In this document: positions 1-43,609 of the stretch, one piece after another
Layout of the letters: each line of letters begins with the position of its first letter
Numbering within the stretch: position 1 is the stretch's first letter
Assembly (NCBI GenBank): GCA_026392115.1
Contig: JAPLCQ010000146.1
Span: forward strand, 1-43,609
Length of the DNA stretch: 43,609 nucleotides
From: Armatimonadota bacterium
Lineage (GTDB): Bacteria; Armatimonadota; Chthonomonadetes; Chthonomonadales; CAJBBX01
Direction of reading: 5' to 3'
Program-made: the position numbers and the translations under genes
The notes under the pieces: generated by a model
What the model saw: the letters and a program-made list of their open reading frames with translations, nothing else
The model's database searches: none
What the model was told of the DNA's origin: nothing

Positions 1-2
1 AC

Positions 3-188
3 GACATGCACGGCAACGTGGCCGAGTGGCTGCAGGAGACGGCGCCCGGCTCCGGCGCGAGGCGGCTAGCCGCCGGCGGATCGTGGGCCGACCTGCCCCA
101 GGAGGCGCGCGTCGGCGCCGTACGGCGCCACCCCCGGTGGCAACGCGTCTTCGACGTGGGCTTCCGCGTCGTCTGTGACAACCCCTAG
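3..188 (+). CDS. SUMF1/formylglycine-generating-enzyme family protein, C-terminal end only
   Basis: The reading frame is already open at the window edge, so only the last 61 or so residues are present. They carry the hallmark pattern of the SUMF1 (FGE-sulfatase) fold: MHGNVAEW, then GGSW, then a closing GFRVV close to the stop codon. Family members include sulfatase-activating formylglycine-generating enzymes, but many relatives are of unknown function or act on other substrates, and the catalytic part lies outside the window. The next gene starts about 36 bases downstream on the same strand, so they may be co-transcribed. The family call is secure; the exact role cannot be assigned. Confidence 0.85.
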   Translation, partial: DMHGNVAEWLQETAPGSGARRLAAGGSWADLPQEARVGAVRRHPRWQRVFDVGFRVVCDNP

Positions 189-224
189 CCGCCGCCGATG
201 CGGCGCACACTGGAGCGACAACCG

Positions 225-1241
225 ATGATGACCTCACGAGAGCGGGTACTGCGCACGCTGGAGCTTCGCACGCCGGACAGGGCGCCGAGGCAGCTCTGGG
301 TCCTTCCCTGGGCCGTCGATCACCACCCCGAGGCGCTGGACGCCTTGCGCCGCGACTTCCCCGACGACATCAGCGGCGTCTCCGGCCACTGGAGCGAGCT
401 GCCGGCCACTTCGGGCAACCCCTACGAGATCGGAACGTACGTCGACGACTGGGGCAGCGTCTTCACGAACATCCAGAAGGGCGTCATCGGCGAGGTGAAG
501 GAGCCGCTCATCGCCGACTGGCGCACCGACGTGCAGAAGGTGCACATCCCCACCGAGTGGCTCACCGTGGACCGGGACCTGATCAACCGCGACTGCGCCG
601 CCACAACCGCCTTCACCATGGCCGGCGCCTGCCCGAGGCCCTTCGAGCAGCTGCAGTTCCTGCGCGGCACCGAGAACCTCTACATCGACCTGATGGAGCG
701 GCCCGCCGAGATGGTGGGCTTCCTGGGCGCCATGCACAACTACTACTGCGAGCTGCTGGAGGCATGGGCCGCCACCGACGTGGACGCGCTGATGATGATG
801 GACGACTGGGGCACGCAGCGCACGCTCCTGCTGAGCCCGAAGCTCTGGCGCGCCGTCTTCAAGCCGCTCTACCGCGACTACATCGAGATCGCGCATCGGG
901 CGGGCAAGAAGATGTTCATGCACTCCGACGGCCATATCCTATCGGTCATCCCCGACCTGATCGAGCTGGGCCTCGACGCGGTGAACTCCCAGGTCTTCTG
1001 CATGGGCATCGAGAACCTGGCGCCCTACGCGAGCAAGATCACCTTCTGGGGCGAGGTGGATCGCCAGCACCTGCTGCCCTCCGCCACAACCGGGGAGATC
1101 GACGCAGCGGTCCGCACGGTCCACCAGGCGCTCTGGCGCAACGGAGGCTGCATCGCGCAGTGCGAGTTCGGAGCAGGCGCCCGCCCGGACAACGTCCGCC
1201 AGGTCTTCGAGACCTGGGACCAGGCGACGATGGCAGGTTGA
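225..1241 (+). CDS. Uroporphyrinogen decarboxylase-family (URO-D/MtaA-like) protein
   Basis: A protein of 338 residues with the URO-D TIM-barrel pattern: an N-terminal SRERVLRTL segment, an MMMDDWGTQ stretch mid-protein, and FMHSDGHILSVIPDLIE around residue 231, where methyltransferase-type URO-D proteins carry a metal-binding His. The chain ends with the usual CEFGAGARPDNVRQVFETW type of tail. Family members that are not HemE often handle methyl groups bound to corrinoid cofactors, and environmental bacteria carry many copies of unknown substrate; no corrinoid protein is seen next to it here. Start: an ATG at 198 is also in frame, but GGAG at 212-215 sits 9 bases before the ATG at 225, which I prefer. 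A true heme-pathway HemE is unlikely because of the divergent N-terminus and context. Confidence 0.88.
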   Translation: MMTSRERVLRTLELRTPDRAPRQLWVLPWAVDHHPEALDALRRDFPDDISGVSGHWSELPATSGNPYEIGTYVDDWGSVFTNIQKGVIGEVKEPLIADWRTDVQKVHIPTEWLTVDRDLINRDCAATTAFTMAGACPRPFEQLQFLRGTENLYIDLMERPAEMVGFLGAMHNYYCELLEAWAATDVDALMMMDDWGTQRTLLLSPKLWRAVFKPLYRDYIEIAHRAGKKMFMHSDGHILSVIPDLIELGLDAVNSQVFCMGIENLAPYASKITFWGEVDRQHLLPSATTGEIDAAVRTVHQALWRNGGCIAQCEFGAGARPDNVRQVFETWDQATMAG

Positions 1242-1251
1242 GAAGGCGCTC

Positions 1252-1290
1252 AAGAAGGCCACTTTCCTACGTCGGAGAAGTGGCCATCTT
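1252..1290 (+). terminator. Hairpin just after the URO-D gene, possible terminator
   Basis: AAGAAGGCCACTT (1252-1264) pairs with AAGTGGCCATCTT (1278-1290) over 13 positions with one mismatch, leaving a 13-base loop. It begins 10 bases after the stop codon at 1241. There is no run of T after it, so it would be an atypical intrinsic terminator or an mRNA-end stabiliser. Confidence 0.45.
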
Positions 1291-1316
1291 GACACAGGAG
1301 CCCTGCCTCCCATGCC

Positions 1317-1878
1317 GTCATCCTGAGGCCGCCGTCTGGCCGAAGGACCCCCCGTAAGCCGCCCGCCGCGCTTCCGCGTTGCGCTGCGCTTCCGTTGGCG
1401 TCGCGCTGAACGGCGGGGCGGGGTGGTCCCGCAGGCGCGGCGGCTCGGGCCGGGGGGTCCTTCCGCTTCGCGTCAGGATGACGTCAAAGGCACAGGCGCC
1501 GCCTGCCCTTGCCGTCATCCTGAGGCCGCCGTTTGGCCGAAGGACCCCCCCGTAGGCCGCCCGCCGCGCTTCCGCGTTGCGCTGCGCTTCCGTTGGCGTC
1601 GCGCTGAACGGCGGGGCGGACTGGTCCCGCAGGCGCGGCGGCTCACGCCGGGGGATCCTTCCGCTTCGCGTCAGGATGACGTCTAAGGCACAGGCGCCCT
1701 GCCTCCCTTGCCGTCATCCTGAGGCCGCCGTATGGCCGAAGGACCCCCCGTAAGCCGCCCGCCGCGCTTCCGCGTTGCACGGCGCTTCCGTCGGCGTCGC
1801 GCTGAACGGCGGTGCGGGGTGGTCCCGCAGGTGCGGCGGCTCGGGCCGGGGGGTACTTCCGCTTCGCGTCAGGATGAC
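1317..1878. repeat. Three tandem palindromic repeat units (period about 198 bases)
   Basis: Three near-identical units lie at 1317-1482, 1514-1680 and 1713-1878. Each opens with GTCATCCTGA and closes with its inverse TCAGGATGAC. Inside these ends a second pair of inverted arms, CGAAGGACCCCCC and GGGGGGTCCTTCCG, also face each other, so each unit of about 166 bases can fold into one long hairpin. The linkers between units are also related (variants of GGCACAGGCGCC), giving a tandem period of 197-199 bases. Short apparent reading frames across this stretch change with the repeat and match no recognisable protein. I read it as an array of REP/MITE-like intergenic elements with no gene. Confidence 0.85.
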
Positions 1879-1909
1879 GTCAAAGGCACAGGCGCCGCCT
1901 GCCCTTGCC

Positions 1910-2036
1910 GTCGCCCTGGACGCAGTGAAGGGCCCCGACTCCAGCGCTGCGGTGGCTTGCCCGGGGGCTTGCGCTTCGCGCCGGGGTACGAGGGTGCGGT
2001 GCGCGAGTCGGGGTGCTTCGCTTCGCTCAGCACGAC
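1910..2036. repeat. Fourth, divergent palindromic unit at the end of the repeat array
   Basis: This stretch follows the third unit with the same linker and spacing (197 bases from the previous unit start) but has different inner sequence. Its left arm contains GTGAAGGGCCCCGACTC and its right arm GAGTCGGGGTGCTTCGCTT, ending in CTCAGCACGAC, so it is again an inverted repeat but of a second sequence type. It may be a related element family inserted at, or recombined with, the array. The remaining bases to 2212 hold no gene that I can recognise. Confidence 0.65.
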
Positions 2037-2212
2037 CGTCAACGACACAGGCGGCCACGGCCATACCGTCGGTTGAGTATGGCCGGGCAGCCGTTCGCAG
2101 GGACCGTATCGAAACCACGGCGCGCGCAGGCTACCGGACTCGGGCACGGAGGCCCGAGCCACCGGGGGCGGCGCGGCGAACAGGCGCTCGACCGACGCTC
2201 TGGACCGTTCGC

Positions 2213-3304
2213 CTAGCGCTTCCACTCCTTCAGCTTGGCCTCTAGTTCCTTGGCCATCTCCGGCGGGTAGCTCGCTCCGGATTTCCTCAGGAGCGCTACG
2301 GCCTGCGTCTGGGTGCTGATGGCCTGGGCCTTGTTGCCGGACTTGAAGTAGGCGACCGCCAGCGTGTCCAGGATCATGGGGTCGGCGTTCTTGCTCGCCT
2401 GGGCGGCGCGCTTGGCTATGGCGAGGGCCAGCGGGTAGTTGCGGGTCTTCAGCGGGCTCTGATCGTCCACCAGGGGCCAGGCGAGCTGGTTCAGCATCTG
2501 GGCGTCGGCGCTGAAGATGCCGGCGCTGAGCTGCTTGGCGAACGCGTACATGGCCTTCTCGTCGGAGCGCATCAGCACCATGAACTTGGTCATGCTCAGG
2601 TTGGCCCGCATGTCCGGGTTCGCGGCGATGATCTTGTCGATGGCCACGAGGGCGCCCTTGTAGTCCTGCTTGTTCAGGGCGGCCATCATGGGGGCCATCA
2701 GCTCGCTCTGCTTGCGCTGCTCGGCTTCGCGCTTCTCACGCTCGGCGGCGGCGGTGGCCGGGTTGAACGTTCCGGCCAGCACCTGGTCGAGGACCTTGTC
2801 CAGGCCGTCCATGGGGTGGCCGATCCACGCGATCTTGCCGGTTCCGTCCACCACGAAGGCCGACGGGATGCCGTTCTGTCCCGCGGCGGTCATCCACGTC
2901 TTGGCCATGGTCTTCTCGGGGCCGTCGACCGCCACGTTGTAGTCCATCTTGTCGCCCATCTCTTTGACGAACTGGTCGACCTTCTCCATGTACGCGGTGT
3001 CGGCGTCGTTGGCCTGGCGCTCCCAGACGCTGACGCCGACGAAGGTCACCTTGCCCGCCAGCTTCTTGGCCATCTCGGTCAGGTGCGGGATGCTGGTCTT
3101 GCACGGGCCGCACCAGGTGGCCCAGAACTCGACGACGTAGGTCTTCCCCGCCTCGAACGAGGAGACCTCGGCGCCCTTCACCCACTTCGCCACCCTGATC
3201 GGCGGCGCCGCGTCCTGCACCTTGAGAGTAGGCGTCTGAGCCGACGCCGCGACCCCTCCGACCACCACCGCAGCCGCCAGGGCCGCAAGCGTACGCACTC
3301 GCAT
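2213..3304 (-). CDS. Secreted TlpA-type thioredoxin-like protein with a C-terminal helical (TPR-like) region
   Basis: A protein of 363 residues. Residues 1-22 form a Sec signal peptide (MRVRTLAALAAAVVVGGVAA then SAQ), so it acts outside the cytoplasm. Residues about 28-180 form a TlpA/ResA-like thioredoxin domain with the redox-active WCGPC motif (Cys65 and Cys68) and a GIPSAFVVD segment carrying the cis-proline expected in thioredoxins. The last half is helical and rich in Ala, with a stretch (PLALAIAKRAAQASKNADPMILDTLA, split here from its flanks) that looks like TPR-type repeats. Such proteins reduce disulfides in cytochrome maturation or other extracytoplasmic substrates; the partner is unknown. 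The start at 3304 is set by AAGGAG seven bases upstream. The frame extends to 3442 but that extension has no signal peptide. It is divergent from the glycerate kinase gene. Confidence 0.88.
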   Translation of the reverse strand: MRVRTLAALAAAVVVGGVAASAQTPTLKVQDAAPPIRVAKWVKGAEVSSFEAGKTYVVEFWATWCGPCKTSIPHLTEMAKKLAGKVTFVGVSVWERQANDADTAYMEKVDQFVKEMGDKMDYNVAVDGPEKTMAKTWMTAAGQNGIPSAFVVDGTGKIAWIGHPMDGLDKVLDQVLAGTFNPATAAAEREKREAEQRKQSELMAPMMAALNKQDYKGALVAIDKIIAANPDMRANLSMTKFMVLMRSDEKAMYAFAKQLSAGIFSADAQMLNQLAWPLVDDQSPLKTRNYPLALAIAKRAAQASKNADPMILDTLAVAYFKSGNKAQAISTQTQAVALLRKSGASYPPEMAKELEAKLKEWKR

Positions 3305-3420
3305 CGTATTCTCCTTGGATCGGTCCGCACTACCGGGCGCGGAGCCCATTGCGTTATACTCCACGCGGCGGCACGGCGTGCCCGGCAAGGGCGCCGACGG
3401 GGCCGTAGCGGGGAACACAA

Positions 3421-4743
3421 GTGCAGATTCGCGGCGGCGCAACCAGCCCCGCGGCCGAACTGGCCCGGGCGATCTACGCTCATACGCTGGACGAGGTCCG
3501 GGGCGACCGCCTCACGCGGCGGCACGTCTCGATGGATGGCGCGGTCCTTCGCCTGGGTCCGCACCGGTACGCTCTGGACGGAATCGGGGCCATCCGCGCG
3601 GTGGCGATCGGCAAGGCGGCCGTGGGAATGGCTCGGGCCGCCGGCGACGCGCTGGGCGAGAAGCTGGGCCCTGGCCTCGCGGTGACGAAGCTCGGAGCGG
3701 GCGAGGCCGTCCCCGGCGTCAGGGTGCTGGAGGCGGCGCACCCCGCGCCGGATGCGAGCTCGCTGGCGGCGGGCATGGCGGTGGCGGAAGCCGTCGCCGG
3801 GTCGCGAACCGGCGACCTGACGATCTGCCTCCTCTCCGGCGGAGCCTCGGCCCTGGCCGAGTTGCCCGTCGACGGGGTGGCTCTGGAGGATTTGGCGCAT
3901 GTAACCATGGCGCTCATGCGCGGCGGCGCGGCCATCGACGACCTGAACGCGGTGCGCGGCTGCCTCTCGAGCCTGAAGCGCGGGGGCCTGGCGCGCCTCG
4001 CGGCTCCCGCCCAGGTGGTCTGCCTGGTCCTCTCGGATGTCCTCGGCAACCCGCTGGGGGTGATCGGCTCCGGCCCCTGCTTCGGCGCGGGAGCGCGTCC
4101 CGACGCCGCCCGTGACGCGCTGCGCCGGCACGGCGTCTGGGACGGGTGCCCGGCATCGGTCCGCGCGCGACTGGAGCGGGCCCCTACCCTCTCGCCCCCC
4201 GTTGCGGAGGCGCGCCACGTCATCGTCTGCGACATCGACACCGCGCTGACGGCCGCCGCGGACGCGGCGCGAGCCCTCGGGTTGCGCCCCCTCGTCGTGA
4301 CGAACCGCCTTGTGGGCGAGGCCGACGAGGCCGGTCGGCGCCTCGGCGACCTGGCGCGGGAGCTGCTGGACCCGGCCAGCCGCGGCGGGTACGACTGCCT
4401 GATCCTGGGAGGCGAGACCACCGTGACGGTGCGCGGGACGGGGCTCGGCGGCCGGTGCCAGGTCGCCGCCGCCGCCGCCGCCGGAGTCCTGCGCGGCACG
4501 GAGGGGCTTGCCGTCCTGGCGGCGGGCACCGACGGCACCGATGGACCCACCGACGCGGCGGGCGGTCTCGTCGACGGCCAGACGGCCCTGCGCGCCGAGG
4601 AACGGGGGCTCGACCTGGAGCAGCGCCTGACCGAGAGCGACAGCTATCACTGGCTCCAGGGCGCGGGCGGCCTCATCCGGACCGGCCCGACGCACAGCAA
4701 CGTGAACGACCTCCACCTCGTCGTGGCGGCCCTGAGGCGTTGA
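3421..4743 (+). CDS. Glycerate 2-kinase (DUF4147 plus MOFRL domains)
   Basis: A protein of 440 residues starting with GTG. The N-terminal DUF4147 domain contains AIGKAAVGMARA, LLSGGASALAELP near residue 138, and LSDVLGNPLGVIGSGP. The C-terminal MOFRL domain follows from about residue 330, with GGETTVTVRG, GLGGRCQ and AAGTDGTDGPTDAAGG. These are family hallmarks of the class II glycerate kinases that phosphorylate D-glycerate to 2-phosphoglycerate, linking glyoxylate or hydroxypyruvate use to lower glycolysis. Older annotations call some members hydroxypyruvate reductase (TtuD). Length is normal for the family. The gene diverges from the TlpA-like gene across 116 bases; a TATACT hexamer at 3355-3360 could be a -10 element but I see no matching -35. 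An O-methyltransferase gene follows 50 bases later. Confidence 0.92.
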   Translation: MQIRGGATSPAAELARAIYAHTLDEVRGDRLTRRHVSMDGAVLRLGPHRYALDGIGAIRAVAIGKAAVGMARAAGDALGEKLGPGLAVTKLGAGEAVPGVRVLEAAHPAPDASSLAAGMAVAEAVAGSRTGDLTICLLSGGASALAELPVDGVALEDLAHVTMALMRGGAAIDDLNAVRGCLSSLKRGGLARLAAPAQVVCLVLSDVLGNPLGVIGSGPCFGAGARPDAARDALRRHGVWDGCPASVRARLERAPTLSPPVAEARHVIVCDIDTALTAAADAARALGLRPLVVTNRLVGEADEAGRRLGDLARELLDPASRGGYDCLILGGETTVTVRGTGLGGRCQVAAAAAAGVLRGTEGLAVLAAGTDGTDGPTDAAGGLVDGQTALRAEERGLDLEQRLTESDSYHWLQGAGGLIRTGPTHSNVNDLHLVVAALRR

Positions 4744-4793
4744 GCGGTAAGCTACACCCATCGGCGGCGTCACCACAGACTGCAAGGAAACCC

Positions 4794-5804
4794 ATGAGCG
4801 ATACACGACCGGACCCCGGCATCATCTTCAGCCTCTCCACGGCCTACTGGGCCTCGGCCTGCCTGCTGGGCGCCAACGAGCTGGGCCTCTTCGGCGCGCT
4901 GGCCGCCGGACCGGCGACGGCGTGCGAAGCCGCGCAGAAGGTCGGCGCCGACGCGCGGGCCTGCGAGACGCTGCTCGACGCTCTGGCGGGGCACGGGCTG
5001 CTCGCCAAGTCCGAGGACCGCTACGCGCTGACGCCGGCCTCGCGGGCCTACCTGGCTCCGGGCTCGCCGGCCTATCTGGGCAGCGCGCTGAGGTGGAGCC
5101 AGGACCAGTACGGCGCCTTCGGCCGCCTGGCCGAGACCGTCCGCACCGGCCGCCCCGCCGTGGCGCCCGAGCTGCACCTCGGGGCCGACGAGGAACAGAC
5201 GCGAGCCTTCGTGCTGGGGATGCACGAGCGGGCGCTGGGCGTGGCCCGCGGCGTCGTGCCGTTCATCGACCTCGGCGGCGCGCGCGAGCTGCTGGACGTG
5301 GGCGGCGGACCGGGCACCTACTCGGCGCTGCTGGCCCAGGCCGATCCGAACCTGCACAGCACCGTGCTGGACCTGCCGGCGGTGGTAGCCATCGCGGCGG
5401 AGCTGATCGCGGCCGTTGGGCTTCAGGACCGCGTGGGCGTGGTGGGCGGCGACGCCACGTCGGGCGAGTACGGCGCGGGCGCCTACGACGCTGTGCTCTT
5501 CTCCGGCGTGCTGCACCAGATGGCTCCCGCCACCATCTCCCGCATGTTCGCCGGCGCCGTCCGCGCGCTGCGGCCCGGCGGGCGGGTGATCGTCTCGGAC
5601 ATGATGCTCGGCGACGACAAGACGGAACCCGCCTTCTCCACGCTCTTCTCGGTGCTCATGCTGCTCACCAGCGCCGAGGGCGCCGTCTTCGCCGAGGGCG
5701 AATGCGCGGCGTGGCTGACCGAAGCGGGGCTCACCGACGTGACCGTCCGTCGGCTGCCGCCGCCCCTGCCCTACAGCGTGGTGACCGGCCGCAAGCCGAC
5801 CTGA
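4794..5804 (+). CDS. SAM-dependent O-methyltransferase of the acetylserotonin/caffeate (family 2) type
   Basis: A protein of 336 residues. The first 100 residues form the winged-helix dimerisation region typical of family 2 O-methyltransferases (AYWASACLLGANELGLFGAL and a RYALTPASRAYL wing). The Rossmann domain carries the SAM-binding motif DVGGGPG at residues 168-174, followed by VLDLPAVV and GVLHQM, where the His is at the position of the general base in small-molecule O-methyltransferases. The substrate is likely a hydroxylated small molecule but cannot be named. AAGGAA lies about seven bases before the ATG at 4794; the frame runs further upstream but those residues overlap the glycerate kinase gene in another frame. 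It ends 10 bases from the convergent argJ gene. Confidence 0.88.
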   Translation: MSDTRPDPGIIFSLSTAYWASACLLGANELGLFGALAAGPATACEAAQKVGADARACETLLDALAGHGLLAKSEDRYALTPASRAYLAPGSPAYLGSALRWSQDQYGAFGRLAETVRTGRPAVAPELHLGADEEQTRAFVLGMHERALGVARGVVPFIDLGGARELLDVGGGPGTYSALLAQADPNLHSTVLDLPAVVAIAAELIAAVGLQDRVGVVGGDATSGEYGAGAYDAVLFSGVLHQMAPATISRMFAGAVRALRPGGRVIVSDMMLGDDKTEPAFSTLFSVLMLLTSAEGAVFAEGECAAWLTEAGLTDVTVRRLPPPLPYSVVTGRKPT

Positions 5805-5814
5805 ACCCGCCGCC

Positions 5815-7038
5815 CTACGTGTGGTACTCGGCGTTGATCTTGATGTAGTCGTACGAGAAGTCGCAGGTCCAGAACGTGGCCTGCTCGCCGCCCGAGCGCA
5901 GGTCGACGACGAGCCTTACCTCGCTCTCGGCCAGCGTCTCGCGGGCGGCGGCCGCGTCGAACGAAGCGCCCGCGCCGTCCACGTAGACGGGGATGCCGCC
6001 GATGGCCACGCGGAGGCGCTCGGGATCGAACGCCACGCCGCACTTGCCGGCGGCCGCCAGGATGCGGCCCCAGTTGGGGTCGTTGCCGTAGAGCGCCGTC
6101 TTGACCAGCGGCGAGTCGGCGATGCCGCGGGCGATGGTCTCGGCGTCCCGCTCGGTCCGGGCGCCCTTCACCACGACCTCCACCAGCTTCGTGGCGCCCT
6201 CGCCGTCGCGGGCCAGCTCGCGGGCCAGGTAGCGGCAGACGCGCTCGACGCCCTGGCAGAAGTCGTCAAAGGCCGGCCCCTCGGCGACGATCTCGACGCC
6301 GGACGCCCCGCCGGCCAGGAGGGCCACGGTGTCGTTGGTGCTCGTGTCGCTGTCCACGGTGACCCGGTTGAAGGTCCGCGCCACGGCGGCCGAGAGCGCC
6401 TCCTGCAGCAGGCCAGCGGGCACGGCGGCGTCGGTGGTGATGAAGCAGAGCATCGTGGCCATGTTCGGCGCGATCATGCCCGAGCCCTTGCAGGAGCCGC
6501 CGATGCGCAACTCGCCCTCCCATGCGTCGCTCTGCATCTGGACCGCGATCGTCTTCGGCCGCATGTCGGTGGTCATCATGGCGCGGGCCACGGCCATGTC
6601 GACCCCGCCCTCGCGGTCCAGCGCGTCGGCGGCGCGGGGGATGCCGTCCTCCAGCTTCTCCATGGGCATGGTATGGCCGATGACGCCCGTAGAGGCCACG
6701 AAGACCTCGTCGGTGCTGATCCGCAGGCAGGCCGCGGCGAGTTCCGCCATGCGGAGCGCGTCGGCGTCGCCTCGGGCGCCGTTGCAGGCGTTGGCGTTGC
6801 CCGCGTTACAGACGACGGCCCGCGCGCTCCCGTGGGCGGCCACACGCTTGCTGTGCCGCACGCTGGCGGCCTGGACCACATTGGTGGTGAAGACGGCCGC
6901 GGCGGAGGCAGACGTCTCGCTGAAGATGAGAGCGAGGTCGTCGCCCTGGGTCTTCAGCCCGCAGCGCACTCCAGCCGCCACGAAGCCCAGAGGGAACGTG
7001 ACCCCCAGATCGGTGTGCTGCTTCCATTGGGTGAGCAT
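5815..7038 (-). CDS. argJ: Bifunctional glutamate N-acetyltransferase / amino-acid N-acetyltransferase (ArgJ)
   Basis: A protein of 407 residues that matches ArgJ along its length. It transfers the acetyl group from N-acetylornithine to glutamate, and in bifunctional forms uses acetyl-CoA, in arginine synthesis. The self-cleavage site is present as MATMLCF, with nucleophile Thr195 after Ala194, so the precursor should split into alpha and beta chains. Other hallmarks are the CNAGNANACNGARG loop, STGVIGHTMP, SCKGSGMIAPN, and the C-terminal GNDPNWGRILAAAG. The protein ends with YIKINAEYHT, the expected tail. ATG at 7038 is chosen because GGAG lies about ten bases upstream and it gives the standard family length. 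No other arg genes are in the window. Transcription converges with the O-methyltransferase gene. Confidence 0.97.
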   Translation of the reverse strand: MLTQWKQHTDLGVTFPLGFVAAGVRCGLKTQGDDLALIFSETSASAAAVFTTNVVQAASVRHSKRVAAHGSARAVVCNAGNANACNGARGDADALRMAELAAACLRISTDEVFVASTGVIGHTMPMEKLEDGIPRAADALDREGGVDMAVARAMMTTDMRPKTIAVQMQSDAWEGELRIGGSCKGSGMIAPNMATMLCFITTDAAVPAGLLQEALSAAVARTFNRVTVDSDTSTNDTVALLAGGASGVEIVAEGPAFDDFCQGVERVCRYLARELARDGEGATKLVEVVVKGARTERDAETIARGIADSPLVKTALYGNDPNWGRILAAAGKCGVAFDPERLRVAIGGIPVYVDGAGASFDAAAARETLAESEVRLVVDLRSGGEQATFWTCDFSYDYIKINAEYHT

Positions 7039-7099
7039 GGGCGTCTTCTCCGTGCAGCGGCCGAAAGCGGCCACCAGAGGGTCCAGGATAGCGTCTGCA

Positions 7100-7105
7100 T
7101 ATAAT
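7100..7105 (+). promoter_or_regulatory. Perfect TATAAT hexamer between argJ and the NlpC/P60 gene
   Basis: TATAAT sits 82 bases upstream of the NlpC/P60 start and is preceded by TG two bases earlier. I see no good TTGACA at 16-18 bases upstream, so it would depend on other contacts. It is a plausible -10 element for the gene at 7187 and possibly for the long redox operon behind it. Confidence 0.4.
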
Positions 7106-7186
7106 AGCCCACGGGCGCGGGGCCGCCGCCGCGATCGAGCCGGAGGTATACTCGCGTTCAGCGCGGTTTGACCGCACACCCACATC

Positions 7187-7972
7187 ATGACCCACGCAAC
7201 CAGAGCCACCCTGAGCACCCTGGCGCTCCTCGTGCCGCTGTCGCCCGCGCGCGGCCAGTCGTCACCGGAGGAGCAGTTCCGGCGCGCCAACGAGCGCATC
7301 AGCCGGGGCGGCACAGCCACGACTTCCCGCGCGCCGGTCCGCTCCGAGGCCTATCTGGGCCGCCTGGGCGTCATCACGCAGGCGACCAACATCCACGTGA
7401 CGCGCTCCTCGGCATCGGCCGTGCTGGCCCGCGTGGAGGCCGGAACCTATGTCTGCCTCCGGAGCCAATCGCCGCGCTGGTACGGACTGCTCATGGCGGA
7501 CCGGACGCTGGGTTGGACCCAGAAGGCGCGCGTGAGGATGCTGGACTTCAACGTCGTCGGCTCGGCGGGCCACGCGGCGCCCTCCATGGGCGGCTCCGAG
7601 GGCCTCTCCGGCGGGCAGCGAAGGGTCATCGAAGTGGCGTACAGCTTCCTCGGCATCCCGTATAAGTGGGGTGGGACCACGGGCGCGGGCATCGACTGCT
7701 CGGCCTTCGTCCAGAGGTGCTTCGCGTTGGCCGGCGTGCGGCTGCCCCGCACGGCGGCGGAGCAGTTCCGCTACGGCTCTCCGGTCCCGGTCGAGCTGCT
7801 GCAGACGGCGGACCGGCTCTACTTCGCGAGCGGCAACGGGCGGATTTCGCATACCGGCATCTATCTCGGCAACGGGTACTTCATCCACTCCTCCACCAAC
7901 CGGCGGGGCGTGGCGATCAGCGCCCTGAACGAGGCCCTCTACGCCAGGATGTACGCCGGCGCGCGCAGGTAG
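7187..7972 (+). CDS. Secreted NlpC/P60-family cell-wall hydrolase with SH3-like domain
   Basis: A protein of 261 residues. Residues 1-23 look like a Sec signal peptide. Residues about 57-122 form a bacterial SH3-like domain (GVITQATNIHVTRS and a GW near residue 110), which usually binds peptidoglycan. Residues about 143-256 form an NlpC/P60 domain with Cys171 in GIDCSAF, His222 in ISHTGIYLG and His234 in YFIHSS, the expected Cys-His-His catalytic set. The common DCSG is DCSA here. Family members are gamma-D-glutamyl-diamino-acid endopeptidases that cut peptide stems of peptidoglycan. It lies 70 bases before the redox operon on the same strand, and could be its first gene or an independent unit. 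Confidence 0.92.
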   Translation: MTHATRATLSTLALLVPLSPARGQSSPEEQFRRANERISRGGTATTSRAPVRSEAYLGRLGVITQATNIHVTRSSASAVLARVEAGTYVCLRSQSPRWYGLLMADRTLGWTQKARVRMLDFNVVGSAGHAAPSMGGSEGLSGGQRRVIEVAYSFLGIPYKWGGTTGAGIDCSAFVQRCFALAGVRLPRTAAEQFRYGSPVPVELLQTADRLYFASGNGRISHTGIYLGNGYFIHSSTNRRGVAISALNEALYARMYAGARR

Positions 7973-8042
7973 GCCCCGCCGCTGACGCTGACGCGGCGAC
8001 CGAAGTCGGCGCCATCGCCGGTCAGGAGAGACGCACCCCACG

Positions 8043-9458
8043 ATGCGTAACAAGCTCATCGAGATCGGCATACCGTCCGCCGTAGGCGTCGTCTGCGCGG
8101 TCCTGCTCGGCGTCCTGATCTATGGTTACGTGCGCCCAGGCGGCTTCTCCGAGCGGCCGCTGGGCCTGGACCAGTTCCGCGTCGCCGTGCGCCCCGGCGG
8201 CCAAGGCGCGTCGGCCCCTGGAACCCCGGCAGGTGTCAGCTTCACGAACGCCAAGGCCACCGTGGCGGCGCTGCCCGGAGCGTGGCCCGGATTCCGAGGC
8301 CCCCGGCGCGACGGCGTCGGCCCGGACACGACCGCTCTGGCGCCCGGGTTCGGTCCCGCAGGCCCACCGGTCCTCTGGTCCGCTGCGCTGGGAGAAGGCT
8401 ACGCCGGGCCGGTCGTGCTGAACGGCCGCGTCTACCTGATCGACTACGACCAGGGCGCACAGAGCGACGCGATCCGATGCTTCTCGCTGGCCGACGGCTC
8501 AGAGCTATGGCGCCGCAGCTATCCGGTTGTGGTCAAGCGCAACCACGGCATGTCGCGGACCGTGCCCTACGTGACCGACAAGCTCGTCGTGACGCTGGGC
8601 CCCAAGTGCCACCTCACCTGCTGCGATGCCGCCACCGGCGCGATCAAGTGGCAGCACGACCTCGTGGCCGAGTACGGGGTGACGGTGCCGGAGTGGTACG
8701 CCGGCCAGTGCCCGCTCGTCGTCGACGGCATGGTGGTGGTCGGCACGGGCGGCTCCGCGCTGGTGGTGGCGTTCGACGCGGCCACGGGCAAGGAGAAGTG
8801 GCGCTCCCCCAATCCCGGCAACTGGGCCATGACGCACTCGTCCCTCATGCCCATGACCGTGAACGGTGTGAAGACGCTGGTCTACGCGGGAAGCGGCGGC
8901 GTGGCGGCCGTCACCGCCGCCGACGGCAAGATCGTCTGGAGCACCGATGAGTGGGTTATCAACACGGCCACGGTGCCGACGCCCATCGTGGCGTCAGGCA
9001 ACCGGCTCTTCCTGTGCGGCGGCTACGACTCCGGCGCCATGATGCTGCAGGTCGACGGCTCGGCGGCGGGCATGACGGTCAAGACGCTCTGGCGCGTCAA
9101 GGCCTCGGTCTTCAGCTCCGACCAGCAGACGCCCATCCTCTACAAGGACCACCTCTACGGCGTCATCACCGGCGGCCAGATGGTATGCCTGAAGCTCGAC
9201 GGCACGGTGGCGTGGACGTCTGGCCCCATGAACCGGTACGGCCTGGGCCCCTACATGGTCGCCGGCGGGCTGCTCTACATCCTCGATGACAAGGGCACGC
9301 TGACCGTGGCCGACGCTTCGCCCGCGGGCTTCAGGAAACGGTCCGAGGCGCGCATCCTGGAGGGCCCGGACGCCTGGGGCCCGCTGGCCATCGCCGGAGG
9401 GCGGTTGCTGGCGCGGGACCTGACGCGCATGGTCTGTCTCGACGTGGCGGCGCACTGA
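8043..9458 (+). CDS. Membrane-anchored PQQ-like beta-propeller protein (first copy)
   Basis: A protein of 471 residues. One N-terminal membrane segment (residues about 9-29) is followed by a short linker and a propeller from about residue 80, opening with WPGFRGPRRDG. Blades repeat the outer-strand pattern of the PQQ/BamB family, for example CDAATGAIKWQHD, FDAATGKEKWRS and AADGKIVWSTDEW. Despite the family name, catalytic PQQ-dehydrogenase signatures are not evident, so a cofactor is doubtful; it may be a scaffold or a ligand-binding propeller outside the membrane. A Cys pair in HLTCCDAATG is unusual. The next gene begins one base after its stop, so it is firmly part of the redox operon. GGAGAG lies about eleven bases before the ATG. 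Confidence 0.85.
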   Translation: MRNKLIEIGIPSAVGVVCAVLLGVLIYGYVRPGGFSERPLGLDQFRVAVRPGGQGASAPGTPAGVSFTNAKATVAALPGAWPGFRGPRRDGVGPDTTALAPGFGPAGPPVLWSAALGEGYAGPVVLNGRVYLIDYDQGAQSDAIRCFSLADGSELWRRSYPVVVKRNHGMSRTVPYVTDKLVVTLGPKCHLTCCDAATGAIKWQHDLVAEYGVTVPEWYAGQCPLVVDGMVVVGTGGSALVVAFDAATGKEKWRSPNPGNWAMTHSSLMPMTVNGVKTLVYAGSGGVAAVTAADGKIVWSTDEWVINTATVPTPIVASGNRLFLCGGYDSGAMMLQVDGSAAGMTVKTLWRVKASVFSSDQQTPILYKDHLYGVITGGQMVCLKLDGTVAWTSGPMNRYGLGPYMVAGGLLYILDDKGTLTVADASPAGFRKRSEARILEGPDAWGPLAIAGGRLLARDLTRMVCLDVAAH

Positions 9459-9459
9459 C

Positions 9460-10383
9460 GTGAGAAGCATCTCGCGCCGGGCGTTGCTTGCTGCGGCCGC
9501 GGCTGGGCTGGCAGGGTGCCGCGAGCATCCGCCGCGCGTGGTCGTGACCGATGCCGACCCGCCCATCGACCCGGCGCTGGTGAAGTTCCGCACGGTCGGC
9601 GTGATCGAGACCGGAATGGCCGCTCCGTCCGGCATCGCCGTGGCGGCCAACGACGCGATCCTCGTGGCCGGGGACGCCGAAGTGCGCTCCTACGCGCCCG
9701 ACGGCAAGCAGCAGGGCTCCATCGCGGTGGCGCCGCGGCCCGCCTGCCTGGCCGTAGGCCCCGACGGAGCAGTCTATGTGGCCGCCGCCGACCGGGTGCG
9801 GATCTACGGCGGCGACGGCGCCCTCCGGTCCGAGTGGCCCTCCCTGGGCGACCGGGCCGAGCTGACGGGGCTATCCGTGAGCCGTGACGATGTGCTGCTG
9901 GCCGACGCCGGAGGCCGCCGCGTCCTCCGGTGCGACCACGCGGGCCGCGAGTTGGCGACGCTCTGCGGCAAGGGCGGAGGCTATCCCGGCCTGCTGCTGC
10001 CCAGCGCATATCTCACGGTCAGGCACTTTGAGGGCGGCTTCTGCGTCAATAACCCTGGGCTGCACCGAATCGAGCGGCACGCCGCCGACGGCAAGCTGAC
10101 CTCCTCCTTCGGCGCCGAGGGCCTTGAGGTCGAGCGTTTCTGCGGCTGCTGCAATCCAACCGACTTCGCCCTCCTGCCGGGCGGCTCGGTGGTCACGGTT
10201 GAGAAGGGGCTGGTCCGGATCAAGGAGTACAGCCGCGAGGGTCGGTTGCTCTGCGTGGTGGCTGCGCCGTCCGAGTTCGTGGACGGAACTGCCGGGGTTG
10301 CGCTGGCCGTCGATGGGCGTGGCCGCGTGCTCGCACTGGACCCGAAGAAGAAGGTGGTACGCATTTATGAACGCAAAGCATAG
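9460..10383 (+). CDS. NHL-repeat lipoprotein with an FCGCCNP motif
   Basis: A protein of 307 residues starting with GTG right behind the previous stop. The N-terminus (MRSISRRALLAAAAAGLAGC) has a lipobox with Cys20, preceded by twin arginines, so it is probably a lipoprotein that might be exported by Tat. The rest folds as an NHL/SMP30-like propeller, with repeats such as PSGIAVAAND, ACLAVGPDGAVYVA and GVALAVDGRGRVLALD. A distinctive FCGCCNPTDFAL segment (Cys228, Cys230, Cys231) interrupts one blade, and three further Cys lie at 96, 158 and 169. In an operon full of iron-sulfur proteins these Cys may bind metal or form disulfides, but this is inference. It overlaps the next small gene. Confidence 0.82.
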   Translation: MRSISRRALLAAAAAGLAGCREHPPRVVVTDADPPIDPALVKFRTVGVIETGMAAPSGIAVAANDAILVAGDAEVRSYAPDGKQQGSIAVAPRPACLAVGPDGAVYVAAADRVRIYGGDGALRSEWPSLGDRAELTGLSVSRDDVLLADAGGRRVLRCDHAGRELATLCGKGGGYPGLLLPSAYLTVRHFEGGFCVNNPGLHRIERHAADGKLTSSFGAEGLEVERFCGCCNPTDFALLPGGSVVTVEKGLVRIKEYSREGRLLCVVAAPSEFVDGTAGVALAVDGRGRVLALDPKKKVVRIYERKA

Positions 10384-10585
10384 CGACACGCCGCCGCCCG
10401 CTCGGCGCGATGCGCTCCGCACGGTGGCCCGCGGCCTGCTCGCGGCGGGCGGCGCCCTCTACCTGACGCGCCTGGCCTACGCCCGCGGCTGGTGCTCAAC
10501 GGTCGGCGCCTGCGCCTCGTGCCCTGCCGCCTCGGCCTGCCCAAGCGCCGATATCCTTCGGCAGAACAGCGCCGATGGCCGGTAA
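10367..10585 (+). CDS. Small Cys-rich protein with a twin-arginine-like, hydrophobic N-terminus
   Basis: A 72-residue protein whose ATG at 10367 overlaps the end of the NHL gene by 17 bases and whose stop overlaps the ferredoxin start. Residues 13-40 run from a double Arg into a hydrophobic segment (TVARGLLAAGGALYLTRLA). The C-terminal half carries Cys43, Cys49, Cys52 and Cys58 (WCSTVGACASCPAASACPSA), which could hold one iron-sulfur cluster or a zinc ion. I do not recognise a named family. Its place between an exported lipoprotein and an exported polyferredoxin, with tight overlap on both sides, supports it as a real gene and suggests a minor subunit or electron carrier of the same complex. 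Confidence 0.72.
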   Translation: MNAKHSDTPPPARRDALRTVARGLLAAGGALYLTRLAYARGWCSTVGACASCPAASACPSADILRQNSADGR

Positions 10586-11174
10586 GCTGCTCCCCATGGT
10601 CGACGATGCGCCCGAGCAGCCGCAGGCCGGCCGGACCAGGCGCGACTTCCTGCTGGCGGGCGTCCGCACGGGCTCCGTGGTGGCCGCGGGCGGCCTGTTG
10701 ACGATCCTGGCGAAGGCTCCCGCCGCCGCCGGCACGGTCTGGCAGATCGATCCCGACAAATGCACCCAGTGCGGCCTCTGCGCCACCAACTGCGTGCTGC
10801 AGCCATCTGCGGTGAAGTGCGTCCACACCTACGCCATGTGCGGCTACTGCAAGCTCTGCTTCGGACTCCTCAAGGACAAGCGCACCGGCAACACGCTTTC
10901 GGTCGAGAACAGCCGCTGCCCCACGGACGCCATCAAGCGCGTCTTCGTGGAGGACCCCTACTACGAGATGCACATCGAGGAGAACCTCTGCATCGGCTGC
11001 GGCATCTGCGTGAAGGGCTGCACGCGGTTCGGCAACGGCTCCATGTACCTGCAGATCCGCCACGACCGTTGCGTCAACTGCAACGAGTGCGGCATCGCCC
11101 GGGCCTGCCCCGCCGGCGCCATCTCGCGGGTCAGCGTGAAGACGCCCTACAAGCTCAAGACGAGGCGCGCTTGA
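10575..11174 (+). CDS. Tat-exported polyferredoxin (multiple 4Fe-4S clusters)
   Basis: A protein of 199 residues. The Tat signal RTRRDFLLAG (twin Arg at 22-23) is followed by a hydrophobic stretch to about residue 52. Cys groups then follow: CTQCGLCATNC (63-73), Cys82 and CGYCKLC (89-95) with CP at 115, CIGCGICVKGC (139-149) and CVNCNECGIARAC (166-178). This is enough for about four 4Fe-4S clusters, as in NapG/NosG or HybA/DMSO-reductase electron-transfer subunits. It should sit on the outer face of the membrane and pass electrons to or from the NapH-like protein encoded next, whose start codon overlaps its stop (TGATG). A later ATG at 10596 would also keep the Tat motif. Confidence 0.9.
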   Translation: MAGKLLPMVDDAPEQPQAGRTRRDFLLAGVRTGSVVAAGGLLTILAKAPAAAGTVWQIDPDKCTQCGLCATNCVLQPSAVKCVHTYAMCGYCKLCFGLLKDKRTGNTLSVENSRCPTDAIKRVFVEDPYYEMHIEENLCIGCGICVKGCTRFGNGSMYLQIRHDRCVNCNECGIARACPAGAISRVSVKTPYKLKTRRA

Positions 11175-12526
11175 TGCCCCTGCTCGAACCCGGCCCGTGG
11201 GATCGCGGCAAGCGCTCCCGGCTGGCGCTGGCGGCCCTTGCCGCCGTGGCGGGCGCCGCACCGGCCGCCCGCGCCCAGGAGCAGAAGAAGCAGCCGCCCC
11301 CCGAGTTCTCCGAGGGCTACACGCCGCCCATGCCCTCGCAGCCTCAGCCGCGCATGCCATGGCTCGCCATGCTGGACGTGGCCCTGCTCGCCGCGGCGCT
11401 GGGCCTCGCGGCCTGGATCGGCCTCCACCGCCGGTCGCGCCGCGAGATGCGCCTCCTGGGCCTCTTCAGCGTGCTCTACTTCGGCTTCATCCGGCAGGGC
11501 TGCATCTGCCCCGTGGGCAGCATCCAGAACGTGGCCCTGGCCGCTCTGGGGTCCGGCTACGCGCTCCCCTTCGCGGCGGGCGCGCTGTTCGTGCTGCCGC
11601 TGCTGGCGTCCCTCTTCTTCGGGCGCGTCTTCTGCGGCGCGGTCTGCCCGCTGGGCGCCATCCAGGACCTCGCGCTCCTCTGGCCCAGGCGCGTCCCGGC
11701 ATGGCTCGACAGCGCACTGAGCGTGCTTCCCTACGCGGTGCTGGGCATCGGCGTGCTGTATGCCGCGGCGGGCACGGCGTTTGTGATCTGCCAGTTCGAC
11801 CCGTTCGTCGGCTTCTTCCGCTTCAGCGGCGGATGGCTGGCCATCTCGCTGGGCGCGGGGCTTCTCCTGCTCGGAACGGTCGTGGGCCGACCCTACTGCC
11901 GATGGCTCTGCCCCTACGGCGTCCTGCTCCGCTGGACCGCCGCGCTGACCCGGTGGGGAGTGCGAATCACGCCCAAGGACTGCATCCAGTGCCACCTCTG
12001 CGCCGATGCCTGCCCCTTCGGCGCCATCAGCCCGGCCACGCTGGAGGCTCCCGCCGAGCCCCGCGCCACGGCACGCCGGCGGCTCGGCCGGGTGCTTGCC
12101 GTAACCCCGCTCATCGTGGCCGCGGGCGCCCTCCTCGGCTGGCTCGGCGCTCCCGCCGTGGCGCGGTACGACCGTGTCGTCTCGCTGGCCGAGCGGGTCT
12201 ACCTGGAGGAGGCCGGCCGCGTGAAGGGTCAGACCGATGCCTCCGAAGCCTTCCGAAAGCAGGCGACGCCCACCGGCGAGCTCTACCGCCAGGCCCTCGT
12301 CAAGCGCCGTTGGTACGGCGGTGCCACGACGCTCTTCGGAGCGTGGTGCGGCGTCGTGGTGGCGGGTAAGCTCATCTTCCTGACGCTCCGGCGTCGCCGC
12401 CCGGACTACGAGGCCGACCAGGCCGCCTGCGTCTCCTGTGCGCGATGCTACACCTCATGCCCCATCGAGCAAGAGCGGCTCACGGGCCTCCGATCGCCCC
12501 TGCGAGACGCACCCGAGCAACTATGA
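11174..12526 (+). CDS. NapH/NosR-like membrane-bound 4Fe-4S protein
   Basis: A protein of 450 residues with several membrane segments (about 67-84, 95-107, 131-150, 182-206, 221-238, 308-330 and 388-404). CxxxCP-type motifs characteristic of the NapH/NosR/RdxA membrane group occur at CICPVGSIQ (110-112), FCGAVCPLG (154-158) and YCRWLCPYG (242-246). A ferredoxin-like motif CIQCHLCADACPFGAI lies at 270-285, and a second set CVSCARCYTSCP at 419-429. Known relatives take electrons from the quinone pool or flavins and feed periplasmic ferredoxins such as NapG. The N-terminus up to residue 60 is unusual, with an Ala-rich signal-like segment and a Gln/Pro-rich part. It directly follows the Tat polyferredoxin, which fits a NapG-NapH-like pair, but no nitrate reductase is present. 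Confidence 0.88.
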   Translation: MPLLEPGPWDRGKRSRLALAALAAVAGAAPAARAQEQKKQPPPEFSEGYTPPMPSQPQPRMPWLAMLDVALLAAALGLAAWIGLHRRSRREMRLLGLFSVLYFGFIRQGCICPVGSIQNVALAALGSGYALPFAAGALFVLPLLASLFFGRVFCGAVCPLGAIQDLALLWPRRVPAWLDSALSVLPYAVLGIGVLYAAAGTAFVICQFDPFVGFFRFSGGWLAISLGAGLLLLGTVVGRPYCRWLCPYGVLLRWTAALTRWGVRITPKDCIQCHLCADACPFGAISPATLEAPAEPRATARRRLGRVLAVTPLIVAAGALLGWLGAPAVARYDRVVSLAERVYLEEAGRVKGQTDASEAFRKQATPTGELYRQALVKRRWYGGATTLFGAWCGVVVAGKLIFLTLRRRRPDYEADQAACVSCARCYTSCPIEQERLTGLRSPLRDAPEQL

Positions 12527-14484
12527 ACCAGAACAGCGAACCAGCAACCGGGTCCACCAGCCTCTATCGAAGCGCCAAGCGGTCGGCAACCATCTGCGCC
12601 GTCTTCGGGCTGATCGTCTTCGGGCTGCTCGTGGCCAACACCGTGGCGAACCGAACCTCCGACCTCGTAACGCCCGCAAGGCTCCACGCCATGGAGCTGG
12701 AGCTGAACCGCAACCCCAAGGACGAGGCGCTGAAGCAGCGCATCCGCAAGCTCGACCTTCGGGTGCGCCGCTCCTTCTTCCGCGGCCAGGCGTTCGCCGG
12801 GCTGGGCTTCCTCCTGCTGGCGGGCGCGGCCGTGGGTTTCTTCGCGTTCTCCGAGTTGGCGGCCCGGCAGGTGCGTAAGCTGCCCGCGCCCAACCCCGAA
12901 GCCGCCAAGGAGATCGAGGCCTCGCTGCCAGGCGGCCGGCGAGCCGTGGCGGTGCTGGGCGCCCTGCTGGGCGGGACGCTGATGACGATGGCCGTACTCT
13001 CGCGTCACGATGCCGCCGCCGAGTATGCGCGGCTGGCGATGCGGAAGCCCTTCATCCGCCAAGCGGAGGCGGCTCGTCCCGGCGGCGGACTGGGTCCGTT
13101 GGGCCGCGCCGGCGCGCTTCCCATGGCCGGCGCGCCGGGTGTCGCGGGTGCGGGACAGCCGCTGGGCATCGCCACACCGCAAGGCGGCACGCTCATACAG
13201 CCCATCGTGGCCGCGTCGGGCGGCGCAGGCGTCACACCCGTCCCGCCCACGGCCGGTCCGAGCCTCCTGAAGAACCCGCCGGTCACCATCACGGGGGTTT
13301 CCCCCGGCGGCTCGGCCGCGTGGCCCCGGTTCCGAGGCCCCAACGGCGACGGCACGGCCGGTCCGGGCGACTACCCCAACGAGTGGAACGCGACTAACGG
13401 CGCCAACACGCTCTGGAGGCAGCCACTGGCGCTGCCCGGTTGGAACTCGCCCATCGTGGTGGACGGCAAGGTTGTGCTGTCCGGCGCCACGGCCGCCAAG
13501 CGAGCCGTCTCCTGCTTCGACGCGGCCACCGGCAAGCCTCTCTGGCAGACCGAAGTCCCCCCGTCGCGCCCCGGCGAGGAGGTGAAGGTCATGGACGACA
13601 CGGGCTACGCGCCCTCCACCATGGCCACCGATGGCGCACGTCTCTACGCAGTCTTCGTCAACGGCGACGTCGTCGCCCTGGACCTCCAGGGCAAGCAGCT
13701 CTGGCTGCATCCGCTGGGAATGCCGGAGAACCACTACGGCCACGGGGCATCACTCACCACCTACGGCGCCGGCGTCATTGTCCAGTTCGACCAGGGCGCC
13801 TCGGCTTCGGACAACAAATCGGAGTTGCTCGCCTTGGACGGGACCTCGGGCAAGGTGGTTTGGCGCATCAAGCGCCCCAGCCCCGGGACCTGGAGCACGC
13901 CCATCGTGGTCAAGGCGGGCAAGCGCGACCTCATCGTCTGCAGCGGCAACCCATTGCTCATGGCCTACGACGCGGCGTCCGGCGCCGAGGTCTGGCGAGC
14001 GGAGGTGGTTGGCGGCGAGATCGCTCCCACGCCCACGTTCGGCGAGGGCTTCATCTTCGTGGCCAACCAGGGCGGAAACCTGGCCGCCGTGCGCCCGGAT
14101 GGCACGGGCAACGTCACCAAGACCGCCGTCGCCTGGCTGGCCGCCGACGGCCTGCCGGACATCGTGAGCCCGCTCTACGCCAATGGCTGCATCTACCTCT
14201 GCACCACCGAGGGCCTCGTCACCTGCGTCGACGCCAGGACCGGCAAGAAGGTCTGGGACCACGACTTTGAGGTGATGATGCGCGCCTCGCCCACGCTCGT
14301 CGGCGGCGCGTTCTGGCTCTTCGACATCAAGGGCGCGGCGTACCTCGTGGAGGCCGCGCGCAGCTTCAGGCTGGTGAGCCAGGCGGTCGTCGGCGAGGAA
14401 GTGAACGCCTCTCCGGCCGCCGTGGATGGCCGGTTCTATGTGCGCTCCAAGTCGCACCTCTACTGCTTCGGCAAGAAGCCATGA
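12523..14484 (+). CDS. Membrane protein with a C-terminal PQQ-like beta-propeller (second copy)
   Basis: A protein of 653 residues starting at an ATG that overlaps the previous stop. Membrane segments lie near residues 25-43, 90-110 and 141-160, with a charged helical stretch (about 51-85) between the first two. A Gly/Pro/Ala-rich linker (about 175-260) leads to a propeller opening with WPRFRGPNGDG at about 266. Blades carry the family pattern, for example CFDAATGKPLWQTE and CVDARTGKKVWDHD. This is the same WPxFRGP entry motif as the propeller encoded at 8043, so the operon holds two related but differently anchored propellers. The upstream frame extends to 12445 but those residues lie inside the previous gene. 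Its 3' end overlaps the NuoEF-like gene by four bases. Confidence 0.85.
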   Translation: MNQNSEPATGSTSLYRSAKRSATICAVFGLIVFGLLVANTVANRTSDLVTPARLHAMELELNRNPKDEALKQRIRKLDLRVRRSFFRGQAFAGLGFLLLAGAAVGFFAFSELAARQVRKLPAPNPEAAKEIEASLPGGRRAVAVLGALLGGTLMTMAVLSRHDAAAEYARLAMRKPFIRQAEAARPGGGLGPLGRAGALPMAGAPGVAGAGQPLGIATPQGGTLIQPIVAASGGAGVTPVPPTAGPSLLKNPPVTITGVSPGGSAAWPRFRGPNGDGTAGPGDYPNEWNATNGANTLWRQPLALPGWNSPIVVDGKVVLSGATAAKRAVSCFDAATGKPLWQTEVPPSRPGEEVKVMDDTGYAPSTMATDGARLYAVFVNGDVVALDLQGKQLWLHPLGMPENHYGHGASLTTYGAGVIVQFDQGASASDNKSELLALDGTSGKVVWRIKRPSPGTWSTPIVVKAGKRDLIVCSGNPLLMAYDAASGAEVWRAEVVGGEIAPTPTFGEGFIFVANQGGNLAAVRPDGTGNVTKTAVAWLAADGLPDIVSPLYANGCIYLCTTEGLVTCVDARTGKKVWDHDFEVMMRASPTLVGGAFWLFDIKGAAYLVEAARSFRLVSQAVVGEEVNASPAAVDGRFYVRSKSHLYCFGKKP

Positions 14485-16913
14485 TCGCGCTCTTCCCGTC
14501 GCGCCGCACACAGGCCCCGCCGCCGCCGCCGATCGAGGTCCTGCCCGAGCCCGGCGCATTTGTCGAAGCCGTGGTCGCCGACACGGGCCGCGAGCCGCAG
14601 GCGCTCATACCGATTCTACAGGCCGTGCAGCGCCGCTTCCGCTACCTGCCGCCCGAGGCGCTGCACCGCGTGGCCGAACTCACGCGCTCAAGCCCCGCCG
14701 ACATCATGGGCGTGGCCACGTTCTACTCCCAGTTCCGCACCACTCCGGTGGGGCGGCACATGGTGAGCGTCTGCCACGGCACCGCGTGCCACGTCAAGGG
14801 CTCCATGCTCATCGACGACGCGCTCCGCCGCCACCTTCGGCTCGGCGCCGGCGACGACACCGACCAGGCTCGGGAGTTTACGCTGCAGAAGGTGGCCTGC
14901 GTGGGCTGCTGCACGCTGGCGCCGGTGATCCAGATCGACGGCGTCACCTACGGCAACCTGAAGCCCGAGACGGCGCCTAAGGCCCTGCGCGATTTCCTGG
15001 AGACGGCCGGCCGCGCTGAGGACGCGGGCCTGGCGCCCATCGCCGACGGTCGCCAGGCCGGCGAAATCCGCATCACCATCGACAGCTGCTGCATCGCCGG
15101 TGGCGCACTGGAGGTCCACGACGCCCTGGTGCAGGCTGCCCGCCAGAGCCGGGCGCCCGTGGCCGTGAAGCCGGTGACCTGCGGCGGCATGTGCCACCAG
15201 ATACCCCTGGTCGAGGTGGCCGCCGGGCCGCGCGAACCCGCCACCTACGCCAAGGTGACGCCGCAGGAGGCCGAGCAGATCGTCCGCCGGCACTTCCCCG
15301 GCAGCGGCCTCGGCGCCCGGGTTCGGGCGAGGGTCGCGGGCGTGATGGACCGCCTGGTCGAGGCCGGCGCGGGCGATGTCCTGCAGCGCCACGCGTTGGA
15401 CGTGCGCGACAAGCCCGTCTGCGCCTTCCTGGGTCCGCAGCGCCGCATCGCCACCGAACAGACCGGTTCGCAGGACCCCATGAGCCTCGACGAGTATCGC
15501 GCAGCCGGCGGCTACGAGGGCTTGCGCCGTGCGTTGGCCGACATGACGCCCGAGGGCATCGTCGACACCATGACGCGGTCGGGTCTCCGCGGCCGTGGCG
15601 GCGCGGGCTTCCCAACGGGCGTCAAGTGGGGCAAGGTTCGCCAAACGAAGGCCGCCACCAAGTACGTGGTGGTGAACGGCGACGAAGGCGACCCCGGCGC
15701 CTTCATGGACCGGATGCTGCTGGAGTCGTTCCCCTACCGCGTGCTGGAGGGCCTCACCATCGCCGCGCGCGCGGTGGGCGCCGAGGAGGGCTACCTCTAC
15801 ATCCGCGCCGAGTACCCGCACGCCGTCACTCGCATCCGCGAGGCCATCCGCCGATGCGAGACCGCCGGTCTGCTGGGCGACGACATCATGGGCTCTGGCT
15901 CGCGCCTGTCTCTCACGGTGATGGAGGGCGCCGGCGCCTTCGTCTGCGGCGAGGAGACGGCGCTCATCGCCTCCATCGAAGGCCGCCGGGGGATGCCCAC
16001 GCTCCGCCCGCCCTACCCCGCCGAGTCGGGCCTCTGGGGCATGCCGACGCTGATCAACAATGTCGAGACCTACGCCATGGTCCCATGGATCGTCCGGAAC
16101 GGCTGGGCCGCCTTCGCCACGCTGGGCACCGAGAAGAGCCGCGGCACCAAAGTCTTCGCGCTGGCGGGAAAGGTCCGGCGCGGCGGCCTCATCGAGGTGC
16201 CCATGGGCGTCACCATCCGGCAGGTCGTCGACGAGATCGGCGGCGGCGTCTCCGACGGAGGCGTCTTCAAGGCGGTGCAGATGGGCGGCCCTTCCGGCGG
16301 TTGCATCCCGGCCTCCATGGCCGACACACCCGTCGACTACGACGCACTGCAGGCGGCAGGGGCCATCATGGGTTCTGGCGGCATGGTGGTGCTGGACGAC
16401 CGCACCTGCATGGTGGACATCGCCCGCTACTTCCTGGAGTTCACCCAGCACGAGTCCTGCGGAAAGTGTACGTTCTGCCGCCTGGGCACCCGGCGGATGC
16501 TCGACATTCTTGAGCGGCTCTGCCGCGGGGAGGGGCGCAAGGGCGACATCGAGAAGCTGGAGGAGCTGTCGGGCATGGTGAAGGCCGGCAGCATCTGCGG
16601 CCTGGGGCAGACGGCGCCGAACCCCGTCCTCAGCACTCTTCGCTACTTCCGCGACGAGTATGAAGCGCATGTCCAGGGCCGCTGCCCCGCCGGGGTCTGC
16701 CGTCCGCTGGTTCACTACACCATCAACCAGAAGTGCATTGGCTGCACCAAGTGCGCCCAGGACTGCCCTGTCGACGCCATCGCGGTAGAGCCCTTCGACG
16801 TTCACGCCATAGACGACGCGCTCTGCACACGATGCGATGCCTGCCGCCGCGTCTGCCCGGTGGATGCGGTAGACCTCAGCACGGGGCGGGAGAAGAGCCA
16901 TGCCGCACATTGA
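14481..16913 (+). CDS. NuoE-NuoF fusion with extra 2Fe-2S and two 4Fe-4S domains (NADH-oxidising diaphorase subunit)
   Basis: An 810-residue fusion. Residues about 25-175 are NuoE-like with the 2Fe-2S ligands Cys98, Cys103, Cys140 and Cys144. Residues about 195-270 are a second thioredoxin-like ferredoxin (CC at 203-204, Cys234, Cys238), as at the N-terminus of HndC/HymB-type proteins. Residues about 335-730 are NuoF-like: GRGGAGFPTG at 371-380 and a NGDEGDPGAFMDR loop for FMN and NADH, and ESCGKCTFCRLGT plus Cys706 for a 4Fe-4S cluster. The last 70 residues add two ferredoxin motifs, CIGCTKCAQDCP and CTRCDACRRVCP. It should oxidise NADH, or reduce NAD, in the cytoplasm. No hydrogenase or complex I partner is near, so the acceptor is likely the flavoprotein encoded next and the NapH-like membrane protein. 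Confidence 0.93.
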   Translation: MIALFPSRRTQAPPPPPIEVLPEPGAFVEAVVADTGREPQALIPILQAVQRRFRYLPPEALHRVAELTRSSPADIMGVATFYSQFRTTPVGRHMVSVCHGTACHVKGSMLIDDALRRHLRLGAGDDTDQAREFTLQKVACVGCCTLAPVIQIDGVTYGNLKPETAPKALRDFLETAGRAEDAGLAPIADGRQAGEIRITIDSCCIAGGALEVHDALVQAARQSRAPVAVKPVTCGGMCHQIPLVEVAAGPREPATYAKVTPQEAEQIVRRHFPGSGLGARVRARVAGVMDRLVEAGAGDVLQRHALDVRDKPVCAFLGPQRRIATEQTGSQDPMSLDEYRAAGGYEGLRRALADMTPEGIVDTMTRSGLRGRGGAGFPTGVKWGKVRQTKAATKYVVVNGDEGDPGAFMDRMLLESFPYRVLEGLTIAARAVGAEEGYLYIRAEYPHAVTRIREAIRRCETAGLLGDDIMGSGSRLSLTVMEGAGAFVCGEETALIASIEGRRGMPTLRPPYPAESGLWGMPTLINNVETYAMVPWIVRNGWAAFATLGTEKSRGTKVFALAGKVRRGGLIEVPMGVTIRQVVDEIGGGVSDGGVFKAVQMGGPSGGCIPASMADTPVDYDALQAAGAIMGSGGMVVLDDRTCMVDIARYFLEFTQHESCGKCTFCRLGTRRMLDILERLCRGEGRKGDIEKLEELSGMVKAGSICGLGQTAPNPVLSTLRYFRDEYEAHVQGRCPAGVCRPLVHYTINQKCIGCTKCAQDCPVDAIAVEPFDVHAIDDALCTRCDACRRVCPVDAVDLSTGREKSHAAH

Positions 16914-18477
16914 GATAGACGGCCGCGCCGTACCGTTCGCCGAGGGGCAGACGATCCTCGAAGCGGCGCGGGCAGTCGGGGTCGATATCCCGACGCTCTG
17001 CCACCTGCCCGGCCGTCCGCCCCACGCCTCGTGCCTGCTCTGCATCGTTCGGGTCGGGGCGTCGCCGCGCATGCTCCCCTCCTGCGCCACGCAGGCCGTC
17101 GATGGGATGCTGGTGACCAACGACGCCGCCGACGTGCGCGACGCCCGCCGCACGGCCATCGAACTGATCCTCAGCGACCATCTGGGCGACTGCCTGGGCC
17201 CCTGTCAGGGCGTCTGCCCCGCGCACATGGATATCCCGGACATGATGCGCCACGTCTCGGCGGGCAGGTTCGCGCAGGCCATCGTCACCGTCAAGGAGAC
17301 CATCGCGCTCCCCGCCATCCTGGGGCGCATCTGCCCGGAGATCTGCGAAAAGGGCTGCCGCCGCTCCTCCAGCGACGGCGCCCTGGCCGTCTGCAAGACG
17401 AAACGCTTCGTGGCAGACCGCGACCTCGCCACCGGCGCGCCCTACATGCCCGAGCTGCCGCCGGACAGCGGGCGGACCGTGGCCATCGTCGGCGCGGGTC
17501 CCGCCGGATGCGCCGCCGCCTACTACCTGCGCCGCCGCGGCCACGCCTGCACGATCTATGACGACCACGAGAAGCCCGGCGGCATGATGCGGTACGCCAT
17601 CCCCCGCGACATCCTGCCCGAGGCGGTGCTCGACGCCGAGATCGGCGTGATCCTCGGCATGGGCGCGGCATTCCAGGGCGGCGTCGTGTTGGGCCGCGAC
17701 GCCAGTGTGGACGACCTCCTAACGCGCCATGGCGCGGTCCTGCTGGCAGCCGGCGATGCGAGCCAGGTGAACTCGTCGGCGCTGGAGGGGCTCAAGCGGG
17801 GAACCCAGGGACTACAGGTGGACCGCCATACGATGATGACCTCGCGGCAGGGCGTCTTCGGTGCGGGCGGAGTGCTGATCGCCACGCGGCACGCCGTGCG
17901 CTCCGTGGCCGATGGACGCGCCGCCGCCGAGTCGATACACCAGTACCTGGGCGGCTCACCGGCCCATGCACCGGACAAGGCCTACAGCGTCCACATCGGC
18001 AAGCTCGACTCGGAGCAGATGGTCCCCTATCTGCAGCTCGGATCGAAGAGGGGCAGGAGCGTACCGGCAGGCGGCGCGGAGCAAGGCTTCAGCGAAACCG
18101 AGGCGCGGGCGGAGGCGGCGCGTTGCCTCCACTGCGACTGCCGCAAAGCGAGTTCCTGCCAACTTCGTACCGTGGCGCACGAGTACGGCGCGAGCCAGCA
18201 GCGGTTTAAGGGCGATCGGCGCGAGTTCCGAGTGGACCTGAGCCATCCGGCCGTGGTCTTCGAGCCCGGCAAGTGCATCGCCTGCGGCATCTGCGTTCGC
18301 ATCGCCGCCGAGGGGCGAGACAAGCTCGGCATGGGGTTCAGCGGTCGCGGCTTCGACGTTCGCGCCGCGGTGCCATTCGACGGTATGCTAGGAGACGGCC
18401 TGCAGGAGACGGCTCTCGCCTGTGCGGACGCATGTCCGACGGGCGCACTTGCCAGAGCGACGGGGAGCGCACTATGA
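16900..18477 (+). CDS. Ferredoxin-flavoprotein of the GltD type lacking the NAD(P)H-binding domain
   Basis: A protein of 525 residues overlapping the previous gene by 14 bases. Residues 1-80 are a NuoG/HndD-like 2Fe-2S domain with Cys34, Cys45, Cys48 and Cys62. Next comes the GltD-type helical 4Fe-4S region (CLGPCQGVCPAHMDIP, then CPEICEKGC), then an FAD-binding Rossmann segment VAIVGAGPAGCAAAYYLRRRG starting near residue 194. In GltD-like enzymes an NADPH domain with a second GxGxxA motif is inserted here; in this protein LLAAGDASQ is followed within about 20 residues by GLQVDRHTMMTS and the FAD-closing segment GVFGAGGVL. The C-terminus carries CLHCDC and CIACGIC ferredoxin-type Cys groups and a final CADACPTGAL. 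It likely relays electrons from the NuoEF-like partner. Confidence 0.88.
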   Translation: MPHIEIDGRAVPFAEGQTILEAARAVGVDIPTLCHLPGRPPHASCLLCIVRVGASPRMLPSCATQAVDGMLVTNDAADVRDARRTAIELILSDHLGDCLGPCQGVCPAHMDIPDMMRHVSAGRFAQAIVTVKETIALPAILGRICPEICEKGCRRSSSDGALAVCKTKRFVADRDLATGAPYMPELPPDSGRTVAIVGAGPAGCAAAYYLRRRGHACTIYDDHEKPGGMMRYAIPRDILPEAVLDAEIGVILGMGAAFQGGVVLGRDASVDDLLTRHGAVLLAAGDASQVNSSALEGLKRGTQGLQVDRHTMMTSRQGVFGAGGVLIATRHAVRSVADGRAAAESIHQYLGGSPAHAPDKAYSVHIGKLDSEQMVPYLQLGSKRGRSVPAGGAEQGFSETEARAEAARCLHCDCRKASSCQLRTVAHEYGASQQRFKGDRREFRVDLSHPAVVFEPGKCIACGICVRIAAEGRDKLGMGFSGRGFDVRAAVPFDGMLGDGLQETALACADACPTGALARATGSAL

Positions 18478-19382
18478 GATGTTGGCGTTGCGGGACACAG
18501 ATGCGGCAGGTCCCGCCCGAAGTGGCCGAAGGAGCAGATGAGCAGACGGCGCCGGATGCAGGCTGGGTCTGCGACGAGTGCCAGGGCCAGAGCGAGCGCG
18601 CGGGGGAGGTCTGCCCGACCTGCGGCAAGCCGGCGATCCGCGACCCCAAGTTCAAGACGCGGTCCGAGTGCGCCAAGCAGCGGTGCAGCGGCTGTCGCGC
18701 CTATGTGCTGACGCCTCCCGATACTGCCGAGTCCACCGAGGCCCGCATCCTTGCGACCTTCGCCGACCCCGCACGCCGATCATGGGACTGGGGCTGCACG
18801 GACTGCATCACCTGCGCGGCCTGCGGCGAGCCCCTGGGTCTGACCGAGGTGGCGTGTGTGCGCCGCTACACCAACGAGGCCATGGGAAGCAGCGCGTGGC
18901 TGACTCGCTTCGGCACCGGCTGGTTCTCCTACTTCCATCGCGCCTGTATCCGTTGCATCGAGTGCGGCGAGAAGCTGACCCTCGATCCCTGTTTGCCCAT
19001 CGTCATCAAGAGCGTCGGCGAGGGTGGCCACACCACGGTCGCGCACAAGTCGTGCATCCGGCAGGCGGCGGGCGGCGGACCATCAGACGGCTCCGGGAGC
19101 CGCTCGCACCGGAGGCACCGCCGCGGGTCGTCGCGCCGTAGCGGCAGCAGCCGTCCCGCCGCGGTCGAGCCGGATGGTGCAGCGCCGCCCGACGAAGCCG
19201 GCGAGGAGACCAGGAAGCACAGCCACAGCCACCACCGCCGTTCGCATAGCCACGGCGCGGGCGCCTCGGTCTGGGGCAACGAGGGACACAAGCCGGGCTT
19301 CTGCGCCCGATGCGGGTACCCGCTGGGCTTGCTGGACAAGCTGCTCGGCCGCAAGGTGCATCGCGTCTGCGACTACCGGTAG
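18474..19382 (+). CDS. Zinc-ribbon / LIM-like Cys-rich protein with a His-Arg-Ser-rich linker
   Basis: A protein of 302 residues starting with an ATG that overlaps the previous stop. It contains a chain of CxxC knuckles: Cys3/6, 33/36, 47/50, 71/74, 108/111/114/117, 158/161/164 and 277/280, with single Cys at 66, 194 and 299 and nearby His. The pattern suits four or more zinc (or iron-sulfur) sites in zinc-ribbon or LIM-like folds. Between residues 205 and 262 lies a low-complexity region rich in Ser, Arg and His, including HSHSHHRRSHSHG, which could bind metal or nucleic acid. No signal peptide is visible, so it is probably cytoplasmic. Function unknown; its place inside the redox operon suggests a role in assembly or metal supply for it, which is inference. 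Confidence 0.75.
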   Translation: MRCWRCGTQMRQVPPEVAEGADEQTAPDAGWVCDECQGQSERAGEVCPTCGKPAIRDPKFKTRSECAKQRCSGCRAYVLTPPDTAESTEARILATFADPARRSWDWGCTDCITCAACGEPLGLTEVACVRRYTNEAMGSSAWLTRFGTGWFSYFHRACIRCIECGEKLTLDPCLPIVIKSVGEGGHTTVAHKSCIRQAAGGGPSDGSGSRSHRRHRRGSSRRSGSSRPAAVEPDGAAPPDEAGEETRKHSHSHHRRSHSHGAGASVWGNEGHKPGFCARCGYPLGLLDKLLGRKVHRVCDYR

Positions 19383-19392
19383 CGGCGCCGCC

Positions 19393-20070
19393 ATGCCGGA
19401 TCTGAAGATCGATGGCCTGCGGCGCGTGCTTGGCGGCAAGGCCGTCTTGGACGGGCTGGACCTGAGCCTGGGGGAGCGGGCAAGCGCGACCGTGGTGGGT
19501 CCATCCGGCTCCGGAAAGAGCACGCTGCTGAACCTGATCGGCGCACTGGACGCGGCCGACGGCGGCAACATCCGTCTCGGCGATGTGTCCGTGACCGGCC
19601 TCGACGGCGTGGCGGCGGAGCGCTACCGCGCCAAGTCGGTGGGCTTCGTGTTTCAGGAGCACCACCTCCTCAAGCACCTGACCGCGCTTGAGAACGTCCT
19701 CCTGCCCAGCCTGGCAGCCGCCTGCGCCGGCTCTGACCGAGCCACGGCACGCCAACGCGCCGAGCAGCTGCTCGCCGATGTGGGGCTCGCCGACAAGGCC
19801 GCGAGCTATCCCGCCACACTCTCGGGCGGCGAGCGGCAGCGCGTGGCCGTAGCCCGGGCGATCCACAATGGACCATCGCTCCTCCTATGCGACGAGCCCA
19901 CCGGCAACCTGGACCGCGATACGGGCGACCGCGTCATGGACCTGCTCCTGCGCACCGCCGCCGGATGCGGTGCGTCGATCCTCCTGGTCACCCACAACAT
20001 GGAGCACGCGCGGCGGGCGGATCGCGTCTACGAGATGCGCGGCGGCCGGCTGGTCGACGTCGGGAAGTGA
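19393..20070 (+). CDS. ABC transporter ATP-binding protein, LolD/MacB-type
   Basis: A protein of 225 residues with all nucleotide-binding motifs: Walker A GPSGSGKST at 36-44, Q-loop in VFQEHHLL, signature LSGGERQRVAVARA, Walker B LLLCDEPTGNLD, and switch His in LLVTHN. The LxHLTALENV segment and overall length fit the LolD/MacB/FtsE group that pairs with FtsX-like permeases, which is what the next gene encodes after six bases. These ATPases usually drive mechanical work on outer-membrane or envelope substrates rather than uptake. The ATG at 19393 lies ten bases after the zinc-ribbon gene. Confidence 0.95.
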   Translation: MPDLKIDGLRRVLGGKAVLDGLDLSLGERASATVVGPSGSGKSTLLNLIGALDAADGGNIRLGDVSVTGLDGVAAERYRAKSVGFVFQEHHLLKHLTALENVLLPSLAAACAGSDRATARQRAEQLLADVGLADKAASYPATLSGGERQRVAVARAIHNGPSLLLCDEPTGNLDRDTGDRVMDLLLRTAAGCGASILLVTHNMEHARRADRVYEMRGGRLVDVGK

Positions 20071-20076
20071 CCTGAG

Positions 20077-23000
20077 ATGCCGGGCCGAGCGCACCTCGTG
20101 ATCCGCGGCCTCTGGGGCTACCGCGCCTCGCACCTGGCCGCACTTGGCGCCACCGCCATCGCCGCCGCCGTGGTCTGCGGGGGCCTCACCATCGGCCACT
20201 CTGTGCGCCAGAGCCTGCTGGAGCGGGGACGGGCGCGACTGGGCCGCATTTCCGGGCTCATCTCCACCGACCGCACCTTCTCCGCCCGATGGCCCGACGA
20301 GATCACGGGCTGGACCCTGGACTGGCAGGCGGCCCCGCTGATGGTCACGGCCTGCGCCGCCCGGTCCGAAGCCACCGATGCTCTGGCGCCCAACGCCGGC
20401 ATCATCGGCGTCGATGCGCGCTTCGGCGCCGCCTACGGCGCAGCAGGCAGAGCCCTGACGGCTCTCGGCCCCGGCAAGGCTTGCATCAGCCAGGACCTGG
20501 CCACCGACCTCCGGCTCCGCGTCGGCGATGGGCTGCTGGTCTACGCGGGCGGCGCCGCCGGGGTTGCCGCCGACAGCCTCTACTACGACCGGCGCACCGA
20601 GAAGGCGCACCGCTCGTTGCGCGTCGAGGTCCAGGCCATCCTTCCCGCCGCCGGTCCAGGCGGGTTCGACATCCGCGGCGCGGCCATGCGGCCCCGCAAC
20701 GCCTTCGTTCGGCTGGATGAGCTGCAGGACACGCTGGGCGAGAAGGGCTCCGCCAACGCCGCGGTCTTCTACACCGAACCGGGGGTCTCCGCGGTCATGC
20801 AGGCCCCACTTCGCCGTCTGGCTGCGGAGACCGCCGCCTCGGCCGATCTGGGCTTCACAGTGCCCCCTGCCGACGCCACGGGCTCCGTGGCAGTGCAGTC
20901 CGCGGGGTACGTGCTGCCCACGCCCCTGAGGGCCGCCACCGAACGCTCCCTGGCCGCCCACGGCGTCGTGACCGCCCGCTCATCGGTCTACCTGGCCGAC
21001 AGCCTGGGCGTACCGGGACGCCGGGTCCTGCGCTACGCCGTAGTCGCCGCGCAGGATGGCGCCTGGGGCCTGCAGCTCCGGGCGACGTCCGGCTCCCCGA
21101 CGCCAGGACCGGGAGAGGTCGTCCTGGGCGCATGGGCCGCCCAAGAGACCGCCGCGAAGCCCGGCGACCTGGTGACCATGGCCACCCTGACGCCGAAGCC
21201 CGACGGCAGCTACGCTGTGCTCAAGCGGCGACTCCGCGTCTGCGGCATAGCGGACCCCTCCGGCGACGGGGCCAACCCCACGCTGGCGCCGCTTCTGCCC
21301 GGAGTGACCGATGCCGCGTCGATCCGGGACTGGGACCCGCCCTTCCCGGTGGACCTGACGCAGGTCACTGACCGCGACGAGGCCTACTGGAAGCGCTGGA
21401 AGGCCGCGCCCAAGGCGTTCATCCACGCCGACGATATGAAGGCGCTCTGGCGCGACGCCCAGCCCGCGGCCCCCGACGACTGGGTGACCAGCCTCCGCTG
21501 CAAGGCGAGCGGCCCCGAAGGCGCGGCGCGCATCGAGGAAGCCCTCAGGGCCGTGGGGCTCGACGCCGCTGGCATCTCGGTCCGCGACCTGGCCGCCGAG
21601 AGCGCCGCGGCAAGCCAGGGCAGCTCGGATTTCTCCGGCCTCTTCATCGGCCTCGGCCTCTTCATAATCGCCGCCGGGCTGGCGCTGGCGGCCGGCGTGC
21701 AGCGGCTGCAGGCCATCGCCCGGGGCTCCGACATCGGCTTGATGTTGGCCCTTGGGGTGTCGCGGCGCGCCGCTGCGAACCTCGTCCTGGCCGAGCTGGC
21801 CGCCGTCTCCTCGCTGGGCTCCGCCGCGGGAGCGGGTCTGGGCATCGCCTACGCGGCGGGCGTCCTGGCGTTGCTGGCCGACCGATGGCAGATCATCGTG
21901 GGCTCGGCCCCCGTATCGCTCCACGTCAGCGCACCACTTCTGGCCGCCGGGGCGCTGGGAAGCCTGCTGGCGGCCCTGGTGGCCCCCTGGAGAGCCGCTC
22001 GGAGGCTCCAGCAGGAGACGCCGCTGGTTCTGCTGCGGCGCGCACACAACGAGGCCGACACGCTCGCGCATCGCCGCACTCACCGGCGGCCGGCGCAGTC
22101 GGTTGCCGGCCTTGCCCTGGCCGGCCTGCGCGCGCGGCGCGGGCAGGCGGCCCTGGGCGCGGGTCTCGCCGCGGCCAGTTCGCTCGTCCTGGCCGCCGTA
22201 GCCGCCAACGGGGTCGACGCCCGCGCCACAGACCCCTCCGACCGGCGATCCGGTACGGGCGGGTACCGTCTAATGGTCCAGTCGGCCATCCCCATCGCCG
22301 TGGACTTCGGCACGACGGCGGGCCGCGCCAAGCTCGGCTTCAGCCCGGAGGGCCAGGCGGCGCTGGCCGGAGCCGTGGTCATGCGCCTGCCCGTGAGCCC
22401 CGGCGACGACCCGAGCTGCCTCAACCCGGCCAAGCCCCTGGCGCCGCGCGTCGCGGGCGTTTCGGACGCCATGGTCGCCCGTGGCGGCTTCCGCGTGACC
22501 GGCGTGGCGGCAGACAATCCCTGGACGGCCCTCACCCAAGCCTCCACCGGCCCTGCGCCGGCTTTCGGCGATGCCGACACGGTGCAGTGGATTCTGCACT
22601 CCGGTCAGGGCAAGCGGTTCGTGCGCCCGTCGGCGGGCGTTGGAGACCTGACGCTCCGCTTCGACGGCCTGCTCCAGGCCTCGGTCTTCTCGGGCTTTCT
22701 GCTCGTCTCCGAGGCCCGGTTCCGCAAGGCCTGGCCTGCGATCACGGCGCCGTCGCTCTTCCTCATCGACCTGCCAGCCGACAAGGCCGACGCCGCTGCC
22801 GACGCGATCCGGGAGACGCTGGGCGAGTTCGGCGTTACTGTCAAGCCCACGGTCCAGGCGCTACAGGACGTGGCCGGAGTGCGCAACGCCTACCTCAGCG
22901 CGTTCCTTGCGTTGGGCGGGCTGGGATTGGCGCTGGGAGGGTTGGGACTGGCCGCCGCGGTGGCCAGGGCGGCGGCGGAGCGGCGGAGTGAGCTGGCCCT

Positions 23001-23268
23001 CCTCACGGCGTGCGGATTCGGGCGGCGACAGATCGCCGCGCTTCTTCTCTGGGAGCACCTCGGCCCGGCGGCGGCGGGCTTCGTGCTGGGCGTCTGCCTC
23101 GCATCGCCCATGGTGGTCGGGCAGACCGTTGCGGGTTCGTCGGCCGTCGATTGGCGTGGGTTGGCAGTGGCGCTGGCCTCGGTGGCGGCGGTGGGCGCGG
23201 CCTCGTGCCTGGTGGCCGCCCTGTCTCTGGCGCGGCGCAGTTCGGTGCGCGCCCTCAGGTCCGAGTAG
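20077..23268 (+). CDS. Large FtsX-like ABC transporter permease
   Basis: A protein of 1063 residues, long for the family. One membrane segment lies near residues 18-38, a large extracytoplasmic region follows to about 510, then three segments near 515-540, 570-600 and 618-642. A second half repeats the plan: a segment near 688-712, another soluble region, then three C-terminal segments between about 940 and 1056. This matches duplicated FtsX permeases of the YbbP/LolCE/MacB superfamily. Short cytoplasmic turns such as ARGSDIGLMLALGVSRR and ERRSELALLTACGFGRRQ are the usual coupling segments that contact the ATPase. It works with the ATPase encoded just before it. It ends 12 bases from a convergent ABC exporter gene and appears to close the operon. 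Confidence 0.92.
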   Translation: MPGRAHLVIRGLWGYRASHLAALGATAIAAAVVCGGLTIGHSVRQSLLERGRARLGRISGLISTDRTFSARWPDEITGWTLDWQAAPLMVTACAARSEATDALAPNAGIIGVDARFGAAYGAAGRALTALGPGKACISQDLATDLRLRVGDGLLVYAGGAAGVAADSLYYDRRTEKAHRSLRVEVQAILPAAGPGGFDIRGAAMRPRNAFVRLDELQDTLGEKGSANAAVFYTEPGVSAVMQAPLRRLAAETAASADLGFTVPPADATGSVAVQSAGYVLPTPLRAATERSLAAHGVVTARSSVYLADSLGVPGRRVLRYAVVAAQDGAWGLQLRATSGSPTPGPGEVVLGAWAAQETAAKPGDLVTMATLTPKPDGSYAVLKRRLRVCGIADPSGDGANPTLAPLLPGVTDAASIRDWDPPFPVDLTQVTDRDEAYWKRWKAAPKAFIHADDMKALWRDAQPAAPDDWVTSLRCKASGPEGAARIEEALRAVGLDAAGISVRDLAAESAAASQGSSDFSGLFIGLGLFIIAAGLALAAGVQRLQAIARGSDIGLMLALGVSRRAAANLVLAELAAVSSLGSAAGAGLGIAYAAGVLALLADRWQIIVGSAPVSLHVSAPLLAAGALGSLLAALVAPWRAARRLQQETPLVLLRRAHNEADTLAHRRTHRRPAQSVAGLALAGLRARRGQAALGAGLAAASSLVLAAVAANGVDARATDPSDRRSGTGGYRLMVQSAIPIAVDFGTTAGRAKLGFSPEGQAALAGAVVMRLPVSPGDDPSCLNPAKPLAPRVAGVSDAMVARGGFRVTGVAADNPWTALTQASTGPAPAFGDADTVQWILHSGQGKRFVRPSAGVGDLTLRFDGLLQASVFSGFLLVSEARFRKAWPAITAPSLFLIDLPADKADAAADAIRETLGEFGVTVKPTVQALQDVAGVRNAYLSAFLALGGLGLALGGLGLAAAVARAAAERRSELALLTACGFGRRQIAALLLWEHLGPAAAGFVLGVCLASPMVVGQTVAGSSAVDWRGLAVALASVAAVGAASCLVAALSLARRSSVRALRSE

Positions 23269-23280
23269 CGGCGGGGCGCT

Positions 23281-25119
23281 TCAGCGATAGCGGCTCGCCT
23301 GGGCCTCGAAGAGGACCGCGTAGGCGCCGTTCCGCTCCAGCAACTCGTCGTGAGAGCCCTCCTCCACCACGGCGCCGTCCTCCAGAACATAGATGTGGTC
23401 GGCCATGCGCACGGTGGAGAAGCGGTGGCTGACGATCAGCGCCGCGCGACCCTCCAGCATCCGGCGGAAGCTCTCGTGGAATGCCGCTTCCGCCAGCGGA
23501 TCCATGGCGCTGGTGGGCTCATCCAGCACCGTCAGGTCGGCCTGACGCACAATGGCCCGCGCCAACGCCACGCGCTGCCACTGGCCGCCGCTCAGTTCCG
23601 CTCCGTCGTCCAGCGCTCTGCCCAGGTGGGTGTCGAATCCGTCCGGCAGGCCCGCCGCGATGCCGTCCAGCCCAGCGAGCCGACCGGCCTCAAGGATGCG
23701 CGGGTCGTCGGGCGCCAGGTCCACGCAGCCCATGCGGATGTTCTCGCGCAAGGTCGCCTGGTAGCGCGTGGGCTCCTGCACGACCACGGCCAGGCGACGG
23801 CGCAGGGCCTCGGCGTCCATCGCCCGCAGGTCTACTCCGTCCATCGTCACGGCGCCCTCGTCGGGATCGTAGAGCCGCGCCAGCAGCTTCACTACCGTGC
23901 TCTTCCCCGCCCCGTTGGCGCCCACCAGCGCGACCACCTTGCCCGCGGGCAGCCGCAGCTTCAGGTCACGCAGGACGGGCCTCTCGAACCCGGGATACCG
24001 GAACGTGACACCGCGAAGCTCCATGCCCTGGGCCATGGGCGTCGGCGGCTCCACCGGGCGCTCCGGTGTCCGCACGCTCGGCTCCATGGCGAGGAACTCG
24101 AAGACGTTGCTCAGGAAGAGGCTGTCCCCGTACAGGCCGCCGATGCCGGCGAGCAGGCTCTGCAGGAACGCCTGCCCGCGCTGGAACGCCTGATAGAAGA
24201 GCACCAGGTCTCCCAGCGAGATGGAGCCGTTGACGGCGCGGCGCGCCACGATGGCGAAAGCGCCCAGCATGACGGCCGCGCCCGCGACCTGGGCCAGCGT
24301 CTCACCGGTGGCCCTGGCGCGAACGATGGCCAGCCGCTCACCCTTCAGGGTTCGACGCACGTCCATCCACCACGCCGCCACGTTCTGCCCCAGGCCGTTG
24401 AGCCGCAGCTCTTTCGCGTGGACCTCGCCGCAGAGCAGCCAACTCCAGTAGGTGGCCCTACGCTCTAGCTTGGTGCGGCCCCGAGCCCAGACGTAGAGGC
24501 GGCGCGAGTAGGCGGCTCGCAAGGCCATGCCTGGGACGGCCACGAGGATGATGACGACGCCGACCACCCAGTGAAACGCCAGCACGAGGGCGGCGATGCC
24601 GACCAGTGAGACCGAGTTCTGCAGCACCTGGGCGATGCCGTTCACGATGCCGAGGGGCCGGAAGGGCGCCTCGGACTGCGCACGGCGCAGTGCGTCGTTC
24701 GCGTCGCTGTTCTCGTAAAACGCGAGGTCCATGCGGATCGACTGCCGGTTCATGGCATCCAGCATGGTGTCGCTGACGGCGATGCCCTGAGCCTCGGCGG
24801 CAAGGGCCGAGAGGGCCGATGCGGCGGCGGACGCGGCCAGGACGCCGCCCCATGCCAGCAGGAGAGGCGCCAACCGGGCCATGGCGGCGTCCTTGTCGGG
24901 TTGGACGATGCCCTGGGTCACGGCGTCGACCACGAGCTTGAGCAGCCAGAGCGCGGCCAGCGGCAACACGCCCTGCGCCACCGTGAGGCCGGCGGTGCAG
25001 AGCGTCAGCGCCGGGGAGCTTCGCCAGACCAACCCCATGGCGCGCGCAATCCCGGCGGCGCGCTCCTTGATCGTCGCGGTCGGCCCTTCCGAAGGCGGCG
25101 TCGAGCGTGCGTCAGCCAC
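23281..25119 (-). CDS. ABC exporter, fused membrane and ATPase domains
   Basis: A protein of 612 residues starting at a GTG that overlaps the previous gene's stop by eight bases. Residues about 35-330 form the six-helix transmembrane domain. The nucleotide-binding domain follows, with Walker A GANGAGKST near residue 396, signature LSGGQWQRVALARA, Walker B LTVLDEPTSAMDP and switch His in LIVSHRFSTV. It is the common half-size exporter that works as a dimer; it has no C39 protease domain. Co-transcription with a PF14907-type nucleotidyltransferase is a pairing seen in some peptide natural product clusters, so export of a modified peptide is possible, but lipid or polysaccharide export is equally open. 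Confidence 0.92.
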   Translation of the reverse strand: MADARSTPPSEGPTATIKERAAGIARAMGLVWRSSPALTLCTAGLTVAQGVLPLAALWLLKLVVDAVTQGIVQPDKDAAMARLAPLLLAWGGVLAASAAASALSALAAEAQGIAVSDTMLDAMNRQSIRMDLAFYENSDANDALRRAQSEAPFRPLGIVNGIAQVLQNSVSLVGIAALVLAFHWVVGVVIILVAVPGMALRAAYSRRLYVWARGRTKLERRATYWSWLLCGEVHAKELRLNGLGQNVAAWWMDVRRTLKGERLAIVRARATGETLAQVAGAAVMLGAFAIVARRAVNGSISLGDLVLFYQAFQRGQAFLQSLLAGIGGLYGDSLFLSNVFEFLAMEPSVRTPERPVEPPTPMAQGMELRGVTFRYPGFERPVLRDLKLRLPAGKVVALVGANGAGKSTVVKLLARLYDPDEGAVTMDGVDLRAMDAEALRRRLAVVVQEPTRYQATLRENIRMGCVDLAPDDPRILEAGRLAGLDGIAAGLPDGFDTHLGRALDDGAELSGGQWQRVALARAIVRQADLTVLDEPTSAMDPLAEAAFHESFRRMLEGRAALIVSHRFSTVRMADHIYVLEDGAVVEEGSHDELLERNGAYAVLFEAQASRYR

Positions 25120-26395
25120 CGGCCAGCCACTCCATGAGACCCTCCACGCGCTTCTGCCGGGCCTGTAGCCTCAGTGTACGCGGCTCTCGCAGCGCGAGGC
25201 GCGCCAGATCGCCCCCGTGGCGTCTGACCACGTCGCGCCACCGCTGGGCGTAGCCGACGGCTCCCTGCCCTGGATAGAGGCGGTCGATGGTCGCCCGGTC
25301 GGGGAAGAGCGCCGAAGCCGCCTGACGAAGTCCGCCCGAACCGGCGCGCCGGTCCGCCAGGTCGGCCGCTCGCGGGCTTACCCGAGGCGCCGCCTGCGAC
25401 CGGCCATTGCTGCCCAGTACGAGCCCCACGGCCAGCTCACAGCGACGCGCCGCCTCCTGATCGTGTAATGCGGGGACGAGGGCGGCCAACACGTCCGACG
25501 GAACCGGCGTGCCCAGCAGGTCGCGGCTGAGGGCCAGCGCCAGCCATGTCTGCCGAGCCCCGCGCCAGGCCCGCGCGGCCGACGCCAGCCGCTCCCAGTC
25601 GAGCCCGCGCCCCGCGCGGCGAACGACGGCATCGATATCACAAAGGCCGCGCAGCGTAGCCACGTTGCCGTCCTCGTACGGGTGGATCGCGGTATGGATG
25701 ACGGTCTGCTCCGGGCACATGAGGCGAAGATCGAGGTCGCCCGCCGTACCGCCGACGGCGGACGCAAGGATTTCGTCGGTGCGTGGCGTGAATGGCCCGT
25801 GGATGCGGACCAGCCGCCAGTGCAACTCCACCACGAGGCGCGGATCGCCGGTCTTATAGACGATCTCGTTGTCCAGTTCCAGCCGCCCTTGCGCCGGCCG
25901 GTGAGGCTGCCACCCGCACTCGACCATGGCGTCGTGACAGGCCTCCACGCGGTCCGGGGCGATGATCAGGTCCACATCGGTCATGGTGCGCGCGCCGGGG
26001 TCGCCGTAGACGTCCCATGCCAGCCTGAACCCCTTCAGCGCCACCGGATCGGCCCCGCACCGGCGCACCAGGGGCAGGACCGGACGCAGCAGATGCGCCC
26101 TGGCGAGATTGGCGGCGGCGGTGGCGGCATGGGCGATGCGCAGGGCAGCAGCCGCCTCGGCAGGCGCACCGACAACCTTCCCGGCCTCCGACAGCCGTGC
26201 GAAGGCGAGGCCTGCCACGCCGTGGCGGCGAGCTTGGGCGGCCATTTCGCGCCAGGCTTCGGGGTCCGAGGCCTCGTCGGGCAACGGCCCCCGCGCGAGC
26301 GCCGCCAGCAGCAGACTGTGCCGTCCGCGCTCGGTTCGGGCCTCGTCATCATCAAACGCCTGGGCCGCGGCGCCCTGCTCGCGTTCACTCAGCAT
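25112..26395 (-). CDS. Nucleotidyltransferase-fold protein (PF14907 type)
   Basis: A protein of 427 residues. The central part has the nucleotidyltransferase_5 signature: VALKGFRLAWDVYGDPGART at about 118-137 followed by MTDVDLII, with Asp140 and Asp142 as likely metal ligands, and a CGWQPHR turn. The following region (LVVELHWRLV, AIHPYEDG, LCDIDAVV) also fits the family. The biochemical role of this family is largely unproven; members often sit with PqqD-like proteins, S26-type peptidases and exporters in peptide or polysaccharide loci. Start: ATG at 26395 is chosen over an in-frame GTG at 26425; neither has a clear ribosome site. It is divergent from phoU (80 bases between) and overlaps the exporter gene downstream, so those two form an operon. 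Confidence 0.82.
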   Translation of the reverse strand: MLSEREQGAAAQAFDDDEARTERGRHSLLLAALARGPLPDEASDPEAWREMAAQARRHGVAGLAFARLSEAGKVVGAPAEAAAALRIAHAATAAANLARAHLLRPVLPLVRRCGADPVALKGFRLAWDVYGDPGARTMTDVDLIIAPDRVEACHDAMVECGWQPHRPAQGRLELDNEIVYKTGDPRLVVELHWRLVRIHGPFTPRTDEILASAVGGTAGDLDLRLMCPEQTVIHTAIHPYEDGNVATLRGLCDIDAVVRRAGRGLDWERLASAARAWRGARQTWLALALSRDLLGTPVPSDVLAALVPALHDQEAARRCELAVGLVLGSNGRSQAAPRVSPRAADLADRRAGSGGLRQAASALFPDRATIDRLYPGQGAVGYAQRWRDVVRRHGGDLARLALREPRTLRLQARQKRVEGLMEWLAGG

Positions 26396-26475
26396 GGCTA
26401 TCAGTATGCACCCATACGAGCGCACCGGCGAACGCGGGTATCCTACCGACTATCCGTAGCCCCAGGGAGATCAGA

Positions 26476-27153
26476 ATGTCGAACACGCGAACCCGATTTG
26501 AGAGCGGACTACAGCAACTGCGTGACCGGATCCTGGACATGGGCCTTCGCGCCGACGGCATGCTCGCCGATGCGATCCGAGCCGCCGTGGAGCAGGACGC
26601 GGACCTCGCCACGCAGGTCGTCCGCAGCGACCGCGAGGTGGATCGCGCCGACATCGACATCGAGACGGACTGCATGTTGCTCATCGCCCTGGAGGCTCCC
26701 GTCGCCAAGGATATGCGGCTCATCGGCTCGTCGATGAAGATCATCAGCGACCTGGAGCGCATCGCCGATTACGCCGTGGATATCGCCAAGATCGGCCGCC
26801 GATTGGCCCGCGAAATGCGCTACCAGCCCCTGGTCGACCTGGCCAAGCTCGGAGGCCGCGCCCGCGCCATGCTCCAGGAGGCTCTGAAGGCCTTCGTCAA
26901 CGGCGATGTGGCGCTTGCGGCCCGAGTAGTGGAGATGGACAACGACGTCGACTCGCTCTTCCACGAGCAGCGCGACTACCTGCTCGACCTCTTGGACCGC
27001 GAGACGGGGCACGGGTACGCCGGCGGCAACCTCCTGCTGGCCATCAAGTACTTGGAGCGGATCGGCGACCACGCCACCAACATCGCCGAACGGATCGCCT
27101 ACATCGAGACGGGCAACGCCGCCGGGGTTGCCGAGCCGCGCACGGGCGAGTAG
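26476..27153 (+). CDS. phoU: Phosphate signalling complex protein PhoU
   Basis: A protein of 225 residues made of two three-helix PhoU repeats (about 10-100 and 115-210). Each repeat holds the Asp/Glu-rich metal-binding pattern: DLERIADYAVDIA in the first and YLERIGDHATNIAE in the second. PhoU restrains phosphate uptake and two-component signalling through PstB and PhoR. Unusually for the gene, no pst transporter or phoBR genes are next to it here; it stands alone between two exporter loci. GGAG lies eight bases before the ATG. Its stop is eight bases from the convergent exporter pseudogene. Confidence 0.96.
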   Translation: MSNTRTRFESGLQQLRDRILDMGLRADGMLADAIRAAVEQDADLATQVVRSDREVDRADIDIETDCMLLIALEAPVAKDMRLIGSSMKIISDLERIADYAVDIAKIGRRLAREMRYQPLVDLAKLGGRARAMLQEALKAFVNGDVALAARVVEMDNDVDSLFHEQRDYLLDLLDRETGHGYAGGNLLLAIKYLERIGDHATNIAERIAYIETGNAAGVAEPRTGE

Positions 27154-27161
27154 CGAGCGCC

Positions 27162-28949
27162 TCAGCCCGGCGGAGCCGTCTCCACGGCTGCGCCGTCGGG
27201 GCCCGCCTCATCATCGGCAAACTGCAGGCCGTGGAGGCGCGCGTAGAGCCCCTTGCCCTGCAGCAGGTCGTGGTGCGTGCCGCATTCCACCACGCGCCCC
27301 GCCTCCAGCACCACGATGCGGTCGGCCCTGCGCACGGTGGCCAGGCGGTGGGCGATGACAAAGCAGGTGCGCCCGCGCATCAGCCTGCCCATGGCCTCCT
27401 GCACCAGCCGCTCCGACTCGGAGTCCTGCGCCGATGTGGCCTCGTCCAGGATCAGCACCCGCGGGTCGCGCAGGATGGCACGGGCAATGGCCAAACGCTG
27501 CTTCTGCCCCACCGAGAGGCGCGTGCCGCGCTCTCACACCTCGGTCTCGTAGCCCTGCGGCATGGCGGTGATGAAATCATGCGCGTTGGCGGCGCGGGCC
27601 GCGGCCTCGACCTCCTCGCCCGTTGCGCCGGACCGGCCGAAGGCGATGTTCGCGCGCACCGTGGTGGCGAATAGGAAGGGCTCCTGCGGCACCACCGCGA
27701 TGAGGTCCCGCAAGGCCCGCGGCGGCACGTCCCGGATGTCGACCCCGTCGATCAGCAGCGATCCCGCCGTGACGTCGTAGAGCCGCGGCAGCAGGGAGAC
27801 CAGAGTGGTCTTGCCCGAGCCGCTGGGGCCCACGAGCGCCGCGACCTCGCCCGCCGTAACGGTGAGGGAGACATCGTGCAGGACGTCGGGTTCATCCGGA
27901 TCGTACTGAAAGCCGACGTCGCGGAACTCCACCCCGGAAGCGCAGGGAGGGGCCAGGCGCGGCCGGTCGGGCTGAGGCTCCGACGGCGCGTCGAGAAACT
28001 CGAACACACGGTCGGCTGCGCCGATCGCCGCCGCCACCTGCGAGAAGAGGTTCACGAAGGAGCTGGCCGGGCCGAACAGCATGCCGAGCACGTTCAGGGT
28101 CATCACCACGTTGCCCGCGGTGATCTCGCCGCGGATCGCCATGCGGGCGCCGACCACCATGGTCAGCATCATGCCCACGGTGGCGATGATGCCGGTGACG
28201 GAGCCGTTCGCCGCGCCGAGCGCGGCCATGCGGACGCGGGCGCCGATGAGCCGGACCACCGAGGCCATGAAGCGCGCGCCCTCGTCGCCGGCCCGGCCGA
28301 AGACCCGCACCTCGCGCGCTCCGCTGACGCTCTCCTGCAGGACGTTCTGCACGCGCTCGGTCTCGTCTCGCGTCTGACGGCCCGCCGTGCGCAGCGCAGG
28401 TCCGAACCGGCTCAGGGCGACGGCGAAGAGGACGGGCACCGGCAGCCCGATGGCGGCCAGTTTGGGGCTCTGCACCACCATGATGGCGGCGGCGGCCGTG
28501 GCCGTCAGCAGGTTGGTAAGGATGTCCACCAGGGTCGACGAGTAGAGGCCCTGAAGGGCGTCCACGTCGCTCTGGACCACCGACATGACCCCGCCCGTGC
28601 GCCGGCGATCCAGGGCCGCCATGGGCAGCCGGTGCACATGGTCGAACAGGTCGCGGCGCATATCGGCTGCGGCCCGCTCCCCCGCAAGCGCGAACAGCCA
28701 CGACCGGCCGATCGCCGCCAGAGAGCCGAGCACCGAAGTCGCAAGGGCGACAAGCGTCAGCAGGTTCAGCCAGTGCAGCCGCTGGTCGGCCGTACCGTGC
28801 TGCGGCCACATCACCTTGTCGATCAGGTACTTGGTGAAGAAGGGCCACACGAAACCCGACGCGGTGACGATCAGGGCGAAGGCCAACGCGGCCAGCTGTA
28901 GCGCCCAGTGGGCGGCCATATAGCGCAGGGCTCGGCGCAGTGTCTGCAT
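27162..28949 (-). pseudogene. ABC exporter gene interrupted by an in-frame TGA before the signature motif
   Basis: The frame from ATG at 28949 encodes a half-size exporter: six-helix membrane domain, then Walker A GPSGSGKTT and a normal Q-loop (VPQEPFLFATTVRANIAFG). After 471 codons, at QGYETEV, an in-frame TGA at 27534-27536 takes the place where homologues have Gly (GYETEVGERG). Reading continues in the same frame with [19 protein letters not shown] (signature LSVGQ), Walker [13 protein letters not shown] and switch His in VIAHRLATV, to a proper stop at 27162. A single base change from GGA would explain it. As written, the product would lack signature, Walker B and switch and so be inactive. 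A fresh mutation or a sequencing error are the main options, as nothing else has decayed. Confidence 0.85.
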
Positions 28950-29161
28950 GGAAAGGCGCGATAGCTCCGTTCAGGGGTGAGGCTGAGGCGCGCTCACGGC
29001 CTTGATGCGGCCGCGGCACCGTCTAGATTACCCCGGCGGACCTGCGGCTCAGGGCCGCGGGCCCCCAATGCCAAGCCGTGATGGGCCGCTTGGCAGTAGA
29101 ATGGTAACCGGCGCGGGCCTCCCGGACCAGAGCCGGCGCCCACCACCCGATGGAGGAAATG

Positions 29162-29698
29162 ATGCGAAGTCACCCAGCGCCCGTCCTCGCCGCCTGCGCC
29201 GCGGTCGCCGCCATGGCCGTCCCCTGCGCCGCACAGAAGGCCCCGCGCAAGGAGCTGGAAAAGAGCTACTCGGCGATGGCCCAGGCCCTGAAGCGGCGCG
29301 ACATGGACGCCTTCATGAAGCATATGACGCCGGACTACCAGGTGCTGGGCAACGGCAAGGGCAAGGATGCCAAGACCTTCAAGGCGGAGATGGCCCTTCG
29401 GCTGCTGATGCTGAAGACGATCACCAGCACGTCGCTGACCATCACGGCCCTCAAGGAGACGAAAGACGGAGCCAGGGCCTCGGTGACGATGGCCGTGGCC
29501 GGCGTCCTCGCCACCGACCCGAAGCAGCCGCACACGCTCAAGAGCGTCTCCAAGCACGCGGACAACTGGGCGAAGACGCCCGAGGGCTGGCGCATCAAGA
29601 CGACCGAGCCGGCAGGTTCGCAGCTCTATGTCGACGGCAAGCCCTTCGACCCGAGCAACCCGCCCAAGCCGGCCGGAGCGGCCAAGCCCGGCAAGTAG
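29162..29698 (+). CDS. Secreted NTF2-like (SnoaL/DUF4440-type) protein
   Basis: A protein of 178 residues. Residues 1-22 are a Sec signal peptide ending near PCAAQ. The rest has the helix-helix-strand plan of the NTF2-like superfamily: KSYSAMAQALKRRDMDAFMKH, MTPDYQVLG, then strands with SLTITALKE and WAKTPEGWRIKTTE. A Pro/Lys tail (NPPKPAGAAKPGK) ends it. Catalytic function cannot be inferred; many such secreted proteins have none known. The ATG at 29162 is preferred because GGAGG at 29152-29156 is five bases before it; an in-frame ATG at 29150 would place that ribosome site inside the gene. Confidence 0.78.
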   Translation: MRSHPAPVLAACAAVAAMAVPCAAQKAPRKELEKSYSAMAQALKRRDMDAFMKHMTPDYQVLGNGKGKDAKTFKAEMALRLLMLKTITSTSLTITALKETKDGARASVTMAVAGVLATDPKQPHTLKSVSKHADNWAKTPEGWRIKTTEPAGSQLYVDGKPFDPSNPPKPAGAAKPGK

Positions 29699-29721
29699 CG
29701 GCCTGACCGGCTGACGCACCA

Positions 29722-29754
29722 ACGGCCGCCGGAGGCGATGGCCCCGGCGGCCGT
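29722..29754. terminator. GC-rich hairpin between convergent genes, probable bidirectional terminator
   Basis: ACGGCCGCCGG (29722-29732) pairs perfectly with CCGGCGGCCGT (29744-29754), an 11-base stem with an 11-base loop. It lies between the NTF2-like stop at 29698 and the stop of typA at 29788 and could serve both strands. No T run follows on either side. Confidence 0.5.
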
Positions 29755-29787
29755 CGCCGCATTCCGCCGACCCTGACCGCGAGCCGA

Positions 29788-31650
29788 CTACCGCTGGCCC
29801 GACTGCTCCCGGCGCTTCTCATCGCGCCGACGCAGGTTCAGGTCGAGAATCCGCTTGCGCATCCTCACGTTCAACGGCGTCACTTCGACCAGTTCGTCCG
29901 GGCCGATGTACTCGATGGCGCGGTCAAGGCTCATCTCGATGGGCGGCACCAGGCGCACCGCCACGTCGCTGTTGCTGGAGCGCATGTTCGTCAGGTGCTT
30001 GGCCTTGCAGACGTTCACCTCGAGGTCGGTATCGCGCTGGTGCTTGCCGACGATCATGCCCGGGTAGACATCGACGCCCGCGCCGATGAAGAGGCTGCCG
30101 CGCGCCTCGGCGTTGTGGAGGCCGAAGGCGGTGGTCATGCCGTCATCGCTGGCGATGAGCGAGCCGTTGCGCTCCACCGATAGTTCGCCCACCAGCGGCT
30201 CGTAACCCGCGAAGACGGTGTTGAGCACGCCCGTGCCGCGCGTCAGCGTGATGAACTCGGAGCGGAAGCCCAACAAGCCGCGGGTAGGCACGTGGTAGAT
30301 CAGGTTGACCGCGCCGTTGCCGGGGGCCTGCATGTTGAGCATGGTCCCGCGCCGGATGCCCAGTTGCTCGATGACGGAGCCCATGTACTCCTCGGCCACG
30401 TCGATCGTGCACTCCTCGACCGGCTCGCACATGGCGCCGTCGATCTCGCGATAGATCACCTCGGGCTGGCTCACCTGAAGCTCGTATCCCTCGCGGCGCA
30501 TGGCCTCGATCAGGACTCCCAGATGGAGCTCGCCGCGGCCGGAGACCACGAAGCTGTCCGGGCTGTCCGTCTCGTCCACGCGGAGGCTGACGTTGGTGTC
30601 CAGCTCGCGGCTCAAGCGCTCGCGGAGCTTACGCGACGTGCTGTACTGCCCCTCGCGACCGGCGAACGGCGACGTGTTGACCGCGAACGTCATGCGCAGG
30701 GTCGGCTCGTCCACGGGCGGCATGGGCAGCGTGACGGGGTTCTCGGGATCGGTCACCGTCTCGCCGATGTTGGCGTCGGCCAGGCCCGTGACGGCGACGA
30801 TCTCGCCCGCCTCGGCACAATCAACCTCGATGCGCTTGAGCCCCTCAAAGATGAAGACGCCCACGATCTTGCCCGAAGCGTGGACCCCCTCACGGGTGAT
30901 CCGCGTGATCGCCGTGTTCGGCTTCAGCGTTCCGGCGGCGATCTTGCCGATGGCGATGCGGCCCCGGTAGTCGTCGTAGTCGAGGTTGCTGACGAGCAGG
31001 GCCAGGTGCGCGGCTGGATCGCCGTGGGGCGCCGGAATGTGCTCGACGATCGTCTCGAACAGCGGACGCAAGTCCTCCAGCGGCTGGGCGAGGTCCGCCG
31101 TGGCGGTGCCGGAGAGCGCGTTCGTGTAGATGATCGGGAAGTCCAGCTGGCGGTCGTTGGCGCCGAGCTGCACGAAGAGGTCGAAGGTGCCGTCGATGAC
31201 TTCGTCGCAACGCGCGTCGTGGCGGTCGATCTTGTTGATGACCACGATGGCGCGGTGGCCGGCCTGCAGCGCCTTCTGCATCACGAAGCGGGTCTGGGGC
31301 ATGGGCCCTTCGACGGCATCGACCAGCAAGAGGACGCCGTCGACCATGCTCATCACACGCTCGACCTCGCCGCCGAAGTCGGCGTGACCGGGCGTGTCGA
31401 CGATGTTGATCTTGACCGCTTCCGACGGCTTGTCGGGCCGCTCCAGCGTGTGGTATAGGATCGCGGTGTTCTTGGAGACGATCGTGATGCCCCGCTCGCG
31501 CTCCTGGTCCATGGAGTCCATCACGCGGTCTGCGATGGTCTGATTCGATCGGTAGACGTTGCCTTGACGCAGCATGGCGTCAACAAGCGTGGTCTTGCCG
31601 TGGTCGAAGTGGGCGATGATAGCGATGTTGCGGATCGGCCTAGCGTGCAT
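29788..31650 (-). CDS. typA: Ribosome-associated GTPase TypA/BipA
   Basis: A protein of 620 residues, normal for TypA. The GTPase domain (about 1-200) has G1 AHFDHGKTT at 13-21, a switch region with RGITI, G3 DTPGHADFGGEVERV and G4 NKID. Domains II, III and V follow, and the C-terminal domain contains GLLGFRSEF and a basic end. TypA binds the ribosome and helps 50S assembly and growth under stress. Most homologues have Val in the G1 motif (AHVDHGKTT) where this one has Phe. ATG at 31650 is chosen because it starts directly at the conserved RNIAIIAH segment and has GAGG upstream; the frame runs on to 31731 without similarity. Confidence 0.95.
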   Translation of the reverse strand: MHARPIRNIAIIAHFDHGKTTLVDAMLRQGNVYRSNQTIADRVMDSMDQERERGITIVSKNTAILYHTLERPDKPSEAVKINIVDTPGHADFGGEVERVMSMVDGVLLLVDAVEGPMPQTRFVMQKALQAGHRAIVVINKIDRHDARCDEVIDGTFDLFVQLGANDRQLDFPIIYTNALSGTATADLAQPLEDLRPLFETIVEHIPAPHGDPAAHLALLVSNLDYDDYRGRIAIGKIAAGTLKPNTAITRITREGVHASGKIVGVFIFEGLKRIEVDCAEAGEIVAVTGLADANIGETVTDPENPVTLPMPPVDEPTLRMTFAVNTSPFAGREGQYSTSRKLRERLSRELDTNVSLRVDETDSPDSFVVSGRGELHLGVLIEAMRREGYELQVSQPEVIYREIDGAMCEPVEECTIDVAEEYMGSVIEQLGIRRGTMLNMQAPGNGAVNLIYHVPTRGLLGFRSEFITLTRGTGVLNTVFAGYEPLVGELSVERNGSLIASDDGMTTAFGLHNAEARGSLFIGAGVDVYPGMIVGKHQRDTDLEVNVCKAKHLTNMRSSNSDVAVRLVPPIEMSLDRAIEYIGPDELVEVTPLNVRMRKRILDLNLRRRDEKRREQSGQR

Positions 31651-31724
31651 GGGCACCTCTCGTTTGATAGCTACTAAGGATACCCGCACGCCGAGCAACG
31701 GCGCTGCCCGGAGCGGCGCGACAA

Positions 31725-31753
31725 AGCCCACGGCGATCGTCGCGCCGTGGGCT
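31725..31753 (-). terminator. Rho-independent-type terminator after the first PilX-like gene
   Basis: Read on the minus strand, AGCCCACGGCG (31753-31743) and CGCCGTGGGCT (31735-31725) form an 11-base perfect stem with a seven-base loop, followed by TTTGT. It starts 15 bases after the stop at 31768 and just upstream of typA. This is the best intrinsic terminator candidate in the window and separates the surface-protein genes from typA. Confidence 0.65.
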
Positions 31754-31767
31754 CGGTAAGACGTATC

Positions 31768-33087
31768 CTACTCGCCCCAAGCGTAACGCTTGTAGTAGTA
31801 GGCTCCCTTGGGCTTGAAGTACTCATTGCCGAACGACGCATTGTTCTGCGCGGTGATCGTATTCGCCACGCAGGAGCCGCGGAAGCCCAGATTGTTCTGG
31901 ACCGTCATGGCGCCGATGGGAGCCCCGTTGACCTTGTTGTAGGCATAGAGCCCCACGTTGCAGCTGAAGTTGTTCTGGCCGATCAGGCCGGCCTGCGTCC
32001 CGAAGTAGAACTTCACCGGCTTGTTCACGTCGTCGTTGGTCGTCTTGGTCCAGGTGACGTTGTTCTGGCCGGTCCAGCCGCCAGACCCGCCGCTGGGACC
32101 GAACCATATCGTGATCGGACCGTTGGAGTTGTCAAATGTCACCGAGACATTGTTCTGGAGCGTGGCGGATGTCAGGTAGTAGTTGGACCCACCGACCTTG
32201 CTTGGGAACCGCAGGGTCTTGCCGTTACCCAGGCTGATGGTCGTGGCGGAACTGCCTGCCGTCCCGTTCCGCACGATGGCGGTGTTGTCGTTGTGCGTGG
32301 CGATGTAGGCCAGGCCGCCGGGCGCCGTGGATCCCGAGTTGGGGTAGAGCTTCAGGGCGATCTCGTCAACCGTCGGCCAGGTGATCGCGTCGGTGTTCAC
32401 GACCTTGGTGAACGCGCAGTTGTTCTGCGACGTGATGCTCGCGCCGGGCCCGTTGAGATCAAGGTTGCCGCCATTGAATACAACATTATTCTGGATGGTG
32501 ATGGCGCCATTGGTTCCAGAGTGACCGGACACGATCACATTGTTCTGCGCCGTAAAGGCCGAGATCGCGTAGAAGACGTAATCGCCCGGCGGGGTCAGCG
32601 TCGTACCGTCCACGTCGATCGGCGCCTGTGCCTGGTTCGCCCTGACGGTGACAGAGCGCACGATGCCGTTCGACACGCCGAATGAGACGACCGTTACGCT
32701 GCTGCCGGGCTTCCCAACCGACCCGGCGAAGTAGCCGTTGCTCGATCCCGCCGGGTAGGGAGTGATCGCGTAGGTTCCGGCGGCGACCCCTGCCTTGAAC
32801 TCGGCGATGGTGGGCGCCACTCCGCCGGGGTACTGGTACAGCGGCGGAAGGCTCGCATATGTGGAGGCCCCGAATGTGAGCCTGCTGATGTACGCGTTTG
32901 CGCCGGCCTCGGCCAGATGGAGGGCGCGCTCGTAGTGCAACTCAGTTGAGGAGACCTTCAGCTCGCTGACGGTCTGGAGGCACGACGAGGATACGACTAT
33001 CGTGAGGCACGCCGACAGCATCACTGCGGCGACCAAGGCTGCGCCGCGTCGACTGCGGCCGCCTCTTGCCCGATCATTGTGAACCAT
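31768..33087 (-). CDS. PilX-N-type surface protein with eight QNN motifs (paralogue 1)
   Basis: A protein of 439 residues. The N-terminus (RRGAALVAAVMLSACLTIVV, then ELHYERALHLAEAGANAY) is typical of PilX/PilX-N pilus-associated proteins: a basic start, one hydrophobic helix and an Ala/Glu-rich helix. The passenger from about residue 165 holds eight QNN motifs at regular places (TAQNNVIVSG, TIQNNVVFNG, TSQNNCAF, TLQNNVSV, TGQNNVTW, IGQNNFSC, TVQNNLGF, TAQNNASF), each followed by a hydrophobic or polar strand pattern. Asn at repeated turns is typical of beta-solenoids with Asn ladders, so I infer a right-handed beta-helix exposed on the surface. It ends in YKRYAWGE. The start at 33087 has GGAG about ten bases upstream. 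Very close in sequence to paralogue 2. Confidence 0.8.
   Translation of the reverse strand: MVHNDRARGGRSRRGAALVAAVMLSACLTIVVSSSCLQTVSELKVSSTELHYERALHLAEAGANAYISRLTFGASTYASLPPLYQYPGGVAPTIAEFKAGVAAGTYAITPYPAGSSNGYFAGSVGKPGSSVTVVSFGVSNGIVRSVTVRANQAQAPIDVDGTTLTPPGDYVFYAISAFTAQNNVIVSGHSGTNGAITIQNNVVFNGGNLDLNGPGASITSQNNCAFTKVVNTDAITWPTVDEIALKLYPNSGSTAPGGLAYIATHNDNTAIVRNGTAGSSATTISLGNGKTLRFPSKVGGSNYYLTSATLQNNVSVTFDNSNGPITIWFGPSGGSGGWTGQNNVTWTKTTNDDVNKPVKFYFGTQAGLIGQNNFSCNVGLYAYNKVNGAPIGAMTVQNNLGFRGSCVANTITAQNNASFGNEYFKPKGAYYYKRYAWGE
31841..32547 (-). repeat. Eight in-frame copies of a CAGAACAAY codon block inside paralogue 1
   Basis: On the plus strand these read TTGTTCTG (one copy TTATTCTG), always at the same codon phase and always encoding Gln-Asn-Asn. 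The flanking codons vary, so the conservation is of the QNN triplet itself rather than of a longer DNA repeat. The spacing is irregular along the gene (roughly 45 to 250 bases), as expected if each copy marks one turn of a solenoid with variable loops. Confidence 0.7.
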
Positions 33088-33546
33088 GGTCAGCACTCTC
33101 CATCCGTAGGCTCTACACTCACGCACCATCGCCTTGAGCTGACGGTGCGGCTCCGCAGAACGCGCGGAGGCGTTGAGCGCACGGCACAAGAGGGACGCTG
33201 GGCGGGCGCATACACCTGCATATCACACGTTCTACCACGCAGAGTATACGAAGAGGGGTGGCCCAAGCCAAGGCGCTGCCGTACCTGACAAGGCGGCAGA
33301 GGTGCACCAGTGGTCCAGATGGCGGTGCGATACCGTCGGCGAGGCGCCGGCTACCGGTCGGCAGCGAACCGCCTTGGGGCTGAGGTCGCCCTGCGGCGGT
33401 CCGAACGGGTGATCCGCAACAGGACCCATGGTAGGAGTGCGCGGCAACAGCGCCTGATACACCGCGCCACGCTCACACCCAAGGAATCCAGACTTCACAG
33501 CCCGGCGGGCACGCTCCCGGCGGAGGCCCGGTGCGCCGCGTTTCGG
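33088..33546. other. 459-base intergenic stretch without a recognisable gene
   Basis: This lies between paralogue 2 and paralogue 1 of the PilX-like proteins. Apparent reading frames have no family features. It must hold the promoter and leader for paralogue 1: on the minus strand GTATACT near 33250 is the only hexamer resembling a -10 box, without a good -35. A small hairpin with arms CGCACC and GGTGCG occurs near 33124-33151. I see no RNA gene or known riboswitch. Confidence 0.5.
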
Positions 33547-34869
33547 CTACTCGCCCCAGAAGAGGCGCTTGTAGTAGTACGCGCCTCGCGGCTTGAAGTA
33601 CTCGTTGCCGAACGAGGCATTGTTCTGCGCCACGATGGTGTTCGCCACGCACGACCCGTGGAAGCCGAGGTTGTTCTGGATCTCCATGGCTCCGATCGGC
33701 GATCCGTTGACCTTGTTGTAGGCGTAGAGGCCCACGTTGCAGCTGAAGTTGTTCTGGCCGATGAGCGCCGCCTGTGTGCCGAAGTAGAAGGTAACAGGCT
33801 TGTTCACATCGTCGTCCGTGGTCTTGGTCCACGTCACATTGTTCTGGCCGGTCCAGCCGCCCGCGCCTCCGCTGGGTCCGAACCAGATGGTGATGGGGCC
33901 GTTCGAGTTGTCCAGCGTGACCGCCACCTTGTTCTGGAAGGTGGCAGAGGTCAGATAGTAGTTCGATCCTCCCGGCTTGCTGGGGAACCGAACGGTCTTG
34001 TTGTTATCCAGGTTCAGCGTGGTGGCAGGGCTGCCCGATGTGCCGTTGCGGACGATGTCGGTGTTGTCGTTGTGCGTTGCCAGATGGACCAGCCCCCCCG
34101 GAGCCGTCGCGCCGGCGTTCGGGAACAGCTTGAGAGCGATCTCATCCACGGTGGGCCAGTCCACGGGGTCCGGGTTCACGACCTTCGTGAAGCCGCAGTG
34201 GTTCTGGTGGGTCAGGGTCGCATTTGGGCCATTCAGGTCCAGCGTGCCATTGATGAACACCACGTTGTTCTGAATGGTGATCGAGCCATTGGTGCCGGCG
34301 TGGCCGGAGACGATCACGTTGTTCTGCGCGGTGAACGAGGTGATCGGGTAGAAGACGTAGTCGCCAGGCGGCGTCACCGTCGTCACGCCGTCGATCTCCG
34401 ATGGCGCCAGGACCTGGCCGGCCCTGAGGGTCACGGACCGGACGATCCCATCGGACCAGCCGAACGCCACGATGATCGCCGTCTTGCCCGGGCGCCCCAT
34501 CGTACCGACATAGTAACCTTCGTCCGAGCCGGCCGGATACGGAACGAGCGTGTAGGCGCCGGAGTCGACGCCGACCTTGAACTCGGACAGCGACGGCGCA
34601 ACCCCGCCGGCGTACTGATGCAGCGGCGGCAGGCACGCGTAGGCCGCGTCGCCAAACGTGAGCCTGCTGATATAAGCGTTCGCGCCGGCCTCGGCCACGT
34701 GCAGGGCGCGTTCGTAGTGAAGCTCCGTCGATGAGACCTTGAGCTCCCCAACCGTCTGGAGGAACGCAGAAGCCACAATGATCGTGAGGCAGGCCGAGAG
34801 CATGACTGCTGTCGCGAGGGCGAGGCCGCTCCGGCCACGACGCCCCATTGCCACGTCCGCGATGTCCAT
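33547..34869 (-). CDS. PilX-N-type surface protein with QNN motifs (paralogue 2)
   Basis: A protein of about 440 residues, strongly similar to paralogue 1 over its whole length, including the hydrophobic N-terminus (LALATAVMLSACLTIIVASA), the ELHYERALHVAEAGANAYIS helix, and the QNN motif set. Six motifs are exact (TAQNNVIV, TIQNNVVF, TGQNNVTW, IGQNNFSC, IQNNLGF, AQNNASF), and two have drifted (HQNHCGF, FQNKVAV). The C-terminus YKRLFWGE matches. The near identity of the last third points to a recent duplication or ongoing gene conversion. The start is uncertain between TTG 34875, ATG 34869 and ATG 34848; GGTGGG upstream favours the first two. The role is inferred as for paralogue 1. Confidence 0.78.
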   Translation of the reverse strand: MDIADVAMGRRGRSGLALATAVMLSACLTIIVASAFLQTVGELKVSSTELHYERALHVAEAGANAYISRLTFGDAAYACLPPLHQYAGGVAPSLSEFKVGVDSGAYTLVPYPAGSDEGYYVGTMGRPGKTAIIVAFGWSDGIVRSVTLRAGQVLAPSEIDGVTTVTPPGDYVFYPITSFTAQNNVIVSGHAGTNGSITIQNNVVFINGTLDLNGPNATLTHQNHCGFTKVVNPDPVDWPTVDEIALKLFPNAGATAPGGLVHLATHNDNTDIVRNGTSGSPATTLNLDNNKTVRFPSKPGGSNYYLTSATFQNKVAVTLDNSNGPITIWFGPSGGAGGWTGQNNVTWTKTTDDDVNKPVTFYFGTQAALIGQNNFSCNVGLYAYNKVNGSPIGAMEIQNNLGFHGSCVANTIVAQNNASFGNEYFKPRGAYYYKRLFWGE

Positions 34870-34906
34870 CGTCAACGTTTCCCACCTGCTGGGCGGCGCC
34901 CATGGC

Positions 34907-34930
34907 GCCTGACCGCGGATGCGGTCAGGC
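34907..34930. terminator. Perfect hairpin between PilX-like paralogues 3 and 2
   Basis: GCCTGACCGC (34907-34916) and GCGGTCAGGC (34921-34930) form a 10-base perfect stem with a GGAT loop, 37 bases beyond the stop of paralogue 3. No T run follows, so it may end, weaken or protect the upstream transcript rather than act as a full terminator. Confidence 0.5.
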
Positions 34931-34966
34931 AGATCGGTGTTTCCAGGGAATGGCGGCTCGGTCCGG

Positions 34967-36286
34967 TCACTCCGCCCAGAGGCTGACGCGGTAGACGCCG
35001 GTGCTGTCCGGCGTGAAGTAGGGCACGGTGAACTCGGCGTTGTTCTTCAAGGCGACATGGTTGGCCACGATAGACCCCGTGAAGCCGAGGTTGTTGTTCG
35101 CCTCGACGTACCCGATAGGCGCGCCGTCGTTTGTCTTGTCGTAGGAATAGAGACCCAGGTCGCCGGACACGTTGTTCTTGCCGGTCATCCCGCCTGTCGT
35201 GGCAATGTAGACGCGGCACCATCGGCTGATGTCGCCGGTGACCGTCTGCGTGATGCTGACGCCGTTTTTCGTGAACCAGCCGCCCGATCCGCAACGAGGC
35301 CCGATCCAGATGGTGACCGGTCCCAGCGCGTTGTCCAGCGTCACGGAGCCCATGTTCACGAAGCTGAGCTCCTCGAGGTAGTAGTTGGCGCCGCCGCTCT
35401 TGCCCGTGAAGGTCACGCTCTCACCGTTGCGGAGTACGAGCCGCGGACCGTAGCTCCCCGCCGCGCCGTTCACCCGGATCGACGCGTTGTCGTTGTGGAG
35501 CGCCAGGTAGTCGAGCCCGCCGGGCGCGGTTCCGCCCGAGGCCGGGAACTGCTTGAGGGCGATCGACGAGACCGTTGGCCAGAGCAGCGGGTCCGCAAAG
35601 GGCATTCGCGCGAACTGGTTGCCCAGGCCCATGACGACCGAGGCGTGCGGCCCGTTGAGCTCCAGGCCGCCGGTGATCACGTTGTTGTTCTGAACCACCA
35701 CCAGTCCGTTGGTGCCCACCTTGCCCGTGACCTGAAGGTTGTTCTGCAAGGTCAGGAGGGAGACGGCGTAGATGGCGTAGTCGCCGGGGAAGGTCAGCGC
35801 CGTCTCGCCGTCGATCGACGAGGGGGCGCGGGCCACATTGGCCGTGATGCGCGCGCTGCGCACCACGCCGTTCGACCATCCGTAGGCGACGATGATGCAC
35901 CGGGATCCGGGCCGTCCCAGGGTGCCGGCGAAGTAGCCCTGCTGGGAGCCCGACGGCACGCGGATCAGTTCATAGAGGCCGTTCTGCACGCCCTGCTTGA
36001 ACTCGGAGCACGTGGGGGCGATACCGTCCATGTACTGGTACAGGGGCGGCAGGTAGGCGTATCCGGCCGTGCCGAAGGTCAGTCGGCTCAGGTAGGCGTT
36101 GGCGCCAGCCTCGGCGAGCATGAGGGCCCGCTCATAGTCGCGCTCCGTCTTGGAGAGCCCCAACTGCGTCACGACCTGCAGCCCCGTGCCACCCATGAGC
36201 ATACAGAGGCAGAGGCTCAGGACGAGGACTACCACCAGGGCCAGCGCCCGGCATCGACGGACTCCGCGCGGCCTGCTCAGCGTCAT
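34967..36286 (-). CDS. PilX-N-type surface protein, diverged paralogue 3
   Basis: A protein of 439 residues. The N-terminus (ALALVVVLVLSLCLCMLMGG, then YERALMLAEAGANAYLSRL) and many shared blocks (PPLYQY, WPTVSSIALKQFP, TAPGGLDYLALHNDN, TIWIGP) show common origin with paralogues 1 and 2. The QNN positions are mostly changed here: LQNNLQV, VQNNNVI, GKNNVSG, ANNNLGF, KNNAEF and others, so Asn-Asn is kept while Gln is often replaced. The C-terminus is VYRVSLWAE. This divergence makes it useful for telling which residues of the repeat matter. GGGAGGG lies about six bases before the ATG. It follows the polysaccharide synthase gene after 124 bases on the same strand. Confidence 0.78.
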   Translation of the reverse strand: MTLSRPRGVRRCRALALVVVLVLSLCLCMLMGGTGLQVVTQLGLSKTERDYERALMLAEAGANAYLSRLTFGTAGYAYLPPLYQYMDGIAPTCSEFKQGVQNGLYELIRVPSGSQQGYFAGTLGRPGSRCIIVAYGWSNGVVRSARITANVARAPSSIDGETALTFPGDYAIYAVSLLTLQNNLQVTGKVGTNGLVVVQNNNVITGGLELNGPHASVVMGLGNQFARMPFADPLLWPTVSSIALKQFPASGGTAPGGLDYLALHNDNASIRVNGAAGSYGPRLVLRNGESVTFTGKSGGANYYLEELSFVNMGSVTLDNALGPVTIWIGPRCGSGGWFTKNGVSITQTVTGDISRWCRVYIATTGGMTGKNNVSGDLGLYSYDKTNDGAPIGYVEANNNLGFTGSIVANHVALKNNAEFTVPYFTPDSTGVYRVSLWAE

Positions 36287-36410
36287 AACAAGGCCCTCCC
36301 CACGAAGGCCCGGCAGCGGTATGGCCGACTGTGGCCGCCACGGGCGCTTCAGAACAGCAGAGGCCGGGGTCAGGACGGCTGATACATATTCGAGGGCGTG
36401 GCGGCCGTCG

Positions 36411-39400
36411 CTATGCCCGCATGCGAGCGGCGCCGCTTCGTGCCAGTTTGCCCCATCCCGGCCGCAGGCCCTGGGCTGCCGACCAGAGCGAGCGGAGCAT
36501 CACGTAGTACATGATCTGCCGGTAGAAGAAGCGCTGCACGAACAGGAGGGCCAGAGCCTTGCGGTCCTCCTTGTCGAACCCGAAGGCGATCCAGGCGCCG
36601 ATCAGCTCAACCAGGAAGAGGAGGGCATAGCCCGCCCCGAATGCCAGCGCCGCTCCCGCGGGGTCGCCGACCGGCTGCCCTTCGGTCAGGCGGCGGCCAA
36701 GCAACGACGGCAATGAGAGCGCGAGCCAGAGGAACACCTGCAAATCCACGATCGGAGCCAGGCTCTGGTTGGCCACCTGGAACAACCACATCGTCGGCAG
36801 TGCGAACCAGCCGAACGCGCCGTGCCGGCAGAGCGCCGACCGGTGCTTCCAGAGGCACTGCAGCGTGCCGTAGGACCAGCGGAACCGCTGCTTAAGAAAC
36901 GGGGCCAGGCGCTCGGGCGCCTCGGTATGGGCCCGGGCGCGGGTATCCGCATCGATGCTCCACCCGGCCCGGCGGATGCGCCACGTCAGGTCCATGTCCT
37001 CGGCCAGCGTATCGGACGTGTAGCCGCCTGCCTGCCGCACCGCCTCGATGCGCCACATCCCGATGGCGCCGGGCACCACGGTGACGGCGTTGAGGAGCGC
37101 GTACGCCCGGCGATCCAGGTTCTGGCTACTGATGTACTCCACGGACTGCGCCTGCGCCAGGAACGAGTTACGGTTTCCGACCTTCACATTGCCCGCGACC
37201 GCCCCGACCTTGGGGTCCTCGAAGTGGCCGGCCAGCGTGGAGATCGCGGACGGATCGAGCAGCGTGTCGGCGTCGATGCAGAAGGCGAGCGGCCCGCCCG
37301 CCTGCGCCAGGGCGCGGTTCAGCGCCGCGGCCTTGCCGGCGTTCTCCTGGCGGACCAACCGAACGCGGGGATCGGCCCCAAACGCGGCCAGGACGACCTC
37401 GGAAGTGCGGTCCGTGGAGCCGTCGTCCACCACGATCACTTCCAGCGCTCGATAGTCCGAAGCGAGCACGCTGGCGATGGTCCCCGCGACCGTCTTCTCC
37501 TCGTTGAACGCGGCTATCAGGACGCTCACAAGAGGGCCGGGTTCGCGAAGCGGCGGCGGCAGCGGCCTATGGGCTCCCACGCACGCGAGGACGGTGGTCA
37601 CCACGACGCGGGCCACGCCGAGGATCACGCCGCCGCCGAAAGCCAGCATCAGGACCCAGAGGAAGTCATAGTACGCCCGGAAGACGACCTCGTCCAGCAT
37701 CACGACGGCGCGTTGCCTGGCCGAGAGCAGGGGCATGGCCTGCTCTTGCGTCAGGCCCGCAAGGCTGGAGGAGGTGACGAACCGGTAGCCGGCCCGCCGC
37801 AGCTGCGGCACGGCCAGCGCCAGCGCCGCGACGGTGCGGCTCCGATCCCCCCCGCCGTCATGCAGGAGCACCGAGTTGCCCTGCCCCTTCAGGACGCCCT
37901 GCACCATGCGCCGCGCGATGTCCTCTGCGCTGCGGCCGTGCGCCACGTCCCAGTCCAGGGGATCGATGGCCTCGCCGACAACGACGTAGCCGAGCTTGGA
38001 GGCGATCTCCAACGGTCGCACTTCGTCGGCGGTATCGGGGTTGGCGTCCGCGTTGTAGGGGGGCCGGAACAGGATGGTTGAGCGCCGCAGAACGCTCTCG
38101 ATGGCGCGCTGACAGGCGTTCAGCTCCAGTTCGATGCGCGTATCGCTCACGGTGCCGAGGTTCGGGTGCAGGTAGGTGTGGCTGCCCACGTCGTGCCCTT
38201 CGCGGGACATCCGACGAACGAGGTCGGGCCACTTCTCCACAGACTCGCCCACGACGAAGAACGATGCCGGCGCCTTCAGCCGCTTGAGCTCGTCGAGGAT
38301 GGCGCCGGTGTAGCGCTCGCTGGGGCCGTCGTCGAATGTCAGCGCCACGACACCGGGCCGGTACCCGCGATGCTGCACGACGAAGGTCGACGGGAAGGCG
38401 TGGTACTGCTGATCCACGATGAGGCCCGTAGCCGGGTCCTGCGTGGTGGTGCGTCGCCCGGTCTTGGGGGCAAGCTCCACGCGCACGATCTCGCCGCGGC
38501 CCGTGTTATCCACATCGCCCGGAAACGCCACGCGGGAGAGGTCGGGATGCAACGGCGTGGGCGGCCAATTCTGCGGCCGGGCGAAGTCCCAGATTCCCGG
38601 GTCCTCGGAGCCCATGGCCCATATGGCGACGCCCCGGCATCCCGCCTGCCGGGCCAGCTGCCACGAGTTGAACGCCGATGCCGCGTCCAGCATCCAGACC
38701 TCGTGCTGTCGTCCGGCGTCGTCGGCATACTCGAACGTGCTTTGGAGCGCCGCCGCATCGAAGTCGATCACCGTCTCCGGCGCCTCGTCCGGACGGTTGT
38801 CCGAAGCGCGCAACAGGCCGTCGTGGAACGTGAGCGGCTCCGCGCCCGCCTTGCCGGAGACCCAGTCGTAGGCGTAGTTGCCCACGCCGATCACCAGCTT
38901 GTTGGGATCGATCCGGCGAACGGCGCCGCGGATCGTGCTTGCCACCCATCGGACCGGCGCGATGGGGCCCGCCGTGCCGGTGTCGTCGTGGAAGTCATAG
39001 GCCATCAGGACGATCAGGTCGCAGCTGCCCAGAAGCGGACCCATCACAGCCGCGGACGACGGCTCCACGTTCACCGCCAGGCCGAGGCCGGCCGGATGCA
39101 GCACAGATGCGAAGCGCCTGAGCAGGCCGGCGTAGAGCGGCTCGCCCCCGACGGGAAGCTGCTCAAGGTCGACGTTGAGGCCCTGCAAGCCCCGTGCCTT
39201 GAGCCATCCCCTGAGCCGCTCCGCGAGGCGCGTCTGCAGCGCCTCGTCGTGCAACAGCCGAGCGATGCGATCCGTCCGGAACTTGCCGCCCTCCGCGTTG
39301 CTCAACACCGGCCAGACGGCCACGGCGTGCTGCCGCGCGATGGCGGTGAAGGAGGCGTTTCGCGGGTTGACCTCCGGATCGGCATCGGAGTCGTCGATCC

Positions 39401-39812
39401 CGTCACCGGCCGGCGTCATGCGCAGCCAGACCGGGAAGATATGCGTCAGCGAAGGGGCGTGCCTGCGGAACGACGGCACAGCCATGTCTTCCCACGGCTC
39501 GAAGTAGGCCGCCACAACCGGCGCGCCCGCCCCCGCGGGCCTGCCGACCGGCCGATGCGATGCGGCGGCGGCGGACACTACGCGCTCACGGTGGCGCGCC
39601 AACTCGAAGCCGGGCAACGAGCGCCTGACGTGCAGGAGGGCGCCGCCCAGCCGCCTCGGCTGGTCCCAGAGGCGCCCACCGGACATCGCGGGGACGAAGA
39701 GCACGCTGAGCAGGAAGAGGGCGGCGGAAGCCGATAGGATGGCGCCGGATGCGGCAAGCGTCTGCTTCAGCCGCACCGCGCGCCGTCCCGAAGGATCATG
39801 GAACACCGACAC
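36411..39812 (-). CDS. Trifunctional GH18-like / NodB deacetylase / GT2 glycosyltransferase fusion
   Basis: A protein of 1133 residues starting with GTG. A membrane segment lies near 18-42. Residues about 97-415 are a GH18-type barrel with catalytic GLNVDLEQLP (Asp215, Glu217) and LMAYDFHDD. Residues about 485-690 are a NodB polysaccharide deacetylase: TFDDG at 492-496, metal-binding His545 and His549 in SHTYLHP, RPPY at 583-586 and LLHDGG near 649. After a membrane segment (about 715-745), a processive GT2 domain from 760 has DDGSTD, DAD at 846-848, EDMD at 937-940 and QRFRW at 974-978, then C-terminal membrane helices. It can be read as a single machine that polymerises (probably GlcNAc), deacetylates and cuts a polysaccharide, as PgaC and PgaB do separately. 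Confidence 0.93.
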   Translation of the reverse strand: MSVFHDPSGRRAVRLKQTLAASGAILSASAALFLLSVLFVPAMSGGRLWDQPRRLGGALLHVRRSLPGFELARHRERVVSAAAASHRPVGRPAGAGAPVVAAYFEPWEDMAVPSFRRHAPSLTHIFPVWLRMTPAGDGIDDSDADPEVNPRNASFTAIARQHAVAVWPVLSNAEGGKFRTDRIARLLHDEALQTRLAERLRGWLKARGLQGLNVDLEQLPVGGEPLYAGLLRRFASVLHPAGLGLAVNVEPSSAAVMGPLLGSCDLIVLMAYDFHDDTGTAGPIAPVRWVASTIRGAVRRIDPNKLVIGVGNYAYDWVSGKAGAEPLTFHDGLLRASDNRPDEAPETVIDFDAAALQSTFEYADDAGRQHEVWMLDAASAFNSWQLARQAGCRGVAIWAMGSEDPGIWDFARPQNWPPTPLHPDLSRVAFPGDVDNTGRGEIVRVELAPKTGRRTTTQDPATGLIVDQQYHAFPSTFVVQHRGYRPGVVALTFDDGPSERYTGAILDELKRLKAPASFFVVGESVEKWPDLVRRMSREGHDVGSHTYLHPNLGTVSDTRIELELNACQRAIESVLRRSTILFRPPYNADANPDTADEVRPLEIASKLGYVVVGEAIDPLDWDVAHGRSAEDIARRMVQGVLKGQGNSVLLHDGGGDRSRTVAALALAVPQLRRAGYRFVTSSSLAGLTQEQAMPLLSARQRAVVMLDEVVFRAYYDFLWVLMLAFGGGVILGVARVVVTTVLACVGAHRPLPPPLREPGPLVSVLIAAFNEEKTVAGTIASVLASDYRALEVIVVDDGSTDRTSEVVLAAFGADPRVRLVRQENAGKAAALNRALAQAGGPLAFCIDADTLLDPSAISTLAGHFEDPKVGAVAGNVKVGNRNSFLAQAQSVEYISSQNLDRRAYALLNAVTVVPGAIGMWRIEAVRQAGGYTSDTLAEDMDLTWRIRRAGWSIDADTRARAHTEAPERLAPFLKQRFRWSYGTLQCLWKHRSALCRHGAFGWFALPTMWLFQVANQSLAPIVDLQVFLWLALSLPSLLGRRLTEGQPVGDPAGAALAFGAGYALLFLVELIGAWIAFGFDKEDRKALALLFVQRFFYRQIMYYVMLRSLWSAAQGLRPGWGKLARSGAARMRA

Positions 39813-39862
39813 TTGCCGCCACCCCTTTCACCGACACGCCGGCCTGTGGGCCGCTGACGCTC

Positions 39863-41146
39863 TTACTGAGCGTAATACCGCAGTAGCGGCGCCTCCGCCG
39901 TCCAGAGCTCCTCGAACAAGGCACGGATCTGGTCCAGCGAGAGGGTAGCCCGGGTCAGCGGGTCCATGGCGCAGGCGTGGAAGGCCGCCTCCTTGTCCTT
40001 GTCGAGGAAGGCCCGCACCGCCAGCTCCTGGACCGCCACGTTGGAGGCGTTGAGATGCGCCAGTTGCGCGGGAAGCGGTCCCGGACATGTGGCGTGGACC
40101 CCGGCCCCATCGACGAGGCACGGCACTTCCACGCAGCACCCGGCGGGCAGGTTCGGGATGAGGCCCGTGTTCATGACGTTGCCGTTGAACTCGTACGGGC
40201 CGCCGGAAACCACCGCCTCGATGATTCGGCTGGCGTACTCATTACTGGGTGTCAGGGCAGGAATCTCGACCTCGTCGGGCGCCTCCAGCCACTGCCGGCC
40301 TCCCCCGCCAGTCTCTTCCACGACGCGCTCCGTGAGCTGGTAGTGCGTCATCAGGTCGGCGTTGCGGCGGAAGTAGGGGTGGTACTCCGAGCAGTGCGTG
40401 CTGCTCTCGGTCACGAAGTAGCCGAAGTGCCGGAACATCTCGAACCGGATGCGGTCCTTGGCCACCGTGTCCGGGTCGTCCAGCTTGGCTCGAAGGGCGG
40501 GATAGAGGTCCTCGCCCAGGTGCGTCAGCTTGAGGAACCAGGCCTGGTGGTTGATGCCCGCCACATGGTATCGGACCTCCTCGTACGGCACGCCGAGGTA
40601 GCGGCTCAACTCGCCCGCGGTGCCCTGCACGCTGTGGCAGAGTCCGACGTTGCGGATGGAGCTGGCCGCGGAGTGCGCCCAGGTGAGCATACACATGGGG
40701 TTGGTGTAGTTGAGCATGAGCGCGCGCGGGCAGAGCTCCTCCATGTCCAGGCAGACGCCCACCTGGATCGGCGCGGTGCGGAGGAAGCGGAAGACGCCGC
40801 CCACCCCGATGGTGTCGGCGATGCTCTGGCTGAGCCCGTAGCGGTTCGGAATGTTGGTCTCGACGTTGGCCGGGAAACCGTGGTACGCCGGGCCGCCGGC
40901 GGAGATGCTGGTGATCACGAAGTCCGCGCCGGCCAGCGCGCCGCGGCGGTCCAGGTGGCCTTCGACCGTAGCTGGCAGGCCGTGTGTCTCGATCACCCGC
41001 TCGACGTAGCGCTTGGCGTTGGTCAGCTTGCGCTCGTCGATATCGCACAAGGCGATGCAAGCGGCGCGGAGGCTCGGTTGTGAGAGGATGTCCCTGGAGA
41101 GCGTGGCGCCGAACCCGCTGCCCGCCCCGATGATCGCGATGCGCAT
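39863..41146 (-). CDS. GH4 family glycosidase (alpha-galactosidase/galacturonidase type)
   Basis: A protein of 427 residues. The NAD-binding Rossmann start IAIIGAGSGFGATLSRDIL is followed by GH4 hallmarks: CDIDERKL, NYTNPM at 146-151, GLCHSVQG with Cys170 and GINHQAW with Asn199 and His200, where the Cys and His hold the Mn ion. GH4 enzymes use an oxidation-elimination route with NAD and Mn and do not need a classical acid pair. The absence of the phosphate-binding signature of 6-phospho-glucosidases cannot be judged safely here, but the CHSVQG form resembles MelA-type alpha-galactosidases and galacturonidases. AGGGGG lies six bases before the ATG at 41146. It is divergent from the peptide-modification locus. 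Confidence 0.93.
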   Translation of the reverse strand: MRIAIIGAGSGFGATLSRDILSQPSLRAACIALCDIDERKLTNAKRYVERVIETHGLPATVEGHLDRRGALAGADFVITSISAGGPAYHGFPANVETNIPNRYGLSQSIADTIGVGGVFRFLRTAPIQVGVCLDMEELCPRALMLNYTNPMCMLTWAHSAASSIRNVGLCHSVQGTAGELSRYLGVPYEEVRYHVAGINHQAWFLKLTHLGEDLYPALRAKLDDPDTVAKDRIRFEMFRHFGYFVTESSTHCSEYHPYFRRNADLMTHYQLTERVVEETGGGGRQWLEAPDEVEIPALTPSNEYASRIIEAVVSGGPYEFNGNVMNTGLIPNLPAGCCVEVPCLVDGAGVHATCPGPLPAQLAHLNASNVAVQELAVRAFLDKDKEAAFHACAMDPLTRATLSLDQIRALFEELWTAEAPLLRYYAQ

Positions 41147-41322
41147 CGTAGTCCCCCTTGGAAGTGCGTGATGGCCGAAGATTACCAGAGCCGCCGAGCG
41201 CGCCGACGTCCGCTCCGCGCCCTGAACCACAAATCCGGCGGCACACGGCATTGGACGGGAACGATCCGGACCCGGTAGGCGTCTGTACCAGTACACGTCG
41301 TGACGCTTCGGACGGACAACGT

Positions 41323-41341
41323 TTGGCCTTTGCGCGGCCAA
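41323..41341. promoter_or_regulatory. Inverted repeat directly upstream of the -35 box, possible operator
   Basis: TTGGCC (41323-41328) and GGCCAA (41336-41341) are perfect inverted half-sites spaced by seven bases, ending two bases before the -35 hexamer. The geometry suits binding of a dimeric regulator. A second short inverted pair, TGACG and CGTCA, flanks the likely transcription start at about 41371-41390. No regulator gene is seen in the window. Confidence 0.45.
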
Positions 41342-41343
41342 CA

Positions 41344-41371
41344 TTGACTAGACGGGCGTTGGCGGTATAAT
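41344..41371 (+). promoter_or_regulatory. Sigma70-type promoter of the peptide-modification locus
   Basis: TTGACT at 41344-41349 and TATAAT at 41366-41371 are separated by 16 bases. This is the clearest housekeeping-type promoter in the window and lies about 100 bases before the precursor-peptide start, giving a leader of about 95 bases. Confidence 0.75.
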
Positions 41372-41473
41372 GACGGCTGAGTATACGTCATCCGGCGCTC
41401 AGTCACGCCGACCGTCGTGTGGCGGCGCGTGTTTGTGGCTGCGAGCGCTCGCACTTCAGGGGGAATCTTGAAC

Positions 41474-41620
41474 ATGAATGCACAGAACACCCAGACGAAG
41501 CTTCCGTACGAGAAGCCGTCGGCTACGCTGCTTGAGCTCAAGCCCGAAGAGCGCCTGATGGCCTGCGGCAAGCTCAAGGGCGGACCCGGTAGCTGCGGCT
41601 TCACTCCCAAGCTCAGCTGA
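41474..41620 (+). CDS. Putative RiPP precursor peptide with YEKP leader motif and two core Cys
   Basis: A 48-residue peptide starting at ATG 41474, with AGGGGGA about nine bases upstream. The leader half contains LPYEKPSATLLEL at 10-22; the YxxP element is the type of motif bound by PqqD-like recognition domains (as YxxPxL in lasso peptides). After the acidic KPEE come the likely core residues: LMACGKLKGG, then PGSCGFTPKLS, with Cys31 and Cys41 and several Gly. The Cys pair could be the site of radical thioether or other crosslinks. Evidence is its size, position just ahead of a PqqD-like gene and a radical SAM/SPASM gene, and the strong promoter. A frame extending up to 41417 exists but would ignore the ribosome site. 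No second precursor is seen. Confidence 0.75.
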   Translation: MNAQNTQTKLPYEKPSATLLELKPEERLMACGKLKGGPGSCGFTPKLS

Positions 41621-41642
41621 TCTCCTACAACCAACCGATTCG

Positions 41643-41678
41643 CAACCGCGTGCGCCACTGATGTGGGGTGCGCGGTTG
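41643..41678 (+). terminator. Strong hairpin between precursor and modification genes, likely attenuator
   Basis: CAACCGCG plus TGCGCCAC (41643-41658) pairs with GTGGGGTG plus CGCGGTTG (41663-41678): a 16-position stem with one mismatch and two wobble pairs around a TGAT loop. It is followed by an AT-rich stretch (TTATCGTATAGCTT). Placed 22 bases after the precursor stop and 14 before the PqqD start, it should end most transcripts after the peptide gene, keeping peptide levels above enzyme levels. Confidence 0.7.
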
Positions 41679-41692
41679 TTATCGTATAGCTT

Positions 41693-41974
41693 ATGATCCG
41701 CAAAGACGGTTTCGTAGTTCGCGACGTCGGCGGCTCCGCGGTCATCGTGCCGACCGGAGCGCGCGTCCTTGACCTGAACGGCCTGGTCGTGCTGAACGAC
41801 ACAGGCCGTCTGGTTTGGGATGCCCTCTCCGCTGAACGCTCTGAGGACGAACTCGTTCAGTGCCTGACTGATAGGTACGATGTCTCGCCGGACCAGGCCC
41901 GCGCCGATGTCGATGAACTGCTGCAGCAGTTTGCGGATCTGGGAATCATCCAATATGCAGGGCAGCCGATCTGA
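41693..41974 (+). CDS. PqqD-family peptide recognition protein (RRE)
   Basis: A 93-residue protein of PqqD type. The N-terminal strands (MIRKDGFVVRDVGGSAVIVP) lead to the family signature VLDLNGLVVLNDTGRLVWDAL, split as VLDLNGLVVLND and TGRLVWDAL, followed by two helices with LVQCLTDRYDVSPDQARADV and a C-terminal LLQQFADLGII. PqqD proteins bind the leader of a precursor peptide and present it to the partner radical SAM enzyme. It has no clear Shine-Dalgarno site, fitting low expression. The radical SAM gene overlaps its end. The true PQQ pathway is unlikely because no pqqA-, pqqB- or pqqC-like gene is present. Confidence 0.9.
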   Translation: MIRKDGFVVRDVGGSAVIVPTGARVLDLNGLVVLNDTGRLVWDALSAERSEDELVQCLTDRYDVSPDQARADVDELLQQFADLGIIQYAGQPI

Positions 41975-43046
41975 CTGTGCCATCGTTGAGCGCTCCATGC
42001 TGGAGCGTGCAACCGCAATCCGCCAACCCGTCTCAGGCACCTTCGAGCTAACCGCCCGCTGCAACCTCGCATGCGGGATGTGCTACATCCGCAAGCCGGC
42101 GAACGATCCCCACGAGCGCGCCAACGAGTTGACCGCCGCCCAGTGGGTGGATGTCACCCAGCAGGCCGTCGATGCCGGAATGGTATTCCTCACCCTCACC
42201 GGCGGTGAGATCCTGATCCGCAAGGACTTCTTCGAGCTATACGAGCCCATGACACGCATGGGCCTGGTCATCACGCTCTTCACCAACGGCACGGCCATCA
42301 CCCCGGCGGTCGCCGAGCGCCTCGCGAAGAACCCCCCGCTGCGCGTCGAGATCTCCCTCTACGGCGCCACGGAGACGGCCTACGACCGGGTCACCGGCAC
42401 GGCCAACGCATACGACAAGTGCCTTCGCGGCATCCGACTGCTTGCGGAAGCCGGCGTCAACGTCGTCGTGAAGTCGACGGTGACCAAGTACAACGCCCAC
42501 GAGCTAGACCCGATGAAGCGCATGGCGGCCGAGTGGGGGGTCCCCTTCTTCGCGGCGTCGCTCCTGACCCAGAGGCGCGACGACGACCTGTCGCAGATCC
42601 AGGACTTCAGGCGCCAGGCCAAGGACGCGGTGGACCTTGAGGCGGCCGACCCCGCCACTGCGGCCGAGATTCGCGACGCCCTCGCCGCTGCGCCTCCTCC
42701 GCCGGACGCCGATCCGTTCTATTGCTCCGCGGGCAAGTCGTCGTTCACCATCGGCCCGTTCGGCCAGATGAGCGCATGCATCGACCTGCCGCTTCCCGGC
42801 GCGCCGGTGGCCGAGATTGGCTTCGCGGAAGCGTGGAAGCGCGTCTGCGAGTTTGTGGGAACCGTGCCGGTGAACACCTCCTGCTCCTCGTGCGCCCTGC
42901 GCAACATGTGCCCGAGCTGCCCGGCATGGTCCTATGGTGAGAACCGCACGCTGAACCAGCCCGTGAAGTACCTGTGCGACCTGGCCGCGGAGCGCAAGCG
43001 CCGGTTCGGAGCGCCCGAGCCGCGCATCCAGGCCGCCGGCGGTTAG
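41955..43046 (+). CDS. Radical SAM/SPASM peptide-modifying enzyme
   Basis: A protein of 363 residues from ATG 41955 (an alternative ATG lies at 41997). The radical SAM core begins at ELTARCNLACGMCY, with cluster ligands Cys36, Cys40 and Cys43, followed by LTGGEILIR (GGE motif for SAM) and ISLYGATETAYDRVTG. The C-terminal SPASM region has the expected Cys series: FYCSAG, MSACIDLP, CSSCALRNMCPSCPAW and YLCDLAAERK, enough for two auxiliary 4Fe-4S clusters. Such enzymes install thioether, C-C or C-O links in peptides. It overlaps the PqqD gene by 20 bases and ends seven bases before the peptidase-like gene, so all are one unit. The substrate is most likely the peptide at 41474. Confidence 0.93.
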   Translation: MQGSRSDCAIVERSMLERATAIRQPVSGTFELTARCNLACGMCYIRKPANDPHERANELTAAQWVDVTQQAVDAGMVFLTLTGGEILIRKDFFELYEPMTRMGLVITLFTNGTAITPAVAERLAKNPPLRVEISLYGATETAYDRVTGTANAYDKCLRGIRLLAEAGVNVVVKSTVTKYNAHELDPMKRMAAEWGVPFFAASLLTQRRDDDLSQIQDFRRQAKDAVDLEAADPATAAEIRDALAAAPPPPDADPFYCSAGKSSFTIGPFGQMSACIDLPLPGAPVAEIGFAEAWKRVCEFVGTVPVNTSCSSCALRNMCPSCPAWSYGENRTLNQPVKYLCDLAAERKRRFGAPEPRIQAAGG

Positions 43047-43053
43047 GCGGGCC

Positions 43054-43566
43054 ATGCCGAGCGACGACGGCAGGACCACCCGCGAGGTCTCCACGCGCCA
43101 CCTGGCGCCCCTGATCGAGGAGGCGCTGGCGGCAGGCCGAACGGTGCGCATGACGGCCACGGGCGGCAGCATGATCCCGTTCATCGGCCACGGCGAGACC
43201 GTGGAGCTGGTCCCTGCCGCGCATCGGCGCCTGGCTCCCGGCGACATTGTGCTGGCCCGAATGCCATCGTCGGAGTTTGTCCTGCACCGCGTCGCGAAGG
43301 CCGCGGGGCACAGCGTGTTCCTACAGGGCGACGCGCAGTCGGTGGCCGTAGGTCCCGTGAATCGGGACGCCGTTCTTGCCGTAGCTTCCGGCGTCTTCCG
43401 CGGCAACCGGCGGCTGGCGCTCGACTCGGGCCTCATGCGCGCGGCGGGCCTCGTCTGGATGCGTGGCGCGCCCATCCGCCCGTTCGCCATCCGGGCGACG
43501 CGCTCCGGCAAGGCCCTGGTGGGAATCCGTCGGCGGCGACCGTCAGCCGACGCGCCAGTCGCGTGA
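43054..43566 (+). CDS. S24/S26-type (Ser-His) signal-peptidase-like protein
   Basis: A protein of 170 residues. Ser39 lies in GGSMIPFIGHGE, the nucleophile motif of S24/S26 peptidases. The bacterial SPase I lysine motif is replaced by FVLHRV with His78, followed by LQGDAQ with Asp93, as in the Ser-His type found in archaeal, ER and SipW signal peptidases. There is no clear membrane anchor at the N-terminus, unlike most signal peptidases. In this locus it may remove the leader of the modified peptide; a non-peptidase role cannot be excluded. The start ATG follows the radical SAM gene by seven bases. Confidence 0.82.
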   Translation: MPSDDGRTTREVSTRHLAPLIEEALAAGRTVRMTATGGSMIPFIGHGETVELVPAAHRRLAPGDIVLARMPSSEFVLHRVAKAAGHSVFLQGDAQSVAVGPVNRDAVLAVASGVFRGNRRLALDSGLMRAAGLVWMRGAPIRPFAIRATRSGKALVGIRRRRPSADAPVA

Positions 43567-43609
43567 CCACCACCGACGCACCGGCGTCGCGGACGGAACT
43601 GGCGGACGC
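43563..43609 (+). CDS. Start of a further gene running off the window
   Basis: A GTG at 43563 overlaps the TGA of the peptidase-like gene (GTGA), the same tight coupling used elsewhere here. It reads MTTTDAPASRTELAD to the edge. Fifteen residues do not allow a family call; by analogy with such loci it might be a nucleotidyltransferase, exporter or kinase, which is a guess. Confidence 0.5.
   Translation, partial: MTTTDAPASRTELAD

Follow-up and report, generated by a model that had tools for sequence, protein, structure and literature searches.

Predicted beta-solenoid-headed pilins in three adjacent copies in an Armatimonadota bacterium: candidate alternative tips of a type IV pilus

Introduction

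A pilin with a beta-solenoid head is already known, namely ComZ, for which a position only at the filament tip has been argued on structural grounds (PMC6561018). Minor pilins have been described as a tip complex that is capped by a subunit without Glu5 (PMC10191384), and modular pilins, in which a grafted head is presented, have been called widespread (PMC8179133). Furthermore, the combination of a PilX N-terminal domain with DUF3494 has been listed in a metagenome study (PMC9957290).

Here, we describe three genes of an Armatimonadota bacterium (GCA_026392115.1, contig JAPLCQ010000146.1), located in a window of 43,609 nucleotides, the whole stretch of DNA that was analysed, whose span 31768-36286 is filled by three open frames on the minus strand (P0001, P0002, and P0003; Table 1). 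Their family, its predicted fold, the turn position of a repeated triplet, the operon context of the relatives, an empty operon slot, and the tree were computed. We propose, with a probability of roughly 0.7, that the three proteins are alternative tip pilins of a type IV pilus, which carry a solenoid head for an external ligand. A first-pass annotation had taken them for pilin-type proteins with QNN triplets on a predicted beta-solenoid; its observation was mostly right and is partly confirmed, and its interpretation is partly supported. As far as the literature was searched (titles and the beginnings of abstracts, and four papers in part), the Armatimonadota family, its place in the operon, the empty slot together with duplicated copies elsewhere, and the joint change of the triplets are new.

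Results and discussion

Three paralogues and the nearest sequence family

That the span holds three adjacent paralogues, as first annotated, was borne out by full-length alignment, in which P0002 and P0003 share 76% and 51% identity, respectively, with P0001 from end to end, and these are the sole three family members found in their 5.7-Mb genome. P0001 and P0002 had also been noted as alike at the 3' end, and their identity is indeed 88% over the final two segments of the comparison. Since the fourfold-degenerate sites in those segments differ at 24/33 and 15/28, as much as elsewhere, this likeness reflects conservation at the protein level, and recent copying of DNA by gene conversion is ruled out as its source.

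Table 1. Coordinates of the genes and gene parts discussed, in the window unless a contig is named
Feature	Position	Strand	Remark
P0001, predicted solenoid-headed pilin, copy 1	31768..33087	-	439 aa from ATG; in-frame TTG at 33189 (31768-33189)
P0002, copy 2	33547..34869	-	440 aa from ATG; longer frame 33547-34875
P0003, copy 3, diverged paralogue	34967..36286	-	439 aa
PilX_N-like prepilin N-terminus of P0001	32902..33048	-	Gly at -1, no Glu at +5
Passenger of P0001	31771..32586	-	predicted beta-solenoid as in DUF3494/ComZ; ends W-G-E
Insert of P0001	32188..32418	-	residues 224-300, two short helices; DSSP of model
QNN site 1 of P0001	32539..32547	-	alignment + model
QNN site 2 of P0001	32485..32493	-	alignment + model
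QNN site 3 of P0001	32419..32427	-	alignment + model
QNN site 4 of P0001	32149..32157	-	alignment + model
QNN site 5 of P0001	32059..32067	-	alignment + model
QNN site 6 of P0001	31969..31977	-	alignment + model
QNN site 7 of P0001	31891..31899	-	alignment + model
QNN site 8 of P0001	31840..31848	-	alignment + model
Three-domain carbohydrate-related protein beside P0003	36411..39812	-	1133 aa
Three tandem copies in G018	L082 7584-11744	+	
Second-head-type protein	L033 493-2193	-	
Second-head-type protein	L114 3328-4932	-	
Second-head-type protein	L018 1417-3048	+	
Second-head-type protein	L038 5944-7575	+	
Putative PilM-PilN fusion	L078 10515-12113	+	
Gene between solenoid pilin and PilV-like gene	L085 9118-10839	+	about 520-590 aa
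Gene between solenoid pilin and PilV-like gene	L080 10590-12155	+	about 520-590 aa

By profile matches, the nearest sequence family of the passenger appears to be Pfam DUF7305 (PF23981), so that the earlier statement that no described family was known does not stand: the passenger goes with DUF7305, and its fold with ComZ and the DUF3494 proteins. The window proteins score 13.0-18.7 bits, below the curated cut-off of 27, and two of the five relatives tabulated lie above it (35.7 and 32.5 bits); in the whole alignment, where DUF7305 and PilX_N were counted at E up to 1 instead of the curated cut-off, 12 of 19 family members match DUF7305. In a profile search with the passenger (E up to 0.001), 41 of the 291 genomes searched in the phylum contained family members, many of the weaker ones matching only part of the passenger. 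A match to a known characterised domain, named by the annotation as an argument against itself, was obtained for the fold (ComZ and DUF3494), and none to a characterised family by sequence.

Other searches yielded little. A DUF7305 scan of the own genome returned no match, likewise in the control genomes; sequence searches of the PDB gave no useful match, and the one with a profile, run up to E 10, did not retrieve ComZ; homologue searches in plasmids and in viral contigs led nowhere. In titles and the beginnings of abstracts, we found no paper naming DUF7305, and nothing useful on Armatimonadota pilins or on DUF3494 with pilins. Two further candidate families were rejected, bactofilin, which 3/9 members match weakly (best E 0.082), and a TorF-like porin, matched at E 0.054 only.

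Predicted fold of the passenger

Structures were predicted with AlphaFold2 for P0001 (from nine sequences) and for P0003 (with the membrane helix removed). The P0001 model reached a mean pLDDT of 71.8, with the passenger mostly at 80-93 and a poor N-terminus and last 17 residues, and the P0003 model 67.8 overall, with most of the passenger at about 80-92 and a poor pilin part; the last 15-17 residues and the pilin part were poorly predicted in both. The two models support the earlier suggestion of a beta-solenoid passenger with triplets at its turns, with every one of the eight sites at the turn that joins the same pair of strands, and a fold lacking solenoid turns at these sites, the opposite outcome, was seen in neither. 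In P0001, both Asn of 8/8 QNN are in coil between strands (the passenger overall being 47% coil), as are 8/8 triplet sites in P0003. We read the strand order of each coil in the models as a, triplet, b, c, and, judging from the alternation along the strand, the first triplet residue probably points outward. The insert of P0001 separates the first three from the last five triplet coils. At the C-terminus, the ending that had been annotated as W-G/A-E is kept, W-x-E being nearly invariant among 20 passengers.

A Foldseek search with the P0001 model ranked ComZ first (E 3.6e-4) and DUF3494 proteins after it; the global TM-scores were low, at 0.2-0.3 by query length. VIA-align matched P0001 to the ice-binding protein FfIBP with Z 17.4 (rmsd 2.9, 193 aligned) and to ComZ with Z 15.3 (rmsd 4.0, 234 aligned), the next row being at 8.1, and P0003 to the same two with Z 18.0 and 15.7 (242 residues for the latter), the next row being at 8.5; DUF3494 ice-binding proteins overall gave Z 16-18.

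With the highest Z values coming from DUF3494 ice-binding proteins, one could picture pilins whose DUF3494-like head grips ice. We consider this reading scarcely credible, as DUF3494 is not among the ten Pfam families matched by any of 19 members at E up to 1, and as records of relatives are named LaPlata and Chthonomonas calidirosea, which we take to be warm sources. Although PilX N-terminal with DUF3494 (pfam14341_pfam11999) is listed for Arctic metagenomes (PMC9957290), the likeness of fold to ice-binding proteins was regarded by the authors of ComZ, in their discussion of it, as uninformative on function (PMC6561018).

A turn triplet that changes as a set

The annotation had placed Asn-Asn at the same eight positions in all three proteins, the third altering only the Gln. 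This holds for P0001, which has QNN at 8/8 aligned sites, a number that chance does not approach (when P0001 was shuffled 20,000 times, QNN occurred 0.11 times on average and never more than 3 times), but not for P0002, with QNN at 6/8 (QNH at site 3 and QNK at site 4), nor for P0003, whose triplets at sites 1-8 read QNN QNN GLG VNM KNG KNN NNN KNN, so that Asn-Asn is present at only 5/8 sites and QNN still at 2/8. The supposed conservation of QNN itself is likewise lost outside the window's genus, where three genomes of its family (G006, G009, and G011) have KNN at four or five of the sites, G045 has KNN or KNG at four, and most other aligned members show NGN, NGS, NGG, and similar at the triplet places; what the alignment shows to be conserved is a turn with Asn or Gly as the middle residue.

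Within one protein, the triplets resemble each other. In a post hoc test, designed after the table had been seen, restricted to 7/8 sites (site 3 was omitted as poorly aligned) and based on column shuffles that ignore relatedness among passengers, this likeness over 20 passengers was 0.61 versus 0.28 in the shuffles for the first residue and 0.92 versus 0.52 for the middle residue, values reached by 0/2,000 shuffles; with one passenger per genus (n=11), it was 0.55 versus 0.24 and 0.95 versus 0.52, respectively. The contrast between NG and NN coincides with little more than one deep division in the tree and may therefore be a single event. That the triplets of a protein change together across its coils (QNN, KNN, or NGx by lineage) fits stacked ladders of turns, and the aligned triplet table supports the structural, ladder-like role first suggested.

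KNN at four or five coils in several relatives would line up lysines, as might be expected if these proteins were DNA receptors of natural transformation, whose solenoid tip catches DNA for uptake as proposed for ComZ. Moreover, ComZ heads the Foldseek ranking, no other pilin among the rows listed has such a head, and ComZ binds DNA together with a partner pilin (PMC6561018). However, Gln stands in place of Lys in P0001 and P0002, the passengers carry little or negative net charge (+4, -2, and -2 for the three window proteins and as low as -15 in relatives), and the lysines mapped in ComZ are placed between its two domains and not on such a ladder (PMC6561018), which together make a DNA receptor unlikely in our judgement.

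The pilin module and the operon of the relatives

The pilus-type N-terminus of the annotation is corroborated by a prepilin-like start, a weak match to a pilin structure, and, above all, the pilus operons around homologues. PilX_N scores are 19.8-20.0 bits for P0001, 15.4 for P0002, and 9.6 for P0003, all below the Pfam cut-off of 25.5, and the model is matched at E up to 1 by 11 of 19 family members, the best E being 4.3e-7. Residue -1 is Gly or Ala in 25/25 family proteins listed, with Ala instead of Gly before the cleavage site of P0003, and Glu at mature position 5 in 0/25; either Gly or Ala is allowed before the prepilin cleavage site (PMC10191384). The P0001 model contains predicted helices at 12-34 and 47-72, and its residues 44-152 match the Thermus pilin 6qvf with Z 6.9, which is too weak alone.

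Gene context was compared over 18 genomes, including that of the window, from a listing in which overlapping frames had been thinned by length and to which P0002, P0003, and the G007 homologue were added from other searches; G001, G002, and G011 were taken as the same genomes as L035, L036, and L037, having the same open frames, and counted once. A homologue adjoins type IV pilus genes in 11/18, with PilMN-like genes in nine and PilV- and PilW-like pilins in eight. For the representative L078, Pfam recognised PilB, PilC, an N_methyl pilin, a PilM/PilN-like gene (weakly), and a secretin. PilV/PilW-like is our own provisional label, given from prepilin-like N-termini and place, and the two such pilins tested had no Pfam match.

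Minor pilins of this kind might also be placed along the filament or belong to a secretion pseudopilus, the solenoid then acting as a spacer or substrate adapter: a filament-body position is considered possible for modular pilins with a flexible linker (PMC8179133), and GspK-like subunits are reported to serve secretion systems (PMC10191384, PMC8179133). We judge this very unlikely, since a capping subunit is the better fit to the lack of Glu5 and to an operon that contains PilC, PilMN, secretin, and N_methyl pilins.

Other genes of these operons were seen as well. L078 and homologues contain a frame of about 530-585 aa with both PilM-like and PilN-like matches, which looks like a PilM-PilN fusion, the scores being weak and below both cut-offs. 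G008, G010, G012, and G014 (here in two frames) have a further gene of about 520-590 aa that separates the solenoid pilin from the PilV-like gene and of which one copy was scanned with no Pfam match; the start of this gene holds a DVNNDG stretch, which we take to be dockerin-like.

An empty slot and duplicated copies

The gene lies away from the pilus operon in 7/18 genomes (G000, which is the window's own, G001, G002, G045, G018, G007, and G004). No pilus gene adjoins P0001-P0003 in the window, and their pilus link therefore rests on homology. Their genome encodes PilB, a PilT-like ATPase, PilC, and a prepilin peptidase, and its pilus operon consists of PilB, PilC, pilin, PilV-like, PilW-like, and PilMN, with no solenoid pilin between the pilin and the PilV-like gene. 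The slot is likewise without a solenoid pilin in G002, where the operon was seen through to the secretin, and the G001 contig stops short of it; the empty slot is visible in these two genomes of the genus, G000 and G002. Further, diverged homologues occupy the operon slot in G045 and G012.

The tree unites the copies of the genus in a single clade (99/99), whose neighbours are operon-borne genes from the same family, and P0003 separated from P0001/P0002 before the species of the genus diverged; G001 has three copies and G002 two. Taking together the empty slot, the single clade beside operon-borne genes, and the multiple copies, we consider it most likely that, in the window's genus, the gene moved out of the operon and was duplicated.

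G018 provides another example of relocation and duplication, its three tandem copies lying apart from the pilus operon. A second head type, with the same pilin-like first 200 residues and a different, longer passenger without triplets, was found in four proteins (Table 1), and one protein of this type occupies the operon slot in G045. In the window, a gene located between P0003 and the gene at 39863-41344 encodes GH18, polysaccharide deacetylase, and family 2 glycosyltransferase domains; as it is absent from this place in the genus mates G001 and G002, it was dismissed as a conserved partner.

Working model and significance

Following from the lack of Glu5, the tip argument made for ComZ, and the wide occurrence of modular pilins, we read P0001-P0003 as tip pilins acting with the minor pilins of the operon. 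Each gene would encode a modular minor pilin of the PilX/GspK-like kind, in which the prepilin peptidase would process the N-terminal part, made up of a helix and a small pilin domain, and this pilin module would dock with minor pilins of the PilV-like and PilW-like types in the type IV pilus of the cell. Without Glu5 and with its large head, the subunit would cap the filament. The head would be a beta-solenoid of DUF3494/ComZ topology with QNN at the same corner of every coil, where Asn (Gly in other lineages) would take the turn and the first triplet residue would face outward in a stacked ladder, and its surface may bind an external ligand such as a surface, a polysaccharide, or DNA. With the gene outside the operon and multiplied in the genus, one machine could be fitted with alternative tips.

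A tentative extension, which we regard as possible but doubtful, is that the turn triplet serves as the unit of selection for the whole head: lineages would rewrite one corner of many coils together (NGx versus xNN in almost every coil; K replaced by Q at sites 4-8), the outward ladder would form part of the binding surface, and relocation and multiplication would lead to interchangeable tips with different ladders.

Among solved pilins, these searches met such a solenoid head in ComZ alone, and the present work adds an entire family from a different phylum, in which the head occurs at the operon position of a capping minor pilin. Solenoid tips thereby become testable outside Thermus, and DUF7305 gains a likely role. 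In addition, the relocation and duplication of a tip gene, together with a coherent triplet change over the coils, amount to a natural experiment on the purpose of the solenoid edge.

Comparison with known systems

ComZ of Thermus thermophilus (PDB 6qvi) resembles the window proteins, as modelled, in being a pilin with a large beta-solenoid head, in its long insert, the segment Glu216-Ala301 joining the two ends of its solenoid, and in its proposed tip position next to a partner pilin (PMC6561018). In contrast, ComZ was not matched by sequence in the profile search of the PDB, the window heads measure about 270 residues versus about 380 in ComZ, and the window proteins carry the repeated triplet ladder. 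The DUF3494 ice-binding proteins (FfIBP 4nu2, LeIBP, and others) have the solenoid fold predicted for the window heads, whereas the window heads lack a match to the DUF3494 model and are grafted on a pilin. DUF7305 is matched by the C-terminal coils, with two relatives above the cut-off and the window proteins below. Finally, the arrangement of a pilin module with a grafted head is reminiscent of PilX/GspK-type capping minor pilins and of modular pilins such as PilB of Streptococcus sanguinis, and the family shares with the former the lack of Glu5 and, in the relatives, a place beside PilV/PilW-like genes; the type of head differs from both, and so does the situation in the window's genus, where the genes stand outside the operon in two or three copies.

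Follow-up and report, generated by a model that had tools for sequence, protein, structure and literature searches.

In the little-studied Armatimonadota, we found a compact locus that probably directs the synthesis of a RiPP that undergoes both radical SAM modification and phosphorylation, with Ser48 of the precursor as the phosphorylated residue and a signal-peptidase-I-like (SpI-like) protein cutting off the leader. The window, i.e. the whole stretch of 43,609 nucleotides that was analysed, is one entire contig of a 5.7-Mb genome. At its 3' end, on the forward strand, a promoter is followed by the gene of a 48-residue peptide, a hairpin, the genes of a PqqD-type protein, a radical SAM/SPASM enzyme and an S24/S26 protein, and the start of a nucleotidyltransferase gene. 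The original prediction had proposed a radical-SAM-modified peptide pathway here; every part it had named is present, and all parts, from the promoter through the coupled last gene, are conserved in two sister species, which share the window's operon and whose SPASM enzymes are 89% identical. All enzyme frames of the locus are open; the last operon gene is cut by the contig end, so that the cluster is incomplete at its 3' end in the window. The prediction had missed the nucleotidyltransferase, a kinase encoded in trans and a conserved C-terminal Ser, which together place the locus with the phosphorylated RiPPs and not with radical-SAM RiPPs alone.

The peptide gene (41474-41620, forward strand, as are all features of the locus) counts 48 codons and is preceded by AGGGGGAA. 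Its product, MNAQNTQTKLPYEKPSATLLELKPEERLMACGKLKGGPGSCGFTPKLS, has Y12..P15 and two cysteines in 48 residues (Cys31 and Cys41), is 94-96% identical in the two other species, with several of the codon changes being synonymous, and keeps its leader, both cysteines and the C-terminal Ser across the three species of the genus. The leader motif, from Y12..P15 to EERLMA30 (41507-41563), is predicted to serve RRE binding and peptidase recognition and resembles the [Y/W]xxPx motif of PMC13381572. The predicted core (C-G-K...C41...Ser48; 41564-41617) starts from the presumed cleavage point at Cys31 and ends in the predicted phosphorylation site, Ser48. Scanning the peptides against Pfam and NCBIfam matched no family. 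The sigma-70-type promoter of the peptide gene (TTGACT-16 nt-TATAAT, 41344-41371), noted earlier as strong, has 11 of 12 consensus matches and a -10 box identical in both sister species, and is the sole match of its kind in 3.8 kb, where shuffled sequence gives 0.3. A terminator-like match lies within the 5' leader (41413-41429); such matches occur near the shuffle expectation. Between the peptide and enzyme genes, an RNA hairpin with a stem of 12 + 4 bp (41642-41679; -34.1 kcal/mol for the stretch, z = -4.1) is kept in all three species with a weak U tract after it, and is possibly an attenuator or a transcript stabiliser.

The PqqD-type protein (41693-41974; PF05402, 63.8 bits) is a discrete RiPP recognition element (RRE) that adjoins a short precursor with a conserved leader and a variable core, the arrangement by which a RiPP pathway is recognised. 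The start of the following gene overlaps pqqD and encodes a radical SAM/SPASM enzyme of 363 residues (41955-43046; PF04055, 75.6 bits), in which CxxxCxxC and seven SPASM cysteines (C257, C275, C310, C313, C319, C322, C341) are invariant among 13 relatives, as befits a peptide maturase of this type. Its structural model (pLDDT 85.5) matches the fold of SkfB, SuiB, BlsE, CteB and PqqE, and the conserved C-x-K at the core start and the second Cys would be natural target residues for it. Known families were not recovered: all sactipeptide, SCIFF and PqqE models scored far below their cut-offs (PqqE 88.0 bits against 381.35), and so did the PqqD equivalog on the PqqD-type protein (20.7 against 46) and the SynChlorMet models (ScmE 87.8 and ScmF 87.2 against 400, ScmD 19 against 100, and ScmC 30.5 against 125 on the kinase of a relative).

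The S24/S26 protein (43054-43566) had been described as Ser-His peptidase-like, and Ser39, His78 and Asp93 are indeed invariant in 13 relatives. Its model (pLDDT 84) most resembles, though weakly, the lambda-repressor/signal-peptidase fold, with a chain of the human signal peptidase complex among the matches. A precedent for its predicted role as leader peptidase is LppS, which is inactivated by changes at S29, H68 or D93 (PMC13381572); the Ser-His spacing of 39 residues is equal in both, whereas His and Asp are 15 residues apart here and 25 in LppS. With a GTGA overlap, the coupled gene that had been noticed behind it starts at 43563, and its first 47 bases are in the window (43563-43609). 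In the sister species this gene encodes a 408-residue nucleotidyltransferase of the NTP_transf_5 family (PF14907, 107.8 bits). Its counterpart in the genome of the window starts at base 5 of contig C158, which points to a contig break inside the gene; the start of C158 is very probably its continuation. The operons of the sister genomes hold no MsbA-like transporter. ABC exporters and a second nucleotidyltransferase lie 12-15 kb from the locus in all three species; in the window, on the reverse strand, the second NTP_transf_5-type gene (25112-26425), a candidate partner or export locus, stands between two ABC exporter genes. One of these (23281-25119; permease and ATPase), a candidate exporter, overlaps it. 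The other (27162-28949) has one in-frame TGA preceding the signature motif, either a real nonsense change or an assembly error, and is an intact 595-residue frame in both sister species.

The original prediction would have failed if peptides of this type had been missing beside related enzymes in other genomes, and it withstood this test: leader-matched two-Cys peptides adjoin SPASM enzymes of 45-52% identity in many unrelated bacteria. Leader-matched peptides were found beside related enzymes in family relatives, Candidatus Competibacter, Lamprocystis, Methylococcaceae, Cereibacter, Desulfocapsa, Bryobacterales (Acidobacteria), Anaerolineae (Chloroflexi), a PVC bacterium and others, and the gene set occurs in about ten bacterial groups. 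Carriers are nevertheless rare and scattered (1 in 398 genomes in a phylum-wide search round Competibacter), a plasmid collection held no close relatives, and at locus G070 no precursor was found. Weak peptide matches such as L007 and L008 were taken as chance; the cluster genes are absent beside them. The peptides share YxxP, a hydrophobic stretch and then E-E-R-L-[LM]-x-C-x-K, with mostly Ala, Ser or Gly preceding the core Cys, which would fit the preference of a signal-peptidase-like enzyme, and their cores differ strongly between species.

The Cereibacter ovatus precursor (L053, 6361-6567), from a kinase-free cluster, has a tandem core of GNYPSPNEPCDC and GNYPSPNSPCDC, and its relatives in Methylococcaceae and Lamprocystis have GNYPGTGTPCGC-like cores. 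Precursors of Oscillospiraceae (L066-L075, L082, L086, L111) carry another leader type, YxKPEIxFExFxLSxNIAG-C, nearly all end in LFNS or IFNS and adjoin HprK, a SPASM enzyme and PqqD; they form a large related family in gut bacteria that has no NCBIfam model. Orphan peptides with the same leader as in the window and a C-terminal Ser (L037, 8700-10346; L025/L040, G009:C152 and G006:C28) lie directly downstream of a secreted protein, which has a TED-domain match in L037, where a nucleotidyltransferase gene comes next and PqqD and radical SAM genes are absent. The genome of the window also has a separate RiPP-like locus (L145, G000:C169, 6831-10242). It has two almost identical precursor genes whose products bear repeats rich in His and Asp (HTDxHTD), together with genes for a nucleotidyltransferase, a protein of PqqD size and a distantly HprK-like one, and lacks a radical SAM enzyme.

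Among 80 related loci, scanned with home-built profiles, the PqqD-type protein, SPASM enzyme, HprK-like kinase, SpI-like protein and nucleotidyltransferase co-occur in many orders. An HprK-like gene, of a family that keeps the P-loop, a His and a DDR motif, is usual beside the related peptides and enzymes. The window's cluster has no kinase gene, nor does the operon of the sister genomes, and each of the three genomes of the genus encodes one at a different site. The P-loop (GHSGAGKST), the His and the DDR motif are all retained in this trans kinase, which shares 40-44% identity with its cis counterparts in sister genera. It forms a two-gene operon with a WecG/TagA/CpsF-type glycosyltransferase (a name assigned by reading the sequence, without a profile match) and could therefore serve another pathway. 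Within the family, the kinase is present in exactly those six of the 12 genomes that have the cluster, some of the six sharing one genus.

The presence of the kinase goes together with the end of the peptide. In 39 of the 40 loci whose genome has a strong kinase, i.e. one of 150 bits or more in cis or one found in trans, the peptide ends in Ser, the exception being L057 with a terminal Val; this is the case in none of the eight loci without a strong kinase in the whole genome (two of Methylococcaceae, one each of Lamprocystis, Cereibacter and Syntrophus, and three of Clostridia). Loci with a weak kinase-like gene (107-132 bits), excluded from both counts, are mixed: Ser is the last residue in L106 and L193, and another residue in L085, L195, L196 and L204. 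The precursors were picked by a leader profile that made no use of the C-terminus, with four added by hand, all non-Ser, and the terminal Ser is preceded by two freely varying residues. Moreover, the window's genus and L194/G063, the two groups whose peptides end in Ser although their clusters hold no kinase, both have one elsewhere in the genome. A Fisher test gives p = 2e-8, a crude value since the rows are related. Corrected for relatedness on the enzyme tree, independent pairs stand at about 3 to 0 for the link and never opposite to it, which is not significant because only about three pairs are informative.

While the genes, their conservation and co-occurrences and the Ser rule are observed, we infer the enzymatic steps, their order, the cleavage point and the product as follows. 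The PqqD-type protein would bind the YxxP leader of the 48-residue peptide, and the SPASM enzyme would modify the short two-Cys core starting with C-x-K, probably by a Cys-based or Lys-based crosslink. The SpI-like protein would cut the leader near EERLMA/C, and the HPr-kinase-like enzyme, supplied in trans in the window's genome and from within the cluster in relatives, would phosphorylate the C-terminal Ser48. Onto the phosphate, as happens in pseudomycoidin, the NTP_transf_5 protein may transfer another group, and Ser48 is perhaps glycosylated as well. The combination of radical SAM modification with phospho-tailoring is suggested by the fact that gene set and gene order recur, together with leader-matched peptides, in distant phyla. 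For the window it is supported by the match of the kinase, peptidase and nucleotidyltransferase families to LppK, LppS and LppN, which belong to an experimentally proven pathway (PMC13381572), and to the tailoring enzymes of paeninodin and pseudomycoidin (PMC8498205), and the Ser rule, the finding of the trans kinase and the co-occurrence of kinase and cluster argue for a RiPP of this kind. The Val end of L057, the mixed weak-kinase loci, the low number of informative pairs for the Ser-kinase link and the glycosyltransferase operon of the trans kinase count against it.

A simpler product would be a RiPP of the sactipeptide or ranthipeptide type, in which the SPASM enzyme makes Cys thioethers and the SpI-like protein cuts the leader, Ser48 being left unmodified and the kinase being incidental. 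The two conserved core cysteines, the seven-Cys SPASM domain, the nearest solved enzymes (those whose folds the model matches) and the kinase-free operon of the window would all suit such a product. We consider it improbable, as kinase and nucleotidyltransferase genes follow the cluster across phyla and within the family, peptide ends change with kinase loss and the family models fail. Sactipeptide maturases (SkfB, AlbA) and ranthipeptide systems share the SPASM enzyme and Cys-containing core but have a fused recognition domain, whereas that of the locus is discrete and is joined by nucleotidyltransferase, SpI-like and, in relatives, kinase genes.

A PqqD protein with a SPASM enzyme is also the layout of PQQ and mycofactocin synthesis, and the models of mycofactocin and heme maturation rank high among the matches, though all below threshold. 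That the peptide is not secreted but forms the scaffold of a redox cofactor, or serves another protein as a modification tag, is nonetheless very unlikely: the core sequence differs strongly from species to species, while that of a cofactor precursor stays constant, and dedicated dehydrogenase or cofactor genes were not seen beside the cluster in the sister genomes. It is hardly credible, finally, that the locus has lost its function in this genus, or is losing it, with the kinase gone from the operon. The absence of a cis kinase and the in-frame TGA of the exporter in the window could be read that way, but the three species share the promoter, the hairpin and, in the peptide, the leader, both cysteines and the terminal Ser, the enzyme frames are open and the kinase is present in trans.

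The reading as a radical-SAM-modified and phosphorylated RiPP has its closest parallel in the linear polyphosphorylated peptides (LPPs; lppA-K-B-S-D-N) of Paenibacillus alginolyticus (Popov et al., May 2026; PMC13381572), of which a peptidase cuts the leader with help of the RRE and a kinase phosphorylates Ser3. Both have a discrete RRE, a YxxP leader, an SpI-like Ser-His-Asp protein that is the proven (LPP) or predicted (here) leader peptidase, an NTP transferase and variable cores, with peptidase, RRE and transferase in one cluster. An HprK-like kinase is encoded in both; that of LPP is in the cluster, whereas that of the window's genus is in trans (in cis in relatives) and its role in the pathway is a prediction. 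An MsbA-like transporter, a further mark of LPP clusters, is missing from the operon of the sister genomes, the candidate exporters lying 12-15 kb away. Of the LPP leader consensus, YxxPxVLxHQxIxFETxxS, the window leader YEKPSATLLELKPEERLM agrees only at YxxP and a Glu at motif position 15. LPPs occur in Bacillota, are phosphorylated at an internal Ser, which counts against our assignment of the C-terminal Ser48, and have no radical SAM enzyme in the main text of that paper; the locus described here has a SPASM enzyme, a two-Cys core and a conserved C-terminal Ser, and is found in many other phyla. In paeninodin and pseudomycoidin, an HprK-like kinase acts on the C-terminal Ser and a nucleotidyltransferase adds hexose to the phosphate (PMC8498205). 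These share with the locus a lasso-type RRE, the leader motif and the kinase/nucleotidyltransferase tailoring families, but they use a lasso cyclase and B2 peptidase where the locus has a radical SAM enzyme. A lasso peptide reading was dropped, since the translations of the operon and its immediate neighbours in G001/G002, on reading, revealed neither a macrolactam cyclase nor a B2 leader peptidase. The SynChlorMet cassette (NCBIfam ScmC-ScmF) likewise unites a PqqD-type protein, SPASM enzymes and an HprK-like protein, with several SPASM enzymes instead of one.

About 300 lasso-type RREs adjoining radical SAM enzymes had come up with RRE-Finder and were counted only as false positives (PMC7470986), and in open-access literature text we found no earlier description of SynChlorMet, of the leader motif or of a class combining radical SAM and phospho-tailoring. 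The radical-SAM peptide pathway of the original prediction is supported, but its novelty is smaller than had been hoped, because a paper of 2026 already describes this module in a form that lacks the radical enzyme (PMC13381572): new are the link between Ser and kinase and the radical-SAM variant, and already known is the kinase/peptidase/nucleotidyltransferase module of the LPPs.

The locus joins radical-SAM maturation and HprK/nucleotidyltransferase phospho-tailoring (lasso peptides, LPPs), which have been treated separately so far. As a tentative and rather doubtful generalisation, the loci might form a cross-phylum RiPP class in which the product bears a radical-SAM change near its N-terminal Cys-x-Lys and its invariant C-terminal Ser carries a sugar or nucleotide linked through phosphate. 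Since the trans kinase adjoins a WecG/TagA/CpsF-type transferase, the peptide may be tethered by this phosphate-linked tag to a glycan of the cell surface. Moreover, the gene set predicts the phosphorylation site of the peptide, and the Ser rule (a C-terminal Ser with the kinase, otherwise not) provides a simple predictor, applicable to many clusters without annotation in Armatimonadota, Proteobacteria, Acidobacteria, Chloroflexi and gut Clostridia.
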